Part shown: piece by piece, positions 1-64,000 of the stretch
Layout of the letters: each line of letters opens with the position of its first letter
How positions within the stretch are numbered: the stretch's first letter is position 1
IMG/VR virus record: IMGVR_UViG_3300032116_000001
Coordinates: 62,001-126,000 of that record
Source of the DNA: a virus
Direction: 5' to 3' (one strand)
DNA: 64,000 nt
Notes under the pieces: generated by a model
What the model saw: only the letters and a program-made list of their open reading frames with translations
Database searches by the model: none
Told to the model about the DNA's origin: nothing
Position numbers and translations under genes: made by a program

Positions 1-512
1 TTTTGGAGCGCCTTTTGGCTAGCAATTTGTGCATCAAATGCGCTAAGTGTTTTGATACCAAATTCGAGTGATTGTTTGCTTGATTTCAGATGTTGTTCAA
101 GCGCGGCTCTTGTTTCTGATACGTTCTTGCCTTTTCTTGTGATCGCGTCGAATGCCCAGCCAAGATATCTTTTAATAAGTTCATTTTCTGGAGTAGTGGC
201 TTGTGCTGGTTGCTGTGCATTGGGATTTTGCATAAAGTTCTGCAAAGACTGAGGGGCTTGTACATTTGCTGGCAATGTGTATACGGGACTGGCTAGAGCA
301 GGAGTTTGAGGAATATTCACCGATCTTAAATCAACTGGTGCCAATGGATTGTAGGAATTTTGCTGTGGCATTTGTTGTGTAAACGGCATGGGGCTAAATT
401 GCGCCACTCTTTTCATAACATCCGTGACTACATCTGCTTCTTTGGTCATATTTTGATTATCGAGATCAGATGCGATCCCTGCCAGAGTTTCGAGAATATC
501 TTTGTTTTCCAT
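1..512 (-). CDS. Unknown protein, C-terminus cut by window edge
   Basis: An open frame reads leftward from an ATG at 512 and runs off the window after 170 codons, so only the N-terminal part is seen. Residues about 5-38 form an amphipathic helical pair (LAGIASDLD, then KEADVVTDVMKRVA) that matches a motif found at the ends of five other proteins here. A Gln/Pro/Asn-rich linker follows, then a helical stretch. I recognise no enzyme family. The shared motif is mostly in proteins of the packaging region, so a virion or virion-assembly role is an inference. It lies 36 bases downstream of the UDP-glucose dehydrogenase stop, so the two may be co-transcribed. Confidence 0.7.
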   Translation of the reverse strand, partial: MENKDILETLAGIASDLDNQNMTKEADVVTDVMKRVAQFSPMPFTQQMPQQNSYNPLAPVDLRSVNIPQTPALASPVYTLPANVQAPQSLQNFMQNPNAQQPAQATTPENELIKRYLGWAFDAITRKGKNVSETRAALEQHLKSSKQSLEFGIKTLSAFDAQIASQKALQ

Positions 513-548
513 TTTTATCACCGTGGAGAAGTTATTATATATTTTCTT

Positions 549-1859
549 TTATTGATTATGAATCCCTTCTTTATTTGGTCTTCCGATAGAATAATATTCA
601 TATCCGATTCGTTTCATTTCTTCTTCTTCGAACATATTTCTTCCGTCAAAAATCCGCGGATTTCTCATTTTCTGTTTAATTTCGCGCCATTTAATGTCTT
701 TGAATTCTTTCCATTCTGTAATGATCAGTATCGCGTCTGTGTTTTCGGCTAGTTCTTCGATAGTGTTAGTCCATTGCACATTCGTTAATATTTTTTCAGC
801 ATTATGTTTGGCCACGGGATCATATACTTTAACGATGGCTCCTTCCTTGACAAGTTTTTGAATAATTGGAATTGACCTAGCGTCTCTCATATCATCAGTA
901 TCGGGTTTAAATGCAACTCCGAGCACTCCGATAATTTTGTCATTGACTCCATTGAGATTCGTTTGAATTTTTTGGATAAATTCTTTAGGCATTTGTTCAT
1001 TAATTTCTTTAGTTGCTTTAAGCATTTTGAAATCATATCCGATTTGATCGGCGATATGGATAAGTGCGCTTGTATCTTTCCCGAAGCAGCTTCCACCCCA
1101 TCCTATTCCAGCCCCGAGGAATTTATCTCCGATTCTATGATCGAGTCCCATTCCTCTTGCCACTTCTTTTACATCGGCCCCGACTTGTTCGCATATTTGT
1201 GCAATGGCGTTGATAAAGCTAATTTTCGTGGCGAGGAATGCGTTTGATGCATATTTAATCATTTCGGCGCTAATTGTATCTGTGAGGAAAACTTGTGTTT
1301 GTAGTTCTTGATATGCTTCGATCAATTTCTCCGCGGTTTTCCAGTTATCTGTTCCGATCACGATTCTATCTCCATTCATAGCGTCATGGATTGCGCATCC
1401 TTCTCTAAGGAATTCTGGATTACTTACGACATCGAATGTTGTTGGAAATTTTTGATATTTTTGAATAATTTCTTTGACTCTATGTGCTGTTCCAGGGGGT
1501 ACTGTGGATTTATTCACCACGATGATATGTTCTCTCATGGACTCTCCGATTTCTTTCGCAACATTATCAATATATTGCAGATCGGGGCTGCCGTCTTCTT
1601 TTTCTGGAGTTCCCACGCACACAAAGACAATTTCGCCCCAGTTTGCGGCTTGTTCCACCGTGTTTCCGTAGAATATTTGTGCTTTAGCGTCTTCGATCAT
1701 ATCTTGGAGTTCTGGCTCATAGATAGGGCATTCTCCATTTTTGAGTTTTTTAATTTTTTCTGGATCACTATCTACGCACATAACATCGTGCCCGATGTTT
1801 GCCATGATTGCTGTTTGCACGAGTCCCACATATCCTGCTCCGATCACGCTAATTCTCAT
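549..1859 (-). CDS. ugd: UDP-glucose 6-dehydrogenase
   Basis: 436 residues, full length for the UDP-glucose/GDP-mannose dehydrogenase family, which oxidises UDP-glucose to UDP-glucuronate with two NAD+. Visible: the Rossmann motif GAGYVG (residues 7-12), STVPPGT (118-124), NPEFLREG (147-154), and the catalytic cysteine C258 within WGGSCFGKD. The C-terminal UDP-binding domain (VAFKPDTDDMRDARS) is intact. The product is a cytosolic enzyme feeding capsule or glycan synthesis. With UDP-galactopyranose mutase at 57324 it is one of two nucleotide-sugar genes in the window, suggesting the phage alters host surface sugars or glycosylates something. UDP-glucose as substrate, rather than GDP-mannose or another sugar, is inferred from similarity. 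Confidence 0.93.
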   Translation of the reverse strand: MRISVIGAGYVGLVQTAIMANIGHDVMCVDSDPEKIKKLKNGECPIYEPELQDMIEDAKAQIFYGNTVEQAANWGEIVFVCVGTPEKEDGSPDLQYIDNVAKEIGESMREHIIVVNKSTVPPGTAHRVKEIIQKYQKFPTTFDVVSNPEFLREGCAIHDAMNGDRIVIGTDNWKTAEKLIEAYQELQTQVFLTDTISAEMIKYASNAFLATKISFINAIAQICEQVGADVKEVARGMGLDHRIGDKFLGAGIGWGGSCFGKDTSALIHIADQIGYDFKMLKATKEINEQMPKEFIQKIQTNLNGVNDKIIGVLGVAFKPDTDDMRDARSIPIIQKLVKEGAIVKVYDPVAKHNAEKILTNVQWTNTIEELAENTDAILIITEWKEFKDIKWREIKQKMRNPRIFDGRNMFEEEEMKRIGYEYYSIGRPNKEGIHNQ

Positions 1860-1922
1860 ATTTACTACTTATACCTTATAATTGCTTATTTTTCCTAATT
1901 GATTATCGTATTACATTTAGTT

Positions 1923-2183
1923 ATGGACATGAAAACATTTATTAGTGAGTTGTCTGATGGCGAGGCTCTTTTTATTGATGGTTTTGACAATGCTTTATTG
2001 CACCCTTGTCATGTTTGGCATGGTTCCTCAGCAGTCACTGTTGCCGCGTATAGCCACAATCGTTTGATTGACATTTTATGTTCTCGTGATGGAATGTCAA
2101 TCGAGGATGCTGAAGAGTACATTTCTTTCAACATCCTCGGTGCTTACATGGGGACTCACACCCCTGTTGTTTTATTTGATTGA
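1923..2183 (+). CDS. Small conserved phage-type protein, unknown function
   Basis: 86 residues from the ATG at 1923; a second ATG two codons on is also possible. An upstream TTG at 1899 would extend it but runs into the leader of the divergent ugd gene. The pattern DGFDNAL, then RDGMSIEDAEEYI and a C-terminal AYMGTHTPVVLFD, resembles a family of 80-90 residue hypothetical proteins common in phage and bacterial genomes. I know of no function for it. It is an isolated plus gene inside a minus-strand block, transcribed divergently from ugd and convergent with the small membrane protein at 2185. Confidence 0.7.
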   Translation: MDMKTFISELSDGEALFIDGFDNALLHPCHVWHGSSAVTVAAYSHNRLIDILCSRDGMSIEDAEEYISFNILGAYMGTHTPVVLFD

Positions 2184-2184
2184 C

Positions 2185-2325
2185 TTATCGCTTCGAATTA
2201 AAGATTTCTATTGTTTGATAGATTTTGCTTTCCCACATGGCCGCGATTAGGCTTGGGTTTATGATCGCGGCAGTGATCGCTCCGATCACTAGAAGAACAT
2301 TGTGATTTATTTTATTCTGTGTCAT
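2185..2325 (-). CDS. Small single-pass membrane protein
   Basis: A 46-residue frame from ATG 2325 (an ATG at 2331 is equally possible) with one strongly hydrophobic segment (VLLVIGAITAAIINPSLIAA) flanked by charged ends. It overlaps the last codons of the nuclease gene at 2312 in another frame, with GAGGAAG upstream as Shine-Dalgarno, an arrangement typical of translational coupling. Function unknown; phage membrane peptides of this size may be lysis or superinfection-related, but nothing here shows that. Confidence 0.5.
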   Translation of the reverse strand: MTQNKINHNVLLVIGAITAAIINPSLIAAMWESKIYQTIEIFNSKR

Positions 2326-2998
2326 CTTCATAATCTTCCTCATAGTATGAGTTAATGTATTGCATCCACGGATCATTTTCGGGTGGATTCATTTCTTTCA
2401 TAAGAAATGGTGCAACTTCTTGTGTAAGAAATTCAATAAAGTCTTCGACTTTGCTATCAATTTCCACCCATTCAATATTCCCCGTAAGTGCGGCGGTTCC
2501 GTTTCCAGAAAGTTCGAACTTATATGGTTTATACTGCATGATACCAAGTCTTGTGATCGGGAACAGATGCAAATCTCTGGGATCATTATTCATAAGCGCA
2601 TATGCATAAGCCTGCAGTTGTCTTGTATAGAACTGCATTTTCCCGCCTATATTATTGCTTGCTTTATAATCGATGACTCCAAATGTCCCGTCTTCAAATT
2701 GCAGAGCTGCATCAATTTTGCCTCTAATAATAAATTCGAATTGATCTTCGATCACGAGTGGTTTTGATTGCACCCATGCATCTGAGTGCACAATTTTCGC
2801 ATTAGGCAGGAGTGGATCAAGTTCTTTTAGGTTTTTATTTTCGAGGCATCCTTTCATCACGCCATCGATATCGCCAACGACCTTTGGCATATTCATTCGC
2901 GGTCTTCTAATGCCATGTTTATATTTTTCATAAAATGCCCACGGTTCTTTTTCCCACAGGAATGTAAAATCTGACGGACTAAATACAATTTGTCTCAT
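2312..2998 (-). CDS. RecB-like PD-(D/E)XK nuclease
   Basis: 228 residues with the core of the RecB/Cas4-like PD-(D/E)XK nuclease superfamily. IRGKIDAAL (metal-binding D) is followed by FGVIDYKAS (the D-X-K element) and then QLQAYAYAL, the RecB-family QxxxY helix. The N-terminus (FSPSDFTFLWEKEPWAFYEKY) matches the start of stand-alone RecB-type nucleases. No cysteine cluster for an Fe-S centre is visible, unlike true Cas4. The likely role is end-processing of DNA during recombination or host DNA degradation. The C-terminus is acidic and overlaps the small membrane protein gene. Confidence 0.8.
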   Translation of the reverse strand: MRQIVFSPSDFTFLWEKEPWAFYEKYKHGIRRPRMNMPKVVGDIDGVMKGCLENKNLKELDPLLPNAKIVHSDAWVQSKPLVIEDQFEFIIRGKIDAALQFEDGTFGVIDYKASNNIGGKMQFYTRQLQAYAYALMNNDPRDLHLFPITRLGIMQYKPYKFELSGNGTAALTGNIEWVEIDSKVEDFIEFLTQEVAPFLMKEMNPPENDPWMQYINSYYEEDYEDDTE

Positions 2999-3060
2999 GT
3001 TGTTTTATTTTAGATGGAGTTCATCTTTTATTTATTCGTGCAAATAGGGTTAGATTTTCA

Positions 3061-3744
3061 TTATTTTTCTTCGATTTTTGGTAATGGCAGTGATCCTCTT
3101 TTTTCAATTATGTTTTCATTTGGATTTAGTTTTTGTTCAGCTACGATCATAATATCATGTAGCCACCATATTTTGTGATGCACTCCTACTATTGTGTCTG
3201 TCACATAGGGGTGGGTTTCTTTTTTAATTTGATATTGCGCCTTCATTGCGGCCAGGATGGATTTCATTTTGTCGTTACGTGCTTTTTCTGGAATTAGTTC
3301 CCATATTGCATCGATTTGGCCGCACATCAGGCGCATCATAATGTCACAGCTTTGTGTAACGAGTTGAAGTTCTTCTTCATTAACTTCATGTGTTTTGATT
3401 TCATTTGGTGTGCTTTTAAGCATCATGGCTTGGTTTTTGAATCTCTTATTGAGTCCTGTTGCCATTTGTCCTTTTTTACTGATTTTAAGTATATTTAGGT
3501 ATTTGCCTGGGGGCAATTGTGTGCAGAGTGTTTCTATGTTCATTAGTTCTAATCGTAGCGCCTGAATTGTTGCATCAAACTCTTGAGCCTCGACCTTGAG
3601 TCTTTTGATTTGTGCGGTTCTATTTTTTGCGATCAGATCGGCGACTTTGTTTAATTCTCCTCTTGCAATACATCGTGTTATTGCCATAGCTTCTGCTATG
3701 GTTTTGTATTGTATTCTATTCATGTGGAGTATATATTTTTTCAT
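3061..3744 (-). CDS. Unknown helical protein
   Basis: 227 residues, mostly predicted helix with basic N-terminal repeats (LIAKNRTAQIKRLKVEAQEFDATIQ), then IRALRLELMNIETL-like coiled coil. No catalytic motif or membrane segment is seen. The start is uncertain: no clear Shine-Dalgarno precedes ATG 3744 or the next ATG at 3723. It sits between the RecB-like nuclease and a perfect bidirectional hairpin at 3778. I do not recognise the family. Confidence 0.6.
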   Translation of the reverse strand: MKKYILHMNRIQYKTIAEAMAITRCIARGELNKVADLIAKNRTAQIKRLKVEAQEFDATIQALRLELMNIETLCTQLPPGKYLNILKISKKGQMATGLNKRFKNQAMMLKSTPNEIKTHEVNEEELQLVTQSCDIMMRLMCGQIDAIWELIPEKARNDKMKSILAAMKAQYQIKKETHPYVTDTIVGVHHKIWWLHDIMIVAEQKLNPNENIIEKRGSLPLPKIEEK

Positions 3745-3777
3745 ATGATGTCGCAGCGTGTTTTTACAACCGAGGAG

Positions 3778-3811
3778 TTTTTAGGCCAGCCAAAAATGGC
3801 TGGCCTAAAAA
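3778..3811. terminator. Perfect bidirectional hairpin terminator
   Basis: Arms TTTTTAGGCCAGCC and GGCTGGCCTAAAAA pair over 14 bp around the loop AAAAAT. The T-tract is present on either strand, so it can act as an intrinsic terminator in both directions. It lies between the Fic gene and the unknown gene at 3061-3744, both transcribed leftward, and would end the transcript arriving from the Fic gene. Confidence 0.8.
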
Positions 3812-3832
3812 CGAACGAGGATGTATTTTGTT

Positions 3833-4459
3833 TTATTGATTTATTAAGTCTTTGTTAATCCAGTTTTGATATATTTCTGGATACTTGTTGTCTCGAAATT
3901 CTTGTATACTATCATAATATTGATTTTTCTTATCATGGTAGATAATTATTGGTTCTTTTTCGCACGCCATAAGAAACCAATTGAGGATTAGTCTTCCAGT
4001 TCTTCCGTTGCCGTCCAGGAATGGATGTATGACTTCAAAGAGGTGGTGTGTATTCCACGCGGCTTCCACGGGGTCGATTTGATTATCTTGCGCTTGTTTA
4101 AGCCACGTTTGTGACATTGGCACCCAGAGTTCTCTCATGAGCGACGGCACTAAATAATGTTCGGGCGCGAATTTCCCATTAATTTTTACATTATGATTTC
4201 TATATGTCCCTCTTGCATTATTGAGTTCAAAAAAATCGACATTTTTCCCAAGTGTGGCATGTAGTGATCGTGGGATAATTTCTGTCACAACTTTGTTTTG
4301 TGTTTTGGCCAGTTCCATGGCTATTTCAAATGCATCTTTTTGATTGTCATAGAGTAATTCTCCTGGTTTGCTGCCAGGAATAAAATCTCCAAAGTAGCCA
4401 TATTGTGGGTCAATTTTATTGCTTTCTATTACGAAAGCATCAATATCAAATTTGTTCAT
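3833..4459 (-). CDS. Fic domain protein (AMP-transferase type)
   Basis: 208 residues from ATG 4459; an in-frame ATG at 4486 would add nine. The Fic signature HPFLDGNGRTGR is complete at residues 145-156 (catalytic His plus the anion-binding GNGRTGR), with the flap region EVIH just before. Fic enzymes usually transfer AMP from ATP to a target hydroxyl; the target is unknown. An N-terminal stretch (VIESNKIDP) resembles the inhibitory helix region of Fic proteins but does not give a clean (S/T)xxxE(G/N) motif. It sits directly downstream of a SLOG-domain gene on the same strand. Roles as toxin, host-modifying effector or anti-defence factor are all possible. Confidence 0.88.
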   Translation of the reverse strand: MNKFDIDAFVIESNKIDPQYGYFGDFIPGSKPGELLYDNQKDAFEIAMELAKTQNKVVTEIIPRSLHATLGKNVDFFELNNARGTYRNHNVKINGKFAPEHYLVPSLMRELWVPMSQTWLKQAQDNQIDPVEAAWNTHHLFEVIHPFLDGNGRTGRLILNWFLMACEKEPIIIYHDKKNQYYDSIQEFRDNKYPEIYQNWINKDLINQ

Positions 4460-4495
4460 TATAATTATATTACGTTTTATTTGCATCCAAAGTGC

Positions 4496-5080
4496 TCATT
4501 TCTGTTTGAAATTGTACTTTTTGATATTATTTTCCGTAATGTTAAAGATAATTATGGGTTTGATTTTTAGCATTGCGTCTTTGATTGCGTTTGCGGTCCC
4601 TCCCTTTTGTGTCCCCGACCACACTGCGATCACTGCGTCTGATTTTTCAATCATCCATTTATTTCTTTTATCCAGCCAGTTCACGGCCTCATAATATTGC
4701 CATTGTGGTGCATTTTCATTTAATTCAATGATTTCTTTTGCTTTAAATTTTTCATATTGTTTTTTATCTGGTTTATAGGCATGTATTTCATCTGCTTTTT
4801 GCACAATGTTATTCCAGTCATTTTTTTCTTTATTAGGGAATTGTTTAGTTTGTCCTGGGAACGGTATTGCTACGATCAGTTGAATATCGGGGAATTCTTG
4901 TTTCAATTCGATTACAATTTGCGCAGCGTACATATCAACTCCCATTGCCATCCCGCTAATGAATCGTCTATAATTCTTTTGATATGCTGCTCGAATTAAT
5001 TTTTCAAGTGTTTTTTTAACTAGTTCTTCTTTACCTTGCAGTTCTTTTGGTCTATGTCCAGTGAAGCAAATAGTTTTCAT
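4496..5080 (-). CDS. SLOG-fold protein of the DUF1273/YpsA type
   Basis: 194 residues beginning ICFTGHRPKEL, followed by FISGMAMGVDMYAAQ and SDAVIAVWSGTQKGGTANAI. These are the characteristic elements of the YpsA/DUF1273 branch of the SLOG superfamily (related to DprA and lysine decarboxylase-like folds), which bind nucleotide-derived ligands. The biochemical activity of the family is not established. The gene is immediately upstream of the Fic gene (36 bases), and SLOG proteins are thought to sense or process nucleotide signals, so a functional pair is plausible but unproven. Confidence 0.85.
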   Translation of the reverse strand: MKTICFTGHRPKELQGKEELVKKTLEKLIRAAYQKNYRRFISGMAMGVDMYAAQIVIELKQEFPDIQLIVAIPFPGQTKQFPNKEKNDWNNIVQKADEIHAYKPDKKQYEKFKAKEIIELNENAPQWQYYEAVNWLDKRNKWMIEKSDAVIAVWSGTQKGGTANAIKDAMLKIKPIIIFNITENNIKKYNFKQK

Positions 5081-5206
5081 ATTTATGTATTAGTTAATTA
5101 TGATTTGAAATTCAGGATGTTGTTGTATAAATGTTTTTGTCTGTGCATGAGTCTAGATATTGCCCAGAACATTTCCAGTTATTCTGGACAGAGGTATAAA
5201 AACAAA

Positions 5207-5536
5207 ATGGATTCCAATAAATTTCAGATTTCTCCTCCCGATCCTAACGGTGCTGTTGATACAAGCGCGGCTCCAACGATCACTCCCGAGGAGTACAGAG
5301 AGATTATTCTGATGCGTCAGCAGGTTTTAGAGATCAAGGCTCAAAAGAGTGATCTTCAAGATTATCTTAGCGCAGTTCAGGCTCGGCTTTCTGAGGCTAA
5401 TGAAAAGATTACTAGTATTACAGAATCTTTGCAGTCCAAGGTTTCTGATATTGCAAAGCAGCATGGTATTACTGGGGAGTTTTCTATTTCTGAGACTGAG
5501 CCTCACACGATCAATATAATTACAAACCAAGATTAA
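5207..5536 (+). CDS. Small coiled-coil protein, unknown
   Basis: 109 residues from ATG 5207, preceded by GAGGT 11 bases upstream; longer readings upstream cross the divergent SLOG gene and look non-coding. An N-terminal Pro/Ala-rich stretch is followed by a coiled coil (IILMRQQVLEIKAQKSDLQ onward) and a short beta-like tail. Function unknown. It is a lone plus gene between two leftward genes and is followed by its own intrinsic terminator at 5554. Confidence 0.65.
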   Translation: MDSNKFQISPPDPNGAVDTSAAPTITPEEYREIILMRQQVLEIKAQKSDLQDYLSAVQARLSEANEKITSITESLQSKVSDIAKQHGITGEFSISETEPHTINIITNQD

Positions 5537-5553
5537 GGCATTGTTTTGGTTTC

Positions 5554-5596
5554 AATCTGCTTTCCGATTGTTTTCTATCGGCGGCAGATTTTTTTT
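5554..5596 (+). terminator. Rho-independent terminator of the 5207 gene
   Basis: The stem AATCTGC ... CCGAT / ATCGG ... GCAGATT ends in a run of eight T residues, 18 bases after the stop codon at 5536. Direction is plus. Confidence 0.75.
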
Positions 5597-5655
5597 GACT
5601 CGATGCGGCGATGTTCCCGCCCAAAAGGGGCGCGGAACTAGTGGAGCATCGAGTC
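5597..5655. repeat. Nested GC-rich inverted repeat between convergent genes
   Basis: Outer arms GACTCGATGC and GCATCGAGTC (10 bp, perfect) enclose an inner hairpin GTTCCCGCCC AAAA GGGGCGCGGAAC. It begins in the T-tract of the preceding terminator and ends 3 bases before the stop of the leftward GIY-YIG gene. The inner core resembles the hairpin at 12841, so this may be a recurring element. No T-run follows it in the leftward direction, so it is not a standard terminator. Confidence 0.6.
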
Positions 5656-5657
5656 AT

Positions 5658-6176
5658 CTATTCTTTAAGGATTGGATAAAATTCTTTTTCAGACACGATG
5701 CCGACAAAGCTTGATGTCATATCAACGGGAACATCCCATAGTTTCCCTTTTGCCGCTTGTTCTTTTGTGACATCAAGATATTCGCTAACTGATTCAATAA
5801 ATTCATCATCAAGTTTCCACATAATGGGTTTTAGGCCCATGTGGTCAAGTATTTGAAGCGTATACCAAAGCATTTGAATATTTGGGTCACTAGATTTAAA
5901 GTCGGCAGAAAAAACTTCTATTTCAGATGATGCAGCAGCGATCATAATTTCTTTGTTTTCTTTGGTCATCTTTTTAATTTCTGCCTCACGCTTAAGGGCT
6001 TGAGATTTATTTGCTGCTTTTTCTTTCCATACTAGTTCGACTGGTCTTCTAGATTTGGTATACGCTGCCCCTTTTTTGCTTTGGTTATGTTCTTCGGTCC
6101 TTTTTTGCGGGTCTATTGCGATACCGCAATACAAGGAGTTATCTGCGCACCTAACTATATAAACCCACCATTCCAT
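5658..6176 (-). CDS. GIY-YIG endonuclease with extra C-terminal domain
   Basis: 172 residues. Residues 1-80 are a GIY-YIG nuclease of the small YhbQ/UvrC-N type: WWVYIVRC, LYCGIAIDPQKRTEEHN (catalytic Arg region), AAYTKSRRPVELVW, and KREAEIKKMTKENK carrying the metal-binding Glu. Stand-alone members end near there. This one continues for about 90 residues (FSADFKSSDPNIQ to the end) that I do not recognise. Likely a DNA nuclease acting in repair, recombination or host DNA attack. Small GIY-YIG proteins can also be homing enzymes, but no intron is visible nearby. Confidence 0.85.
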   Translation of the reverse strand: MEWWVYIVRCADNSLYCGIAIDPQKRTEEHNQSKKGAAYTKSRRPVELVWKEKAANKSQALKREAEIKKMTKENKEIMIAAASSEIEVFSADFKSSDPNIQMLWYTLQILDHMGLKPIMWKLDDEFIESVSEYLDVTKEQAAKGKLWDVPVDMTSSFVGIVSEKEFYPILKE

Positions 6177-6207
6177 CTTGTTGTATTTTTCCTATTAATT
6201 TAATTAT

Positions 6208-6360
6208 TTAATTTTGTGCTCTTCGCACCGTAATGTCTAAATCAGTGTAATAGCTCGTTAAAACCTGCAAAGATTCTTTCAATTGATCGATTTCTTCATA
6301 TGCGGCAAAGATTTTCTCATCTGATTTATTTTTGCAGTCAATAATTTCGACTTTTCTAAT
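6208..6360 (-). CDS. Possible small protein starting at ATT, or readthrough tail of the RusA gene
   Basis: Directly after the TAG stop of the RusA-like gene, in the same frame, 50 sense codons run to a TAA at 6208-6210. The product (RKVEIIDCKNKSDEKIFAAY, then EEIDQLKESLQVLTSYYTDL) has a helical, charged composition like a real phage protein. The first codon after TAG is ATT and no ATG, GTG or TTG is available early in frame. No Shine-Dalgarno is visible ahead of the ATT. Either ATT initiates, or TAG is read through at some level, or an ancestral longer gene was cut by a nonsense mutation. Confidence 0.4.
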   Translation of the reverse strand: MRKVEIIDCKNKSDEKIFAAYEEIDQLKESLQVLTSYYTDLDITVRRAQN

Positions 6361-6975
6361 CTAGGGTGTTGGTTGTTCATTATTTTCTTCTCCTTGTTTT
6401 TTTGCTTCTCTTTTTTCTATTTTGCGTTTTTCTGCTGCTTCTTGCTCGGCTCTGTATTGTTCTTTCGGGTGTCTAAATCTTTTTATAACAATTTCCACTC
6501 TTGCATTTTCTTTATCAGGTGGTAGCATTGTGTGGCTGCCGTCATCTGTCCAATGAATCCACATATCGTTAGCTATAATGCCATGTTTTTCAATAATATC
6601 TCCGATAGATTGTTGGTATCCAGTTACGTCTCCCATAACCCATGTATCAACCACGACTTTGAGGCATACGCTCACGCCAAAATCAAGTGGTTCTTTGCCT
6701 AGATTTTTCCAAACTTCTTCACAAAAAGGCTTGCAGTATTTTTCATAACGTTCGTATTGTTCTGATGGAAGAATTCTGGTAAATCCTCCCATTTTGACAA
6801 CTCTTTGGTGTGTCTTTTTCGTTGCTGGTCTTCCTGGGATAGTAAATTCAAGAATTGTTTCTCCATCGGGGAGTAATTCTTCTGGAGTCACATTATGAAA
6901 AACAAATTCTTTTTTGACAGCTGGTTTTGCAGTTTTATTTGCTTTCTTTGGAGATTTTTTGTTTGATTTAGGCAT
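6361..6975 (-). CDS. RusA-like Holliday junction resolvase
   Basis: 204 residues. The central part matches the RusA family: IPGRPATKKTHQRVV (the GRPxTKK element), then MGDVTGYQQSIGDIIEKHGI and IANDMWIHW, supplying the conserved acidic residues that bind metal and cut four-way junctions. A Lys-rich N-terminal tail (about 25 residues) and a charged C-terminal tail flank the domain, making it longer than RusA proper (about 120). It would resolve recombination intermediates before packaging, consistent with RecA, RecJ and Mre11/Rad50 elsewhere in the window. The start codon lies immediately next to a long hairpin (6977-7016), so translation may be structurally controlled. Confidence 0.8.
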   Translation of the reverse strand: MPKSNKKSPKKANKTAKPAVKKEFVFHNVTPEELLPDGETILEFTIPGRPATKKTHQRVVKMGGFTRILPSEQYERYEKYCKPFCEEVWKNLGKEPLDFGVSVCLKVVVDTWVMGDVTGYQQSIGDIIEKHGIIANDMWIHWTDDGSHTMLPPDKENARVEIVIKRFRHPKEQYRAEQEAAEKRKIEKREAKKQGEENNEQPTP

Positions 6976-6976
6976 G

Positions 6977-7016
6977 ATAATGGCTCATAAGTTATTTAAA
7001 ACCTATGAGCCATTAT
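6977..7016 (-). promoter_or_regulatory. Long hairpin abutting the RusA-like start codon
   Basis: Arms ATAATGGCTCATA and TATGAGCCATTAT pair over 13 bp, extendable by an inner GTT/AAC. The hairpin ends one base before the ATG at 6975 on the minus strand, occupying the place of a ribosome binding site. It also follows the stop of the 7030-7887 gene by 13 bases. It lacks a T-run on the minus strand. It could be a terminator-like or processing site, or a translational block. Confidence 0.55.
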
Positions 7017-7029
7017 ACAATAAAACTTA

Positions 7030-7887
7030 TTAAAGCGGTGTTGTGAATCTGGTATATGTTTCAAAGTCAATTTTTGCTTTTGTTATTTGATTAGCGTTCA
7101 TTTGTCTTTCAACATTTTTTCTTATTTGTGTTTGCCCTAGTCCCAGGAATGTTGTTCCTATTTGCAACGATGTTGCGGCAGTTGTTGCAATTAACTGTCC
7201 TGGTTGTTGCAATCTAATATCGAGGTCGCTAAATTGTGCTGGTGTTGCCAGTGCTGTTACGCTTCCGCTGACGTGATATCCCTGTATGCCAAAATAAGGT
7301 GCTTGGCTACCAGTGTTAATTAAATAGTTTTCGCTAATAGTAAAGTTAATGTTTATGCTTCCTGTAAGAATTGCATAAGTTTGTGTTTCTTGTGAATCTT
7401 GTATTGTCAAGAATGTGTCATAAAATCTTGCTACTCGCGATATAAAATCTGGCGGCAAGACATCAACTGCATAGTGTGCATTAAACGCGCCTGGAATGCT
7501 TGACCAAAATTCTAGATCACATGTTACGCCTTCTTGTGCAATATTGATGGTCGCTTGCTTAAGTAGGTAGTTTTCGTTTCCCTGTGTTGTTGGGTCTCTT
7601 AAAAGATTAAAAGAGTATTTAATTAAATCAAAGGCGTCTGTTGTGGTGTCAGATGTATTTGGATTAAGTTCAATAATTAGCGCTGGGGTTTTAATTCGGG
7701 TTATCCACTTAACTCCACCAACGTTCATAACGTGCGTTCCAATATCTCCTTGCATAAGGAGTTTGGGTTCTACTTCTTGTGCTTGGGTTTCGCTCCAGCT
7801 TTCAAACAGCCTAATGAATCCCGCTCCATCGCGGAAATAATACCATGTTGAAATATATTCTGGCGGCAGGATGGGCATATTTTTCAC
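7030..7887 (-). CDS. Probable structural protein, unknown family
   Basis: 285 residues, rich in Thr, Gln, Asn and Ile with alternating beta-like segments (VKWITRIKTPALIIEL; ILTGSININFTISENYLI), no signal peptide, membrane segment or catalytic motif. This composition is typical of virion beta-sheet proteins such as tail or baseplate components, but I cannot assign it. It is 79 bases downstream of the 779-residue gene in the same direction. Confidence 0.6.
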   Translation of the reverse strand: MKNMPILPPEYISTWYYFRDGAGFIRLFESWSETQAQEVEPKLLMQGDIGTHVMNVGGVKWITRIKTPALIIELNPNTSDTTTDAFDLIKYSFNLLRDPTTQGNENYLLKQATINIAQEGVTCDLEFWSSIPGAFNAHYAVDVLPPDFISRVARFYDTFLTIQDSQETQTYAILTGSININFTISENYLINTGSQAPYFGIQGYHVSGSVTALATPAQFSDLDIRLQQPGQLIATTAATSLQIGTTFLGLGQTQIRKNVERQMNANQITKAKIDFETYTRFTTPL

Positions 7888-7966
7888 CGATTGTTTTGAA
7901 AATTAAGCTAGTAGCGCCGTCAATGCGAAGCCAACAATCAGTATATTTTTCCACAGCTTTGTGTTT

Positions 7967-10306
7967 TTACCCTGCGACGTAAGCCTTCCAATTAAAAGAT
8001 GATGTTTTCTTTGCGATGTTTTGTCCGCCGAGGATAATTTTAATCTTATCTCTGAGTTCGCTCGGTGTTAATTCCAATGTCCCGTTTCTTGAAGCTTCAA
8101 GAAGTTTGTTTAAGGATTCTGATCGTCTTTGGTAGCTTATATCATTGTTGATTTTTGATTGGAACTGATTATATATTTCTCCCGCTGGGGATTCATTAAG
8201 GTTGTTGTATTGTCTTCTAATCGTGGCGATTTCTCTTCGCACATCTCTGACTTCTTGGCTTTCTCCTTGCTCTTGATAAAGCGCTTGATATTTTTCCTGA
8301 AGTGCTTTCATTGAGTCAAAAAGTTGATTTCGGTGTTGAATATAAGACCAAAGTGTTTCTCGATTATATCTATTGTCATCTGAAAATGTTACAGATGGCA
8401 AGAAGGCGTATTTCATCTTTAAATCTGTAAATGCAGACAATATATATGCTTCTATTGGATCAACGGGTTTAATTTGTGGAGCTTGATTGCTATCATTCAC
8501 ATAGTTTCTTGATTGACAATCTGGCTTTGTGCATCCTGATTGGAGATGGGCGATCATTGTGTGCATAGCGACTGCGCACGTTTTGTCATTTGCTGGGCAT
8601 TTTTCCGAATTGTAAACAATGCCAAGTGCATCAAGCTGAGACATAAGCTTTCTTCTTGATGCTTCGAAAAGATCGTTTCTGCTTAAATGAAGTGCTTTGT
8701 TTCCAGTAATTTCAGCGACTGCTGTCTCCACCATTTTTTTCCATTCAGTTCTTAGTTTATATTTTTGTCCGACGGTTGTTTTAACGCCGCCTCGGAGTTC
8801 AACATCCTGGCCGTCTTGGTTTGTGGTTGCAACAGACCCGTCAGGCATCGTCCACACTTCTCCTTCAGGGATTTCTAATTCTTTAGACGAGTCGAATCCA
8901 AAATACTCACCAACAAAAACCACTTGTCTTTCAACAACGGGATGTCCTTCTTCATCCATGCCTACGAGGACATCACACGGAATTAAAAAGTCCACGACAA
9001 ATACCTGCGAGTTTGTAGGGCACCCCTGTGGCACTGGTATTTCCAAGGGATATGACACTGCTTGCAAGCCAAATTCTTGTCTTAAAACCCCTACGATCAG
9101 TTTTTCTTGTGCTGATCTAAAATTTAAGCCCATGCTTTTATAATCAGGATCGGGTATGGCTTGTTGTTTGTATATGTTTTCTATCAAATGTTCATATCCG
9201 ATTTCAGTCAGCAAAGATGCAAAAACTTGTTTTGATCTTCCGCAATAAGAACTCCACACCCAAAACAAAACTTTTTCAGGGTATGTATTAAAATCATCCA
9301 TGCGCGATCCATCATTAAAAATGAGTCCAAGCCCATTTCCATCCATGAATCCTTCAAGAATATCTTTAAGCCTTTGTATATTTTCGGGATTGTTAAAAAT
9401 CTCTGCAGTGTTGGCTTCTTTACCATCTTTAACAAAATAATCAGATGGTTTTCGCGGGAACTTTTCTTCTGAAAACCCAAGTTCTTTTAATACTGCGCCT
9501 TTGCTAAAGGGTTGCGGTGTTGGCCAAAGATTTCTTGCTTCTTGGCTTGTGTCAATGCCGCTCCATATAACACCCAAATTAGTTTTGTTTTTGTTGTTAA
9601 TATCTACATTGATTGATTTTATGATATTAAATACTGTTTTTTGATCTTCTGGGTTTGGAACTTTTTCGGTAAAGCCACCATGCCCCACATTATCATATGA
9701 CTTGATGCTTTCTGTCCACAAAAGATGTATGAATTCTACATCATCAATTTGATACTGTGATTGGAGTTGATTTCTTGCCGCAAGAATTCTTGTCCTAATT
9801 TGATTCAGCGCGTTGTCTCGGTCTTGCTGAATAAACTTGCGAACTTGCTCAAGATGTTCTGGCTTCTGAACACTCTTGAGCGCTTGAATATGTGATTCGT
9901 TTTTTCTTTGTGGCGGCAGAAATGATGCCAATTGAGGCACGTACTGTTGTTGAAATATTTCAACTGCTCTTGCGATAATTTCACCAACATCTCCATTGAA
10001 AGCTTCAAGAACATCAGCGGCTGCTTGCTGCTCTTTTATTAATAATTCAAATTGCTTTCTTTGATCTCTGACTTCTTCTGGCAGGCTATACAATATGCTC
10101 GTTGGCATATTGGGCATTACGATGGAATAAATTTGTTCAATTGTATATTTTCCTGTCGCAGCTAAATCGGCAATTTGCTGCTGAAGAAAAAGTTTTTTCT
10201 GTTCAGGCGTTTCCCCAGGCACATTGGACCAAGTAATGGCTTCTGCTATTACTTGCCTTCTGTGGTTATAGGATTTATTTTCAGCCCGAAACATTGAATG
10301 CCCCAT
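7967..10306 (-). CDS. Large unknown protein with a possible PD-(D/E)XK-like core
   Basis: 779 residues; no overall family recognised. The N-terminal third is helical and Gln-rich. Residues in the middle carry AQEKLIVGVL, FVVDFLIPCDVLVG, VVFVGEYFGF and YKLRTEWKKMVE. This spacing (D in VVDF, E in GEYFG, a basic helix after) resembles VSR/PD-(D/E)XK-type nucleases, although the usual E-x-K is E-Y-F here. A Cys-containing patch (CPANDKTC, then CTKPDC) could bind zinc. The C-terminal part is coiled coil. Candidate roles are DNA-ejected virion protein or nuclease; the assignment is inference. Confidence 0.55.
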   Translation of the reverse strand: MGHSMFRAENKSYNHRRQVIAEAITWSNVPGETPEQKKLFLQQQIADLAATGKYTIEQIYSIVMPNMPTSILYSLPEEVRDQRKQFELLIKEQQAAADVLEAFNGDVGEIIARAVEIFQQQYVPQLASFLPPQRKNESHIQALKSVQKPEHLEQVRKFIQQDRDNALNQIRTRILAARNQLQSQYQIDDVEFIHLLWTESIKSYDNVGHGGFTEKVPNPEDQKTVFNIIKSINVDINNKNKTNLGVIWSGIDTSQEARNLWPTPQPFSKGAVLKELGFSEEKFPRKPSDYFVKDGKEANTAEIFNNPENIQRLKDILEGFMDGNGLGLIFNDGSRMDDFNTYPEKVLFWVWSSYCGRSKQVFASLLTEIGYEHLIENIYKQQAIPDPDYKSMGLNFRSAQEKLIVGVLRQEFGLQAVSYPLEIPVPQGCPTNSQVFVVDFLIPCDVLVGMDEEGHPVVERQVVFVGEYFGFDSSKELEIPEGEVWTMPDGSVATTNQDGQDVELRGGVKTTVGQKYKLRTEWKKMVETAVAEITGNKALHLSRNDLFEASRRKLMSQLDALGIVYNSEKCPANDKTCAVAMHTMIAHLQSGCTKPDCQSRNYVNDSNQAPQIKPVDPIEAYILSAFTDLKMKYAFLPSVTFSDDNRYNRETLWSYIQHRNQLFDSMKALQEKYQALYQEQGESQEVRDVRREIATIRRQYNNLNESPAGEIYNQFQSKINNDISYQRRSESLNKLLEASRNGTLELTPSELRDKIKIILGGQNIAKKTSSFNWKAYVAG

Positions 10307-10357
10307 TTTATGTTACATTGTTTTGGGCTGAAAACCTGTTGTGTGTTTGAGAGATTC

Positions 10358-10951
10358 TTACACTGATCGGGCAAACTCAGCAACTATTTCGAAAGACTCC
10401 ACTAGAGTGTTCCAATTTTTTCCATTCCAGGCTGCCGAAGAGTCATCGTCTTTGTGATTCAGTTCGTGAAGAATTTTTGATCGCAGGGCACATACTGATA
10501 TGTTGAAAAAGTGTGCGTCTGCGAGGAACTCTGGGCCGAGCTTTTCTACATGAAAATTATTATTTTTTCGACCTGTGCCATAAACTTCTCGGAAAAGAAT
10601 TAGCCCAAGCAGTGCATAATTGGCCAAATCGATTAGAGTGTCTGTGACTTTTTCATCATCCACTTCAAACTTTCCACGATTGATAAAGCTCGTGATGCGC
10701 TGTTTTTTGTCGCTCATGCGCAGAAGCACGGCCTTCCAAGCAGGAATTCCCAGGTGTTCGGAACCGCGCAGGTTGCCCATCGGCTTTCCGTTAGAGGCAT
10801 AGTCCTGGTCTTTTGCCTCGTATGTTTTGAGCATATCTTCCGTTATTTTGTTTGCCAATGCAGAAAACTGGGAGTCTGGCGTTCCGTAAAAAGAAGAAAC
10901 ATGATTACAAAGTTCTTGCAATAAGGAGTCGAATTCTGGGTTTCTTGACAT
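10358..10951 (-). CDS. Nmad1/DUF1599-type nucleotide modification-associated protein
   Basis: 197 residues. The block KDQDYASNGKPMGN, then LLRMSDKKQRITSFI and DTLIDLANYALLGLILFRE, matches the DUF1599 family, also called nucleotide modification-associated domain 1 (Nmad1), often found in phages near DNA-modification genes. An actual base-modification role is known only by association. Here it is the first gene of the leftward block, divergent from the secreted protein at 11083. dCMP deaminase, dUTPase and RNR are elsewhere in the window, but I saw no hydroxymethylase or glycosyltransferase. Confidence 0.75.
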   Translation of the reverse strand: MSRNPEFDSLLQELCNHVSSFYGTPDSQFSALANKITEDMLKTYEAKDQDYASNGKPMGNLRGSEHLGIPAWKAVLLRMSDKKQRITSFINRGKFEVDDEKVTDTLIDLANYALLGLILFREVYGTGRKNNNFHVEKLGPEFLADAHFFNISVCALRSKILHELNHKDDDSSAAWNGKNWNTLVESFEIVAEFARSV

Positions 10952-11045
10952 AATGTTACCTTTTCAGCTTTCGCTGATTATTTTTTTTGTTACAATTTTA
11001 TTGTCTAATTTTAAGGCCTTTTTTCAAAGAAACAAGAAATTAATC

Positions 11046-11073
11046 TTTGATGCACAATGAATGTGCCATCAAA
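11046..11073 (+). promoter_or_regulatory. Hairpin just upstream of the secreted-protein start
   Basis: TTTGATG pairs with CATCAAA, extended by CACA/TGTG with one bulged C. The Shine-Dalgarno AGAGG begins at the last base of the right arm (11073-11077), before ATG 11080/11083. It may modulate translation of the secreted-protein gene. Confidence 0.4.
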
Positions 11074-11082
11074 GAGGTTATG

Positions 11083-11922
11083 ATGAAAACACTCGTTCGC
11101 CTCAGTCTAGCAGTGTTGCTAGCATGTTTTATTCCTGTGCTGGGGTATTCGTCCACTCCAAGGGGTGTTATTTATTTTCTTAACGTTCCAGAAACTATTA
11201 AAAAGCCTGGTGTTTTAATGAGCCAAAAAATCAATCCCTTGGAACGATCAAGGATTTTTTGGCATTATAAAAATGCCACGGGGCGAAGCCAGCTGTTTGA
11301 ATTGTCGGCTGATGGCATTGCCAAGCATTACAGGGCTGGATTTCATGTTTCTTCTGTTCCAGCAAACGCGGGAACAGAAGGCATGATGAATTTTCAACGA
11401 TTTCTGCCATCAATCACTGGACAAAGAATTAGTATAAAAGCCTGGGTGCCGTCAGGGTATACAATTTCAGGAGTTGCCGAAGGTGTATGGGACAAGGCGT
11501 CCAATCTTGTGGCAAAATTGGGCGCTGGCCCCGAAGTTGACGGCATTGCGAAGATTATTAGTCAACATCTTTTTTTGGAAGAAAAAATTATTTTTAGCGC
11601 CGCGCAACAAGGTGTGTTTAGAGTGGGCGAAAGCAGGCCAGGGCACATACCTGGTAATTATGGTTCCACGATAAGACTTTGGGCCAGATATTATGGTCCA
11701 ATACGAAAAAAGGCCAGGATATCTTTTAGCCCTCGTGGCGGAAATGCTGTTTTAATTTACAGACTTGACGGCAGGCTTGTGCGCACGTCGAAGGCCAGGG
11801 CCAAATCAGATTATTTTCTTTTTTACAAATGGCTCAATCCAGATGAATCTTTTTATATTGATGTGTACCCGATAGGTGGCTTTAATTATCCATTAGAACT
11901 TCGCGTTCGTGTGGCCAATTAA
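11083..11922 (+). CDS. Secreted protein of unknown function
   Basis: About 280 residues from ATG 11083 (AGAGG five bases upstream; ATG 11080 adjoining). The first 22 residues form a classical Sec signal peptide: MKTLVRLSL, a hydrophobic core, then a small-residue cleavage site near GYSST. A Cys in the core (LLAC) is not followed by a usual lipoprotein context. The mature part is beta-rich, with an IPGNYGSTIRL element and a C-terminal strand (YPLELRVRV). It loosely recalls secreted DUF3370-like bacterial proteins, but I am not confident. Secreted phage proteins may act at the host envelope, for example in lysis or superinfection exclusion. Confidence 0.7.
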   Translation: MKTLVRLSLAVLLACFIPVLGYSSTPRGVIYFLNVPETIKKPGVLMSQKINPLERSRIFWHYKNATGRSQLFELSADGIAKHYRAGFHVSSVPANAGTEGMMNFQRFLPSITGQRISIKAWVPSGYTISGVAEGVWDKASNLVAKLGAGPEVDGIAKIISQHLFLEEKIIFSAAQQGVFRVGESRPGHIPGNYGSTIRLWARYYGPIRKKARISFSPRGGNAVLIYRLDGRLVRTSKARAKSDYFLFYKWLNPDESFYIDVYPIGGFNYPLELRVRVAN

Positions 11923-11957
11923 ATTTTGTATAAATTACAAACCACTGGTGCAAAAAC

Positions 11958-12839
11958 ATGAGCTATAACCTGAATCGCGGCAAAGAACTGTTCGAAAACA
12001 AAATTAATGAAATTTCTTGTCTCATTAATGATGAAAATAAAGACAAATTTTATTTTCTTGCTAATCATTTTAGCTCCAACGTGGGTGTAATGCAAGAAGG
12101 CAGTCTGGGTGGCGAATCCTTTACCCCTTCTTACTCTAGGCTTGCCACAAGTATAGCAGGTGCTGCACAATCTGGGATAGCTGACGAAGCTGCCCTTATA
12201 GAAGATGTCATGAGCAAATATTCCTCTGGCGGATGCGAGCATTATGATGTAAAGCGTACAAAAACCGTTAGCACACAACTGCAAATTGAAAATCAAATCG
12301 TCAACAACGCTGCTCACGAGGAATTATCAGAGCATGGTGTTCAAAAGAAAACCTGGACAGAAGTTGTTATTGTCCGCGATGAAAACGGGGATATAATTTA
12401 TGATGAAAACGGAGTTGTGAAAACAGACGTTATTGAAGTTTCAAATACCACGACTGTTTACACCATTGATGACGATGGTAATACAATCGAAGAAGAAATT
12501 TTGCTTGATGACATTGATTTGATGGAAGACTTTGATGAATCTGATATGACCACCGAAGGATTGCGATCCGCAGGTTTAATTGCCAGCGATCATGACACTC
12601 TCACTGGACACGACGCGGTTCGGACGGGCATTAAGGAAAGATTGCCTCTTGGGCAAATTGTAGCTGACGAAAATATTGGATGGAAAATTATTTGTCCATT
12701 TACAGGCAGCTCCGATGTTTACCAAATTAGAACTGACACATACGCAAGTTACTTAACCGATCAGCCTTTTAGAATTGACTTGTCCTTGGCTGATAACTTA
12801 AGTTCAGAAAACCCCTCTGATGACATTATATTGGAGTGA
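11958..12839 (+). CDS. Acidic unknown protein
   Basis: 293 residues, no family recognised. The middle contains a repetitive beta-like acidic segment (VVIVRDENGDIIYDENG, then a matching TTTVYTIDDDGNTI) resembling tandem short hairpins, followed by a very acidic stretch (LLDDIDLMEDFDESD). No signal peptide or membrane segment. It starts 35 bases after the secreted protein and ends within a nested inverted repeat. Low isoelectric point and repeats fit a virion or scaffold protein, but this is a guess. Confidence 0.6.
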   Translation: MSYNLNRGKELFENKINEISCLINDENKDKFYFLANHFSSNVGVMQEGSLGGESFTPSYSRLATSIAGAAQSGIADEAALIEDVMSKYSSGGCEHYDVKRTKTVSTQLQIENQIVNNAAHEELSEHGVQKKTWTEVVIVRDENGDIIYDENGVVKTDVIEVSNTTTVYTIDDDGNTIEEEILLDDIDLMEDFDESDMTTEGLRSAGLIASDHDTLTGHDAVRTGIKERLPLGQIVADENIGWKIICPFTGSSDVYQIRTDTYASYLTDQPFRIDLSLADNLSSENPSDDIILE

Positions 12840-12880
12840 ACTGCCCCGCCCACAAGGGGCAGAGCTTACCCTTTCACTCC
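12833..12880. repeat. Nested inverted repeat over a stop codon
   Basis: Outer arms GGAGTGAA and TTCACTCC enclose the hairpin CTGCCCC / GGGGCAG. The left outer arm contains the TGA stop of the preceding gene. The inner core CCGCCCACAAGGGGC closely resembles CCGCCCAAAAGGGGC in the element at 5597. No T-run follows, so it may be an RNA-processing or stabilising structure rather than a terminator. Confidence 0.55.
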
Positions 12881-12951
12881 TATAAGGCCCAATCCAAGAA
12901 ATTTTCATTTAGATGGCATCGTATAATAACTGAGGTAAAAAAAATACTTTA

Positions 12952-13494
12952 ATGAAAAACACGATGTGGCTAATTGGAGTTGGCCTTTTAATTTTTTCGG
13001 CACTAATTGGATTCGCCTTGCATACAAGCTATAACAATAAGTATAACACGTTGGAATCTGAAGCTCGCGCAAGGCAAGAAGTCAGCAAGGTGACATTTGA
13101 CAACACTTGGAAGATTATTTCTTCTCAAGCCAAGGTCGCCGAGCGCGACCGAGAGTCATTCCAATCTACTTATGTATCAATTATGAATGCCAGAAGCCAA
13201 TCAGAAGGTGATTTGTTAATGAAGTGGAGTCAGGAGGCTCAGGTTCCCATCACTCCCGATCTCTACAAGACTCTTCAGCAATCCATTGAAAGTCAGCGAA
13301 ACACATTCACAACTGCTCAAAAGCAATTGATTGATATTCGCCGCGAAGCTGAAACAATGAAGCGCAATTTCCCTGGCAGTGTGTTTTTGAGTAGTCGAAA
13401 GGACATTCAAATTCAGGTTGTAACAAGTGATGTAACTGATGCCGCGTTTGCATCTGGTCAAGAAAATCAAGTTGACCCATTTCTGTCTAATTAA
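12952..13494 (+). CDS. LemA-like membrane-anchored protein
   Basis: 180 residues: an N-terminal membrane anchor (residues 5-23, WLIGVGLLIFSALIGFAL) followed by the long antiparallel helices of the LemA family (YNTLESEARARQEVSKV, VAERDRESFQSTYVSIM, and an ITPDLYKTLQQSIESQRNTF element). LemA proteins of bacteria are envelope proteins of unclear function. Here the gene is six bases from a second membrane protein gene, suggesting a two-part envelope complex. Shine-Dalgarno GAGG is rather far (16 bases) from the ATG. Confidence 0.75.
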   Translation: MKNTMWLIGVGLLIFSALIGFALHTSYNNKYNTLESEARARQEVSKVTFDNTWKIISSQAKVAERDRESFQSTYVSIMNARSQSEGDLLMKWSQEAQVPITPDLYKTLQQSIESQRNTFTTAQKQLIDIRREAETMKRNFPGSVFLSSRKDIQIQVVTSDVTDAAFASGQENQVDPFLSN

Positions 13495-13500
13495 AATTTA

Positions 13501-14667
13501 ATGATTATTTGGTTTGCTCTTATAATTCCTGTGCTTACTGTATTTGCAATGGCGTACATGTGGCGGCACAAAATCACATGGGCTGAAATGTTTTTGCCAA
13601 TAGGTGTGAGCATTTTGCTTATCGGATGCAGTAAGTTTTTTTCTGAGATGTATCAGACTCGTGACATTGAGTATTGGAATAGCTATATTGTTCGCGCAAC
13701 TTATTATGAAGATTGGAATGAGAAAGTAAACTGTAGACATCCCAAATACAGGACAGAGACACGTACTCAAACGTACACAGATTCTTCTGGCCGAATAAGA
13801 ACGCGAACTTACACGGAGCAGGTTTTTGATGGCTATATGCATGCATATGACGTTGATTACCACCCGCCTCGATGGATTGCTTATACGAACATTGATGAAG
13901 AGATTTCTATTTCATCCCAAGCTTGGTCAAAGTATGCTGAAATCTTTGGTAATCAAAGTTTCAGAGAATTAAATAGAAACTTTTTCACCAAAGATGGGAA
14001 CGCCCATGATACATTCTGGGACAACAAGTTTGAAACACTACAGCATGTTGTAACAAAGCACAGTTATGAAAACAGAGTTCAGGCGTCTAATTCTATTTTT
14101 AATTATCGCGACTTAACTAAAGAGGAAAAATCACTTGTTTATGATTACCCTCGGGGTGGATATTTTGACACTCCTTCTGTGTTGCCAGTAGGATGGTCGG
14201 GGTCCAATCACATTGACAAAATGAACGCGCTTATTGGCAGTGATGAAGAAATAAGAGTGTGGATTTTAATTTTCCGCGATCAAAATCGAGAAGTGGCCAA
14301 ACTACAAGAGGCTCACTGGAAGGGTGGCAATAAAAATGAATTAGTAATTTGTGTTGGTGTCACAGGTCAGAATGATGTTCAGTGGGCTGAGGTTTTTAGT
14401 TGGACAAAGAAAGAAGATTTAAAAATAAGCATTAGAGACTACATTCAAGATCAAAAGCAGTTAAACTTGATTACATTGCGCCCTTGGCTTACTTCTGAAA
14501 TACAGTCCAAGTGGGAACGCAGAGATTTTCAGGAGTTTAGCTATCTGGAGGTTTCCCCGCCAAGTTGGTTTATTATTTTGGTTTACATCTTAACTCTAAT
14601 TGCAAGCATTGGCTCTGCAGTTTATGTTATCAAAAATGAAATAAACCCACAAAACGACGAAGAATAA
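13501..14667 (+). CDS. Membrane protein with large extracytoplasmic domain
   Basis: 388 residues. Two hydrophobic segments at the N-terminus (about 2-20 and 28-46), a large soluble middle, and one at the C-terminus (about 352-376, WFIILVYILTLIASIGSAVYV) before a short acidic tail. A repeated Thr/Arg strand (TETRTQTYTDSSGRIRTRTY) is conspicuous. No enzyme motif. It follows the LemA-like gene by six bases, so the two are probably translated together and may form an envelope complex during infection. The gene ends convergently with the 14669 gene at a shared inverted repeat. Confidence 0.65.
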   Translation: MIIWFALIIPVLTVFAMAYMWRHKITWAEMFLPIGVSILLIGCSKFFSEMYQTRDIEYWNSYIVRATYYEDWNEKVNCRHPKYRTETRTQTYTDSSGRIRTRTYTEQVFDGYMHAYDVDYHPPRWIAYTNIDEEISISSQAWSKYAEIFGNQSFRELNRNFFTKDGNAHDTFWDNKFETLQHVVTKHSYENRVQASNSIFNYRDLTKEEKSLVYDYPRGGYFDTPSVLPVGWSGSNHIDKMNALIGSDEEIRVWILIFRDQNREVAKLQEAHWKGGNKNELVICVGVTGQNDVQWAEVFSWTKKEDLKISIRDYIQDQKQLNLITLRPWLTSEIQSKWERRDFQEFSYLEVSPPSWFIILVYILTLIASIGSAVYVIKNEINPQNDEE

Positions 14668-14688
14668 ATTATTCTTCTTCGTCGTTTT
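14651..14688. terminator. Inverted repeat shared by convergent gene ends
   Basis: AAAACGACGAAGAAT faces ATTCTTCTTCGTCGTTTT across five bases, with a three-base insertion in one arm. It includes the stop codons of both convergent genes and encodes their acidic C-termini. A/T tracts on each flank would let it terminate both ways. Confidence 0.55.
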
Positions 14689-14980
14689 CATCTTCTTCAT
14701 CGTCTTCTATATCTTCGTCGTCTTCAAACGCGGCTGCATAAATTGGAGAATTATGTTGGTATAGAAAATCGATTTTTTCTTCGATTTCGCCAAGTCTGTC
14801 ACTAATGCTTTTGAGGATGTCCTTGATTTCCAAGCTGTTTCGACTTGATGAGGCGAGTGTTCCTGCCGCGATTTCAACAACATCATTGAGAGTTGCTTTG
14901 TTTTCCTCGGCGGCTTGAATAATTTCATTAAGTCTTGATGGCCTCATGGATTTGCTTGGATTTGTTTCTACCTGCTTCAT
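14669..14980 (-). CDS. Small protein with acidic C-terminal tail
   Basis: 103 residues: a basic N-terminus, a helical middle (LEIKDILKSISDRLGEIEEK) and a strongly acidic Asp/Glu tail of about 20 residues. Unknown family. It is the last gene of a three-gene leftward cluster (14669-15601). Acidic tails of this type occur in DNA mimics and in proteins that bind SSB-like or basic partners, but no function is shown. Confidence 0.6.
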   Translation of the reverse strand: MKQVETNPSKSMRPSRLNEIIQAAEENKATLNDVVEIAAGTLASSSRNSLEIKDILKSISDRLGEIEEKIDFLYQHNSPIYAAAFEDDEDIEDDEEDENDEEE

Positions 14981-14993
14981 AGTTTGCTTCCGT

Positions 14994-15389
14994 TTAAAGA
15001 TCGGGTCCGATGCTCACTTGGAAATCGCCCAATTGTTGTGTTATTGTATTGTTATTATTGTTTGTTTCAGATAAATTCTGTTGTGCTTGTTGTTGCTCAA
15101 GTACATATTGCCCTTGATCCATGTTATTGTCGCCATCGTTGTTAATTTGTTGACTTGGCACCTGATCGCCCATTGATTCCTCAATCTGCTTTAGCCTTTC
15201 GTTTAGTTGATTGACGCTAAACATAAGAGTTTGAACTTGTTTTTGCAATGGATTCGCCATGAGTTGCGCCAATTTTACGTTTAATTGGTCGGCCTGATCG
15301 GCAAAATTGGGATATCCAAGGTGATCAAACCGTTTTGCTATTTTTACTAAATCACGATTAATCCGAATAAAGTTTCTCATTGTTTTCAT
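14994..15389 (-). CDS. Unknown protein with the recurring helical motif
   Basis: 131 residues. The start overlaps the upstream gene's stop by ATGA (15386-15389). Residues 12-43 (DLVKIAKRFDHLG, then FADQADQLNVKLAQL) carry the helical motif seen in five other proteins in this window. A coiled-coil segment follows (VNQLNERLKQIEESM), then a Gln/Asn-rich tail with low complexity. Function unknown; the motif suggests membership of the same assembly as the other carriers. Confidence 0.65.
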   Translation of the reverse strand: MKTMRNFIRINRDLVKIAKRFDHLGYPNFADQADQLNVKLAQLMANPLQKQVQTLMFSVNQLNERLKQIEESMGDQVPSQQINNDGDNNMDQGQYVLEQQQAQQNLSETNNNNNTITQQLGDFQVSIGPDL

Positions 15390-15601
15390 CTGCCCCGAAT
15401 AGAAATTCTAGGAAAACCTGAGCCGTTGTCGTCCGAGGGCGCATTGCCAACCAAAGAAATAATTTGATCAATTTTTAATCTAGCCTCTTGGGTTTCATCA
15501 GCATCAACAACAATGTCCGTGATTTTTGCTCTTAATTCATAAAGCTCTGAAAGCAGCATTTGTTGATCCAGTCGAATAAACACCATGTGATTATTTTCCA
15601 T
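15386..15601 (-). CDS. Small helical protein, unknown
   Basis: 71 residues from ATG 15601 (TTTAGGATA just upstream); an ATG at 15631 would add ten residues but comes within 3 bases of the divergent gene. The sequence is a helical hairpin (QMLLSELYELRAKITDIVVD; RLKIDQIISLVG) with a short Gly-rich tail. First gene of the leftward trio; translationally coupled to the next by ATGA. Confidence 0.55.
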   Translation of the reverse strand: MENNHMVFIRLDQQMLLSELYELRAKITDIVVDADETQEARLKIDQIISLVGNAPSDDNGSGFPRISIRGR

Positions 15602-15633
15602 TATCCTAAACCTGTGCCCTGTATAATTCAAAT

Positions 15634-16158
15634 ATGTCGCTGAAAATTAAGCCTGGGGCGATACAAAAACTTCCAGAAAACAGATTTGTTTCTTGTTTAT
15701 TGATGAGTGACTGCATAAGCCCAGGTAAATTCTTTGTTAATAAGGATGTTCTTAGAAAGTCGGTCATTGTTGGCGGCGAATGTCCTGTTTATTACAACGA
15801 AGCCATAGCTGGGTTGTTAAATAGTTTGGTTTTTGGTTTTAAAGACAACTGTCTTTATGGCTATGGAACTCTTCGGGACATTGATGAAGACATTGAAAAT
15901 TCAATAGTGCTTCCAGAATTTGATATTGTTGGTGTAGAATGTATTGTTTGCAAAAGGCTATTTAACAACGTTTCTGAAATTCCGTGTGGTTGCATTGGTT
16001 TGTCTCCGTGTTTAATTTTGCCCAAGGTTTGTATTCGTGGTGTGCATATTTACTCCGAATGGAACGAAGAAATACCCAGGTCTGGAATGATAAGTGAACA
16101 CCTGTTGAGGCAGTTTCCTGTTGTTGTGGATTATATTCAAATCGTTGATCCTATTTAA
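15634..16158 (+). CDS. Unknown protein, Cys-rich
   Basis: 174 residues with nine to ten cysteines, including CIVCKRLF and CGCIGLSPC, which could bind zinc. No family recognised and no clear Shine-Dalgarno. It opens the long rightward replication block, 14 bases ahead of the Rad50-like gene. Confidence 0.55.
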   Translation: MSLKIKPGAIQKLPENRFVSCLLMSDCISPGKFFVNKDVLRKSVIVGGECPVYYNEAIAGLLNSLVFGFKDNCLYGYGTLRDIDEDIENSIVLPEFDIVGVECIVCKRLFNNVSEIPCGCIGLSPCLILPKVCIRGVHIYSEWNEEIPRSGMISEHLLRQFPVVVDYIQIVDPI

Positions 16159-16172
16159 GACGCCATTAAATT

Positions 16173-17357
16173 ATGAAAAAAACTACAAAAAAAGAAGTTA
16201 CTGAAGCAAGTGAATCACGGTATATTACCCGTGTTCACATTGAAAATTTTCAGGACCATACTGATACTGTTATCAATCTTGAAAAGGGCATAAATCTGAT
16301 AACTGGAAGTTCAGACGCGGGCAAATCAGCGGCCTTAAGAGCCATTAATTTTGTGCTTCATAATCAGCCCCGAGGCGATGCGTTTGTCCAGCTGGGATCA
16401 AATGAAACCAGGGTGGCGATAGAGTTTTCTGATGGAACAGTGGCTCAGAGAATCAAGGGCAAAAGTCGAAACGCAATTGTTATTAATAATCCCAAGTGGG
16501 CCGAGCCAATAGCAAAAGATAATTTTGGCAACGAATACCCAGAAGACGTTATTAAAGCCTTGGGCAATCCGCCAGTAGACAAGGAGCAGGGGCCTATATC
16601 ATATGCCGATCAGATGTCTCCATTATTCCTTGTAAGCCTTAGTTCCACAGAGCTTCCAAGATGTCTTTCGAGACTAACTGGCATTGACGATTTTGAAGAA
16701 GCTGCAAAAATATTAAGCTCACAATCAAAAGACGCTGCAAAGCGAGCAAAAGAGAATGAAATAAGAATTAACCGCATTAATGAAGAACTTGATGATTACA
16801 AGAATATAGAAAACCAGATTTGTCAAATTGAATTTATTGATCGATTGGCCACACAGGTTTCTTCTTCTATGTCGGGCATCTCTGAGGCACAAGCGTTAAT
16901 TTCTCAAAACGAGTTAATTATGAGCCAGGGCAAAACGGCATTCTTGGCTTTGCAGGCGGCAAAAAATGTTCATGACATTGGAAAAGAATTTAGTCCAATT
17001 GAAGAAAAAATTGACAATTTAAACACTGGGCTTAGTCTTCTGAAAACACTGGAGTCTATTGAAGAGGACGCAACTGAGCACAAAATTCGTATTGAAGAAT
17101 TTAGCGCTATTTTAGATCACAAAAAAGAATTTGACAGTCTGGAAAAACAGATTAGCAGCATTTCATTGGGGCATGAAATGCTGAAAGAAAATGAAGATTT
17201 GCTTCAAAATGAGCAGAATTTAAATAATGAAATTAGAATTTGGACTCAAGAAATGAATTCAGCTAACAAAGAATATTCAGAATTGATTAAGGAAATGATG
17301 AGTCTAGGCGCATGGTGCGAGGCTTGTTCGCGCCCATTAGTCTTGGAGGATAAATAA
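16173..17357 (+). CDS. Rad50/SbcC-like ATPase, N-terminal half ending at the zinc hook
   Basis: 394 residues. The N-terminal lobe of an ABC-type Rad50/SbcC/gp46 ATPase is clear: VHIENFQDHTDTVI, Walker A GSSDAGKS (45-52), and the RGDAFVQLG / KGKSRNAIVI strands. Residues about 185-370 are coiled coil. The protein stops just after a CxxC (C382, C385; GAWCEACSRPL), which is where the zinc hook lies at mid-length in normal Rad50. So this is half a Rad50; the missing half is encoded at 18352-19379. Mre11 (17358) starts on the base after its stop, with GGAGG inside the last codons, so assembly of an Mre11-Rad50 complex for double-strand end processing is expected. Confidence 0.88.
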   Translation: MKKTTKKEVTEASESRYITRVHIENFQDHTDTVINLEKGINLITGSSDAGKSAALRAINFVLHNQPRGDAFVQLGSNETRVAIEFSDGTVAQRIKGKSRNAIVINNPKWAEPIAKDNFGNEYPEDVIKALGNPPVDKEQGPISYADQMSPLFLVSLSSTELPRCLSRLTGIDDFEEAAKILSSQSKDAAKRAKENEIRINRINEELDDYKNIENQICQIEFIDRLATQVSSSMSGISEAQALISQNELIMSQGKTAFLALQAAKNVHDIGKEFSPIEEKIDNLNTGLSLLKTLESIEEDATEHKIRIEEFSAILDHKKEFDSLEKQISSISLGHEMLKENEDLLQNEQNLNNEIRIWTQEMNSANKEYSELIKEMMSLGAWCEACSRPLVLEDK

Positions 17358-18323
17358 ATGGGATTAAAAGTGCTTTTTATGGGAGATAATCATTGTGATA
17401 GTTTGCAGCCTCCCTGGAGAACAGATAACTATTGCTTAACAACTTCTCAGGAACTTCTTGAGTCTCTTGAGATTGCTCGGGACAATTCATGCGATGCATT
17501 TGTTTTATTGGGTGATGTATTTAACAGAGCAGAAGTTGGCGGTGAATGCCGCAATTTGGTATTAAAAACGTTAAAGAAGGGCAACAATGGCGATGGTTGG
17601 CCATTCCCCATTTATGTTGTCGTCGGGAACCATGACATCGCACATGACCCATCTAATCTTGGAAAATCGGCTTTAGGCACTATGATTGATGCTGATTTGC
17701 TGATTAAAACAGACTATGATGATGATTTAGGTATTGCATTTGGCCACTTTGTTCCTCATAACACAAAGTTAATTAAAGAGGGAGAGTTGATGAAAGAGCC
17801 CGCTTTGATCTGGGCCGTACATGCCTCGGTTACAACACGGAGCATTCATGGTGATTTCGTTTTATTTGAAGACGTGCCGCTTGCAAAGAAAACGAAATTG
17901 CTAATTGCGGGACACGTTCATTTTCCAATGGATCAAGTGCGCAAAGATGGCAAGCGTTTTATTAATCCTGGTAATGTTGGTAGGTATGATGCCACAAAAG
18001 ACAATATCAATCGGGAGATTAATGTTTTATTAGTTGATTACGAACGGGATGGTTCACGTATAGACACACAGCTTATACCACTTAAAACATGCCTTCCAGG
18101 GAAAGACATTTTCAAAATCGATAAAATACAGAAAAAGAAAGACAAAAAAGCAGAAGAAATGCAATTTATCAAGCAAACTGGTAAGCTTTCTGGTTGGGTA
18201 AATGTTTCATCTGGTGATAAATATGTCACTTTGCGCCAATCGGGCAAAATTAAAAAACTTGATGTTCGAGTTGTTGACAAGGCCGTGGAAACATTGCGTG
18301 AAGTTAATGACAAGCGAAAATAA
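17358..18323 (+). CDS. Mre11/SbcD-type nuclease subunit
   Basis: 321 residues with all calcineurin-like phosphoesterase motifs in order: GDNH (9-12), GDVFNR (52-57), GNHD (90-93), H155 in AVHAS and GHVH (185-188), then INPGNVGRYD. The family cuts DNA ends as the nuclease partner of Rad50/SbcC (T4 gp47). The C-terminal 80 residues, basic and helical, probably dock on the Rad50 coiled-coil base. It lies between the two halves of the Rad50 gene and has a strong ribosome site (GGAGG) in the end of the upstream gene. Confidence 0.93.
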   Translation: MGLKVLFMGDNHCDSLQPPWRTDNYCLTTSQELLESLEIARDNSCDAFVLLGDVFNRAEVGGECRNLVLKTLKKGNNGDGWPFPIYVVVGNHDIAHDPSNLGKSALGTMIDADLLIKTDYDDDLGIAFGHFVPHNTKLIKEGELMKEPALIWAVHASVTTRSIHGDFVLFEDVPLAKKTKLLIAGHVHFPMDQVRKDGKRFINPGNVGRYDATKDNINREINVLLVDYERDGSRIDTQLIPLKTCLPGKDIFKIDKIQKKKDKKAEEMQFIKQTGKLSGWVNVSSGDKYVTLRQSGKIKKLDVRVVDKAVETLREVNDKRK

Positions 18324-18351
18324 ATGACACAAATATACTAATATAAAAAAC

Positions 18352-18630
18352 ATGAACGACAGCAAAATCAAAGATATTATCAATCGCAGCGAGGCTTTAA
18401 AACAAAAGTTTGCCTCTGCTGAGACAGAAATAAAGATTCGAACGCGGCAATTAGACGAACTTACCCCTAAGAAAAAAGATATTGACCGAAGGTGTAAGGA
18501 AAATTTTGGATGTAAAATTTCTGAATTGCCTAGCAAGCTTGAGGAAATTACTAAGCAAATAGAATCGGATATTGCAATAATTGAATCAAAACTAGAGGAA
18601 GCAAATCAATCCGAAGAGCAAGGTGATTAA
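18352..18630 (+). CDS. Coiled-coil protein, probable third piece of Rad50
   Basis: 92 residues, almost entirely heptad-like coiled coil with a central NFGCKISELP break. It overlaps the Rad50 C-terminal gene by one base (TAATG), implying coupled translation. The ascending coil of the C-terminal Rad50 gene is roughly 90 residues shorter than the descending coil of the N-terminal gene, so this protein could supply the missing length. That is inference; it could also be an independent subunit. No Shine-Dalgarno; an A-rich TATAAAAAAC lies directly before the ATG. Confidence 0.6.
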   Translation: MNDSKIKDIINRSEALKQKFASAETEIKIRTRQLDELTPKKKDIDRRCKENFGCKISELPSKLEEITKQIESDIAIIESKLEEANQSEEQGD

Positions 18631-19379
18631 TGGATATTGAAAATATCATTGACAAGTGGGCAAAATTAGAGCCCAAAATAAACCGACTTCGCGGGCAAAT
18701 TGCTGAACGCAAGGGGGCTAGAGATCAGCTTTTGAAAAACAAGCAAAATGAAGAAAAAAATCAAATTTCTTTAAAAGAAGATCAGTTGTTAGCAGAACAA
18801 GCAAGCCTGTTTTTGCAATCAGAAATTGTAGAGCGAAGACAAAAGGCCACAGAAGCCATAGAATCTATTGGAACTTCTTCATTGCGAATGATTTATGGCG
18901 ATGATTATGCTCTTGTATTCAACACTTTTGACGAAAAGAGAGAAAAAGGCGAAAAGGGCGGATTTAAAATGGAAATTCAAATTAAATCCGATTTGAAAAA
19001 TCAGCCATTAATTACAGGATTGATGGGTGAACGGGGCGGAGGCGTTATAGAGGTTACTGCTTTTGGGCTACGCATTGCTGCTTTGGACTGGATGGATTAT
19101 GACGGACCATTAGTTCTTGACGAGGCATGGAAATCTATGTCTGCCGATTCAAAGATTGAGTCAGTTGCTGAATTTTTGAAGTTTTATTCCAAGCACAAAG
19201 ACCGCCAAATTATATTTGCCACTCACAGGGCCGATGTTTTTGGTAAATATGCTGATAATATCATAAGAATCTCCAAAGATAATGGGGTCGCGTCCGTTAG
19301 GCAGATGGAATATGATGAAATTATGCAAGAAGCCGCGCAACTTGCGGCCTCGACAGAAGAAATTGAGGATGATTTATGA
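18630..19379 (+). CDS. Rad50/SbcC-like ATPase, C-terminal half
   Basis: 249 residues: about 75 of coiled coil, then the C-terminal ABC lobe with the signature region GERGGGVIEVTAFGLRIA (133-150), Walker B GPLVLDEAW (159-167) and the H-loop ATHRAD (197-202). The GGGV-type signature is that of phage and Firmicutes Rad50-like ATPases rather than the LSGGE form. There is no Walker A: that is in the gene at 16173. The two must meet to make an active ATP site. Its end overlaps the next gene by ATGA. Confidence 0.87.
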   Translation: MDIENIIDKWAKLEPKINRLRGQIAERKGARDQLLKNKQNEEKNQISLKEDQLLAEQASLFLQSEIVERRQKATEAIESIGTSSLRMIYGDDYALVFNTFDEKREKGEKGGFKMEIQIKSDLKNQPLITGLMGERGGGVIEVTAFGLRIAALDWMDYDGPLVLDEAWKSMSADSKIESVAEFLKFYSKHKDRQIIFATHRADVFGKYADNIIRISKDNGVASVRQMEYDEIMQEAAQLAASTEEIEDDL

Positions 19380-20263
19380 AATCTAAAAGAGTGAACAAGG
19401 ATGACGTTGCTGCCGCGATTATTGAGAGGATCATGAGCCAGCCTGTCCCTGCAGAGGGGCAGCTAATGAATCCCCTCAATGCCGAAAAGAAAAACAGAAA
19501 ATCTTCTCAAGTTACAATATCCGACATAGACGCAGACAATCTGTCCCAGGACGTAAAGTCTTGGACTGTTCGAACATTTGTTGATTATTTTTCTAAAAAA
19601 TGGCAAAAAGAAACGGGCGGAAACTACAAAAAAACCTATACATCTGACCAAATTGTGTTTCAGGATATAGGCAAATTTATGGCAAGTAATGGTCTTGAAA
19701 AAAACGAATGGACTAAAAAGTTTATTGACTGGTGTTTTAAGAAAAGATCAGACATAACTAAGAAGTCTGGGCACTTTATGCCTCAAACCATTAGAAATTA
19801 TTTGAATCAGTTTTATCAAGATGTTGTTATGCCCATGGTTGAAGACGACAAGATTGACCGAACATATGTTGAGACTCCGATACTTGATGAGATCAAACAA
19901 GCCGACGCCGACGGCAAGGCTAGTGAGATATTCTTGAGATTTGGCATTCCTATTGCTGCTACTTATTTTGTTGTTTATCGAGGATTTAAAGAGCCAGTTG
20001 TAGAAAAGGGCCTCACCAAGATGATAGATTCTCTTTGTAAAGGGACTCCAGAAGAAAGAGAAAAACTATCGCTTATGTTCCGAAGATCAATAATCCGATC
20101 ACCATACCCGAAGTGGTTTGTGTTTCTAAATTGGAGAGAAATGTACAAATCCCAGTCTAGTTCATTCGTGGATGAAAATTGGTGGAGAGACTTAGATTAC
20201 AGAGGACAAGAGCTGCCAGAATATCTTAAGTTAAGGCCCGATGATAACGAAAACAATGAATAA
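19376..20263 (+). CDS. Unknown protein of the replication block
   Basis: 295 residues, no family recognised. Largely helical, with a basic middle (WQKETGGNYKKTY; WCFKKRSDITKK) and aromatic-rich C-terminus (NWREMYKSQ; DENWWRDLDYRG). It is coupled to the Rad50 C-half by ATGA and overlaps the AAA+ gene downstream, so it is probably co-expressed with recombination and replication proteins. A DNA-binding or adaptor role is possible but not shown. Confidence 0.6.
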   Translation: MKSKRVNKDDVAAAIIERIMSQPVPAEGQLMNPLNAEKKNRKSSQVTISDIDADNLSQDVKSWTVRTFVDYFSKKWQKETGGNYKKTYTSDQIVFQDIGKFMASNGLEKNEWTKKFIDWCFKKRSDITKKSGHFMPQTIRNYLNQFYQDVVMPMVEDDKIDRTYVETPILDEIKQADADGKASEIFLRFGIPIAATYFVVYRGFKEPVVEKGLTKMIDSLCKGTPEEREKLSLMFRRSIIRSPYPKWFVFLNWREMYKSQSSSFVDENWWRDLDYRGQELPEYLKLRPDDNENNE

Positions 20264-21932
20264 TAACTTTACCGCACATCGCAATGCCATGAGAGAGTTT
20301 GATTGGCAAATACGTTCAAAAAGGCCACTTCTTTACATCATAAGCCACGAGGAGAAGCGTGTTCTAAACGCCATATCAACAGTTTGTGAGCGTGATGATA
20401 GGCGATGGAAATTGGCCACGTGGGATATCGCATCGGGGCTGCAGTCAAATTATGAAGATATTTTACCCAAAGATGATCTCGCGATGGATCAACTGGATAT
20501 TTTACAATGGTTTGAAGATCAGGCCATGCCAACAAATGATTTCTTAGTGCTTGTGCTTAAAGATTATCATAGATTTCTAGGAGTGGATGGCCAGGTTGGG
20601 CAAGTTGAAAGCAAAGTTATTAGAGCCTTAAGAAACATTAGTCAAGAATCTGCCACAAAACAGAAAGCTATCGTAATATTGTCGCCGTCTCTGCATATCC
20701 CTCAAGAAATAGAAAAAATAGTTAATGTGATCGACTGGCCTTTGCCAGAGACTGAACATATTAATGATCTTGTCTGTTCTATTCTTTCTGCGGCAGACAA
20801 TCGTCAAGATTTAAGAGATAAGTTTCAAGCGTCGGGATACAGTGATCAAGAAATGGAAGAAATAGTGCGAGCTTTTCAGGGCCTCACTATAGACGAAGTT
20901 GAGATGCTAATGTATTACAGCATGCTCACAACAGAAAAACTTGACCCTTCGCTTCTTGCATCACATAAAAGAGATATAATACGCAAAGCTGGTATTCTAG
21001 ACTGGATTGAAATTCAATCGGGGATGGACAGCGTGGGTGGTTTGGTTGCTTTGAAAGATTGGCTAAAAAAAAGACAGGGTGCATTTTCAAAAGAAGCCAT
21101 AGCCTATGGTTTGCCAGCTGACCCCAAGGGTGTTCTTTTGGTTGGTGTTCAGGGGGCTGGTAAATCACTTTGTGCCCAGGCAATTGCATCTTACTGGCGA
21201 CTTCCGTTATTAAGGCTGGATATGGGCAAGGTATTCAGCGGTATTGTTGGGTCATCAGAAGAAAACATCCGATCAGTTATTGCCATAGCCGAAAGCGTAA
21301 GTCCTTGTATTTTGTGGGCAGACGAGATTGATAAAGGTCTTTCTGGATCAGCAAGTTCAAATCAAACTGATGGCGGGACGGCAAGTCGTGTCTTTGGATC
21401 GCTTCTGACGTGGATGCAGGAAAAAAAGAAGCCTGTTTTTGTTGTTGCAACAGCCAATGACGTGTCTCAGCTTCCGCCCGAGCTATTAAGAAAGGGAAGG
21501 TTTGATGAAATATTTTTTGTTGATCTTCCTACTGAACAAGACAGAAAAGATATTTTTAAAATTCACATCCTTAAGCGTGATCGCGATCCGCAATTGTTTG
21601 ATATAAAGGCTTTGGCTGCAGAGTCGCAGTCTTTCACAGGTGCGGAAATCGAGGCGGCAATTATTAGCGCCATGTATGAAGCATTCGACGATAGTGCAAG
21701 GGAGTTTACCACTGCTGACATTCTTAAGTCTCTTCAGGAAACTGTTCCACTTGCAGTGACAATGAAGGAAAAGATCGAGATTTTAAGAACATGGGCCAAA
21801 ACAAGAGCAAGAAGTGCAAACTACATTAAGCCGATAATAGAGAGCGCGGAGATTACGCAAGCAAGACAAGACATTATGAAAGATATTGAAAACAAAATCC
21901 AATCTGATGACGTAGAAGAAGAGTATCTATGA
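20256..21932 (+). CDS. Ycf46-like AAA+ ATPase
   Basis: About 558 residues from ATG 20256 (a slightly longer start at 20241 is possible). An N-terminal domain of about 270 residues is followed by a classical AAA+ module: [15 protein letters not shown] (Walker A about 297-304), ILWADEIDK (Walker B), [16 protein letters not shown] (sensor 1), [16 protein letters not shown] (arginine fingers) and [18 protein letters not shown]. The GVQGAGKS loop and [20 protein letters not shown] match the Ycf46 family of cyanobacteria, plastids and other bacteria, which has no settled biochemical role in phages. Adjacent to helicase loader and helicase, it may be a remodeller of DNA-protein complexes. Confidence 0.88.
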
Positions 21933-22756
21933 GCAAAGACTCCGATGAAAACATTTTTTTAAAAAGCATGAATCTTAATGCTGATGATCTAAGGGCAAAA
22001 GATCAGGCCAGAAGAATGCGAGAAGACATTGGCTGCAGCGATTGCAATTACCTTGGTTATGTCCTTACCAGCAATGGTTCAGGGGCTTTGTGCAAGTGCA
22101 TGAAGAAAAAAACGTATCATAAGTTGTTTGATGAAGCTGCGATACCCAGGATTTGGTGGGAAAAAACTCTTGATGATTGGGACACTCGCCAAGACTCGAA
22201 GGGATATGATCTTGGCTCTCAACAAAATGTTAGCAAGAAAATCAAAAGACTTTTCGCCTTCTATGCCAAAAACTTAAAGAATATTGCTGCGGGATTCCCC
22301 CCGTCAATTACGCACAGCAGTGGTATTAAAGACAAATTACACTCTCTGGTTTTGGAAGGAGGAAACGGGAGTGGAAAAACATTCCTAATTGCAGTAATGC
22401 TTCAAGATGCTTTAAAAATGGGGCTTACAGCACATTTTATTGAGTGGAGCGATTTAATTGATGCCTGTCGATCCTTCCAAAAAGAAGACGAACTAAATCA
22501 CTTGCGTGATGTTTTTGAAAAATATGATTTGGTGGCCATTGATAACACCGTCCCTTATGACAACCTTCCAAATCATTGTTTTGTACAATTAGACAGATTT
22601 TTTAGAGCTAGGCTTAACTCTGGCAAACCAACTCTTATCGGGGCAGAACCTGGATGGGAAAATACTAATGCTGGCTCGGGATGGCGAGCTTTAACATCAA
22701 ATTGTCTTGTGGTGCATTTGCCACGAACAGACCAACGAACAAATTCGAGAATGTAA
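21929..22756 (+). CDS. DnaC-like helicase loader ATPase
   Basis: 275 residues. An N-terminal zinc motif (CSDC ... CKC) is followed by a DnaC/IstB-type AAA+ core with Walker A GGNGSGKT (about 143-150), a Walker B-like YDLVAIDN, and a C-terminal HLPRTDQRTNSRM resembling the family's sensor region. The order zinc motif then ATPase, and position directly before DnaB, fit a loader that opens the DnaB ring on DNA. The start overlaps the AAA+ gene by ATGA and its stop is one base from the dnaB ATG. The Walker B second acid is D followed by N, which may reduce hydrolysis. Confidence 0.82.
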   Translation: MSKDSDENIFLKSMNLNADDLRAKDQARRMREDIGCSDCNYLGYVLTSNGSGALCKCMKKKTYHKLFDEAAIPRIWWEKTLDDWDTRQDSKGYDLGSQQNVSKKIKRLFAFYAKNLKNIAAGFPPSITHSSGIKDKLHSLVLEGGNGSGKTFLIAVMLQDALKMGLTAHFIEWSDLIDACRSFQKEDELNHLRDVFEKYDLVAIDNTVPYDNLPNHCFVQLDRFFRARLNSGKPTLIGAEPGWENTNAGSGWRALTSNCLVVHLPRTDQRTNSRM

Positions 22757-22757
22757 A

Positions 22758-24326
22758 ATGAACTTAAGCCAACAAGATATTGAAATTGCAATTTTGGCAC
22801 ATATTACTCGCAATCCGAAGGCAATGGACAAAATTGAAGCGAGAAAAATCACAGAGGATCACTTTGTTTTTGTAGAAGATGGTGCTAAAAACTCATACAC
22901 CAAGGCTCTTTTTATTTTGGCTAGAAATTATTGGCGCGATTCAGGGGGGTCATTGTTAACGCAAAATGTTCTTGAAGCCAAGATGATTGAAAGCTCGATG
23001 AAAGACAAGTCGCGAGAAAAATTCCTGACTTTATGGGCAAATATTGATGACTTTGATGTAGACGACAATGATCTGTATGAATTTATTAGTCAATTAAAAA
23101 ACAGGCATTGTTTAAGAATTATCAATAATCTATTCAAAGAAGGCGCAACTACACTAACTGAAGACGGAATACCCGAAACACTTCAAGTAATTCAGAAGCA
23201 TGTTGATGCCGTTCATGAGCAAATTAATGAAATTGGCGGAGATATTGAAAGATTGGATATTTCAAATTCTCATGATTATTTTCAAGAGGAGTATCAAAAG
23301 CGCATCGATAAACCAGAGCTTTTCAGGGGCATCCCTTGCGGCTTAGATGAAATAGACTCCAAGACATTCGGCTGGCTACCAGGCCAAATTATTGTATTTT
23401 TGGCTCCTAGCTCGGGCGGGAAATCAGTCATGCTTTTAAACTCGGCGCTTCATGCTCATGCTCAAGGCAAGAATGTTTTATATTTCAGCTTTGAAATGAA
23501 CTCTTGGCTGTGTCTTTTGCGCCATTTATCTCTTCAGTTTAAAATTCCTTATGCACAGCTAAAAGACGTGACATGCACCCCAGAGCAAATGAAACAAATA
23601 TCTGATGGCTTATCACAAATGTCGTCAAATGGTGCATATTTTGAATATGATGTCAACATGGAAGACCCTACCCCAGAATATATTGATAGCCGAATTAGAG
23701 AACTGACGGCTACCAAGGGCAAGCCAGACATCTTAATTGTAGACTACATTGGAAATATGACTGTTAGAAATCCTCAGTCGAACTCAAAAGATTGGGAAAA
23801 TCAATCAAAGGCGGTTGAGCAGCTGTTTGTTATGAGCAAAAGATACTCCATACCAACATTAACAGCCCAGCAAATTAACAGAGACACAATTCGTGATGCA
23901 AGAAAACAAAAAGAAAACAATAAATTCATGAGTTATGACCAAGCCGCGGCGAGCGGTGGCCAAAAGTTGCTGCACCTTTGTACCTATGCTATCGCCATGG
24001 AGCCTTACAAAGAAGAAGGCGTATGCGTGTTCCATCCTGTGAAAATGCGAGACGCTTGGTTCCACCCATTTCCAGCACTGTTAAAGCGCGAATATAATGA
24101 AATTTCATCAATGGATGATGGTGAAAAAGAAGAGTGGATGAATCTGCATCGCATGAGCGCAGGGGGTGGTTCAACGAGTGACAAAGCTGATAACAATAAG
24201 ATTCATACGGTTAGAAATGAAGTTCGCAGAGCCAATGACGATGATGATGGCGGAGATGAAGGCTGGGTTGTTGAAGAAACAACATCCGATGAGAACCTTG
24301 ATCTTGGGGATTGGTCACTAGGGTAA
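22758..24326 (+). CDS. dnaB: Replicative DNA helicase, DnaB family
   Basis: 522 residues from ATG 22758. An N-terminal helical domain about 150 residues long, a linker helix, then a RecA-fold motor: FRGIPCGLDEIDSKTFGWLPG, Walker A APSSGGKS (216-223), VLYFSFEMN (motif 1a), PDILIVDYIGNM (Walker B) and TAQQINRD. It is a hexameric 5'-3' helicase driving the replication fork. The last 70 residues are acidic and variable. It lies between the loader and the primase zinc-domain gene, giving helicase-loader-primase in one transcript. Confidence 0.93.
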   Translation: MNLSQQDIEIAILAHITRNPKAMDKIEARKITEDHFVFVEDGAKNSYTKALFILARNYWRDSGGSLLTQNVLEAKMIESSMKDKSREKFLTLWANIDDFDVDDNDLYEFISQLKNRHCLRIINNLFKEGATTLTEDGIPETLQVIQKHVDAVHEQINEIGGDIERLDISNSHDYFQEEYQKRIDKPELFRGIPCGLDEIDSKTFGWLPGQIIVFLAPSSGGKSVMLLNSALHAHAQGKNVLYFSFEMNSWLCLLRHLSLQFKIPYAQLKDVTCTPEQMKQISDGLSQMSSNGAYFEYDVNMEDPTPEYIDSRIRELTATKGKPDILIVDYIGNMTVRNPQSNSKDWENQSKAVEQLFVMSKRYSIPTLTAQQINRDTIRDARKQKENNKFMSYDQAAASGGQKLLHLCTYAIAMEPYKEEGVCVFHPVKMRDAWFHPFPALLKREYNEISSMDDGEKEEWMNLHRMSAGGGSTSDKADNNKIHTVRNEVRRANDDDDGGDEGWVVEETTSDENLDLGDWSLG

Positions 24327-24327
24327 T

Positions 24328-25002
24328 ATGAACAATTCAGACAATTCGCGATCATTGCTTCAGTCCTTGTCTGATGTTAAATCCAAGGGCAGGATAAGCA
24401 GTCAGGTTATTGATGAAATGCTTGCAGTTGCAGACATAAAAGAAATCTTGGAACAAGAGTATGATCTTTACTTTGACCCCAGCACAAATGGCTGGTGGAA
24501 TACTAATTGCCCAATGCCTGGCCACGATGATAAGTCCCCAAGTTTTGGTGTGCATCCTGAAAGCGGAATGTATAACTGTTTTGGATGCATGGAAAAAGGC
24601 ACTTTGCTGACATTTATTCAGAAAGTTGAGGGCCTAAGTTTCCCTGAGGCCGTGCAAAGGTTGTCGCAGATAACTGGGGTGAACATGGATGAAGCCCATG
24701 GCGAGCTTCACAGGACGGTCAGGGGCATTAATGAAGCAATTGAAGACTACTTAAACCGAACTGCACAAACTGATCTTCCAGGCGGAATGACAGAGGCTGC
24801 TTTTATGCGGGCAGTTGCTTCGCGCATAAAAGCGTTTGAGTTCAAAGCAGGATGTACCAATCAAGCCTATGATTTTTCAGAAGAAGTTTACAAAAACTTG
24901 GATGATATGATGTATGCTCAAGATTATAAAGGACTAAACAAACTTTGGCACGAGCTTGGAAAAAAAACGCGATTTGCACTAAAACTAACAAAAAAGGAAT
25001 AA
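24328..25002 (+). CDS. DnaG-type primase, zinc-binding domain only
   Basis: 224 residues. Residues about 33-115 are a CHC2 zinc domain of bacterial primase: IKEILEQEYDL, C61-P-M-P-G-H66, KSPSFGVHPES, and C84-F-G-C87, followed by GTLLTFIQKVEGLSFPEAV. The remaining 100 residues are helical and unlike DnaG. No TOPRIM domain is present. A separate TOPRIM-bearing gene 8 kb on (33021) supplies the catalytic half, so primase is encoded in two pieces. The zinc domain recognises template start sites and would need to bind the catalytic subunit non-covalently. Confidence 0.87.
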   Translation: MNNSDNSRSLLQSLSDVKSKGRISSQVIDEMLAVADIKEILEQEYDLYFDPSTNGWWNTNCPMPGHDDKSPSFGVHPESGMYNCFGCMEKGTLLTFIQKVEGLSFPEAVQRLSQITGVNMDEAHGELHRTVRGINEAIEDYLNRTAQTDLPGGMTEAAFMRAVASRIKAFEFKAGCTNQAYDFSEEVYKNLDDMMYAQDYKGLNKLWHELGKKTRFALKLTKKE

Positions 25003-25006
25003 TGAT

Positions 25007-25291
25007 ATGATTGACGATCTTTATAATATGAATGAAACACCATCGCGAGGCGACATCGCAGAGAAGTTAAATGAATCGACACAAACATCACCAGAAGAAG
25101 TTACAATTCAAGTTGTGTTGTCTGGTGTTGGGGCGGCAAGATATAATTTTGTCAAAAGCCTGTTGATGATTTCTTTGGGTATGTCTGAGCGTGATGCGGA
25201 TGCGTATATTTGCAGAGTAGGAGCAGAAACAGAAATTAGCAAACTTGCTGAGCTGTGGAATAAAAAAGAAAACTCTAATGAAGGGCGCTGA
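25007..25291 (+). CDS. Small protein, unknown
   Basis: 94 residues with AAGGA upstream. A folded C-terminal part (VTIQVVLSGVGAARYNFVKS, then LGMSERDADAYI) has a beta-alpha-alpha pattern faintly like the ribosomal L7/L12 C-terminal domain (VVL.....K....L...EA). The resemblance is too weak to assign. It is inside the replication operon and overlaps the next gene by 14 bases. Confidence 0.55.
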   Translation: MIDDLYNMNETPSRGDIAEKLNESTQTSPEEVTIQVVLSGVGAARYNFVKSLLMISLGMSERDADAYICRVGAETEISKLAELWNKKENSNEGR

Positions 25292-26258
25292 AGTCATAGT
25301 ATATCCCGAAATAGCAGCGAAAGCTTTAAAAATTGGCGAAGCTGATCTTTACGTCATGTGGCTGTTATTAAGAGCCATGAGCGCTCGCGGTGATGGTCGG
25401 GGCATCATCACCGTTGATGATATCAAGAATACTTGTGAAAAGGTTTTCGGAGTTACGCAAAAGTGGGCATACTCAAAAATCAATGACGGCATAGGTAAGT
25501 ATTGGCGTGCTCCCGACGGTAAAAAGGGCTCCAGAACGGTTGGCTTAATGGGGCAAAGGTTGGTTCACGATCACCTTAAACCAGAAATGACACGATCAGA
25601 GCCATTTGTTATTCCCGCGAGCTTATTCAAAGCGAGTGAAGGCTTGAATTTTAAAAAGATAAAGCAATTACTGATTGCCCTTATTGCAAGTCGCTTTGTT
25701 GACAATAGGCCAGTAACTATCGACCAGATTGTAGAGCATACGGGGCTTTCTGAGTCAACAATCAGAAATGCCCTTAAAGAATGTGCGCTAATTACAAAAG
25801 TTGCCAATTATGAAATTGTTCATAAGGCAAGTACCCACATAGAGGCCAAGGCCGTGCAACGAGCGTTATGTGTTCAAAGCAAGAAATTTCGCCTTGCTCA
25901 ACAAAATGGAACCTGGATTGTTGCCAAGCAGATGGGCAATACTTATAGGGTTCCCGAAACGAATCGACTTCCATTGCGTATAAGGCCAAAGGAACTAAAG
26001 AACTTCGACAAAGACAATGTTTCTTTATATGGAAAAAAGCGCTTTTATAACAAAAAATCTAAATCAAAACACAATGGAATTTATTGTGTAGACCACACTT
26101 ATGTAAGTGACCAAAAAGCAGCGCTATGGACAACAAAGGTTATTGAGTCTACAAAACTACCTCGAAGTCATGCTGGAAAATGGTGCAGGCTGATTAAATT
26201 CAGTGCTCGTGGGAAAAATCCATTAAACACGAGTGTCAAGACGCAAAATAATGACTAA
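25278..26258 (+). CDS. Predicted winged-helix DNA-binding protein
   Basis: 326 residues from ATG 25278. Residues 100-175 contain a helix-turn-helix typical of replication initiator or plasmid Rep-like winged helices (TIDQIVEHTGLSESTIRNAL). The C-terminal 100 residues are basic, with a Lys-rich stretch (YGKKRFYNKKSKSKHN). It lies directly before the DNA polymerase gene. It may bind an origin or regulate the operon; no family is certain. Confidence 0.6.
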   Translation: MKGAEVIVYPEIAAKALKIGEADLYVMWLLLRAMSARGDGRGIITVDDIKNTCEKVFGVTQKWAYSKINDGIGKYWRAPDGKKGSRTVGLMGQRLVHDHLKPEMTRSEPFVIPASLFKASEGLNFKKIKQLLIALIASRFVDNRPVTIDQIVEHTGLSESTIRNALKECALITKVANYEIVHKASTHIEAKAVQRALCVQSKKFRLAQQNGTWIVAKQMGNTYRVPETNRLPLRIRPKELKNFDKDNVSLYGKKRFYNKKSKSKHNGIYCVDHTYVSDQKAALWTTKVIESTKLPRSHAGKWCRLIKFSARGKNPLNTSVKTQNND

Positions 26259-26333
26259 AATAAATTAAGAGTTATTTTCACACATAACTCAAACCAGATG
26301 AATGACTGCCGACGCGGCGTCTGGATATTAACC

Positions 26334-29300
26334 ATGTGTAATCAATGCAATAATATTAATCACAAGCAGGATTTTGTTCACCTGCACGCCCATACTCACT
26401 TTTCTGTACAGGATGCCCTGCCGTCGCCAACAAAATATGCTTTAAAGGCGAGAGAGATGGGTTTTCCCGCTGCTGCCATTACCGACCATGGCAAAATGGG
26501 CGGGGTTATCGAGTTTGTTGACGCATGTCGCGCTCCACATGAAAAATTCGCCCCGATTAAGCCACTGATCGGATGCGAGGTATACACATGTGAAGATAGA
26601 TTTGATAAATCCAAGGATGAAAATGGCGGGCGAAGAAAGCTTAATCACCTGACCCTCATTGCCCAAAATGAAGTCGGTTACAAAAATCTACTGAGAATGA
26701 CCGCAATCGGGGCCGATCCAGATGCATTTCATTATAGCCCGCGAATTGATTGGGAAGTACTAAAGGCTCACAGCGAGGGCGTCATTGCCCTTTCGGGATG
26801 TCTTGCGAGCGAACTTTCTCAAGCGCTATTAAAAGAAGATAGAGATTCAGCCAGTGAAATTGTGAAGAGATTTAAAGACGTATATGGCGAAAGATATTAT
26901 ATTGAACTTCAGTATCATGGAATTCCAGAGCAAAAACACAATTTGCCATTGCTCTGTGAAATGGCCAGGAAATATGATGTTCCTATGGTTGCGTCAAACG
27001 ATGTTCACTACATCAACAATGATGATTGGCAGTTACATGATGTTCTGATACAAATGCGAGACATTCGCGAAGACAAAGGAAGTGAAAAAAAGAACGGAAA
27101 GAAAGAAGCCTACGGGACGCATCAATTTTGGCTTAAATCAGAGCCTGAAATGCGCAGGATTTTCGAATCCAATGTTCCTGAGTCGATTACAAATACTGTG
27201 GCCCTGGCCGAAAGTGTCGAAGACTTTCTCAAGTTAGATGTCCCGCACTTGCTTCCCCCTGCCAATGTGCCCATGAATGATGAGCGGTTCTTAGGATTTT
27301 GGAAGTCTCACTTACCTCACCATAAGCCCAATGAAGCTTATCTAGCTTTTTTGACATTCGAGGGCATGAAGCGTCGGGAGCATGACCAAAATAAAGAATA
27401 TGTGAAAAGAGCCAAGTATGAGCTTACTCAAATTTGGAACATGGGTGTCACCGACTACTTTTTAATTCAAAGAGAAATGGTTGAGTTTATGAAATCTCAA
27501 AACATTTATTTTGGAATTCGTGGATCAGGCGTGGGCTCGTTGGTGAATTATTATCTTGAAGTTTGTTCAGTTGATCCAATAAGATGGAACTTGATGTTTG
27601 AGCGATTTTTAAACCCTGGCAGAGGCAATCAATACAAAATAAATTACGATGTTTTGCCAACATCAGAGTGGAAACAAACAAGTTTGGCCGAACAGGATCA
27701 ACAAGAAGCTGTTAAAAGATTGCGAAAGAATGCAAAAGAATTCCTGGCACAAAACCCTGATCTTGAGGATCGTGCTCCTGATATTTCTCGTGAGATTTGG
27801 GTTTTGGAAAACCAGGGGCTTGCTACATATTTGTGTGACCTTTCGGATCGAGGAATAACGTCTAAGACAAATGACAGCCATCTATGGACTGCATATATAA
27901 TGGGGATTACTCCCGAAAAACCTGATGGTGACATGATCGTTAAAAAAGTCGCCACCCTGCCTGACGTAGACACTGATATTGATGGTTCGCGCCGAGAAGA
28001 AGTAATCGACTGGGCAAAAGATAGATTTGGCCATGATCGCGTTGCACAAATCGGCACATGGGGGACTTATGCCGCCAAGGCCTCTGTTGTTGGCTCTCTT
28101 AAGACGAGCACTAAATTCAAAGAAAGGTTTCGTGACTCAACTCATGCCATGGCGCTAAGAGTTTCAGGTTCTATTCCCAAAAGACCAGGTATCACTATCG
28201 ATGAAGCCATTATGGAATCTGAGGATTTTGCCTATTATTATGGAACTTGGAAATCAGAAATTGACATTGCAAAACAGCTTGTCGGGACAATATCCAACCT
28301 CGGAGTTCATGCTGGCGGCGTTTTGGTTGCAAGCGAGCCCATTTGTGATCACAGTCCGATAGAAAACTCCAAGGGAACGCTTTGTTCTGGTTACGATATG
28401 AAATCAGTTGAGCGAGTTGGCCTAGTTAAGTATGATTATCTTGGGCTTGCAACATATGAACAAATATCCATCGCCTTGGGACTGATTAAAAACAGACATG
28501 GAATAGACATCATTTTAGACGAAATACCACTTGAAGACCCGAAAGTGTTTAAGAATATCTATGCAAAGGGCAAAACTAGCACAGTGTTTCAGTTCGCGTC
28601 CAAGGGAATGCAAGAAGCCCTAAGAATGGTTGAGGCATCTAATACAGAAGATTTAATTGCTGTGGCCGCTCTTTATCGTCCAGGGCCAATGGAATATATT
28701 CCTCAGTATGCAGAAGGAAAGAAAAAGCCAGAAGAAGTTCGCTATGCCCATCCGTTAATTAAGAAGAATTTGTCCGTTACTTACGGCATTATGGTATATC
28801 AAGAACAGGCTATGTTTTTGGCAAGAGACATGGCTGGATTTGACTGGAACGAAGTTGACAAACTGCGAAAGGCAATATCAAAGAAAAGTGGCAAAGACTT
28901 TGATGAAGCCTGCAATCTATTTAGAGAAAAGTCAATTAAACGCGGGATACCTGCAGCTGCGGTAAACGAAGTTTTGGGACTGATGTCTAAGTTTGGTGGC
29001 TATGCCTTTAATCGATCACATGCATGTTCTTACGCAATTTTGTCTTATTGGACCGCATGGCTTAGATATTATTATCCTTCAGAGTGGATCGCTGCTTGTA
29101 TTCAAGTAGACCGAGATGACGCTGACAAGATGGCTATTTTTTCTCGCGAGTGCAGAAACGAAGGTATTAATCTTTGTGCCGCAAATGTTAATGAGTCAGG
29201 GCTGAATACAACAGTAAACAAAAAAGGGGACATTATGCTGCCGCTTACCTCTATAAAAGGCGTGGGGCAAAAAGCCAGCGACATTATCGCGCATCAGCCT

Positions 29301-29642
29301 TTTGATTCTTTGAGAGATATGTGCTGGAGAACTAAAGCAAATCGCAAAATGGTTCAGTCTATGGCCGAAGGCGATGCACTTTATGTTTTCCCTGAAATCA
29401 ACGGAAATTCCGTGGATGAAATTATGGAAATTTGGGATGATTTGGTTAAAGAAAGAGTCTCAGAAGAGAAGCGCATAGAAAAAGAAAAGAAAATGCGCTA
29501 TAAAGTTGATTCGCCAATTCAACAATCCCATAGCACAGCGCCTAACACGAGGGCTACAAGAGCCTCTCGGCCTGCGCCGTCAAAGAAGAAGATCAAGGGG
29601 TCTATGAATCGTGTATTTTCGGATGAATTTTTTGGAGATTAA
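26334..29642 (+). CDS. dnaE: DNA polymerase III alpha subunit with palm insertion
   Basis: About 1102 residues from ATG 26334 (ATG 26298 adds 12; neither has a strong Shine-Dalgarno). The N-terminal PHP domain is intact (HLHAHTHFSVQDAL, ITDHGKMGG, SNDVHYI), so proofreading-like activity is possible. The C-family palm shows GIRGSGVGSLVN, FERFLNPGR, catalytic DVDTDID, and GLVKYDYLGL; then the fingers (LYRPGPMEYIPQYAEG, KLRKAISKKSG). Unusually, about 110 residues separate FERFLNPGR from the catalytic aspartates, which are nearly contiguous in bacterial DnaE. The C-terminus lacks an OB/tau-binding region of normal length. Main replicative polymerase of the phage. Confidence 0.93.
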   Translation: MCNQCNNINHKQDFVHLHAHTHFSVQDALPSPTKYALKAREMGFPAAAITDHGKMGGVIEFVDACRAPHEKFAPIKPLIGCEVYTCEDRFDKSKDENGGRRKLNHLTLIAQNEVGYKNLLRMTAIGADPDAFHYSPRIDWEVLKAHSEGVIALSGCLASELSQALLKEDRDSASEIVKRFKDVYGERYYIELQYHGIPEQKHNLPLLCEMARKYDVPMVASNDVHYINNDDWQLHDVLIQMRDIREDKGSEKKNGKKEAYGTHQFWLKSEPEMRRIFESNVPESITNTVALAESVEDFLKLDVPHLLPPANVPMNDERFLGFWKSHLPHHKPNEAYLAFLTFEGMKRREHDQNKEYVKRAKYELTQIWNMGVTDYFLIQREMVEFMKSQNIYFGIRGSGVGSLVNYYLEVCSVDPIRWNLMFERFLNPGRGNQYKINYDVLPTSEWKQTSLAEQDQQEAVKRLRKNAKEFLAQNPDLEDRAPDISREIWVLENQGLATYLCDLSDRGITSKTNDSHLWTAYIMGITPEKPDGDMIVKKVATLPDVDTDIDGSRREEVIDWAKDRFGHDRVAQIGTWGTYAAKASVVGSLKTSTKFKERFRDSTHAMALRVSGSIPKRPGITIDEAIMESEDFAYYYGTWKSEIDIAKQLVGTISNLGVHAGGVLVASEPICDHSPIENSKGTLCSGYDMKSVERVGLVKYDYLGLATYEQISIALGLIKNRHGIDIILDEIPLEDPKVFKNIYAKGKTSTVFQFASKGMQEALRMVEASNTEDLIAVAALYRPGPMEYIPQYAEGKKKPEEVRYAHPLIKKNLSVTYGIMVYQEQAMFLARDMAGFDWNEVDKLRKAISKKSGKDFDEACNLFREKSIKRGIPAAAVNEVLGLMSKFGGYAFNRSHACSYAILSYWTAWLRYYYPSEWIAACIQVDRDDADKMAIFSRECRNEGINLCAANVNESGLNTTVNKKGDIMLPLTSIKGVGQKASDIIAHQPFDSLRDMCWRTKANRKMVQSMAEGDALYVFPEINGNSVDEIMEIWDDLVKERVSEEKRIEKEKKMRYKVDSPIQQSHSTAPNTRATRASRPAPSKKKIKGSMNRVFSDEFFGD

Positions 29643-29644
29643 TA

Positions 29645-30364
29645 ATGGAAAATAAAGAAACAAATAATGATCACGGCGGAATGTCTGAGCATGGCATGGC
29701 AGGTACTATATGGGACATTGTCGATCTTGATTATGAAATTACAGAAAGACACAAAGGCCCTTCAATTGAATCTTTTAAGAGTGATTACAAAGATTATGTT
29801 GATGCTATCAAATCTCTTCGGCAATACAACGAAAGCGCAATTAGAACCGAAATTGAAAATTGGGACCTTACGATTTCGGAAGAAAGTCTTTTTGATTTTC
29901 AATTAGCACAGTCATATTATGCGAAGTTAATATCATACAGAATAAGAATTACATATCTCCAAGATATAGTTAATCAGCACTATGAATTGCTTTCAGAATC
30001 TGTAAAAAGCTTAAAAACTATGGCTGTTAAGCTTTCGACTGGGGCCAAGCACGACAAAGAAGCCACCGCAACAAATATTATTCAGCCATTGGCCAAGGCC
30101 CTTGCTAATGCAACTAGATTTAAGGCCAGCCTAGACGGTGTTTACAGAAATATCGATTTCGTTTCATGGCAGATGGAAAAATTACTAAGAGAAAAACAAT
30201 CTATCTCCAGAATAAATAACGAACATGTGAGAGAGGGCATGAGCCATTCTTACACATCATTAAATGAAGAAAGAGAATCGCCTGAAAACAATTCTCAATT
30301 TACACAATTCAGTGGTGGCAAAAAAACAAAAACTGTTGTGAAAACTCGTTCAAAATCCTCTTAA
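29645..30364 (+). CDS. Unknown helical protein
   Basis: 239 residues with GGAG ahead of the start. Mostly long helices (residues 40-190) with a Ser/Lys-rich unstructured tail. No motif recognised. Three bases after dnaE, so probably co-translated with polymerase; possibly an accessory subunit, but this is only from position. Confidence 0.6.
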   Translation: MENKETNNDHGGMSEHGMAGTIWDIVDLDYEITERHKGPSIESFKSDYKDYVDAIKSLRQYNESAIRTEIENWDLTISEESLFDFQLAQSYYAKLISYRIRITYLQDIVNQHYELLSESVKSLKTMAVKLSTGAKHDKEATATNIIQPLAKALANATRFKASLDGVYRNIDFVSWQMEKLLREKQSISRINNEHVREGMSHSYTSLNEERESPENNSQFTQFSGGKKTKTVVKTRSKSS

Positions 30365-30385
30365 TACATGATGCTTTAAGAGGAT

Positions 30386-30468
30386 TTGACTTTCTTTTAG
30401 CAGAATATAAAATATGTGAGCGGACGCAAAAAAAATGTGTAAATTCACAAATGTCACACTAATATAAA
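30386..30468 (+). promoter_or_regulatory. Candidate promoter region for the SSB gene
   Basis: The 190-base gap before the SSB gene holds TTGACT at 30386 followed by AT-rich sequence, and CACACTAATATAAAAAC with TATAAA at 30463-30468. The second element matches sequences ahead of the RNR gene (38341) and at 41170. Spacing to a -35 is poor for both, so this is a candidate only. The rest of the gap up to 30556 holds the Shine-Dalgarno AAAGGAG at 30539. Confidence 0.4.
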
Positions 30469-30555
30469 AACAGAGAGTGAAGCAAAAGCCAGCAGGCCAT
30501 ATTAATTGGCACTAAGAGCTTAAGTACAACTTTCACACAAAGGAGAAAAACCAAA

Positions 30556-31545
30556 ATGGCAAGACGTGTTACGCCAAAAACGTACAAAGAACAACAAACA
30601 TCGCAGTCAAGTGGCCGAAGCTACCCTAAGTTTTCGGACATTATTGTTAACCTTTCGGTTACAAATCTTGAGGTTGGAGAAGACAAGTCGGTACGACTTC
30701 GACTTGTCGGGCTTCCTATTACTTACAAGGAATATAACGACAAAAAGTGGGTCCCTGGACAAAAGGGCAAAACAGAACGTGTTCCTTTCCCTGACGCTCA
30801 TCTTAATAAGTCTTTGACTAGAATTGGGCATGATGATGAATCGCAATGTCCGTGGAAGGCCGAGGGTTATATTGCTTCGGCAAAGTATGCACAAAATGTG
30901 CTTGAGTATGATGCTGAAAATAAGACCTGGGTTCCAAAGATTCTCAACAAGGGGGCATCAATTTTTGATAAGTTCCAGCAATGGACCGATGGTCGCCTTG
31001 AGGAATACGAAGACCTCGACGAAGACGAAGCAGAGGATTTTATTACTCACCTTGGTGTAAGAATGTCGCCATGTGTTCGTATTAAGGCTTTGAAGAAGGG
31101 CGAAAAGGCACATGAAGTCGAGTACACAGTCACGGTTGAGTCAAAGCCCACCCCAATGACTGACGAGATGATTGAAATCCTCCGCAGTGCTGGAGAGCCT
31201 TCGGCGGAGCAAGCGGCAAAGATTCTTGCAGTCTATAAGCAAGATCAAGAAGATGACCCCACAATGCCCGAATGGGAAGACTTTTTTGCGCTTGGGCATG
31301 ATCTCGACCGAATCTTTAAGTTCACGCAAAAGAAGGACGAAGATTCGTCTGAGCCCGAAAAATCCACTTCTGAAGCTTCACTTGATTTGTCTACTGATGA
31401 CAATGACGATGATGATGAGGAAGAGGAAGTCGCAAAGCCAGTCGCAAAGGCCAAGACATCCGCCAAGACTAAGGCAAAGGTGTCTGAACCAGAGCCCAAC
31501 CCGTTTGATGACGAAGACGACGACGATTTGGACTGGACCAAATAA
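30556..31545 (+). CDS. Single-stranded DNA-binding protein, gp32-like
   Basis: 329 residues with a strong Shine-Dalgarno (AAAGGAG). A core of about 200 residues (strands such as SVRLRLVGLPITYKEY; CPWKAEGYIASAKYAQNVL) resembles gp32/large phage SSB OB-fold proteins. It is followed by a long acidic linker with Lys/Ala repeats and the terminal NPFDDEDDDDLDWTK. An acidic tip is the hallmark of SSB tails that recruit replication partners. It sits between polymerase and RecA. Assignment rests on architecture and context more than on a specific motif. Confidence 0.75.
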   Translation: MARRVTPKTYKEQQTSQSSGRSYPKFSDIIVNLSVTNLEVGEDKSVRLRLVGLPITYKEYNDKKWVPGQKGKTERVPFPDAHLNKSLTRIGHDDESQCPWKAEGYIASAKYAQNVLEYDAENKTWVPKILNKGASIFDKFQQWTDGRLEEYEDLDEDEAEDFITHLGVRMSPCVRIKALKKGEKAHEVEYTVTVESKPTPMTDEMIEILRSAGEPSAEQAAKILAVYKQDQEDDPTMPEWEDFFALGHDLDRIFKFTQKKDEDSSEPEKSTSEASLDLSTDDNDDDDEEEEVAKPVAKAKTSAKTKAKVSEPEPNPFDDEDDDDLDWTK

Positions 31546-31548
31546 CAT

Positions 31549-31589
31549 TTACTCTGAGGTTGTGTAAAAATTGCACAACCTCAGAGTAA
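31549..31589 (+). terminator. 16-bp perfect hairpin after the SSB gene
   Basis: TTACTCTGAGGTTGTG pairs with CACAACCTCAGAGTAA around a 9-base loop, three bases after the SSB stop. There is no T-run, so it may stabilise or process the abundant SSB message rather than stop transcription fully. Confidence 0.6.
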
Positions 31590-31624
31590 CTCTACGTAAA
31601 AGGAATTTAATTACAAGAAATATC

Positions 31625-32869
31625 ATGGCTAAAAAAACAGACAAAAATCCTGAAAATGAATCGGAAAGCAAAATATTAGAATTTGAGAAAACAATTTTAA
31701 AACAAAAGTTAAAGGCACTTGGTGTCAGCGAAAAATGTGTAAAAACTGGGCGGACTGATAATGTCGCCTTCTGGCCAACTGGTGTTTTTGAGATTGATTC
31801 AATCCTGGGCGAAGGAGGCGGTATTCCAGAGGGCAGCCTCGTAGAGTTTTGTGGAGAATCTCAATCGGGAAAGACATGGCTTCTTTACAAGCTGATTGCA
31901 GAAGCACAAGCAAAGGGAAAGAAATGCGCATTCTTTAATATTGAAAACTCATATTTTCCTCCTCGGGCAGTGGCCTGTGGTGTAGATATAGATAATCTTA
32001 CTTTAGTTGAAAATATTGAGACCGCAGAGCAATATGGCGAAGTCTTAAAGCTAATGGTTGAAAGTGGGTTATATACCATTATTGGCGTAGACTCCATTAC
32101 AGCAATGATACCACAAGATGAAATTGCAAAATCACTAGAGCAAGTACAAACCATTGGCCTTCATGCACGTTTTGTAAAACGTCTTACAAGATCGCTGGTA
32201 GCCTTAACAGCTAAGTCGGGTACCATCTGTGTATTAATTAACCAGCTTTATATGGGACAAGGCAAGATGCCAGGAACCATGTCGCTAGGCGCTTCTGGCG
32301 GAAATGCAATGAATTATTTCACTCATATTCGCCTTTGGATTAACAAAATTAATGGTGCGGCTGGAAAAATTGTAAAAAAAGATGCTGATGGTAATGAAAT
32401 TATTGTTGGCGGAAAATCTCGGGCCTTACTGATGAAAACACGCTATGGAACGCCCAACGTTCATGCAGATTTTAAAATTATGTTTGTGGATGAAAAAACC
32501 AATATGGTGGATGAGTTCATTTACAGAGCAAAATCAAAGCCAGGGGAATACATTAAAGAGTCTCGAAAAAAGTTTTCTTATATTGTCTCTGAGACAGGCG
32601 AAGTGGTGGAATCCAAAGACCCAATTGAATTCATTAAAAAGCTTCAAGAAGTGCCTGCTCCCGAAAAACGCACCAGGGGCGACAATTCTACAACTGCTTT
32701 TGAATACATTTGCGGTAGGCTTAAAATCAGTGGAAAGCCGCTTGACGACCTGATCGAGTCATTGAATAATTCGGCGGATAATGATTTTGACGACAATGAT
32801 GATGATGAAATTGAAAACAGCAATGAAATGAGCTTCGAAGATGCTGCTTCGATTATGTTCGAAGATTAA
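31625..32869 (+). CDS. recA: RecA/UvsX-type recombinase
   Basis: 414 residues from ATG 31625; a possible upstream start at 31571 lies in the hairpin and is unlikely. RecA core: LGEGGGIPEGSLVEFCGE, Walker A GESQSGKT (about 76-83), CAFFNIENSYFPPRA, YTIIGVDSITAMIP (Walker B), and the loop region VLINQLYMGQGKM... with SLGASGGNAM. The N-terminal helix and an acidic C-terminal tail (DFDDNDDDE) are RecA-like. It forms filaments on ssDNA for strand exchange and likely cooperates with SSB, RecJ and Mre11/Rad50. A strong intrinsic terminator follows at 32892. Confidence 0.92.
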   Translation: MAKKTDKNPENESESKILEFEKTILKQKLKALGVSEKCVKTGRTDNVAFWPTGVFEIDSILGEGGGIPEGSLVEFCGESQSGKTWLLYKLIAEAQAKGKKCAFFNIENSYFPPRAVACGVDIDNLTLVENIETAEQYGEVLKLMVESGLYTIIGVDSITAMIPQDEIAKSLEQVQTIGLHARFVKRLTRSLVALTAKSGTICVLINQLYMGQGKMPGTMSLGASGGNAMNYFTHIRLWINKINGAAGKIVKKDADGNEIIVGGKSRALLMKTRYGTPNVHADFKIMFVDEKTNMVDEFIYRAKSKPGEYIKESRKKFSYIVSETGEVVESKDPIEFIKKLQEVPAPEKRTRGDNSTTAFEYICGRLKISGKPLDDLIESLNNSADNDFDDNDDDEIENSNEMSFEDAASIMFED

Positions 32870-32891
32870 TTAATTAATCATAAAATTAAAT

Positions 32892-32936
32892 AAAAACACA
32901 AGGCATAATGTTTATCAAAGCATGCCTTGTGTTTTT
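32892..32936 (+). terminator. Rho-independent terminator after recA
   Basis: AAAAACACAAGGCAT and ATGCCTTGTGTTTTT pair perfectly over 15 bp with a terminal T-run. The flanking A-run makes it work in both directions. The following stretch to 33020 is AT-rich leader for the primase catalytic gene. Confidence 0.85.
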
Positions 32937-33020
32937 ATTGTTTGAAATCCACTAAAATAAATCATAAGTTTTGGGCATTGTCATATTTTACAAATCATAA
33001 CTGGAGCATAAGAATATTAA

Positions 33021-33827
33021 ATGGAAAGAAATCGTGAAGATGTTATCGTTGATGTTAATAAAACTATGCTTTCTGGCGAGGCAATGGCCTTGCAATTTAA
33101 CAAAAATCTCCTGAATAATAGCGGAGCGTTAGATTATGTTTTATCCCGCGGTATAAAAATGCATCAAATAGAGTCTGGTGCCGTCGGTTTTTGCCCGCCG
33201 TATTCTAGTCACTGGTTTCCGCTTCTAAAAGGAAGAATTACAGTACCCATAAGAGATGTTCATGGAAGGGTAATTGCCTTTGCGGGAAGACAATATGAGG
33301 GGATGCAAAGCCTTACTGAAAACGCACTTTGGGAAAAATACGGTGACAAACCCGCAAAGGCAGAGGAAAGAATTAAAAAGTGGCAAAAAAGCAAATGGAT
33401 TAATGAAACATATCCCAAAAATCGTCATCTTTATGGATTATATGAAGCTCGCAATTTCGTAAGAGAAATGGGATATATTGTTCTTGTTGAGGGGTATTTT
33501 GACGTCCTTGTGCAATCGTCAAGGCACCTTCCCAATACTGCTGCGCTTTGTGGCGTAGCCCTATCAGAATATCATTGTGCATTAATTTCTCGCTATACTC
33601 AAAATGTTGTTCTCATATTGGACGGGGATGATGCAGGCCATAAGGCGCTTGGAAAAATGATGCCCAAAATAGAAGAGGCGGATTTGCAGCCCTATATTGT
33701 TAAGTTGCCCAATGGTTACGATCCAGATAATTTTGTAATCAAATATGGCGGCAAGAATTTAAAAAGAATTTGCGATAAGTTAATTGCTGAGCAACAGAAA
33801 GAAATTCAAATAAATGTGAGAGATTAA
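33021..33827 (+). CDS. DnaG-type primase catalytic (TOPRIM) domain
   Basis: 268 residues matching the RNA-polymerase core of bacterial DnaG: GRITVPIRDVHGRVIAFAGR (71-90), RHLYGLYEAR, TOPRIM motif VLVEGYFDVL with E157, and the acidic DGDDAG (201-206). No zinc domain precedes it and no helicase-binding domain follows; the zinc half is at 24328. GGAG lies 15 bases upstream of the ATG. It synthesises RNA primers at the phage fork once joined with the zinc subunit and DnaB. Confidence 0.92.
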   Translation: MERNREDVIVDVNKTMLSGEAMALQFNKNLLNNSGALDYVLSRGIKMHQIESGAVGFCPPYSSHWFPLLKGRITVPIRDVHGRVIAFAGRQYEGMQSLTENALWEKYGDKPAKAEERIKKWQKSKWINETYPKNRHLYGLYEARNFVREMGYIVLVEGYFDVLVQSSRHLPNTAALCGVALSEYHCALISRYTQNVVLILDGDDAGHKALGKMMPKIEEADLQPYIVKLPNGYDPDNFVIKYGGKNLKRICDKLIAEQQKEIQINVRD

Positions 33828-33830
33828 ATT

Positions 33831-34286
33831 ATGAGACCGTCTTGGGATTGTTATTTTATGGAAATGGCTATTTTGGCTAGAAAAAGGTCTACTTGTTCTA
33901 GCCGCAAAGTTGGTGCAGTCTTGGTGAAAGACAGGCATGTAATTTCCACTGGTTACAACGGATCGCCGCCTGGCATGCTGCATTGCGATGACCCTGGCAT
34001 TGGTTGCTTGTTACAAGATGGTAGATGCGTTAGAACAATTCATGCCGAGCAAAATGCCCTTCTGCAAGCGGCAAGAAAAGGCGTCAGTACGCTTGGGGCG
34101 ACGGTCTACACCACGCATCGACCCTGCGATGTTTGTTCCAAATTGTTGGCGGGAGCGGGAATTAGTCGTGTTGTTTATATAAATGGCACCATTGATGGTT
34201 GGGGAAAAGAAATTTTTGATGCATCTAATATTCAGGCAGATAAATTTTCATGCAACGAATGTGATTTTTTACTTTTTGAAGATTAA
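33831..34286 (+). CDS. dCMP deaminase
   Basis: 151 residues of the zinc-dependent dCMP deaminase family: CSSRKVGAVLVKD, HAE (71-73, zinc ligand and catalytic Glu) and PCDVC (98-102, zinc ligands). The substrate-binding GYNGSPPGM loop is present. It makes dUMP for thymidylate synthesis; together with dUTPase (41683) and RNR (38434) it forms the phage dNTP supply. I saw no thymidylate synthase in this window. Confidence 0.93.
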   Translation: MRPSWDCYFMEMAILARKRSTCSSRKVGAVLVKDRHVISTGYNGSPPGMLHCDDPGIGCLLQDGRCVRTIHAEQNALLQAARKGVSTLGATVYTTHRPCDVCSKLLAGAGISRVVYINGTIDGWGKEIFDASNIQADKFSCNECDFLLFED

Positions 34287-34306
34287 ATAAACGAAATTAA
34301 AGTAAC

Positions 34307-36106
34307 ATGATTGAAACTGTTTGGGAAATTAAAAAGGCTAAACGCCAAATTGTAGATGAAATTGCCGATCATATGGAGTTGCCCATATCTGTGGCGTCTT
34401 TATTTGTGGCAAGAGGATTGGATACTCAAGACAAGATTGAAGATTTTACAAAAATAGGCACAAAATATTTGCACAATCCCTATATGCTTCCAGATATTAA
34501 GCCCGTATTATCAAGGCTTCATAAGGCCCTAGATAATAACGAAAAAATATTTGTTTGGGGAGACTATGATGTTGATGGCATTACTGCAACAAGTGTTGTT
34601 GTTACGACACTTAGAAAGCTCGGGGCCAATCTTGCATATAAAGTGCCTCACAGAATGGAGGATGGGTACGATATTAAAACACCATCGGTAGATCAGGCTA
34701 TTCAAGCTGGTGCTGATTTGCTTTTTTCTGTTGACTGTGGTATTGTTGCATTCGAAGCGGCCAATTACGCCAAAGAAAAAGGCTTGGACCTAATCATAAC
34801 CGATCACCACCACCCATCAAGCGACGGCAAAATTCCTGATTGCATCGGGGTTGTAAACCCAAACAGAGATGACCCTGAATATCCAGGAGAGCATTTTGCT
34901 TCATACGCAAAATCAGATTTCCAAAGATATCCTTTTGATAGCCTGGCAGGTGTAGGCATTGCATTTAAGGTGATGTTAGCCCTCGCTCACGAACGGGGCA
35001 TCCCAATGCGAGAAATGATGGATGAACTCATTGAGTACGTGGCATTAGGTACGGTTGCAGACGTTGCTCCCATGATTGATGAAAATCGAACCTTGGTGCA
35101 TCTTGGGTGTATGCGACTCACTAACACAGACAAGGTTGGTTTATCAGAGCTTCTTAAAGTAGCAGGTGTTAAAAACGTGACCACCACGAGTATTGGGTTC
35201 AATCTTGGCCCAAGAATTAATGCCATTGGGCGCTTGGATGATGCTGGCCTTGCACTTGATCTTTTGCTTGAAAAGAACGAAAGCCGAGCAAAGGCTTTGG
35301 CCATTCAGCTCGACACTGCAAATAAGCGCAGGCAACAACAACAAGAGCAAGTTACACAAGAAGCCATTGCAATGGTTGAAAGTGAATACGATATAGAAAA
35401 CACGCATATATTAGTTGTTGGAGCAAAGGGTTGGCACCCTGGGCTCATTGGTCTTGTTGCAGGCAAGCTTGCAGAAAAATACGGAAAACCAGCGCTTGTG
35501 TGTTCAATTAAAGAAGATGGATACGCCAAGGGAAGCTGCAGATCAACGCGACATTTTAATATTCTTGAGGCTCTTAAATCACCGCAGGCATGGTCACTCT
35601 TTAAGAAAAGAAATGATGGTTCAGTAGTTTGCGGAGGACATGCTTTTGCAGCTGGTTTTGAATTGCATTCTGATAATTTAAAACCCATGAGCAAGGCCTT
35701 AAATGATTATGCCAAAGATATTATTGGGGACGTAAAAAATCAAAGAGTAATAGATATTGATGCTAAAATACAACCTGGCGAGATAAGTGTTCAAACACAT
35801 GACGCAATGATGAGGCTTGCTCCTTTCGGGGCCGAAAACCCCCAGCCTGTTTTTATCGCAAAAAATATGATAATTATGTCATCCAAAACAATTACCGACG
35901 GCAAGCATTTAAAGCTCAAACTTAAGGGTAAAAACAGTACAAACTGGGTGGAAGCAAATGCCTGGAGAAGAGGTCATGAAGCTGACAAATTCTGTGAAGG
36001 TGCAGTGGTAGATGTAGTGTTTACAATGTCTGTCGAAGAATATGCTGGACGGACTTCTTTGGCCATGACTATTGAAGACATGCGTCTATCAGAGGCGGCT
36101 TCATAA
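34307..36106 (+). CDS. recJ: RecJ single-strand exonuclease
   Basis: 599 residues, complete for RecJ. DHH phosphoesterase motifs: VWGDYDVDGITATS, FSVDCGIVAFEA, LIITDHHHPSSD, and EYVALGTVADVAPM; then the DHHA1 motif GGHAFAAGFEL and a C-terminal OB-like domain (LRLAPFGAENPQPVF). It degrades ssDNA 5'-3', generating 3' overhangs for RecA or removing flaps. It follows dCMP deaminase by 20 bases in the same direction. Confidence 0.95.
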   Translation: MIETVWEIKKAKRQIVDEIADHMELPISVASLFVARGLDTQDKIEDFTKIGTKYLHNPYMLPDIKPVLSRLHKALDNNEKIFVWGDYDVDGITATSVVVTTLRKLGANLAYKVPHRMEDGYDIKTPSVDQAIQAGADLLFSVDCGIVAFEAANYAKEKGLDLIITDHHHPSSDGKIPDCIGVVNPNRDDPEYPGEHFASYAKSDFQRYPFDSLAGVGIAFKVMLALAHERGIPMREMMDELIEYVALGTVADVAPMIDENRTLVHLGCMRLTNTDKVGLSELLKVAGVKNVTTTSIGFNLGPRINAIGRLDDAGLALDLLLEKNESRAKALAIQLDTANKRRQQQQEQVTQEAIAMVESEYDIENTHILVVGAKGWHPGLIGLVAGKLAEKYGKPALVCSIKEDGYAKGSCRSTRHFNILEALKSPQAWSLFKKRNDGSVVCGGHAFAAGFELHSDNLKPMSKALNDYAKDIIGDVKNQRVIDIDAKIQPGEISVQTHDAMMRLAPFGAENPQPVFIAKNMIIMSSKTITDGKHLKLKLKGKNSTNWVEANAWRRGHEADKFCEGAVVDVVFTMSVEEYAGRTSLAMTIEDMRLSEAAS

Positions 36107-36158
36107 TAATTATTCTTTAAAGACAAAATAATCATAAAAAAAGCATGTCTTCTGACCT

Positions 36159-36207
36159 ATAATTATTTATGTGATTTCAAACAATATGCAATCACATAAA
36201 TAATTAT
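36159..36207. repeat. 18-bp perfect AT-rich inverted repeat
   Basis: ATAATTATTTATGTGATT and AATCACATAAATAATTAT pair perfectly around 13 bases in the gap after recJ. No T-run follows, and the length and AT-richness would also suit an operator or DNA-unwinding element. The rest of the gap (36208-36319) holds TATAAT at 36255 without a good -35, and a small GGCTTT/AAAGCC hairpin just before the next ATG. Confidence 0.6.
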
Positions 36208-36319
36208 CGTGGTAGATTAAACAATCACAATCAACAGACACGCACAGATTTTTTTATAATCTACAAGATGTCAAGCGTATTTATATCAACATAAACCACG
36301 GCTTTGTAATAAAAAGCCT

Positions 36320-37327
36320 ATGTCAAATATTATACCGAAAAACAAATCAAATATTTCTAAATCTGGCAAAAATCAGGCTAGGCAAAAGGAAATTTTGCAT
36401 TTTCAAGAGCGCCTTGAAAATGCAATCCTTAATTATCAACAGGCTTTGTCAGATAACAACTCTGTTTCAATAGAAAAATTTTATGCTCTAATTTGCGAAT
36501 TATATCCTCCGCAAAAACATATAGCAGAATGGTACAGTAAATATTATTTCCTATATGATACTGCTGAGGACTTTAATCAAGAATACGAAATGATTTTTTG
36601 CAAAGTGATTTCGAAATGGAAGCCACGAAATGAGAGGCGCGTAAGTCGTCACGAAGGCTCTGGCGAGTTTAAAAATTACTTTATGGGTGCTTTGCAAAAC
36701 CACTACACAAATCTTGTTAAGGCGAGTAGCGCAGGAAAAAGAAATATGGGCTGCAAATGTCCCATTTGTAATATATGGGTTAGCCCTCTTTCAAATCACC
36801 TGAGACAACATCATGTGGAACTTTTGTGGGAACAGCTGCTAAGTTTCGGGTATGATATTAATACTTTGACAGCCTGCCCATTTTGTAAATCTCACAAAGT
36901 TCCAAGACAAATTTTATGCGATCACCAAGAAGAAGGTGCATGTGATGTCTGCAAGTTTAAGGCAGAAAATGACGCGCTTCGTAAACACATGTTGTCTAAG
37001 CACTCGACGTATTTATTTCAAAGATTTAGTGAGCTTTATCCCAATCACAACACCATGAAACCAAAAGAGGTTAGTGTGTGGGTATCGGACGAAGATGAAA
37101 ATGGTGATGAAAACTGCTACTATGATTTAACGCCAGAAGAAAATAAAATCAACATTCTGATGAACCTAAATTTAACAGACATTGAGCAGTCTATATTAAC
37201 TATGGCTCTAAGCGGAAACAGTGTAATTACATATAAGTCCCATCTTTATAAATGTAGTGAAGAGGATTTTAACATTGCTTTAAACAGCCTTCGTGACAAA
37301 ATGTCACTAGCTGGTATAGAAGGGTAA
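36320..37327 (+). CDS. Sigma-like protein with internal zinc fingers
   Basis: 335 residues. Residues about 75-145 resemble sigma-70 region 2 (EMIFCKVISKWKPRNERRV, then EFKNYFMGALQNHYTNLVKA and KR). Three Cys/His clusters follow: CKCPIC with HLRQHH, CPFCKSHKV with CDHQ, and CDVCKF with HMLSKH. The C-terminus has a region 4-like end (LTDIEQSILTMALSGNSV; DFNIALNSLRDKM). I infer a divergent sigma factor, or a transcription regulator built from one, with zinc fingers between the two halves. Two more conventional sigma factors are at 47410 and 50530. No Shine-Dalgarno is visible; a hairpin abuts the start codon. Confidence 0.6.
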   Translation: MSNIIPKNKSNISKSGKNQARQKEILHFQERLENAILNYQQALSDNNSVSIEKFYALICELYPPQKHIAEWYSKYYFLYDTAEDFNQEYEMIFCKVISKWKPRNERRVSRHEGSGEFKNYFMGALQNHYTNLVKASSAGKRNMGCKCPICNIWVSPLSNHLRQHHVELLWEQLLSFGYDINTLTACPFCKSHKVPRQILCDHQEEGACDVCKFKAENDALRKHMLSKHSTYLFQRFSELYPNHNTMKPKEVSVWVSDEDENGDENCYYDLTPEENKINILMNLNLTDIEQSILTMALSGNSVITYKSHLYKCSEEDFNIALNSLRDKMSLAGIEG

Positions 37328-37330
37328 AAA

Positions 37331-37690
37331 ATGAGCGAAAATAACACAGAAACAAAAAATAAACAATTAGACCCACAAACACTGAGGGCGCGTGGAGGCG
37401 ATCCAAACAACCCAGACCCAAGTCGCAGACCCACCGATCCTGTTGGGCTTTCGCGAAGCATTATGCATGTTTTAGAGGATCATGAATATGTTAGGATTAA
37501 TTCTGTTGGTCCCGTCGCTTTGAATTCTGTCATGGCTGCTTTTCGCATAGCCTCAAGAGAAATAGAGAGCCGCACAACAGGGGCTGTATTGGTAATACGC
37601 CAATCAGAGTATCCCGCGACTATTGATGGCAAGCAAACAAAGGGAGTTTGTACTAGAATTTTTGCGATACCGATTAAATATGCCCAATAA
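37331..37690 (+). CDS. SpoVS-like protein
   Basis: 119 residues. After a Pro/Arg-rich N-terminal 35 residues, the sequence YVRINSVGPVALNSVMAAFR, IASREIESR and IFAIPI follows the pattern of the Stage V sporulation protein S family (small Alba-like nucleic-acid binding proteins: INSVGxxAVNxAxKAxxxAR). In sporulating bacteria SpoVS is a regulator; its phage role is unknown. Probably a small DNA- or RNA-binding protein. Three bases after the zinc-finger sigma-like gene. Confidence 0.65.
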   Translation: MSENNTETKNKQLDPQTLRARGGDPNNPDPSRRPTDPVGLSRSIMHVLEDHEYVRINSVGPVALNSVMAAFRIASREIESRTTGAVLVIRQSEYPATIDGKQTKGVCTRIFAIPIKYAQ

Positions 37691-37706
37691 ACAAGGAATA
37701 AATTAC

Positions 37707-38213
37707 ATGTTTAAATCCCCATTTTCTCGCAGCCTATCTGAAAGGCAACAGTGGTTAAACAAAGTGTTGCTTGAGGGCGAAAATCCATTTAAAATGGACG
37801 AAAATTCTTCTCAAAATTCAAAGGCCACAGATGATAAAAACATGAATAATATTTTCAACGCAAACAACTCATGGAGTGATCTTATTCAAAAAGCCAAACA
37901 ACAAAATGGGCCTGTAATCGTAAGAGACAATCAGATTTTAGTCGAAGGCAACGACCAAGCATCTGCGATTGCAATGGTGGGATTGAAAAAATGTCTTACT
38001 GGCCTTAAAACAGATATTGAAAATATAAGTGAATCAGAACTTCATGATTTGGTTTTGCGCCAGATTTCACAAAATAGAACAGCACGCAAGTCTTTGATGC
38101 TTACTTTAAGATTTTTAAGAGACTTAGATGCAGAAGCTTTTTTGGAAAACGAACATGAAATTAGGAGTCAGTCAGCCCTTCTGGCTCAAATAAAGGCTTT
38201 TAATCAGCAATAA
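37707..38213 (+). CDS. Unknown protein
   Basis: 168 residues from ATG 37707, chosen for AAGGAAT at a good distance; ATG 37680 overlaps the upstream stop. An N-terminal polar region is followed by a helical C-terminal domain (ALVLRQISQ-type helices; LMLTLRFLRDLDAEAF). No family recognised. Last gene before the promoter region of the RNR gene. Confidence 0.55.
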   Translation: MFKSPFSRSLSERQQWLNKVLLEGENPFKMDENSSQNSKATDDKNMNNIFNANNSWSDLIQKAKQQNGPVIVRDNQILVEGNDQASAIAMVGLKKCLTGLKTDIENISESELHDLVLRQISQNRTARKSLMLTLRFLRDLDAEAFLENEHEIRSQSALLAQIKAFNQQ

Positions 38214-38237
38214 GGCATAAATATAACTAAATATATG

Positions 38238-38314
38238 CGACACGATATACATTAAAAAACAAGATATTTTCAAGCAATGTCTCATTTTGATGAAAGTGTC
38301 GTTTTTATTTTTTT
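38238..38314 (+). terminator. Weak terminator candidate before RNR
   Basis: CGACAC at 38238 pairs with GTGTCG at 38296, followed by a T-rich tract (38302-38314). The loop is long, so this is tentative. It would separate the replication transcript from that of RNR. Confidence 0.35.
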
Positions 38315-38326
38315 ATCCGTGAATTG

Positions 38327-38354
38327 TTGACCAAAACCACACTAATTATATAAC
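38327..38354 (+). promoter_or_regulatory. Sigma-70-like promoter for RNR
   Basis: TTGACC (38327-38332) and TATAAC (38349-38354) are separated by 16 bases, close to the bacterial housekeeping consensus, 80 bases ahead of the RNR start. The spacer includes CACACTAAT, shared with the region ahead of the SSB gene. Confidence 0.55.
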
Positions 38355-38433
38355 AGAAATAAGTTGTTTAAGGCAAAGCGGGCTGCCACTAATCAACTTG
38401 AAAAAAACAACACAAATTTTAAGGAGAATAACA

Positions 38434-41115
38434 TTGACATCACATATTTTTACACCAGTCGCACTAAAGCACGAGGCAAGATGGACCTATTCCGAGGCAT
38501 ATGACTCAAGCTTGGCATATTTTAATGGTGACGAATTGGCAGCTTCAACTTTTGTTAGTAAGTATGCCCTCAAAGACCCCAGAAATTCAAGTACGCCTTT
38601 CGCAGAAACTAATCCATCTCACATGCACAAAAGATTAGCAACGGAAATAGCCGTCAAAGACGTTAATTTTCAATGTGGCACCAATTATTGCAGCCTTGAG
38701 GAAATGACCCCTGAGCACAAATCTGTGTGGGAATCAAAATATCAAGAATATTTTGATGCATTTGATAATTTTAAATTTATCGTGCCTCAGGGAAGCCCAA
38801 TGTATGGAATAGGAAACCCATTTGTGAGAGTTTCTATTTCAAATTGTGTTGTTACTCAGTCGCCACAGGACAGCGTATCGGGAATTCTTGACACCTGCAA
38901 AGATCATGCCAATTTATTTAAGCGACGAGCTGGTGTTGGTACGGACTTGTCCACTCTTAGACCAGCTGGAACAGCAGTGTCAAATAGCGCTGGCACATCA
39001 ACAGGTGCATGGAGCTTTGCTGACTTGTTCTCAAGTGTTTGCAGAAAGATCGGTCAAAATGGTCGGCGTGGAGCCCTTATGCTAACAATGAATGTTAAGC
39101 ACCCAGATATTGACAGATTTACTGTAATGAAACATGACCTTACTGCGGTTACGGGGGCCAATGTTTCAATTATGCTGGAAGACGATTTTATGGTGGCTGT
39201 TGAAAATGACCAAGAATGGATGACAAAATGGCCTGTTGAAACTGTCGAAGAACTTGGAATTGTTGAATGTGATGTTGATGATCTTCTTTCAAAAGGCGGT
39301 GAGTGGGTAGAAGTTCCTGCTGACATAAATAATCCAATTGACTCAAAGATATGGCATTCTAATGATTTGTCAGAAAAGCGTGTGCTACGAATTTTTAAGG
39401 CACAGGATTTATGGAAGTTAATCAATACTAGCGCCTGCACCACCGCTGAGCCTGGGCTTATATTCTGGGGCAACTATACCAGAAACTTGCCTGCGCACAG
39501 ATATCCTGCATTTAAGACTATTTGCGTTAATCCATGTTCAGAAATTGGTCTTTCAGCTTTTGACTCCTGCCGCCTAACATCTTTGAATCTTAAGAACTTT
39601 GTGGTGCATCCATACACCAAGGATGCGTATTTTGACTACAATCTTTTTGAAAAGATAACACGATTAGGCATGAGAGTCATGGATAATATTGTTGAAATTG
39701 AAATTGACTATCTCAATAATATTATAAATGCAGTAGATGACCAGGATGAAAAAATTGTTTTTGAAAAGCTTCGAAACGCTGCTGTCCTTGGAAGAAGAAC
39801 GGGATTAGGCGTACATGCTTTGGCTGATGCTTTATCGGCATTAAACATCAGATATGACAGCGACGAATCCATAGAAGCGCTTCATAAAATATTTGCCTGC
39901 TTCCGAAATACGTCTTATGACGAATCCGTGAACCTGGCTATCGAACGCGGGGCGTTCGGGGCATTTGATTGGGAATTAGAAAAAGACTGTGAATTTATCA
40001 CCAGAATGCCTCAAGAACTTCAGGAAAAGATTCAAAAACATGGTCGCAGAAACATCAGCATCCTTACCGTTGCACCCACAGGGTCTGTAAGTATTGTTTC
40101 TCAAACAAGCTCTGGCATTGAACCTGTCTTCAAGTATTTCTATATGAGAAGAAAGAAAATTAATCCTAGTGACCCAAATGCAAAAATTGATTTTGTTGAT
40201 CAAAATGGCGACAAATGGGAAGAATTTATGGTTTTCCACCCCGCCCTTGCAGACTATTTTGCCATTGATTTAGAGGCAAAGCAAAAGTGGGAATCTATTC
40301 AGGCAGAAAAACCGAAAGGCGAGTGGGCGGCTGAATTAAATAAAATTCTACCGAGCTTTTTTGTTCAGGCGGAAGATGTCTTGGGAGAGCGGCGAGTAGA
40401 GGTCCAGGGTGTTATACAAATGTATATTGACCATGGTATTAGCTCAACTATCAACTTGCCTAAGGGCACAACCGCTGACCACGTGGCAAATCTTTATTTC
40501 AAGAGTTGGCAACATGGCCTAAAGGGCGTGACCGTTTATGTTGATGGTAGCCGAACTGGTGTTCTTGTGTCCGCAGACGCAACAAGCAAAACAAAAAATG
40601 CCACTTCAATTGTGGAAACAGAAGCGCCAAAGAGACCCAAATCACTTCCTTGCAAAATTCATCATGCTAGTATCGAGGGTCAAAAATGGACTGTTTTGGT
40701 TGGCTTGCTTGAAGGAAAGCCTTATGAGGTTTTTGGAGGCCTGTCCCACAATATTGAACTTCCGAAGAAGCTTTCTGAAGGATATTTAATTAAAAATAAA
40801 TGCCCCAAGGCAGACGCCAATGGCAGAAGATCATGTTATGATCTTGTTATCGGAGAAGATGGCGATGATCAGCTGGTCATTAGAGACATAGCTATGTCAT
40901 TCAACGATAATAATTATGCCTGGGCCACTAGAATGCTTTCTACAAGCCTTAGACATGGCACACCTTTGAGATTTGTAGTTGATCAGCTGCGTCGCGACAA
41001 AGCATCTGGATTGACAAGTTTTTCAAAGGTCATGGCAAGAGTTTTGTCAACTTATGTCATCGATGAAGAAACTGGGTTGCATGTTGATTATTGTAAAACT
41101 GGCAACTGCGAGTAA
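38434..41115 (+). CDS. nrdJ: Class II (B12-dependent) ribonucleotide reductase
   Basis: 893 residues from TTG 38434, seven bases after a perfect AAGGAG; no ATG is near. Core motifs: NPFVRVSISNCVVT (first cysteine strand), AGVGTDLSTLRPAGT, NGRRGALMLTMNVKHPDI, NPCSEIGL with the catalytic cysteine, and VAPTGSVSIVSQTSSGIEP. The C-terminus has the extra beta domain of NrdJ (VFGGLSHNIELPKK) and redox cysteines in YCKTGNCE. There is no small-subunit gene, consistent with the adenosylcobalamin-dependent class II. It reduces ribonucleotides to supply DNA synthesis and would depend on host cobalamin. Preceded by its own promoter and followed by a strong terminator. Confidence 0.9.
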   Translation: MTSHIFTPVALKHEARWTYSEAYDSSLAYFNGDELAASTFVSKYALKDPRNSSTPFAETNPSHMHKRLATEIAVKDVNFQCGTNYCSLEEMTPEHKSVWESKYQEYFDAFDNFKFIVPQGSPMYGIGNPFVRVSISNCVVTQSPQDSVSGILDTCKDHANLFKRRAGVGTDLSTLRPAGTAVSNSAGTSTGAWSFADLFSSVCRKIGQNGRRGALMLTMNVKHPDIDRFTVMKHDLTAVTGANVSIMLEDDFMVAVENDQEWMTKWPVETVEELGIVECDVDDLLSKGGEWVEVPADINNPIDSKIWHSNDLSEKRVLRIFKAQDLWKLINTSACTTAEPGLIFWGNYTRNLPAHRYPAFKTICVNPCSEIGLSAFDSCRLTSLNLKNFVVHPYTKDAYFDYNLFEKITRLGMRVMDNIVEIEIDYLNNIINAVDDQDEKIVFEKLRNAAVLGRRTGLGVHALADALSALNIRYDSDESIEALHKIFACFRNTSYDESVNLAIERGAFGAFDWELEKDCEFITRMPQELQEKIQKHGRRNISILTVAPTGSVSIVSQTSSGIEPVFKYFYMRRKKINPSDPNAKIDFVDQNGDKWEEFMVFHPALADYFAIDLEAKQKWESIQAEKPKGEWAAELNKILPSFFVQAEDVLGERRVEVQGVIQMYIDHGISSTINLPKGTTADHVANLYFKSWQHGLKGVTVYVDGSRTGVLVSADATSKTKNATSIVETEAPKRPKSLPCKIHHASIEGQKWTVLVGLLEGKPYEVFGGLSHNIELPKKLSEGYLIKNKCPKADANGRRSCYDLVIGEDGDDQLVIRDIAMSFNDNNYAWATRMLSTSLRHGTPLRFVVDQLRRDKASGLTSFSKVMARVLSTYVIDEETGLHVDYCKTGNCE

Positions 41116-41118
41116 ACC

Positions 41119-41168
41119 TTTTACACAAAAAAACCAGGCCGTAAAAAGCCTGGCTTTTTTGTGTAAAA
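41119..41168 (+). terminator. Long rho-independent terminator after RNR
   Basis: The right arm 41148-41168 (GCCTGGC, then T6, then GTGTAAAA) pairs perfectly with 41119-41139 around an 8-base loop, making a 21-bp stem including a T-run. Works on both strands. Confidence 0.85.
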
Positions 41169-41198
41169 ATAACTAATATAAAAAGGGGAAATATTGAT

Positions 41199-41690
41199 AT
41201 GAAATCACGAACTGTATCAAACTTTAAAAAAGAAAATCACAAACCTGGTCCGCCAGAAGTGAAGAGTTCCAGCCCTGAACCAAATTATCAAGAAAGGCTT
41301 CTTTATATCAAAGACGCCCATGTGGTGGAAGACGAGGGAACAGAAGAAGACCCAATTGTAAAAAAAACATTATGGCTGCTTCTGCAAGATTCTGAAACAA
41401 ATGCCATTATGCGCTGCCCGCTGACGCTTGAGGATGTGCAGTCTATAACAGGTATGAGCCGCAATTTATTGGGCAGAGAGCTTTATAAATTTGCAGATGA
41501 ACTCAAAATGAGGGACCATCCTGTGAAATTAATTGTTGATCTAAACCAGTCAACTTTTGACACAAATATGATATTAGCAAAAAAGCCCGCAAAATCATCA
41601 AAAAGCCAACGAGAAATTCGTCAAAAAACAAAGTTCAGTTTTGACCCCAAAAAAGCACAAGAAATACAAAAAAGAGTTAATCATGAGTAA
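41199..41690 (+). CDS. Unknown protein
   Basis: 163 residues with AGGGG upstream. A disordered N-terminus, a helical middle with a possible helix-turn-helix (LTLEDVQSITGMSRNLLGREL), and a basic C-terminal tail (KKPAKSSKSQREIRQK). Possibly a small DNA-binding regulator. It overlaps the dUTPase start by eight bases. Confidence 0.55.
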   Translation: MKSRTVSNFKKENHKPGPPEVKSSSPEPNYQERLLYIKDAHVVEDEGTEEDPIVKKTLWLLLQDSETNAIMRCPLTLEDVQSITGMSRNLLGRELYKFADELKMRDHPVKLIVDLNQSTFDTNMILAKKPAKSSKSQREIRQKTKFSFDPKKAQEIQKRVNHE

Positions 41691-42174
41691 AAATACCATT
41701 CAAGTAAGAGCATTTCGCGACGGAGCTTCGATCCCCGAAAAGTCCACGGCCTTAGCGGCGGGCTATGACATTCGAGCATGGACAGCGCCTGTTGCTGGCG
41801 GTTCCCGACGCGAAGTAATTGCCATTAGTCCAGGTTCTAGTGCCATTATTAAAACGGGCCTGAATTTAAGCATTCCTGAGGGCTACGAAGTTCAAATTCG
41901 GCCCCGATCAGGCCTTGCTGCCAAAAAATCAATTGGAGTTTTAAATTCCCCTGGAACAATTGATGCAGATTACGATGGCGAAGGAGAAAATTTTGAAGTA
42001 GGAATTATCTTATTTAACCACGGGGATACACAGTTTGAAGTCAATCACGGTGATCGAATTGCCCAAATGGTGGTTTGTAAGTTGCCAGAAATAGAACTTG
42101 TAGAGGTTACTGACGAAAATCATCAAAGAAAAGAAAGCCAGAGAGAAGGCGGCTTTGGACACACGGGCGTTTAA
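41683..42174 (+). CDS. dut: dUTPase (trimeric)
   Basis: 163 residues from ATG 41683. The five motifs of trimeric dUTPases are in order: AAGYDIRAW (1), RPRSGLAAKKSIG (2), GTIDADYDGE (3), GDRIAQMVV (4) and GGFGHTG (5, C-terminal P-loop-like). An EGENF extension after motif 3 is a small insertion. It converts dUTP to dUMP, preventing uracil incorporation and feeding dTMP synthesis with the dCMP deaminase. Start overlaps the upstream gene (ATGAGTAA). Confidence 0.95.
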   Translation: MSKNTIQVRAFRDGASIPEKSTALAAGYDIRAWTAPVAGGSRREVIAISPGSSAIIKTGLNLSIPEGYEVQIRPRSGLAAKKSIGVLNSPGTIDADYDGEGENFEVGIILFNHGDTQFEVNHGDRIAQMVVCKLPEIELVEVTDENHQRKESQREGGFGHTGV

Positions 42175-42315
42175 TCGACACAAATAGATGAATTAATTAT
42201 TTTTCTAGACTGCGGCGGAGTGCTAAACGATCATCAACAAAATGATAACGGTAATCACGGATTTGCATTGGACGATTATGATCTGTCTGTTAAGTTGACC
42301 GAATCTTATAAGTAA
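42175..42315 (+). pseudogene. Remnant of a HAD-type hydrolase N-terminus
   Basis: In frame with dUTPase after its TAA, 46 sense codons run to TAA 42313. The translation includes IDELIIFLDCGGVLNDHQ, strongly like HAD-superfamily motif 1 (FLDxDGVLN), but with DxD changed to D-C-G. No usable ATG and no further HAD motifs follow before the terminator. I read this as the decayed 5' end of a HAD phosphatase gene, its start and catalytic residue lost. A short expressed peptide cannot be excluded. Confidence 0.45.
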
Positions 42316-42366
42316 AAACAATTTGAAACATACAACAAGATAGTTATTATGTTTCAAATTGTTTTT
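42314..42366. terminator. Bidirectional terminator between convergent genes
   Basis: AAAAACAATTTGAAACATA and TATGTTTCAAATTGTTTTT form a 19-bp perfect stem around 15 bases. The right arm contains the stop codon of the leftward gene at 42354. A and T runs serve both directions. Confidence 0.85.
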
Positions 42367-44087
42367 ACCGCAGCAATTGAAGATGCGACTCTAATTGATT
42401 GATCAATAAAGTCGGCTGATTTAAAGTCACCATTTTCCTCAAAAAACACTGCAAGGCGATTCATATCATCGAGAACTTTTGCAATGCGTATGCAAATATT
42501 TTCCGAGGAGCTAACAGTTTGCATACCTTCGTCTTTTTGTTTTGTGAAGTATGGATAAGACGCATTTTCTCGAACAACAAGGCTTTTGTCTGATTTTCCA
42601 GATTTCCAATTTTGAAGCTCAATGTCCATGATTTTTTTTCTTTCTTCTTCTGGGGCATTGTTGTGCAAAAATCCAAATGTGTTATCATCGCGCCTTAAAG
42701 ACATTAATGTTCCATTATTGTATCCTAAATTATTATAGGCGTTGTCACGTATTTTTTGTGCTTCCTCATCGCTGATTTTGTCCCAGGGCTTGTCTCCAAA
42801 TTGTTCTTTTTTTATTTGGTTGTACTGAAAGTGCCGCAACAATTCATCCACACCAAAAAGCACACTTCTCCATTCTTTCGTATCGAGTCGAGATGCCCTG
42901 GCAATAATTTGATCACGTGTTGTTGCTTTGATTCCAGCTTCATCAAGTTTGTTTTTAAGCGTTATTAAGAAATCTTGCTGAAGCATGTTAATATTAACAA
43001 GTTTCTTTGTGCCTGCTTCTTTATTGCTTCGGCCCGCAACATCTGCGTGCAGTTTAGCCTCAAGCATTGACTCGTACATTATCTCCATTATTTTTCTTGC
43101 AGTTTGGGGGTCTGTAATTTCATATGCGCGTCTGAAAATAATATGCAACGGTAAGCGACCGTTTTGCTCGACCTGATATTGCTTCAGCTTATAAATGGGC
43201 AAGAAAGCGTTTTCGGCTACCCATTGCCCTGATCCTTGAAAATATCTTGCTCGATTATTAGCCTTTGTAACAACTTCATCTATGTCAGCGGTGTCTCGGC
43301 TGATTAATTGGCCCTTTCTTCTGCGCATAAGGCTTGCTGGTACTGGACCCAAAGATTTTTGTCCAGATTGCTGGGCCAAATCTGGATTATTGGGTTTTTG
43401 TTTGCTTTCAATTTGATTCCTTAAATTAATATCTTCTTCCCATTGTTTGAGATTTTCTAATTCTTCAAATTGAGATCGATTCATATTGGGATTAGATTCA
43501 ATTTCTTTAATCTTGAACTGAATCGTTCTTAAAAGAGCCACATAATCCACATATTGATCTTGCGCCATATAGTCAATATGTGGGGGCATTTTGGTATTTT
43601 CATCTGAAACAAACTTTGGGTGCGGGTTGACTAGTTCGTCATAAGATAAATGATTGTCGAGCGCATCTTTCGGAGCTAAGTTTTTTTGTTTGTATTGAAA
43701 TACGGCTGATTTAGCTGATAGTTTAGCTCTGTTTAAAAGCCAGTTGTAAGGAGATGACACTCCTGATTCGTTGCGTATATCATAAGTTTCCAGGCTAGAC
43801 TCAATGCCTCTTTTCCACATATAATACATGACCTTTGATGACAAATCTTCGGCAGAATGTTTCTCTATTTCAGGATGCACCGTATTAATATATTTTAACG
43901 CCGTCTCTTCAAGAAGTTGCAAAAAACCTGGCAAATTCTTGATTTTTTGCAAAATTTCTCCTGACCGAGGGCTTTCTGTTTTGTAGCGAAAAACCAGATC
44001 ATTTAATGCTGACTTCAGGGATGATTCCTGGGCATTTTTGATAAATTTTAAAAAATTCACCGCATATTTTGGAAGCGCCTGGCGCAT
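42354..44087 (-). CDS. Large unknown protein with sigma-region-2-like segment and the recurring helical motif
   Basis: About 577 residues from ATG 44087 (ATG 44099 and GTG 44159 are alternatives; no good Shine-Dalgarno). The N-terminal 150 residues include YMWKRGIESSLETYDI and PYNWLLNRAKLSAKSAVFQY, an arrangement resembling sigma-70 region 2, also seen in the gene at 60356. A long polar middle follows, with WDKISDEEAQKIRDNAY, echoing WADLSPDELKAIAVKAW of the 60356 protein. The C-terminal 40 residues carry the recurring motif (LDDMNRLAVFFEENGDF, then SADFIDQSIRVASSIA). Probably a paralogue-like partner of 60356-62722 and perhaps a virion protein. The only minus gene in the 16-64 kb stretch. 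Confidence 0.55.
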   Translation of the reverse strand: MRQALPKYAVNFLKFIKNAQESSLKSALNDLVFRYKTESPRSGEILQKIKNLPGFLQLLEETALKYINTVHPEIEKHSAEDLSSKVMYYMWKRGIESSLETYDIRNESGVSSPYNWLLNRAKLSAKSAVFQYKQKNLAPKDALDNHLSYDELVNPHPKFVSDENTKMPPHIDYMAQDQYVDYVALLRTIQFKIKEIESNPNMNRSQFEELENLKQWEEDINLRNQIESKQKPNNPDLAQQSGQKSLGPVPASLMRRRKGQLISRDTADIDEVVTKANNRARYFQGSGQWVAENAFLPIYKLKQYQVEQNGRLPLHIIFRRAYEITDPQTARKIMEIMYESMLEAKLHADVAGRSNKEAGTKKLVNINMLQQDFLITLKNKLDEAGIKATTRDQIIARASRLDTKEWRSVLFGVDELLRHFQYNQIKKEQFGDKPWDKISDEEAQKIRDNAYNNLGYNNGTLMSLRRDDNTFGFLHNNAPEEERKKIMDIELQNWKSGKSDKSLVVRENASYPYFTKQKDEGMQTVSSSENICIRIAKVLDDMNRLAVFFEENGDFKSADFIDQSIRVASSIAAVKTI

Positions 44088-44213
44088 TGTATAATGCATA
44101 TGTGTATATTTGCAATTTAAATTAATTAGCACCTTTTTGCAAATTTTGCTTTTGATCACAAGTGCATTTTTGGCATTTTTTCACTATAAAATCAATGGGA
44201 GAAAACAAAACAT

Positions 44214-44720
44214 ATGCCCAAAGACATTACTTATGTACAATCTCTGGAACTTTACGAGATTGCTTTGAAATTAAAAGAACGATATTACCTTCATCTAGGT
44301 CACGTAGACTTGGATATTATTTATTTTGCCGAAAAACTTGGAGACAAGCCTAAGAAAGGCAAGATTGCTGAATTAAGCGGAATTTCTAATCCATGGGTAA
44401 AAGCCTTGCTTGCGAAAAATCAAAACGACAATAAGCTTTACTGCATGAGTGTTTGGTCTGCTGAATGGCTTGAGGTCACGCCAGCCAAGAAAGAATGGAT
44501 GGTCTTTAAGATGCTGTGCTCTGTGCACCCTCAGAACGACGGAAAGCTCAACAAGCCAGACATTTCCGACTTTGGTTATATTCAAGAGTTCTTTATGAAC
44601 GCTGGTGTTGGTCCTTATTGGGAATCTCAAGATGATTTGCCCTCGCTTTTGGGAACTGACCCGCTGGCCATTCCCCCTCCGCCTGACGACACGGATGAGG
44701 GCAGCACACTCGGAGAATAA
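44214..44720 (+). CDS. Phage metallopeptidase-like protein lacking the zinc site
   Basis: 168 residues. The middle (SAEWLEVTPAKKEWMVFKML, then GKLNKPDISDF) aligns with the putative phage metallopeptidase family, whose active site reads VFHELMHI followed by a GGLRPHDYEDF-like stretch. Here the HExxH residues are replaced (FKMLCSVH). If the alignment is right, this is a pseudoenzyme. A proline-rich acidic tail ends the protein. GGGAG lies 11 bases before ATG 44214. It is transcribed divergently from the gene at 42354; the 125-base gap between them has AT-rich TATAAA (44188) but no convincing -35. Confidence 0.6.
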   Translation: MPKDITYVQSLELYEIALKLKERYYLHLGHVDLDIIYFAEKLGDKPKKGKIAELSGISNPWVKALLAKNQNDNKLYCMSVWSAEWLEVTPAKKEWMVFKMLCSVHPQNDGKLNKPDISDFGYIQEFFMNAGVGPYWESQDDLPSLLGTDPLAIPPPPDDTDEGSTLGE

Positions 44721-44725
44721 ATAAA

Positions 44726-44768
44726 ATATCTGCCCGCCTCAAATAATGTAATTTTTGGGGCGGGATAT
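44726..44768 (+). terminator. GC-rich hairpin between gene end and next start
   Basis: CCCGCC (44733-44738) pairs with GGCGGG (44759-44764), flanked by ATAT pairs. It ends two bases before ATG 44771, leaving no room for a ribosome site. It either terminates the upstream message or controls the nuclease gene. Confidence 0.5.
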
Positions 44769-44770
44769 CA

Positions 44771-45511
44771 ATGTATAAACTTATGTCAAATTCAGCATAT
44801 ACTCAGTCAATAACAGAGCTTTTTGCAAAATTATACAAACCAAGATCGGAAGTTGTTCCTTTTAACAGGAGTGACTTGGAGACGATATGCCAAAAATATA
44901 ATGTTAAAAACATAGGAGATGTTTTGTATAGTTTTCGCAGCCGTCAGCAATTACCAAGTAGCATTAGAAGAACTGCAAAAAGAGGATTTCACTGGGTTAT
45001 TGAATTTAAGGGCAAGGGGAAATACCAATTTTCTCAATGGCCTGTTGCTTATATTAAGCCACAAATACTTGAGCCAACACTAATAAAAGATTGCACGCCC
45101 AAAATGATTAGCCAGTGTCTTGCGGATGATGAACAAGGCATGCTAACAAGAATGCGACACAATAATATACTGAGAAATTTTCTTGATCTTGATATTTATC
45201 ATCTTCAAAGCCATCTTAGAACATTTGTTCCTGGCGTTGGGCAAGTTGAAATTGATGATGTTTATGTTGGTGTTGATCAGCAAAGTAAACAATTTATCAT
45301 TCCTATTCAGGCCAAGTCATCTCATGATTTAATATCTGCGACACAATGTTCACAAGATATATTGTATTGCGAGTATTTTCATCCAAATTACAAATGTCGC
45401 TCGGTTGCAATAAAATCTATAGGAAATGAAACCTTGGCAGTTTTTGAATTAAAAGCAAAAGCCCCTGGCCATATTTGCATTGTAAATGAGCGTCATTTTC
45501 AATTTATTTAA
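44771..45511 (+). CDS. Orphan PD-(D/E)XK restriction-like endonuclease
   Basis: 246 residues. The C-terminal half carries VGQVEIDDVYVGVD (E160, D162/D163), then FIIPIQAKSSHD (Q180-x-K182), the metal and catalytic cluster of PD-(D/E)XK restriction endonucleases. The N-terminal half (residues 25-95) resembles a small DNA-recognition domain (LETICQKYNVKNIGDVLYSF). No methyltransferase is next to it, so host or phage DNA protection, if needed, comes from elsewhere. Possible roles: degrading host or competitor DNA, or a mobile homing-like gene. The start is tight against a hairpin, so translation may be restrained. Confidence 0.75.
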   Translation: MYKLMSNSAYTQSITELFAKLYKPRSEVVPFNRSDLETICQKYNVKNIGDVLYSFRSRQQLPSSIRRTAKRGFHWVIEFKGKGKYQFSQWPVAYIKPQILEPTLIKDCTPKMISQCLADDEQGMLTRMRHNNILRNFLDLDIYHLQSHLRTFVPGVGQVEIDDVYVGVDQQSKQFIIPIQAKSSHDLISATQCSQDILYCEYFHPNYKCRSVAIKSIGNETLAVFELKAKAPGHICIVNERHFQFI

Positions 45512-45577
45512 AACTTTTTTATTAAACAAAACGTATAAATAAATACGTTGTCTTTAATAAGGCAAGGAAGGAACGAA

Positions 45578-46123
45578 ATAAACAACAACAATAATAATCG
45601 CAAATCGCGGCGAGAGCCGCCTCCGAACATTAATGAGCGTCTTCTCCGATTTGGAGAAATCAGAGTCATTAATGCAGATGGTGATCAAATAGGTATAATG
45701 ACGTCAAGAAAGGCGCTAGACTTGGCCTTGGAAGATGGCCTTGACTTGATTTTAATTGCTGAGTCTGCAAAGCCTCCTGTATGCAAAATTGCCGATTATG
45801 GTAAGCATAAATACATTGAGGCGAAGCGCAAGAAAACAAGCAACAGTAAAAAACCTCAAGAAACCAAGAGTCTTAAAATTAGCCCGAGAATTTCTGATCA
45901 CGATTTAGGTATTACGGCTAAAAAAGCCTCTAACTTTTTGGAGCATGGAGATAAAGTTAGACTAATGTGTTTATTCAAGGCCCGTGAGCTTTCGCACCCA
46001 GCGCTTGGAAAAGAAAGACTGGCAAAGCTTATTGATTGTCTTTCCAGCTCTGCAATACCCGAGGGTGAGCCTTTGTTGGAAGGCAAAGTAATGGCCGTGG
46101 TTTTGCGGCCCAAAGATAATTAA
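45578..46123 (+). CDS. infC: Translation initiation factor IF-3, probable AUA start
   Basis: 181 residues, both IF-3 domains. N-domain: INERLLRFGEIRVINADGDQ, ALDLALEDGLDLILIAESA, KPPVCKIADYGKHKYIE; a Lys-rich linker; C-domain: LKISPRISDHDLGITAKKAS, FLEHGDKVRLMCLFKARELS, LEGKVMAVVLRPK. No ATG lies upstream in frame. AAGGAAGG (45564-45571) sits six bases ahead of ATA 45578, the best start; a TTG at 45548 lies before the Shine-Dalgarno. Bacterial infC uses AUU so that IF-3 represses itself, and this AUA could do the same. IF-3 selects start codons on the 30S subunit, so the phage may bias host translation. Asn-rich N-terminus is unusual. Confidence 0.92.
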   Translation: MNNNNNNRKSRREPPPNINERLLRFGEIRVINADGDQIGIMTSRKALDLALEDGLDLILIAESAKPPVCKIADYGKHKYIEAKRKKTSNSKKPQETKSLKISPRISDHDLGITAKKASNFLEHGDKVRLMCLFKARELSHPALGKERLAKLIDCLSSSAIPEGEPLLEGKVMAVVLRPKDN

Positions 46124-46138
46124 CGCACTCCAAAGCAC

Positions 46139-46180
46139 ACACAAAAAACATCATCTGTAAAAAGATGATGTTTTTTGTGT
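46139..46180 (+). terminator. Rho-independent terminator after infC
   Basis: ACACAAAAAACATCATCT pairs with AGATGATGTTTTTTGTGT over 18 bp around a six-base loop, with A and T tracts on each arm. It would separate infC from dnaX. Confidence 0.85.
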
Positions 46181-46246
46181 TCAGATGATGCAGAATGCAC
46201 GAAAAACTATAAATGAGTATTTCTTCAGCGGAGAAAAAATCACATT

Positions 46247-47335
46247 ATGAGCCTTTATAATAAATACAGACCCTATCATTTTTCTGACGTGGCACAGGAG
46301 CATGTCTCTCGTGTGCTCAAGGCGCAAATTGCCACTGGAAACCACGTCAGTACTTATCTTTTTTCAGGTCCTCCAGGAACTGGTAAAACCACCCTTGCCA
46401 GAATTATGGCAATGGCTTTAATGTGTGAAAAAAGAATCGACGGCGAAAGCGAACCTGACCCAAGCAGCAAGTCTTCACAAATGATTCGAGAAGATCGCCA
46501 TCGCGATGTTATTGAGGTTAACTGTGCAACAAATGGCGGTGTTAATGAGATGCGAGAGCTAATTGCCGAAAAGATGCGCATTCAGCCATCAATGGGGAAT
46601 TATCGTGTGTTTATTTTGGACGAAGCACACATGCTTTCTACGGCTGCGCAAAACTCATTACTGAAAATCATGGAGGAACCGCCAAAGCATGTAGTTTTCT
46701 TTTTGTGCACAACTGATCCTCATAAAGTTTTGCCAGCAATACGCTCTCGCTGTCAGCATCATATGTTAAATCGCGTCTCTAACACAGATTGCAAGGAGAT
46801 TTTGCAAAAAGTTGTAAAAGAAGAATCGATGACCGCTGAAAATGCGGCCTTGGATGTTATCATTGATGCATCTCAGGGTAGCGTTCGGACTGCATTAGTC
46901 ATCCTAGAGCAAGTATCGCTAATCGGCGTGACAGAAGACAATGTCCGCGCTGTATTAGGACGTGGCCCAAAGGGGTTGGCAATTGATCTTTTAAAATCAA
47001 TTGGTAATTCAAACCATGGAGAAGCTTTTAGAATAATTAAATCTGCTCATGCTGAGGGTCGTGACTTAGGCGCACTTTTGGAGGACGCGAGTAGAATTTT
47101 AATGACTATGGCTGAATACAGGTTGCTCAAGGTTGACAAATCGGAACGAGACCCAGAGATTGCTGAAATGATTTCTGTTTTTCGAGGCCCTCAGATAGTG
47201 GAAATCACCAATCAACTTTTAGAAATCGCTAATAAGATACGGCAAAATGTGGCAGCAGATTTGGTAGTTCAATCAGGCTTGCTGCGGATTATTGATAGGT
47301 TTGCAAAGATTAAGGAAGCGCAAGCGGTAGTTTAA
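46247..47335 (+). CDS. dnaX: DNA polymerase III clamp-loader subunit DnaX
   Basis: 362 residues, gamma length. LYNKYRPYHFSDVAQ, Walker A GPPGTGKT (41-48), RVFILDEAHMLS (Walker B with DEAH), KIMEEPPKHVVFFLCTTD (sensor 1), AIRSRCQHHML (SRC arginine finger). The four-cysteine zinc module usual in DnaX after Walker A is replaced by a Ser/Glu/Asp-rich stretch. With the HolA-like protein at 49342 it would load the DnaN ring. Upstream GGAG (46229) gives a moderate ribosome site. Its stop lies at the edge of the structured leader of the sigma gene. Confidence 0.93.
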   Translation: MSLYNKYRPYHFSDVAQEHVSRVLKAQIATGNHVSTYLFSGPPGTGKTTLARIMAMALMCEKRIDGESEPDPSSKSSQMIREDRHRDVIEVNCATNGGVNEMRELIAEKMRIQPSMGNYRVFILDEAHMLSTAAQNSLLKIMEEPPKHVVFFLCTTDPHKVLPAIRSRCQHHMLNRVSNTDCKEILQKVVKEESMTAENAALDVIIDASQGSVRTALVILEQVSLIGVTEDNVRAVLGRGPKGLAIDLLKSIGNSNHGEAFRIIKSAHAEGRDLGALLEDASRILMTMAEYRLLKVDKSERDPEIAEMISVFRGPQIVEITNQLLEIANKIRQNVAADLVVQSGLLRIIDRFAKIKEAQAVV

Positions 47336-47412
47336 CTCCTCTGAGGCTTCAAACGACCAGGCAAACATTAATTTGCCACAGGGAGGTTTAAAAGCCGTGA
47401 GGAGCAAAATTG
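47336..47412 (+). promoter_or_regulatory. Structured leader that buries the sigma-factor ribosome site
   Basis: CTCCTC (47336-47341) pairs with GAGGAG (47399-47404), the Shine-Dalgarno five bases before TTG 47410. Just inside, GGCTT (47345-47349) pairs with AAGCC (47392-47396), and an inner hairpin GGCAAA/TTTGCC lies at 47360-47377. GGGAG (47381-47385) could compete for CTCCT, so two folds are possible, one with the ribosome site open. It resembles an RNA switch or thermosensor; ligand unknown. Confidence 0.6.
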
Positions 47413-48102
47413 GGACAAGACCTATATATATTACAACTAGTTAGAAGGGCCAAAACTGGAGATGAGCGAGCTTTTTCTAGGCTCCTGGATGAAATAGAGC
47501 CAGACCTTAAAAAGGTCGCTCATCAATATTTTATTCAAGGACAAGACAAAGAAGATGTTCTTCAAGAACTAAGAATTGCAGTCTATAAGGCCGTGGGTTC
47601 CTATGATGAATCCCAAAACACTACGTTTAAAAGCTTTTGCATCAATCTTGTGTGTAAAAGGCATATATCCACGGCAATACATTCTGCACTAAGACACAAA
47701 AACAAAACTCTCAACAATGCAGTATCTCTTGATGCTCCAGTGATAATGGGTGATGATGGAAATATGCAATCTCTATCCGAGTTCATTCCTGACAGAGACA
47801 ATCCTTTGGAAGAAGACCTTGGTGATCGAAATATATTAGACGATTTGATATCCAGAGAGGAGCTTGAGGACAACCGCAAGCTTCTTGCGCCAAGGCTTAC
47901 ATCATTAGAGGGCAGGATTTTTGAGCAATATGGCCACAGCTCTTCGTATAAGGATATTGCAGAGGCATTGGGAATAGAACCCAAATGTGTTGACAATGCT
48001 CTTATGAGGATACGCAAAAAAGCCAGTGAAGTTTTTGACCAAACAGACCCAGGCAGCAATGTCAAAGATAGCGGCCCCAAAAAAAGAAGAAAACGAATTT
48101 AA
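47410..48102 (+). CDS. Sigma-70 family RNA polymerase sigma factor
   Basis: 230 residues from TTG 47410 with GAGGAG five bases upstream. Region 2: DERAFSRLLDEIEPDLKKVA, DKEDVLQELRIAVYKAVGSY, TFKSFCINLVCKRHISTAI (core-binding and -10 recognition). Region 4: LTSLEGRIFEQYGHSSSYKD, IAEALGIEPKCVDNALMRIR (HTH for -35). Size and pattern resemble SigH-type or ECF-like sigma factors. It likely directs host RNA polymerase to a phage gene class. C-terminus is basic (KKRRKR). Its leader is structured, so its synthesis may be timed. Confidence 0.87.
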   Translation: MGQDLYILQLVRRAKTGDERAFSRLLDEIEPDLKKVAHQYFIQGQDKEDVLQELRIAVYKAVGSYDESQNTTFKSFCINLVCKRHISTAIHSALRHKNKTLNNAVSLDAPVIMGDDGNMQSLSEFIPDRDNPLEEDLGDRNILDDLISREELEDNRKLLAPRLTSLEGRIFEQYGHSSSYKDIAEALGIEPKCVDNALMRIRKKASEVFDQTDPGSNVKDSGPKKRRKRI

Positions 48103-48134
48103 AACCGTTTCATATTCGCGCAAAATTAACTAAG

Positions 48135-48178
48135 AAAGATAAATAGCTATGTCAAAGTACATCAAGCTATTTATCTTT
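48135..48178 (+). terminator. Hairpin between sigma gene and dnaN
   Basis: AAAGATAAATAGCT pairs with AGCTATTTATCTTT over 14 bp, loop 16 bases, ending in TTTT. Located between the sigma stop and the dnaN ribosome site, so it could attenuate read-through into dnaN. Confidence 0.65.
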
Positions 48179-48194
48179 TGAATTTAGAGGCAAT

Positions 48195-49361
48195 ATGAAA
48201 TTTACCCTTACACGATCTACTGCTTTAACAGTGTTAAAGCAAGCACTAAAAACTTGCAATACTAAGGCAAAGGGGCAGGCTGATTCTGAGTTCCTTTTTA
48301 AGCCAGATGACAATGCCTTGTTGGTTACATCACTTAATGAAACATCGGAGCAAAATATTGTTTTACAGTGCAGCGACCTAGAATTTGAACAGGGAGAGAG
48401 CTTCTCCGTGTCGGGGCAGGCTCTTGTAGAATTTCTGCAACAATTCCCCGAAGAAGAGGTAAAGTGTCTTTACAACCCTGATGACTCATCGTTTGTTATA
48501 GGAAGTAAGAAAACTAGATTTGCATTTCCTACTGGTTCGGGATCAGATTTTGTTCCCTTTAATTTTCAGTCTCATGGTAAGGCAATTGAGCTGCCCAGCA
48601 GCTCGTTAAGAGAGGTTTTGAAATCGACCGCCTTCGCTGCATCTCACGACTATACACAAGCTCCATTAACGGCGGTGCATTTAAAAATTGCCGATGATGA
48701 AATCGTTGCCGAGGCCTGCGACACATTGCGCATAAGCAGGCATGTCACGCAAGTAAGCAGCTTGTCGGACGAAGCCGAATTGCTTCTTCCTTATGAAACA
48801 GCAGAAAATTTAGTTTCTCTTATTGAAGACGTGGGCGACATTACCATACAGCCTGGCCAACGTCATGTAAGATTTGCATGGGGCGACACAACATTCACGT
48901 CAACTTTGGAAAACACCATTGGGAAACCATATCCTGAGCTTTCCAAATTTATGCAAGGCAAAGAAATTGGAAGAGTCAAAATCAGTAAGGGGAACCTTTC
49001 CACATCACTAAAGCTGGCAGGTTTAGTAGCAAAAGATTCCTATGTTAATGTTGTTATTAAGCCGCTAGATAAGGATGGTCTGGGCGGAGGGCTTGTTATA
49101 TCAGCCAATGAGCAAGCTGGCATGAGCCTGGATACATTAATTGTTCAAGAGCAATCTGGCGAAGCAGAGGTAAATGTGGCGCATAGATTTTTCTCTAAGG
49201 CTGTAGATTTTGTTAACAATCCCTGGGTGATTATTTCTTTCAGAGAATTAAAAGAAAACACCATCGCCTTGGTGTTGGTAGACGGTGGGTTTGAGCACCT
49301 GATATTCCCAGTCACCCCAAATGCAACCCCAGATGTTGAAGATGAAGAATCAGAAGATTAA
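48195..49361 (+). CDS. dnaN: DNA polymerase III sliding clamp
   Basis: 388 residues, standard beta-clamp length, GAGG five bases ahead of ATG. Three domain-like repeats: an N-terminal ALTVLKQALKTCN, ALVEFLQQFPEEEVKC; a middle domain with SLREVLKSTAFAASHDYTQA and ACDTLRISRH; and a C-terminal domain with KISKGNLSTSLKLAGL, ending in the FEHLIFPVTPN strand. It encircles DNA and tethers DnaE. The acidic tail (VEDEESED) is an extra. Phage clamps are usually of the gp45 type, so a true DnaN is of interest. Confidence 0.9.
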   Translation: MKFTLTRSTALTVLKQALKTCNTKAKGQADSEFLFKPDDNALLVTSLNETSEQNIVLQCSDLEFEQGESFSVSGQALVEFLQQFPEEEVKCLYNPDDSSFVIGSKKTRFAFPTGSGSDFVPFNFQSHGKAIELPSSSLREVLKSTAFAASHDYTQAPLTAVHLKIADDEIVAEACDTLRISRHVTQVSSLSDEAELLLPYETAENLVSLIEDVGDITIQPGQRHVRFAWGDTTFTSTLENTIGKPYPELSKFMQGKEIGRVKISKGNLSTSLKLAGLVAKDSYVNVVIKPLDKDGLGGGLVISANEQAGMSLDTLIVQEQSGEAEVNVAHRFFSKAVDFVNNPWVIISFRELKENTIALVLVDGGFEHLIFPVTPNATPDVEDEESED

Positions 49362-50469
49362 CAGCCATAATAAGCAATGGGAAAAAGTTTATGTTGTATG
49401 TGGCGATCCTCTATTAAGTAGATTATTTATTCAGGGCATACAAGAAGACTTGAATACGCCATCAAAAAGAACATTTGACAAGGGAGATTCACCTAAGTCC
49501 ATTGTTAATGCACTTAAAGCTTTTGTAATGTTTGATACGCCAGATATGGTGGTGATTTACGACCCAAGCGCAGAGCAGATGCGAACTATTGAATCTTTTT
49601 TGGACGCGGAAGTTATGACAGCTTCCGCGTTGGTAATTGCCACATTGGGGGATTTGCCAGATGGAAGGTCCAAATTTATTCAAAAAGCAGAAAAACAAAA
49701 AAGAGTATTTTTTATGTCGCCGATTGAATACAAGGACACAAAAAGTCTTAAATCACATTTGCTTGAATGGGCGGAAGATGCACAAGTGTCCTTTGATAAA
49801 GACGCAATTAATTGGATATTATCGAATGCTCCTGCATGTGTGGGAAAGATCAAATCACCCAGTGGCAAAAAAGATTGCGAAGTTTATGATTTGCAATCTA
49901 TTGAAAATGAATTAGAAAAAATTAAAGTAATCAATAGCCTGGGAAATTACAAAATATGTGTTGCTGATCTTGAAAAGTATGTAAGATTTGATTATTACAT
50001 TGATATTTGGAGTTTTATTAATGTGGCAATTTCAAATGGCTCAAATGCAGGCGATGCATTAAAAATGATCCAGATTATTGCCAATAGTCAGGGCACTCAA
50101 GCTGCCTTGATCCTATTGGCATCTCAAATAGAATTTTTACTTTGCATTAAGTCATTGCAAAATAGAAATATTCAAAAAGCCGAGGCAATAGCAGAATTCA
50201 TGTCCATGGATTCCTATTTAGGTCGTTATCTTTTGCCCGATTGGACAGAAATTAACGAAATACCAACTTTACCCAAGCCGAATGCATGGCGCATTCGCAA
50301 GGCCATTGAATCGCCGATTCCCTCGACCGAGCGATTATCTTTATTGTATCAATCAGTATTATCGGCCATTCGTGATTTAAGATCGGGGCTGGATGAAAGA
50401 ATTGTTCTTCCGTATCTTGCTCTTTGCCTGGGCGGGCATAATTCCTATATCACACCCCTTAAACAATAG
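49342..50469 (+). CDS. Clamp-loader delta (HolA)-like subunit
   Basis: About 375 residues; start near ATG 49342, overlapping the end of dnaN. KVYVVCGDPLLSRLFIQG resembles the start of delta subunits (VYLLxGDExxL). No P-loop, as expected of delta. Helical C-terminal domain (LLASQIEFLLCIKSLQNRN; RIRKAIES) matches the HolA collar region. It directly follows the clamp gene and would open the ring with DnaX. Assignment is by pattern and position, less certain than DnaN or DnaX. Confidence 0.7.
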   Translation: MKNQKINSHNKQWEKVYVVCGDPLLSRLFIQGIQEDLNTPSKRTFDKGDSPKSIVNALKAFVMFDTPDMVVIYDPSAEQMRTIESFLDAEVMTASALVIATLGDLPDGRSKFIQKAEKQKRVFFMSPIEYKDTKSLKSHLLEWAEDAQVSFDKDAINWILSNAPACVGKIKSPSGKKDCEVYDLQSIENELEKIKVINSLGNYKICVADLEKYVRFDYYIDIWSFINVAISNGSNAGDALKMIQIIANSQGTQAALILLASQIEFLLCIKSLQNRNIQKAEAIAEFMSMDSYLGRYLLPDWTEINEIPTLPKPNAWRIRKAIESPIPSTERLSLLYQSVLSAIRDLRSGLDERIVLPYLALCLGGHNSYITPLKQ

Positions 50470-50529
50470 GTTCAAATCTTAGATTTGAAGAATTATATTG
50501 AGGAATTAATAAGTTTCGGAGGTAGTTTT

Positions 50530-51120
50530 GTGGAAGCCCATTATCAATATATTAATGATTTAGTAACAAAATCACAAAATGGGGACACAAATGCTTTGTC
50601 AGATATTGCAGAATTTTATAGCCCGCTCATATCTGCATCTATCCAAAGATGTATTCTTAGAGAACCCAGGCTTTTGAGATTCAAAGAAGATGTTGAAGCA
50701 GAAGTTTTTTTAATCCTTAAAAAGCTTGTAGAGAATTACGATCCCAATTTGTCTTATTTTTCTTATTATATATCCACTCGTTTAGATTATGCAATTATCA
50801 ATCAGTGTAGGCAAACAATCCTGGGCCTTAAATCTAATTCTCGATTCTGTGAGGAAGTTTCTTTTTCTGATATATCAGAAGATTTAGATATTGTCAACCA
50901 TGATGATCCTTTTGGTAAAATTCATGTTGCGCAGGCAATTCAAGGGGCGATTGATAAATTGAATCCTCGACAAAAAGAAGCAATAGAAGCTTACTTTTTT
51001 GACAACTTAACTCAGCAAGAAGCCGCGAAAAAACTTGGCATTACACAAGCTTCGTTTTGTAAAAGGCTTCAGCGAGGCCTGAACAGCATGAGAGAATTAT
51101 TATCCGAAGATTTTATTTAA
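50530..51120 (+). CDS. Second sigma-70 family sigma factor
   Basis: 196 residues from GTG 50530, six bases after a perfect GGAGGT; the frame upstream (TTG 50485) lacks a ribosome site. Region 2: YSPLISASIQRCILREPRLL, FKEDVEAEVFLILKKLVENY, FSYYISTRLDYAIINQCRQT. Region 4: LNPRQKEAIEAYFFDNLTQQ, EAAKKLGITQASFCKRLQRG, LNSMRELL. More diverged from bacterial sigma factors in region 2 than the 47410 protein. A second stage-specific sigma is the simplest reading. Confidence 0.83.
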   Translation: MEAHYQYINDLVTKSQNGDTNALSDIAEFYSPLISASIQRCILREPRLLRFKEDVEAEVFLILKKLVENYDPNLSYFSYYISTRLDYAIINQCRQTILGLKSNSRFCEEVSFSDISEDLDIVNHDDPFGKIHVAQAIQGAIDKLNPRQKEAIEAYFFDNLTQQEAAKKLGITQASFCKRLQRGLNSMRELLSEDFI

Positions 51121-51168
51121 CAAAAGGAATATTTTTCACAATTTAATCCAACTATATTTCTATGCCGC

Positions 51169-51201
51169 ATATTTTTATGGCAAATTTTGTCATAAAAATA
51201 T
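51169..51201 (+). terminator. Hairpin after second sigma gene
   Basis: ATATTTTTATG pairs with CATAAAAATAT around an 11-base loop, in the 105-base gap before the next gene. A/T-rich arms make it a plausible weak terminator or an mRNA end. Nothing else notable is seen in this gap. Confidence 0.5.
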
Positions 51202-51225
51202 ATTAACATATGTTTTAGCAGGATT

Positions 51226-52023
51226 TTGCTCAATCAATATGAAAATATATTATGCGGAGTATTTGAGGGACAATCCTTCGCCAAGGAGATTCAAGACGTG
51301 TTTGCCGCCAAAGATGCTGATATCATCTACAACTGGAAAAATGAACTTCGCCAAACCAATAAAGGTGAAAAGACCGTAGCTGCACAAAGCGCATTAGATT
51401 TGCAAAGACGAGGCTTTAGCGCAGCGGAGGCCATAGAATTGCTAGCTGCCGACAAGTTTGGGCTCGATGTTGCCGAAAGCGCAGTTTATGAAATTTATGG
51501 CAAAGAGCAGCGGGAAGCTAGAAAAAACATTGTAAAAACCGCGATGGTCGTGCCAACATCTTATAATGACGTTGCTCCCATCATTGAGGAAACACTTTCG
51601 AGACTTTCTCCGAAAGAATTTGTCCATAAATTGGCTAGAAGCGAAATGCCAATTTTAAGAGTGTCTTCAAAAAACATCGAATCTTGGTACAGGCTCGCCA
51701 CGGCTGCTAAGGAATACGGCGGGCATGCTATGACCGTGTTGCATTCAGAACTTCGGCCCTGGGTTGAAGAAACTATGCTTAAATCAGTTCTTATCGCAGA
51801 AAAAGAAAACTCAAGTATTCAGAGGCTTTCTTCTGACAGAAAACAATTTAGAGTTGCCATGCAAAAAGAATCAGCAGATGTGGACTTGGACATGGGCGTT
51901 TCCACGGGAACAAGATTCCAGAAAGGCAATTTTTCTGACTTTGGCCTAGCTGATGAATTTATGATCCAGGCTGCTGATCATTCATCGCCTTATGAGCGCT
52001 TAAAACGCGCACTTAGCATGTAA
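51226..52023 (+). CDS. Unknown protein before the terminase genes
   Basis: 265 residues if starting at TTG 51226 (AGGA close by); an alternative GTG 51298 has AAGGAG nine bases upstream. Helical throughout; RRGFSAAEAIELLAADKFGL, LSRLSPKEFVHKLARSEM. No family recognised. It ends at a strong terminator and precedes the small/large terminase pair, so a packaging or head role is likely by position. Confidence 0.55.
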   Translation: MLNQYENILCGVFEGQSFAKEIQDVFAAKDADIIYNWKNELRQTNKGEKTVAAQSALDLQRRGFSAAEAIELLAADKFGLDVAESAVYEIYGKEQREARKNIVKTAMVVPTSYNDVAPIIEETLSRLSPKEFVHKLARSEMPILRVSSKNIESWYRLATAAKEYGGHAMTVLHSELRPWVEETMLKSVLIAEKENSSIQRLSSDRKQFRVAMQKESADVDLDMGVSTGTRFQKGNFSDFGLADEFMIQAADHSSPYERLKRALSM

Positions 52024-52034
52024 ATAAAAGTATC

Positions 52035-52091
52035 ATAATCAAACTCTGTTTCTGATTTTCAGATTAAAACAGAGTTTGATTATTTTTTTTT
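52035..52091 (+). terminator. Strong rho-independent terminator
   Basis: ATAATCAAACTCTGTTT pairs with AAACAGAGTTTGATTAT over 17 bp, followed by eight T residues. It ends the transcript before the terminase operon; TATAAA at 52110 and AGGAG at 52134 begin the next unit. Confidence 0.88.
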
Positions 52092-52148
52092 AGACATGCT
52101 TTTTAAATTGTATAAAAAGCAATAGTTTAATAAGGAGACGGCAGCGAT

Positions 52149-52892
52149 TTGAGCGATAATGATCAGGAAAACTTTGACAGTCAAGAAATTATTGACGATC
52201 AAAGTAAAATAATAGATGTTTTAGACCTAGAAGATAAACAATCATTATCTATGCCCGAGGTGTCTGATGAAGAACTTAGGTTATTCAGAGACTTAAAAGA
52301 TGGGGAGAAGCCAATTATACCTATCCCAAAGGAATACCCCCTTTCTATTCACTATCCCCAATTTACTGAAAAAAGATGCGCAATTTGCTCTAGTCCATTC
52401 AGGGACCTTGCAGAACACGTATACATACACAATGCAAAAAAACCACAAGAAGTTATAAAGTTCTTTGAAAGACATTTTAATGCAAAGCTTAATTGGACAC
52501 AGGTCCAAAATCACATGGAAAGCCACTGCAATTTAAGAAACATTGCAGTTAAAGGCCTTGAAACATATCGCAACCGTGAAGAAGACGTTGCTGAATGGAT
52601 GGGCAGAGAGTATTATTTAGTAATGTTGGCGCTTTTAAGTGAACTTGACTCTGTTGCTGGTATCGATTGTTCAAAAAATCCCGAGCTTAAACTAAAAAGA
52701 GCCAGCATGGTAGAAAGACTGACAACAAAAATCAGGGAGCTTAAGAAAGACATGGATGATGTTATGGGAGCATTTAACATCTTTGAAATTTTGCTGAATT
52801 TGCACAATCAAATGGAAAGTGAATTTGATAAAAAAATGATTCGAGACGTAACCAGCGAATTAAGAAAGAAACTTCAAGAAAGACAAGGATAA
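52149..52892 (+). CDS. Probable terminase small subunit
   Basis: 247 residues from TTG 52149 (AGGAG upstream). A zinc-like CAIC ... H...H cluster (residues about 78-97), an HTH-like helix (LNWTQVQNHMESHC), then a long helical oligomerisation region with coiled coil. Directly upstream of the large terminase (4-base gap), the usual place of the small subunit that recognises pac/cos DNA. Position plus HTH make this the best guess; no sequence family is recognised with confidence. Confidence 0.6.
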   Translation: MSDNDQENFDSQEIIDDQSKIIDVLDLEDKQSLSMPEVSDEELRLFRDLKDGEKPIIPIPKEYPLSIHYPQFTEKRCAICSSPFRDLAEHVYIHNAKKPQEVIKFFERHFNAKLNWTQVQNHMESHCNLRNIAVKGLETYRNREEDVAEWMGREYYLVMLALLSELDSVAGIDCSKNPELKLKRASMVERLTTKIRELKKDMDDVMGAFNIFEILLNLHNQMESEFDKKMIRDVTSELRKKLQERQG

Positions 52893-52896
52893 CCAA

Positions 52897-55800
52897 ATGA
52901 AAAAAGGCAGGCCGTCAAAGCCCGAATATTTAAAGCAAGATAAAAAAACATCTCTAATGCAGCAACTAGCGGCGCTAGAAGATAGTTTTAAAAATCAAGG
53001 ATATGAGGGCGAATATGATGATGAAATTATGCCCAGTGTTCGGGCCGAAGTGATGCCTCCGCCAACGCCAGAAAAAACTAATTATAATCCTGATCAAATC
53101 GTAGATATTGTTACATTTATGGAGCATCCTTATTTTTGTAACCTTAAGCCATATCCGTGGCAAAGGCTTATATTAAAGTGTTTTTATATGGGCCAAGAAG
53201 GCAATACAAATTTAGAAATTCAGGATGTTGACCAAGATGTTCGGGAATCTGGAACTTGTGATGGATGTGTTTGGAAATATGTCCGTAACGATGAAGAAAA
53301 AGTTTACAAAGGCAGAAAAGATGGGAAGCAATTAAGAAATATATTTTCTGTTGTTAACTCTCCGTGTTTAACATGTGAACGATTTGATGACACCTTGCGA
53401 GAAGATAGGTACGTTGCAGCAAGGCACGAGGCAACAAACCCAGACGATTCCAGAAAGATTGACAATCTTATTAAGAGGCCCATATCTGATAATTATGAGA
53501 CAGAATATGATCTTTTGCATGCATCTGAATTTGACCCATTGCTAAGAAAGCAAGTTTTAGACAAATGCACAAATCGTTATAAGTTTCAAGAATTGATTCT
53601 TGTTTTAGGCAGAAGATCGGGCAAGGCCTTGGCCTTAGATACTCCTGTGCTCACTACTAAAGGATGGAAGACTATGGGCACATTGCAAGTCGGCGATTAC
53701 GTGTTTGGCGACGATGGATTTCCCACACGCATCATTGCGGCCACAGAACCTATGGAAGGGCGAATATGCTACAGGATGAGATTCTCCAATGGAGACACAA
53801 TCGTGGCCGATGAACAACATCAGTGGCGTGTCGTAAGCAAGCGCGAGCGCAAAAATCAGCCACGCGCTCGGATTCCTCGCGAGCTGCGCCAAGAAATCAA
53901 AACAACCAAAGAAATAGCTCAAACGCTTTTACATGGACGTTCCCGCACAATAGTGGATTGCAAAACGGGGAAATCTCGCATTATGGGCGCAGAGAGGAAT
54001 TGGTCCGTGGAATTAGCTTCACCTTTGCAAATGCCAGAGGCCGATCTACCTATTGCTCCCTACCTAATGGGAGCTTGGTTAGGAGACGGCTGTTCAACAC
54101 ACGGTCATATAACTAGCAACACAATCGAAGTAATAGATCGCATTCGTGAAACAACTTCCTATAATCCATGGAAGCAAGCTTGCAATCCGTTTGGTTACTG
54201 CATCGGTAAGGACGCAAACGAAGTTTCTTTCAAGGAAAGGCTTCGAGATTTGGGGCTGCTTGGCAAGGGTCGAAAACACATACCTACCGCATATCTTCTT
54301 GCTTCAGAACATCAGCGATTAGAGTTGTTGCGCGGATTGGTGGATACAGATGGTCACGTTTGCGCAAGATCGGGCCGTATCGAGATAACAACTGTTTATG
54401 ACGATCTTGCACGAGGCATTCACTCGCTTGTGTGCTCACTTGGGCAGAAAGCCACCATTTTAACGGGTGATGCTACGCTTAATGGCAAGTTTGTTTCCAA
54501 AAAATACCGCATCTGTTTTACGCCTAGAAATGGATTATTGCCAGCCACACTGTCATACAAGCGGGATCGCGTTAGTCATGCTAAAAAGTCTGATGTCGGT
54601 CGTATATTCATTGAAAAGGTTGAAAAATTGGCGGAATCAGTGCCTGTCCGCTGCATTCAAGTAGATAATGCAAGTAATATGTTCCTGGCTGGCAAAAGTC
54701 TAGTGCCGACGCACAACAGCTTTCTTGTCTCTGTGATGGCTCTTTACGAGTTGTACCGACTGCTTGCAATGGGTCACCCCCAGGCTCGATACGGCTTGAT
54801 GGAGTTTGATGAAATAGTCTTGCTTAATGTGGCCCGAAACGAAGAGCAGGCCAAAAAAGCCATCTTTTCCAAAATCAAACAAACGGTTCTGGCTTCGCCA
54901 TTTTTCCAGCCCTATGTTGGAAAAGACACAGAGCTGGAAATGCGATTCTTTACCGATCATGACAAAAAAGAAAATGAACGTCGGGCCGAAAATGGAATTA
55001 ATTTATTTTCTGGTTCATTAGTACTTAGATGTGGCTCTTCTAATGCCTCTGGATTGGTGGGATTAACTTGTTGGTCAATCATCATGGACGAGGTTGCAGC
55101 CATGGCAGGAGATAATCCTGATTCTGGCCTAGACTATGCACTATATGATGATTTAAAGCCCTCGGGCGCTACCTTTGGTAAAGATTTCAAAATGATGATG
55201 CTATCCAACCCAAAGGGTCCGATAGGGTTGCTTTACGATCTGCATGAAAATCGCCAAGATGATCCGACAACACTTGTAATGCGGCTTGCAACCTGGTTGA
55301 CAAACCCCAGCATCGACCAAGAGTGGCTTGAAGAACAAAAGCGCAAAGACCCCACTGAGTTCCAGATGCAATTTGGTGCAGAATTTGGGGCTGCATCAAG
55401 TGATCCGATGTTCACAGTGGATCAAGTGAATGGCATGTGGGCTATGACCTCAACAACGCCACGGGCCGAACATGGCCAGCCGCTTATTGAATATTACGCT
55501 CACCTTGATCCAGCGAGAACAAGCGACTATTATGCATTAGTGGTCTCTCACGCTGAACAAATTTATCCAATTCAAATCGGGCCAGATAATAAGCCATTAA
55601 AGCGAGTTGTTATTGATCATATACATTTTTGGAATCCCCGCACAAAGAATCAGCCCGTCTCTGAAAAAGAAGTGGAAGATTATTTAATAGAATTGCATCA
55701 AAAATTTAAGTTTAAGCAAGTAAGTTTTGACCAATGGCATAGTCAATCATCAATCATTAGACTAAAGAGCATGGGCATTAATGCCGTTGAAAGACAATTT

Positions 55801-56121
55801 AATCAAGAATACAAAGGAAAAATTTATTCTGAATTAATGCAATTAATCAGAGAACAAAGAATAGATATTTATGGAATTTCTGGTGGCACCTATCAAGATG
55901 CCAAGGGCGTGGTTCAAGACCTTAACGAAATTGCTGAGGCTAAAATTCAATTTACATTTTTGCAAAAAGTTTGGAAAGGCAAAAGATTTGAGATCAAAGC
56001 ACTGTCTGGATACAAAGACGACATATGTGATGCTGTTGCGGCAGCGGCATATGAATGTTTGACGGCAAGGGTGCTAAGCAGTTTTCCAAAATCGAGAGTG
56101 GCCAGAACTGGCGCTAGATAA
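52897..56121 (+). CDS. Terminase large subunit containing an intein
   Basis: 1074 codons; about 710 residues remain after the 364-residue intein is removed. Extein ATPase: LILVLGRRSGK joined to SFLVSVMALYE gives an intact Walker A (GRRSGKS); Walker B CWSIIMDEVAAM; C-motif MMLSNPKG. RNase H-like nuclease: YYAHLDPARTSDYY, FDQWHSQSS, YKDDICDAVAAAAY. The N-terminal part holds a four-cysteine cluster (CDGC ... CLTC), an unusual feature. It packages DNA into capsids. Translation with the small subunit by a four-base gap. Splicing is required for the P-loop to form, so the intein likely controls activation. Confidence 0.9.
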   Translation: MKKGRPSKPEYLKQDKKTSLMQQLAALEDSFKNQGYEGEYDDEIMPSVRAEVMPPPTPEKTNYNPDQIVDIVTFMEHPYFCNLKPYPWQRLILKCFYMGQEGNTNLEIQDVDQDVRESGTCDGCVWKYVRNDEEKVYKGRKDGKQLRNIFSVVNSPCLTCERFDDTLREDRYVAARHEATNPDDSRKIDNLIKRPISDNYETEYDLLHASEFDPLLRKQVLDKCTNRYKFQELILVLGRRSGKALALDTPVLTTKGWKTMGTLQVGDYVFGDDGFPTRIIAATEPMEGRICYRMRFSNGDTIVADEQHQWRVVSKRERKNQPRARIPRELRQEIKTTKEIAQTLLHGRSRTIVDCKTGKSRIMGAERNWSVELASPLQMPEADLPIAPYLMGAWLGDGCSTHGHITSNTIEVIDRIRETTSYNPWKQACNPFGYCIGKDANEVSFKERLRDLGLLGKGRKHIPTAYLLASEHQRLELLRGLVDTDGHVCARSGRIEITTVYDDLARGIHSLVCSLGQKATILTGDATLNGKFVSKKYRICFTPRNGLLPATLSYKRDRVSHAKKSDVGRIFIEKVEKLAESVPVRCIQVDNASNMFLAGKSLVPTHNSFLVSVMALYELYRLLAMGHPQARYGLMEFDEIVLLNVARNEEQAKKAIFSKIKQTVLASPFFQPYVGKDTELEMRFFTDHDKKENERRAENGINLFSGSLVLRCGSSNASGLVGLTCWSIIMDEVAAMAGDNPDSGLDYALYDDLKPSGATFGKDFKMMMLSNPKGPIGLLYDLHENRQDDPTTLVMRLATWLTNPSIDQEWLEEQKRKDPTEFQMQFGAEFGAASSDPMFTVDQVNGMWAMTSTTPRAEHGQPLIEYYAHLDPARTSDYYALVVSHAEQIYPIQIGPDNKPLKRVVIDHIHFWNPRTKNQPVSEKEVEDYLIELHQKFKFKQVSFDQWHSQSSIIRLKSMGINAVERQFNQEYKGKIYSELMQLIREQRIDIYGISGGTYQDAKGVVQDLNEIAEAKIQFTFLQKVWKGKRFEIKALSGYKDDICDAVAAAAYECLTARVLSSFPKSRVARTGAR
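53626..54717 (+). mobile_element. Class 3-type intein with LAGLIDADG endonuclease in TerL P-loop
   Basis: 364 residues from A1 (53626) to N364 (54717), +1 Ser. Block A ALALDTPVLT, block B with W67 (DEQHQWRV), block F VRCIQVDN with C343, block G VPTHN with T362. The W-C-T triplet, a non-nucleophilic first residue and Ser+1 define class 3 inteins, which splice through the block F cysteine. LAGLIDADG motifs are PYLMGAWLGDG (145-155) and LLRGLVDTDG (234-243), so the homing nuclease is probably intact. It sits between K and S of GRRSGKS. Base composition looks somewhat more GC-rich than its flanks, suggesting acquisition. Confidence 0.88.
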
Positions 56122-56141
56122 TTTGTGTAATTTTGTTGTCA

Positions 56142-56172
56142 AGGATATTTTAGCGATCAGGTAGAATATCCT
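56142..56172 (+). repeat. Short inverted repeat after terminase gene
   Basis: AGGATATT pairs with AATATCCT around 15 bases in the 85-base gap before the next gene. No T-run; may be an operator or weak structure. Confidence 0.35.
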
Positions 56173-56206
56173 AATTAAATTTGTTCTAAACAAAGGGAGA
56201 TGCTTT

Positions 56207-57301
56207 ATGTCAACAAACAAGTCTAGTCAAGGCCCAATGGAACGCCAATCACAATATGGTGGGGTTGGCGGAGGGCAATCTCCTTTTGCGCCTGGGGGCT
56301 CGCCGATGGGCAGAGGCTACGGGTCTGGTGGTGGCTTAGATATAAATAAATACGTGGTGGACGAAAGTTTCGACGCGGTTCTTGAGCAAGTACACAATCC
56401 TGCGCCGATTGACCCCGAAAGAAATATTGAAAAAAGACTTGAAGAACAACATGTTTTTGCCGAGGAAAATGCAATACCTTATGATCTTAGTTTTGAAGAG
56501 CGACAAAGATTAAAAATTAGGAATGAAATTAGAAGAAGAGAACAATTTTACGAAGATGCGGCAAAAAGCATTGCCAAAAACTCCCCATCTTACATCCAAA
56601 ATAATTTCCAGCCTAGTGAATCTCATATTACACCCTTTAATGTCCTGTTGCAATCGAGACGAAAAAACAATGACGAATCATACGTAAGAGACCCAAGAGA
56701 GGATGATATCCCGCCCCAAATTAAACCAACAAGATATCATCCTGTTTTGTCCAGTAATGGCCATGATCGATTGGCTTATTTAATAAGCAGGCCAAATGAA
56801 ATTAATGACGAAGATTCAGATGAAGTAAACTGGGCCAACAAAGCGCGTGTGACATTTCCGCTTGGACTTGGGAGCACCCCCGTTTTAAATTTAGGTTCAG
56901 AACTTGATGAATATTTAGATCAAGTTTCAAAACAAAATTGGGGCGGGCAAAAAAGCACGTCAAACGAGCCGTCTGTTGGATTTGACTTTCATGAGCCAGA
57001 TGAATTCACATTATTGCACGAACCAGACACAAAAAACCTGCCATCAAGCATTGGTGAACTGGCTGAAGATGTAGTTAATGGCATGGGAAGACTTGATAAA
57101 GAAAATGATTATGGAATTGTTGACAGCCCATTTGTTACACTTGAGGCAAAGTTAGAAGCCACAAATCGCGCCGAGCCAGAGAGAAGCCCCAGCGACGTAT
57201 TTCCAGGCAATAAGTGGCAACTACACAAAGATGAGCCCGCAGGCATATTGGATAGCTATCAGCAAAAATTTGAGGGCCAGGGCTCTCCTTGGAAAATTTA
57301 A
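56207..57301 (+). CDS. Probable structural protein, Gly-rich N-terminus
   Basis: 364 residues, GGGAGA ahead of the start. Gly/Ser/Gln-rich first 45 residues, a charged helical region (EERQRLKIRNEIRRREQFY), then a polar acidic body. No motif recognised. Placed right after the terminase, where portal-associated or head proteins usually lie. Low-complexity start and acidic body would fit a scaffold or virion protein, but I cannot say which. Confidence 0.55.
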   Translation: MSTNKSSQGPMERQSQYGGVGGGQSPFAPGGSPMGRGYGSGGGLDINKYVVDESFDAVLEQVHNPAPIDPERNIEKRLEEQHVFAEENAIPYDLSFEERQRLKIRNEIRRREQFYEDAAKSIAKNSPSYIQNNFQPSESHITPFNVLLQSRRKNNDESYVRDPREDDIPPQIKPTRYHPVLSSNGHDRLAYLISRPNEINDEDSDEVNWANKARVTFPLGLGSTPVLNLGSELDEYLDQVSKQNWGGQKSTSNEPSVGFDFHEPDEFTLLHEPDTKNLPSSIGELAEDVVNGMGRLDKENDYGIVDSPFVTLEAKLEATNRAEPERSPSDVFPGNKWQLHKDEPAGILDSYQQKFEGQGSPWKI

Positions 57302-57323
57302 AAACGCCTGTATAAACATAATC

Positions 57324-58436
57324 ATGTACGATTATCTAATCGTCGGTGCGGGATTGTATGGAGCTGTTTTTGCTCGTGAAGCGACTGATCGTGGAAAACG
57401 AGTTTTAGTAATAGACAAGCGTAAGCATATTGGTGGGAATTGTCACACTGAAATTATAGACAGCATTCCTGTGCATCAATATGGACCTCATTGTTTCCAT
57501 ACTTCCCAGGATTATATCTGGAATTATGTTCGAAAATTTGCCGATTTTAATCATTTTAGTCTTAGAACACGCGCAAATTTTAAGGGCAAATTATATTCAC
57601 TTCCAATAAATCTGTCTACGATGCATCAGGTTTGGCCCGAAGTTGTAACCCCGAGTCAGGCTGCCGCTAAATTGGCGGCGGAAACCGCGCCGTACATCGG
57701 GATTAATCCATCAAATCTTGAAGAACATGCGTTAAGTCAGGTTGGGCCAACTTTATATGAAATGTTTATCAAGGGATACACTACTAAACAATGGGGCAGA
57801 GACCCAAGAGAGCTTCCCTCTTCGATTATAAAAAGACTTCCCGTCAGGCTGACAATGAATGATAGATACTTTCATGATTCTCATAGATATGAGGGAATTC
57901 CAATTGGGGGTTACACGGCTATGATTTCAAATATGTTTAAAGGCATAGATGTTAGACTTGGGGTGGATTACCTAATTAACAGAGAGGAATTAAAAAAAGT
58001 AAGCAAAAAGATTGTTTACACTGGGGCCATAGACGCTATGTATGATTTTTGCTATGGAAAACTAGAGTATAGATCATTGCAATTTGAACATGAAATGCTT
58101 GATGGGGATTTTCAAGGCAACGCTATTGTAAATTACACAGAAGATACTGTTCCCTATACCAGAATCGTTGAGCATAAGCACTTTGAGTTTTTAAATCTTC
58201 CACACACTATAATTACTAAAGAATTTCCATCGGCACTAAATCAAAGTTTGGAACCTTTTTATCCAGTAAATGACAGCGCAAATAACGCACTGTTTGACAA
58301 ATATCGTGAGCGTGCTGAGTTCGAAAAAAATCTCATACTTGGGGGGCGATTGGCAAATTATAGATATTATGATATGGATGCCACTGTCGCAAATGCTCTT
58401 TCTGCAATCAGAAAAGAATTTTGTTGCGCAGGATGA
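57324..58436 (+). CDS. glf: UDP-galactopyranose mutase
   Basis: 370 residues from ATG 57324. FAD-binding Rossmann start YDYLIVGAGLYGAVFAREA, VLVIDKRKHIGGNCHTE, GPHCFHTS, then the family's substrate region with FIKGYTTKQWGRDP, RLPVRLTMNDRYFHDSHRY and a C-terminal GRLANYRYYDMD, in which the arginine and tyrosines contact FAD and UDP-Galp. It converts UDP-galactopyranose to UDP-galactofuranose. With ugd at 549 it indicates synthesis of surface sugars. No Shine-Dalgarno; the ATG follows TATAAACATAATC. Confidence 0.93.
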   Translation: MYDYLIVGAGLYGAVFAREATDRGKRVLVIDKRKHIGGNCHTEIIDSIPVHQYGPHCFHTSQDYIWNYVRKFADFNHFSLRTRANFKGKLYSLPINLSTMHQVWPEVVTPSQAAAKLAAETAPYIGINPSNLEEHALSQVGPTLYEMFIKGYTTKQWGRDPRELPSSIIKRLPVRLTMNDRYFHDSHRYEGIPIGGYTAMISNMFKGIDVRLGVDYLINREELKKVSKKIVYTGAIDAMYDFCYGKLEYRSLQFEHEMLDGDFQGNAIVNYTEDTVPYTRIVEHKHFEFLNLPHTIITKEFPSALNQSLEPFYPVNDSANNALFDKYRERAEFEKNLILGGRLANYRYYDMDATVANALSAIRKEFCCAG

Positions 58437-58464
58437 CCAGCCACAATTATAGGATTATAATTAT

Positions 58465-58926
58465 ATGAACAAAGTTGCAGCAATTCAATCATTGATCGAA
58501 ATGGCAAATCACCTAGATGATACTGGAATGATTCTGGAAGCGAATAATTTAACAGATATAGCCAAACGTATTGCGCAATATGTTCCAAAGACATGGGACA
58601 TCGACCCGAACCGTCACTATGAAAATTTTGTTGTTCCTTTTAAGTCACTGGAAGATGAGTTTAAGGAAAACGATGACTTAAGACAAAAGCAGCCCAGATA
58701 TCGAGCCCCTGATTACAGAAACCTGGTTGGTGATGAGGATGAAAACATAGAGGGATTATTACATGGTCCCGATTCGGTTCCTGGCCCTGCATATGTTGAT
58801 CCAGGTAGTATAGCATCTAATCCTGGTATGGCAATGGGTGACCTAAGCGATTTCACATGGGAAAACTCTTATGAAGCCAATAATGATTCTACCAATAGAT
58901 GGAAAAATCTTATTCCCAATCGATAG
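58465..58926 (+). CDS. Unknown protein with the recurring helical motif
   Basis: 153 residues; AGGAT ahead of the start. The first 38 residues carry the recurring motif (IQSLIEMANHLDDTG, then LEANNLTDIAKRIAQYV), the rest is Pro/Asp/Asn-rich and disordered. N-terminal placement of the motif matches the gene at 1-512, while 59545 and 60356 have it at the C-terminus. Function unknown. Confidence 0.65.
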   Translation: MNKVAAIQSLIEMANHLDDTGMILEANNLTDIAKRIAQYVPKTWDIDPNRHYENFVVPFKSLEDEFKENDDLRQKQPRYRAPDYRNLVGDEDENIEGLLHGPDSVPGPAYVDPGSIASNPGMAMGDLSDFTWENSYEANNDSTNRWKNLIPNR

Positions 58927-59013
58927 TGTTTTTCAAAAAACGCTAGTTGAGCTGATAGGACAAAACTATTTTTGTGCAGAAAGTTAACTATTAGTTAGTT
59001 TTCGGAGAAAAGC

Positions 59014-59538
59014 ATGCCCTATCCCATTAAACCCGTTCATAAACTTGATCTTCATGAAGAAATTTTTGATTCTCCCAGCATTGAGGCAGATTTAGCATCG
59101 ATATCTGCATTGCAAATGCAGTTTTTTGGTAATTCTGGGGTCCGAGAAGCCAAAGTAAAGTTATCTGACAGAATGATTGAAATGCTAAGGGCTATTGAAC
59201 AATCTCAGGATGAAATTGTTACCGCAGCCCAATCATTAACAACTTTGAATAAAACTGGTGATGCAATTTACAGAGTCCCAATGTCAATCACTGATCATGA
59301 TTTACTTGGGCTGAAAACAGCTGAACTGGTGCGGGGCCATGGCCGTGCCGTGACTCTTACAGAAAAGGGGCGCATTGCCTTGCGCGATCATTATCTAAAT
59401 CAGCCTGTTAATGAATTTAGAAAGGCTAGAACCAAGCCTAAATTTGATCTAAATGCTGCTCAAGCTATAACGGCGTCAAACGAAAGTGCCCGAGTTGCTA
59501 CTGCTTCTAAGTTTAGACGCAGCAATGATGTAGAATAA
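59014..59538 (+). CDS. Predicted winged-helix protein
   Basis: 174 residues with GGAG upstream. A winged-helix-like end of the domain is visible (LLGLKTAELVRGHG, then AVTLTEKGRIALRDHYL), with the L-T-E-K-G-R motif common in MarR/PadR-type regulators. Preceded by a helical segment, followed by a basic Ala-rich tail. It may be a DNA-binding regulator or a virion protein; the context is the packaging region, so the latter cannot be excluded. Confidence 0.55.
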   Translation: MPYPIKPVHKLDLHEEIFDSPSIEADLASISALQMQFFGNSGVREAKVKLSDRMIEMLRAIEQSQDEIVTAAQSLTTLNKTGDAIYRVPMSITDHDLLGLKTAELVRGHGRAVTLTEKGRIALRDHYLNQPVNEFRKARTKPKFDLNAAQAITASNESARVATASKFRRSNDVE

Positions 59539-59544
59539 ATAATT

Positions 59545-60333
59545 ATGGAACGCTTTAGTATCGCAAAAAACGCCGAGGCTTTGGCTGATAAGATGCACGA
59601 ACTTGCTGTATGGAGCAAGACGCATCCCAATTCGTCAAAGTTTAAACGCGGTATATTCAAGCTGCCGCCAGTATTTTCAAGCGACAAACATGGTGATCCG
59701 AGAAAAAATTTAATTGCCATGATAAAGACGCTAGCAGATTACGAAGAGTCAGATGCTGCGCCAAAGCTTGCTGAGCTTCCGTCTAGATATAATCAGTATG
59801 GCGGCGGACCAGAATTAAACGAAAAAGATTTGCGCAAAATTCACAACTGGCTTCAGCAAGTTGGTTTTGGTATTAGGGCAGCAATGTTGATTAATGAGAT
59901 GGAAAATCCAACAGAAAGTATGTCTCACTTAGATGTACCAGAAAGAGTTTTTCATATGTTATTTGCGAATCACCCAAGGCGAACATTTGTTACATATGCT
60001 TCGGACAACAAATATGAGCTTAGGCCATTAAGATATGCAGACTCTAAAGCAAAATTAAGATGGCTGAAAGAAGAATTTGCTCAACTAAATAATAAAAGAG
60101 TAATTACTGCAGGCGGATTTGGAGTTAGGCCAACTCAGCAAGAATGGGATACATTTGGGCTGAGGGGACAGACAAAAACTGCTTTAGCATCAGTTAATTC
60201 GCAAATAGATAATTTAGTAGGCCAGGCTAAAGCATTAGATTTTGAAGGAAAATTTACAGAAGCTGATATTTTAGATTTTAAATTAAATCAGTTGAGTAAA
60301 AATTTAGAAGGCTTTGATCAAGTCCAAATTTAA
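59545..60333 (+). CDS. Unknown protein with C-terminal recurring motif
   Basis: 262 residues. Mixed helix and strand, with KRGIFKLPPVFSSDKHG and ERVFHMLFANHPRRTFVTYA; C-terminal 42 residues carry the motif (IDNLVGQAKALDFEGKF, then EADILDFKLNQLSKNL). No catalytic signature. Its last bases overlap the frame leading into the 60356 gene. Confidence 0.6.
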   Translation: MERFSIAKNAEALADKMHELAVWSKTHPNSSKFKRGIFKLPPVFSSDKHGDPRKNLIAMIKTLADYEESDAAPKLAELPSRYNQYGGGPELNEKDLRKIHNWLQQVGFGIRAAMLINEMENPTESMSHLDVPERVFHMLFANHPRRTFVTYASDNKYELRPLRYADSKAKLRWLKEEFAQLNNKRVITAGGFGVRPTQQEWDTFGLRGQTKTALASVNSQIDNLVGQAKALDFEGKFTEADILDFKLNQLSKNLEGFDQVQI

Positions 60334-60355
60334 CATTCAAAAAGGAAAACAATCC

Positions 60356-62722
60356 ATGAAATTTCAACGTAATTATTGTCCCTCGATAAGTCAAATTCTC
60401 TCAGATGAAAGCCTAAAGCGATTATCGGCTATAACAGCATATTTAAATTTGTATTCTACAGGAGACAATACAAGTAATGCTAATTTTCGCCTAAGTTCAA
60501 GCTTGGAGTCAATGAAGAGAATTATAATCTCGTCTGAAATTGAAACATTACATCGCAAGACTGTTAAAGAGGATATTGATCGCATTAAGCATGCCTTGAA
60601 AAAAGCTTACTCTTTGGGTAAAGAATCATATGAAGCCTATGTTGACGCAAATAGTTCTGAAATTATAGCAGCGTTCTGGGCATGGATGATGACCCAAAAG
60701 CAATCTTTGTTTACAGGCATTAGTAATCAAAATAAATCTCTTTTAAGGAATTATCATGTCGGGCAAAGCGAGATCGATGACATGATCGAAGCGGCCATAC
60801 ACGAATTTATCACTCGGACAGAAGGAAAAACTAATCTTCTTGCGTCTGTTAAAAACTGGTCGCCTAGCGGAGGCGCAGATTTACATACATGGGTTCTTAA
60901 TGGTGCTAAAAACATGTTGGATATCACTGTCACCAAGCAAAGGCACCAAATCGTTAATCGCGGCAAATCTCTGGACGAAAATCTTAAAGGAAAAGACGGC
61001 GATGGAGACTCGCTTGGTGATATGATTGTTGATCCAAAATCCTCAACAGATGCAAAAGAATCTTATGATATTACAAACTATGACGAATTAGTTGAAGCTT
61101 TTGTGGAGGCCTTGCCTGAAAAAATTAGCGAACAGCCAGATTATATACGTGGGTTAATTGATAGAGGATTTAGGGCCATGAAGGTTCAGGCACAAAATGC
61201 AGAAGACCCCGAAAGTGAAAATAATTTTTACGAAATGTCCTTAAAGACTGCTAATGAGCTTTTTCAAAATGTTATGAATAGCTTTGAAGAGCTTAAGCGC
61301 TCTGTAAAAGTGATGATTTCAGACAAAACTGATGAAAATAGAGAAATTGCCATGAAGGCAAGAGAAGCTTATGACAGGCGTGTTTATTCACTGTTGAGAA
61401 ATTTGGTTGAGTCCTTTAATCCAAGTATAGCAAATAAAAAGAAAACTCAAAGAAATTTAAGCAATGTGGATGAGAATAACAAGGAAAACGAAAACAATTT
61501 CATTGACAATGAAGACAAGCAAGTTAACCAAGCCCCAAAAATTCGTTCCAGAGACTTGATTAAACCCGAAGATGAAGTCGGCAAAGAGACGGCGACTCCA
61601 GAAGAACTTATGGTAAGAAAAATGAAGCTGGACGAATTCAGAAAACAGCTTTTGCCATATTATTATCAAGTCGGTTCATTCCCAAAAACCAAATATAGAG
61701 ATGGTAAAATAACGCCATATGCCCTTAGTGAATATGGAATTGGATTAATTAGACCATACACACACTTTTTTTCAGGCATAGATTCGCCCGAAGACATAAA
61801 AGCTATGTTTGGCACTGACGAGGACAAAATAAATTCCCTGTCTCCCACAGCTTTATTTTCTCGGTTGCTAATTGAGAGTGGCTTAAAGGCTCATGAGGAC
61901 TACACCCTTGAAAACAAATTTAAAGTTCCAGGGTCAACAATGGGCAAAAACGAAGTTCAAAGATTTAGGGATTATTTCATTGACCAAATTGACACCAATC
62001 CAATGTTTACAAGACACAAAGATGTGCTTTTGCAAATGCTAGAAAGTTTCTTTTTAAACAAAAACAACAAACCATCTGATGAAAAAGTAAAAGAAATGAT
62101 CGAAAACCTTGATGCTCATACACGAATGGCCTCTTATGAGTGGGCTAGACATCAGTTAATGGGCGGTGATGGTGAACCGAAAGCATGGGCAGATTTAAGC
62201 CCTGATGAACTCAAGGCCATTGCTGTGAAGGCCTGGGAATCTTTATACGCTGATGGTTTTAGACTTTTTAGAATTCAAGAAATTAATGAACGTGGCGAGC
62301 CACATAGAAAAGGCCCTGTTATGCCATTGAGCAGATGGGTTAAGCCCGATGTCTTTTTGCCAATTATGGAAGAGGAAGTAAACAATATACAACGCATGCA
62401 GGCCAACAAAGCGGCAGTTAAAAAGGGTTATAGCCCCATTGCACAACGAAGCCGACTTGACCCCAGTATTAATCTTCAGAATATTGGTCAAAAAAGGCGT
62501 GAGATTTTGGACATTGCTAGAAATAATCAGGAAGTTCAGCAAAGCGATGTGCCTAAAACCTTTATCGAAGACAACTCTGTTGAGGATTCTAAAGATGCGT
62601 TGCAGTCACATGCAAGTGTGCTAGATAGAATGCTTCTCAAAATTAGTTCCATGGAGCAATCTGGTGATTACAAAAATGCAGACATTGAAATGTCAAGGCT
62701 AGAATCTATTTTAAGAGGATAA
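60356..62722 (+). CDS. Large protein with sigma-region-2-like domain and C-terminal recurring motif
   Basis: 788 residues from ATG 60356 (AAGGAAA upstream). Residues about 120-240: EIDDMIEAAIHEFITRTEG, then SPSGGADLHTWVLNGAKNML and HQIVNRGKSLDENLKG with SLGDMIVD resemble the helical layout of sigma-70 region 2 (DxxQE..., then F..W, then R and SLD), as in the gene at 42354. A charged linker (residues 375-400) leads to a large unrecognised body, and the C-terminus has LDRMLLKISSMEQSGDY, then NADIEMSRLESIL. Probably a virion or host-takeover protein derived in part from a sigma factor; inference only. Confidence 0.55.
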   Translation: MKFQRNYCPSISQILSDESLKRLSAITAYLNLYSTGDNTSNANFRLSSSLESMKRIIISSEIETLHRKTVKEDIDRIKHALKKAYSLGKESYEAYVDANSSEIIAAFWAWMMTQKQSLFTGISNQNKSLLRNYHVGQSEIDDMIEAAIHEFITRTEGKTNLLASVKNWSPSGGADLHTWVLNGAKNMLDITVTKQRHQIVNRGKSLDENLKGKDGDGDSLGDMIVDPKSSTDAKESYDITNYDELVEAFVEALPEKISEQPDYIRGLIDRGFRAMKVQAQNAEDPESENNFYEMSLKTANELFQNVMNSFEELKRSVKVMISDKTDENREIAMKAREAYDRRVYSLLRNLVESFNPSIANKKKTQRNLSNVDENNKENENNFIDNEDKQVNQAPKIRSRDLIKPEDEVGKETATPEELMVRKMKLDEFRKQLLPYYYQVGSFPKTKYRDGKITPYALSEYGIGLIRPYTHFFSGIDSPEDIKAMFGTDEDKINSLSPTALFSRLLIESGLKAHEDYTLENKFKVPGSTMGKNEVQRFRDYFIDQIDTNPMFTRHKDVLLQMLESFFLNKNNKPSDEKVKEMIENLDAHTRMASYEWARHQLMGGDGEPKAWADLSPDELKAIAVKAWESLYADGFRLFRIQEINERGEPHRKGPVMPLSRWVKPDVFLPIMEEEVNNIQRMQANKAAVKKGYSPIAQRSRLDPSINLQNIGQKRREILDIARNNQEVQQSDVPKTFIEDNSVEDSKDALQSHASVLDRMLLKISSMEQSGDYKNADIEMSRLESILRG

Positions 62723-62727
62723 AAATC

Positions 62728-63222
62728 ATGACAGAGGGCACAAAATTTAGAATAAGATTTGTTGCTGACAATGATGAAAAAAGAACCAAGGGGCTCATGC
62801 ATGCAGAGCCCCTTGAAGATGATGAAGTTGTTCTTTTTATATTCCCTCATCCAGATAGATATGGTTTTTGGAATAAGAATGTTTCTTTTGGATTAAGTCT
62901 GGCATTTTGTGACGCCAATGGTAAAATTGTACATTTTTCAGACATGAAGCCTAATGACCCAACAAAAGTTGGACCAGAAAACGATAATGTAATGTTTGTG
63001 GTTGAGGCTAAAGAAGGGGCTTTTTCAAAGATCGGCGCGAAGAAAGGTGATCTAATCAATTACTCTAATAATTTACTCACTGTGCACAAGACATCATCAA
63101 GGCATGCTCAAAATAATGAAAAAAATAATTTTCAAAAAAATGGCATTAAAAAAACAGGTATAGACATTAACAAGTTGGAAGTTAATCTTTTAGCAGGGTC
63201 TCTTAAGGAGGACTATAAATAA
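62728..63222 (+). CDS. DUF192-like protein
   Basis: 164 residues, AGAGGA in the tail of the previous gene. RFVADNDEKRTKGLMHAEPL, VVLFIFPHPDRYGFWNKNV, LSLAFCDANGKIVHFSDM and NVMFVVEAKEGAFSKIGAKK follow the DUF192 family, a small beta-barrel of unknown role in bacteria and archaea, with the GLM and FWMKN-like elements. A Lys/Asn-rich C-terminal extension of 50 residues is extra. A virion decoration or chaperone-like role is possible, not shown. Confidence 0.65.
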   Translation: MTEGTKFRIRFVADNDEKRTKGLMHAEPLEDDEVVLFIFPHPDRYGFWNKNVSFGLSLAFCDANGKIVHFSDMKPNDPTKVGPENDNVMFVVEAKEGAFSKIGAKKGDLINYSNNLLTVHKTSSRHAQNNEKNNFQKNGIKKTGIDINKLEVNLLAGSLKEDYK

Positions 63223-63223
63223 T

Positions 63224-64000
63224 ATGGCAGATCGAATTTTCCCCACACAAATCCAAGGCGATGGCCTTGATTCGGAAAAAGTTTTCACTGGTATCAACTG
63301 GGACGATTTTGGTTCACGTCTTGCGCAAGTTCGCGAAGCCGAAGGTACCGAAATGTCTCCTGAAGTGAGAGAATATCTTGATTCACTCAAAAACGATGAA
63401 TCTGATTTTGCTTACGAAGATGATGTAACAGCTGAAAACGAAAGCTCCAATGTCACGACCGCAAAGCGTGAACTTCCCGAAGCACTGGTAGAGCACCAAT
63501 TTAAGTCCAAGGACGAAGACGAAAATGACGAGCAAGAAGAGTCTAAAATTGTAAGAGGCAAAGAGGCTTCTGCTCAAAACAGAAGAGTAGTCTTCTCTAG
63601 CGCCAAGCAGCTGACTGCCGAGGCTATTGAAGAGGCTAAGGCCAAGGGTGATCAGGGGCTGGTTAATGCAATTTTGGCTGCCAGAAATGATCGAAGAACC
63701 GCTCTTGCGGCCAAGATCGCGGAAGCCGCCAAAGAGCAGGTAGACAAGAATGTTCGCATTGCTGAGCGAAATGCTTATCGTATGTCGATTGTGAATTCTG
63801 TTGAAGAAACCTCTAAAAAAATTACAGAAGCTGCGGCAAGTAACAACACCAAGGTTGCCTCTGACAATGATGGTTTTGTGAAAATTTCTGACCTCAAGGG
63901 GCAAGAAAGACAGGCATTTATTAAGAAGTGCGCCAGCCAGGGCTTCCCCGAGGAATATGTTTCTGCAATGCTTGGTGAAACACTGCAGGCAAATGCTGAT
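63224..64000 (+). CDS. Probable virion protein, C-terminus beyond window
   Basis: 259 codons open to the window end from ATG 63224, with AAGGAGG 13 bases upstream. Codon use is more GC-rich and regular than neighbours (many GCC, GAG, AAG), as in highly expressed late genes. Acidic N-terminus (EDEDENDEQEESK), then a helical Ala/Lys-rich coiled-coil region. No family recognised; a head or scaffold protein is likely by position. Confidence 0.6.
   Translation, partial: MADRIFPTQIQGDGLDSEKVFTGINWDDFGSRLAQVREAEGTEMSPEVREYLDSLKNDESDFAYEDDVTAENESSNVTTAKRELPEALVEHQFKSKDEDENDEQEESKIVRGKEASAQNRRVVFSSAKQLTAEAIEEAKAKGDQGLVNAILAARNDRRTALAAKIAEAAKEQVDKNVRIAERNAYRMSIVNSVEETSKKITEAAASNNTKVASDNDGFVKISDLKGQERQAFIKKCASQGFPEEYVSAMLGETLQANAD

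Follow-up and report, generated by a model that had tools for sequence, protein, structure and literature searches.

The IF3 locus in a jumbo phage genome

The window, a stretch of 64,000 nucleotides, corresponds to bases 62001-126000 of a 378,848-base IMG/VR virus record (a jumbo phage), which agrees with the phage label given to the locus in an earlier note. The record encodes the DNA polymerase III alpha subunit, DnaB, RecJ, and ribonucleotide reductase, together with more than 30 tRNAs and a tmRNA. IF1 and a release factor were looked for in the phage and neither was found. Two tRNA genes with CUA anticodons adjoin the tmRNA (L024:8691-8858). They prompted us to consider stop-codon recoding, an idea that was rejected because TAG appears to act as an ordinary stop in this genome.

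The IF3 coding sequence lies on the plus strand at 45578..46123 and comprises 181 codons, counted from an AUA, and a TAA stop. Both domains were complete according to Pfam, the PDB, and an alignment with the related phages L029 and L030, as had been claimed for this two-domain IF-3. IF3_N (PF05198) was matched over profile positions 5-69 of 70 (E=1.2e-24; 86.6 bits against a cut-off of 26.9) and IF3_C (PF00707) over positions 2-86 of 86 (E=1.2e-21; 76.9 bits against a cut-off of 34.8), and residues 18-180 match IF3 chains in the PDB (E=7e-36). The E. coli IF3 residues that we take to be involved in 30S contact or discrimination are Y70, G71, K72, Y75, R99, R112, R116, R131, R133, R147, and R168. 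By this list, Y70, G71, K72, Y75, and R133 are kept in the window protein, Lys is present at R112, R131, R147, and R168, and R99 and R116 are not kept; the two Armatimonadota sequences compared do not have Arg at these last two positions either.

The genes for DnaX, a sigma factor, and the beta clamp are directly 3' of IF3. The gene next to IF3 is DnaX and not the genes for L35 and L20, so the infC-rpmI-rplT layout was not seen here. Just 3' of the IF3 stop there is a strong 18-bp hairpin of terminator-like shape (46139..46180, plus strand), and the fold of 46121-46182 has an energy of -25.7 kcal/mol with z=-7.6. A terminator scan based on G+C missed this hairpin, and an Rfam search of the window returned no known RNA element. 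The gene directly 5' of IF3 (44771-45511 in the window; L029:5877-6791) is conserved in both phages and has no Pfam match.

Evidence for an AUA start codon

The IF3 frame is open from 45539, after a TAA at 45536-45538, to the TAA at 46121-46123. It contains no ATG 5' of ATA 45578, as the earlier note had stated; the first in-frame ATG is at 45698, within the N-terminal domain, and a start there would remove much of that domain. The leader (45512..45577, plus strand) extends from the upstream gene, whose stop is at 45509-45511, to the IF3 start. Five start-like codons are in frame in it or at its end (ATA 45539, ACG 45545, TTG 45548, ATA 45557, and ATA 45578) and only the last has a Shine-Dalgarno (SD) sequence at a normal distance. 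This SD, AAGGAAGGA (45564..45572, plus strand), is composed of two overlapping AAGGA motifs that are 5 or 9 bases from the ATA. The six-base spacing reported earlier was correct, with AAGGAAGG at 45564-45571 followed by AACGAA and then by the ATA (45578..45580, plus strand). A hairpin is predicted inside the leader (45514-45566, z=-2.8) and ends just 5' of the second AAGGA. In L029, too, a hairpin lies immediately 5' of the SD, and its sequence is unrelated to that of the hairpin in the window.

L029 and L030 were reached by a DnaX search and provided the alignment of first codons that the earlier note had proposed as a check. L029 is a 46-kb contig with a DnaX 86% and an IF3 68% identical to those of the window phage. 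The 23 in-frame codons before its aligned start include no ATG, GTG, TTG, or CTG, and the start is ATA with AAGGA five bases 5'. The IF3 of L030, a 112-kb contig, is 56% identical; only six in-frame codons separate the preceding stop from an ATT, none of them is NTG, and AAGGAG lies six bases 5'. In the alignment of the window phage, L029, and L030, protein similarity starts at the AUA codon (INNNNNNRKSRREPPP / ITNNNNTRKPRREPPP / ISQFNNNRPRREPAP, respectively), and TTG 45548 is not conserved.

The leaders of the three phages are poorly conserved in sequence and their genomes differ in GC (41%, 54%, and 33% for the window phage, L029, and L030). Since ATA also makes up only 0.22% of L029 codons, it is unlikely that drift kept the AUA in that phage. 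A chance test was conducted with dinucleotide shuffles, in which an AUH codon at the exact position had to be combined with an SD of at least five bases at a spacing of 4-9. The resulting probabilities were 0.0037 for the window, 0.0019 for L029, and 0.0033 for L030; the three are related and these values cannot simply be multiplied.

Translation could instead begin at TTG 45548 (45548..45550, plus strand), which would add ten residues, or at another conventional codon, with the ATA read as an internal Ile. TTG is a permitted start codon, is the only NTG upstream in frame, and was chosen by the standard ORF caller, but it has no SD, and the unconserved leaders and the lack of NTG codons in those of L029 and L030 make such a start very unlikely. 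An even less probable explanation is that the gene is a pseudogene or that the ATA arose from faulty sequencing or assembly. The record is a metagenome assembly, but ATA and ATT were found at the same place on independent contigs from other samples. The frame is also intact, and differences between the IF3 genes by codon position (59/33/114) are concentrated at third positions, which indicates that the protein is under selection. With ATA, ATA, and ATT behind an SD in three phages and no usable NTG, the proposed start at AUA is strongly supported, and from these sequences we consider AUA 45578 to be very likely the IF3 start.

Start codons elsewhere in the phage and in other IF3 genes

AUA starts were not found to be a genome-wide habit of the phage. 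Its 237 gene calls included 189 ATG, 21 TTG, and 17 GTG starts, as made by a crude caller that counted IF3 itself as conventional. A second scan gave one other convincing case, a dnaJ-like gene (L020:11610-12620; record bases 217610-218620). Its only plausible start is AUU 11634 (record base 217634), with GGAGG nine bases 5' and no NTG before it, and the J domain begins at the third residue from this codon. An in-frame conventional start at or near the equivalent place was present in 71 of 72 viral relatives. The dnaJ-like gene is a candidate for a further start of the IF3-discriminated kind in this phage.

A more distant phage, L039 (441 kb), has an IF3 that is 46% identical and starts with ATG ATG ATG. 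The AUH start class is therefore conserved within the three-member clade (ATA, ATA, and ATT) and not throughout the wider group. An IMG/VR scan for IF3 as a single protein yielded no match, and further scans after the DnaX search yielded no more close members.

Heuristic start calls were made for 47 viral IF3 loci taken from a pattern scan and phage records, and gave ATG for 27, GTG for seven, TTG for four, and AUH for nine. Four of the AUH calls (L045, L069, L070, and L005) have an ATG two codons downstream, and a fifth, L009, was rejected as a phage IF3 since the tree places it as a Lachnospiraceae infC. Leaders wholly without NTG were seen only in L029, L030, and L066, and the window leader contains just the SD-less TTG. 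L066 (IMGVR_UViG_3300009431_000701, IF3 frame end 2705) has an AUU behind AAGGAG and no ATG, GTG, or TTG in its leader. In the tree it groups with the 595-kb huge phage L005 in a clade of its own, made up of viral sequences only (support 100/92). Because this clade is separate from that of the window, a discriminated start appears to have come into use at least twice in viral IF3. In L005, the sister of L066, an ATT and an ATG are 7 and 13 bases 3' of AAGGAG. Two entries of the phage collection (L010 and L011; MK672802 and CAKLQF020000017) carry infC beside thrS, one of them also with L35/L20, and are annotated from internal codons, apparently because an AUU start was not recognised.

The earlier note had stated that bacterial infC uses AUU. 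This was right for 26 of the 80 infC genes nearest to the window IF3 but was too narrow, since AUA was called in 28 and AUC in 16 (heuristic calls). AUH starts, the minority among viral IF3 genes, predominate in this bacterial set. AUA was the rule as infC start in the Rhodobacteraceae examined, again by heuristic calls.

Probable origin from Armatimonadota infC

Among individual bacterial sequences, an Armatimonadota infC (L076) matched best; it has L20 and pheS nearby and a GGAGG followed by ATA AAC AAC. A search of 101 Armatimonadota genomes found infC genes closer than this one. One of these genomes' genes, L163, starts at ATA and reads IARFDRRPRREPPPDINERLLRIREVRL, compared to INNNNNNRKSRREPPPNINERLLRFGEIRV in the phage, and the N-terminus RREPPP[DN]INERLLR is common to L163 and the phage IF3. 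At the DNA level, the best match of the phage gene to an Armatimonadota infC was 70% over about 240 bases (E=6.5e-17), and the infC genes matching in this way have ATA or ATC starts and no in-frame NTG. The closest Armatimonadota infC genes start at AUA, AUC, or AUU with an SD at the equivalent place, and an in-frame NTG is often absent. A tree was built from 64 IF3s. In it, the phage clade together with L039 was nested in the Armatimonadota (100/98) and grouped with the L160-L170 type (94/85). The phage IF3 is without the C-terminal tail, tens of residues long, of its Armatimonadota relatives.

Because the bacterial genes nearest to the phage IF3s use AUA, AUC, or AUU, the phage very probably captured an Armatimonadota infC including its discriminated start codon, which is also the simplest account. 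An Armatimonadota host is suggested by one gene tree and by the DNA similarity of that gene, so that this phylum may include jumbo-phage hosts. Armatimonadota genomes were also searched for CRISPR spacers matching the phage, with one 20-kb stretch; the matches looked like gene homology, and none could be recognised as a spacer.

Proposed control of the phage gene by IF3

The AUU start of E. coli infC gives a feedback loop, Streptomyces infC starts at AUC, and non-NTG starts are repressed by IF3 (PMC5472188). Initiation on AUA was mapped for S. aureus infC by retapamulin profiling (PMC13009471). Since self-repression through AUU is known in E. coli and initiation at AUA in S. aureus, the likeliest mechanism would be repression of the phage gene by IF3. 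The suggestion that the phage copy follows the same logic as infC gains from this literature and from its descent from Armatimonadota genes with AUA, AUC, or AUU starts; the repression itself, AUA use in the cell, and the role in infection are what we infer from them.

The proposed sequence of events is as follows. A jumbo phage would have taken infC from an Armatimonadota host, lost the operon neighbours and the C-terminal tail, and kept the discriminated start. The initiator Met would be placed at AUA 45578 behind AAGGAAGG. As 30S complexes on AUA, AUU, and AUC are rejected by IF3, host and phage IF3 would jointly keep translation of the phage IF3 message low as long as IF3 is in excess over 30S subunits. 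Should free IF3 fall below the 30S supply, for example when host synthesis collapses during takeover, the gene would be switched on and would then shut itself down, providing a homeostatic top-up of IF3. We regard this explanation as likely when taken as a whole (captured infC, kept start, and IF3-sensing top-up), and likewise think that IF3 feedback probably acts on AUA 45578. Two observations count against the explanation: the ATG start of L039, by which the discriminated start is dispensable in the wider group, and the loss of R99 and R116, which the Armatimonadota sequences compared share.

A rather unlikely alternative is that the AUA, although a real start, is just a weak one keeping IF3 production down, or a leftover of the ancestral gene, with no IF3 feedback in infection. 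Reporter output from non-canonical starts in S. aureus was about 10%, at most 30%, of that from AUG (PMC13009471), L039 manages with ATG, and most viral IF3s have NTG, all of which are consistent with this alternative. However, the AUH class was found in all three clade members despite the change between ATA and ATT and their very different base composition. In IF3 genes, moreover, the same discrimination yields both the weak start and the feedback, so feedback would follow from a weak AUA unless the phage IF3 had lost discrimination and host IF3 were absent.

If IF3 feedback does hold, the AUA start would make the phage gene sensitive to both host IF3 and its own product. The phage IF3 may in addition influence which start codons are chosen on host or phage messages, as the earlier note proposed. 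A more tentative extension is that the virus took over the whole autogenous circuit, IF3 together with an IF3-sensitive start, to read the free-IF3 level of the cell, and that the signal may also switch further phage genes whose starts are discriminated, for example the dnaJ-like gene with its candidate AUU. Translation genes are numerous in huge phages; judging from this locus, a viral copy may bring its own control along in its start codon. Set beside the ATG- or GTG-started IF3s of other jumbo phages, the AUA-started gene would allow a direct test of whether host initiation is tuned or overwhelmed by phages. It would also be a case of an AUA-type start being misplaced or missed by standard gene callers.

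Comparison with known systems

Phage IF3 was already known (PMC7162821; PMC11242549), and huge and jumbo phages encode two-domain IF3s like that of the window (Al-Shayeb et al. 2020, PMC7162821). AUH-started infC is known as well. Searches of the open-access literature returned no description of a discriminated start in a viral IF3 gene, and the combination of the two is what appears to be new here. A GTG is available in the IF3 genes of Atu_ph07 and Sinorhizobium phage Phosso and an ATG in those of the uncultured LR7565xx genomes, in contrast to the AUA of the window, and those IF3s of this set that were in the tree fall outside the Armatimonadota clade, unlike the window IF3. Such ATG- or GTG-started copies would simply add IF3, whereas an AUA-started copy would top it up.

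The chromosomal infC genes of Armatimonadota (L160-L170, L261, and L265) encode proteins at most 54% identical to the window protein, with a similar N-terminal motif and SD-led AUA, AUC, or AUU starts. They are bacterial, with an SD of the GAGGTGA type and a C-terminal extension that the phage protein lacks. The bacterial infC genes with AUU in E. coli, AUC in Streptomyces, and AUA in S. aureus are like the phage gene in their IF3 product, SD-led AUH start, and codon class. They differ in sitting in infC-rpmI-rplT, whereas the phage copy is beside the DnaX, sigma-factor, and beta-clamp genes, and the feedback on the phage copy is proposed by analogy to theirs. Streptomyces sigR, with a GTC start repressed by IF3 (PMC5472188), is likewise a case of control through the start codon, but it is neither an IF3 gene nor viral.
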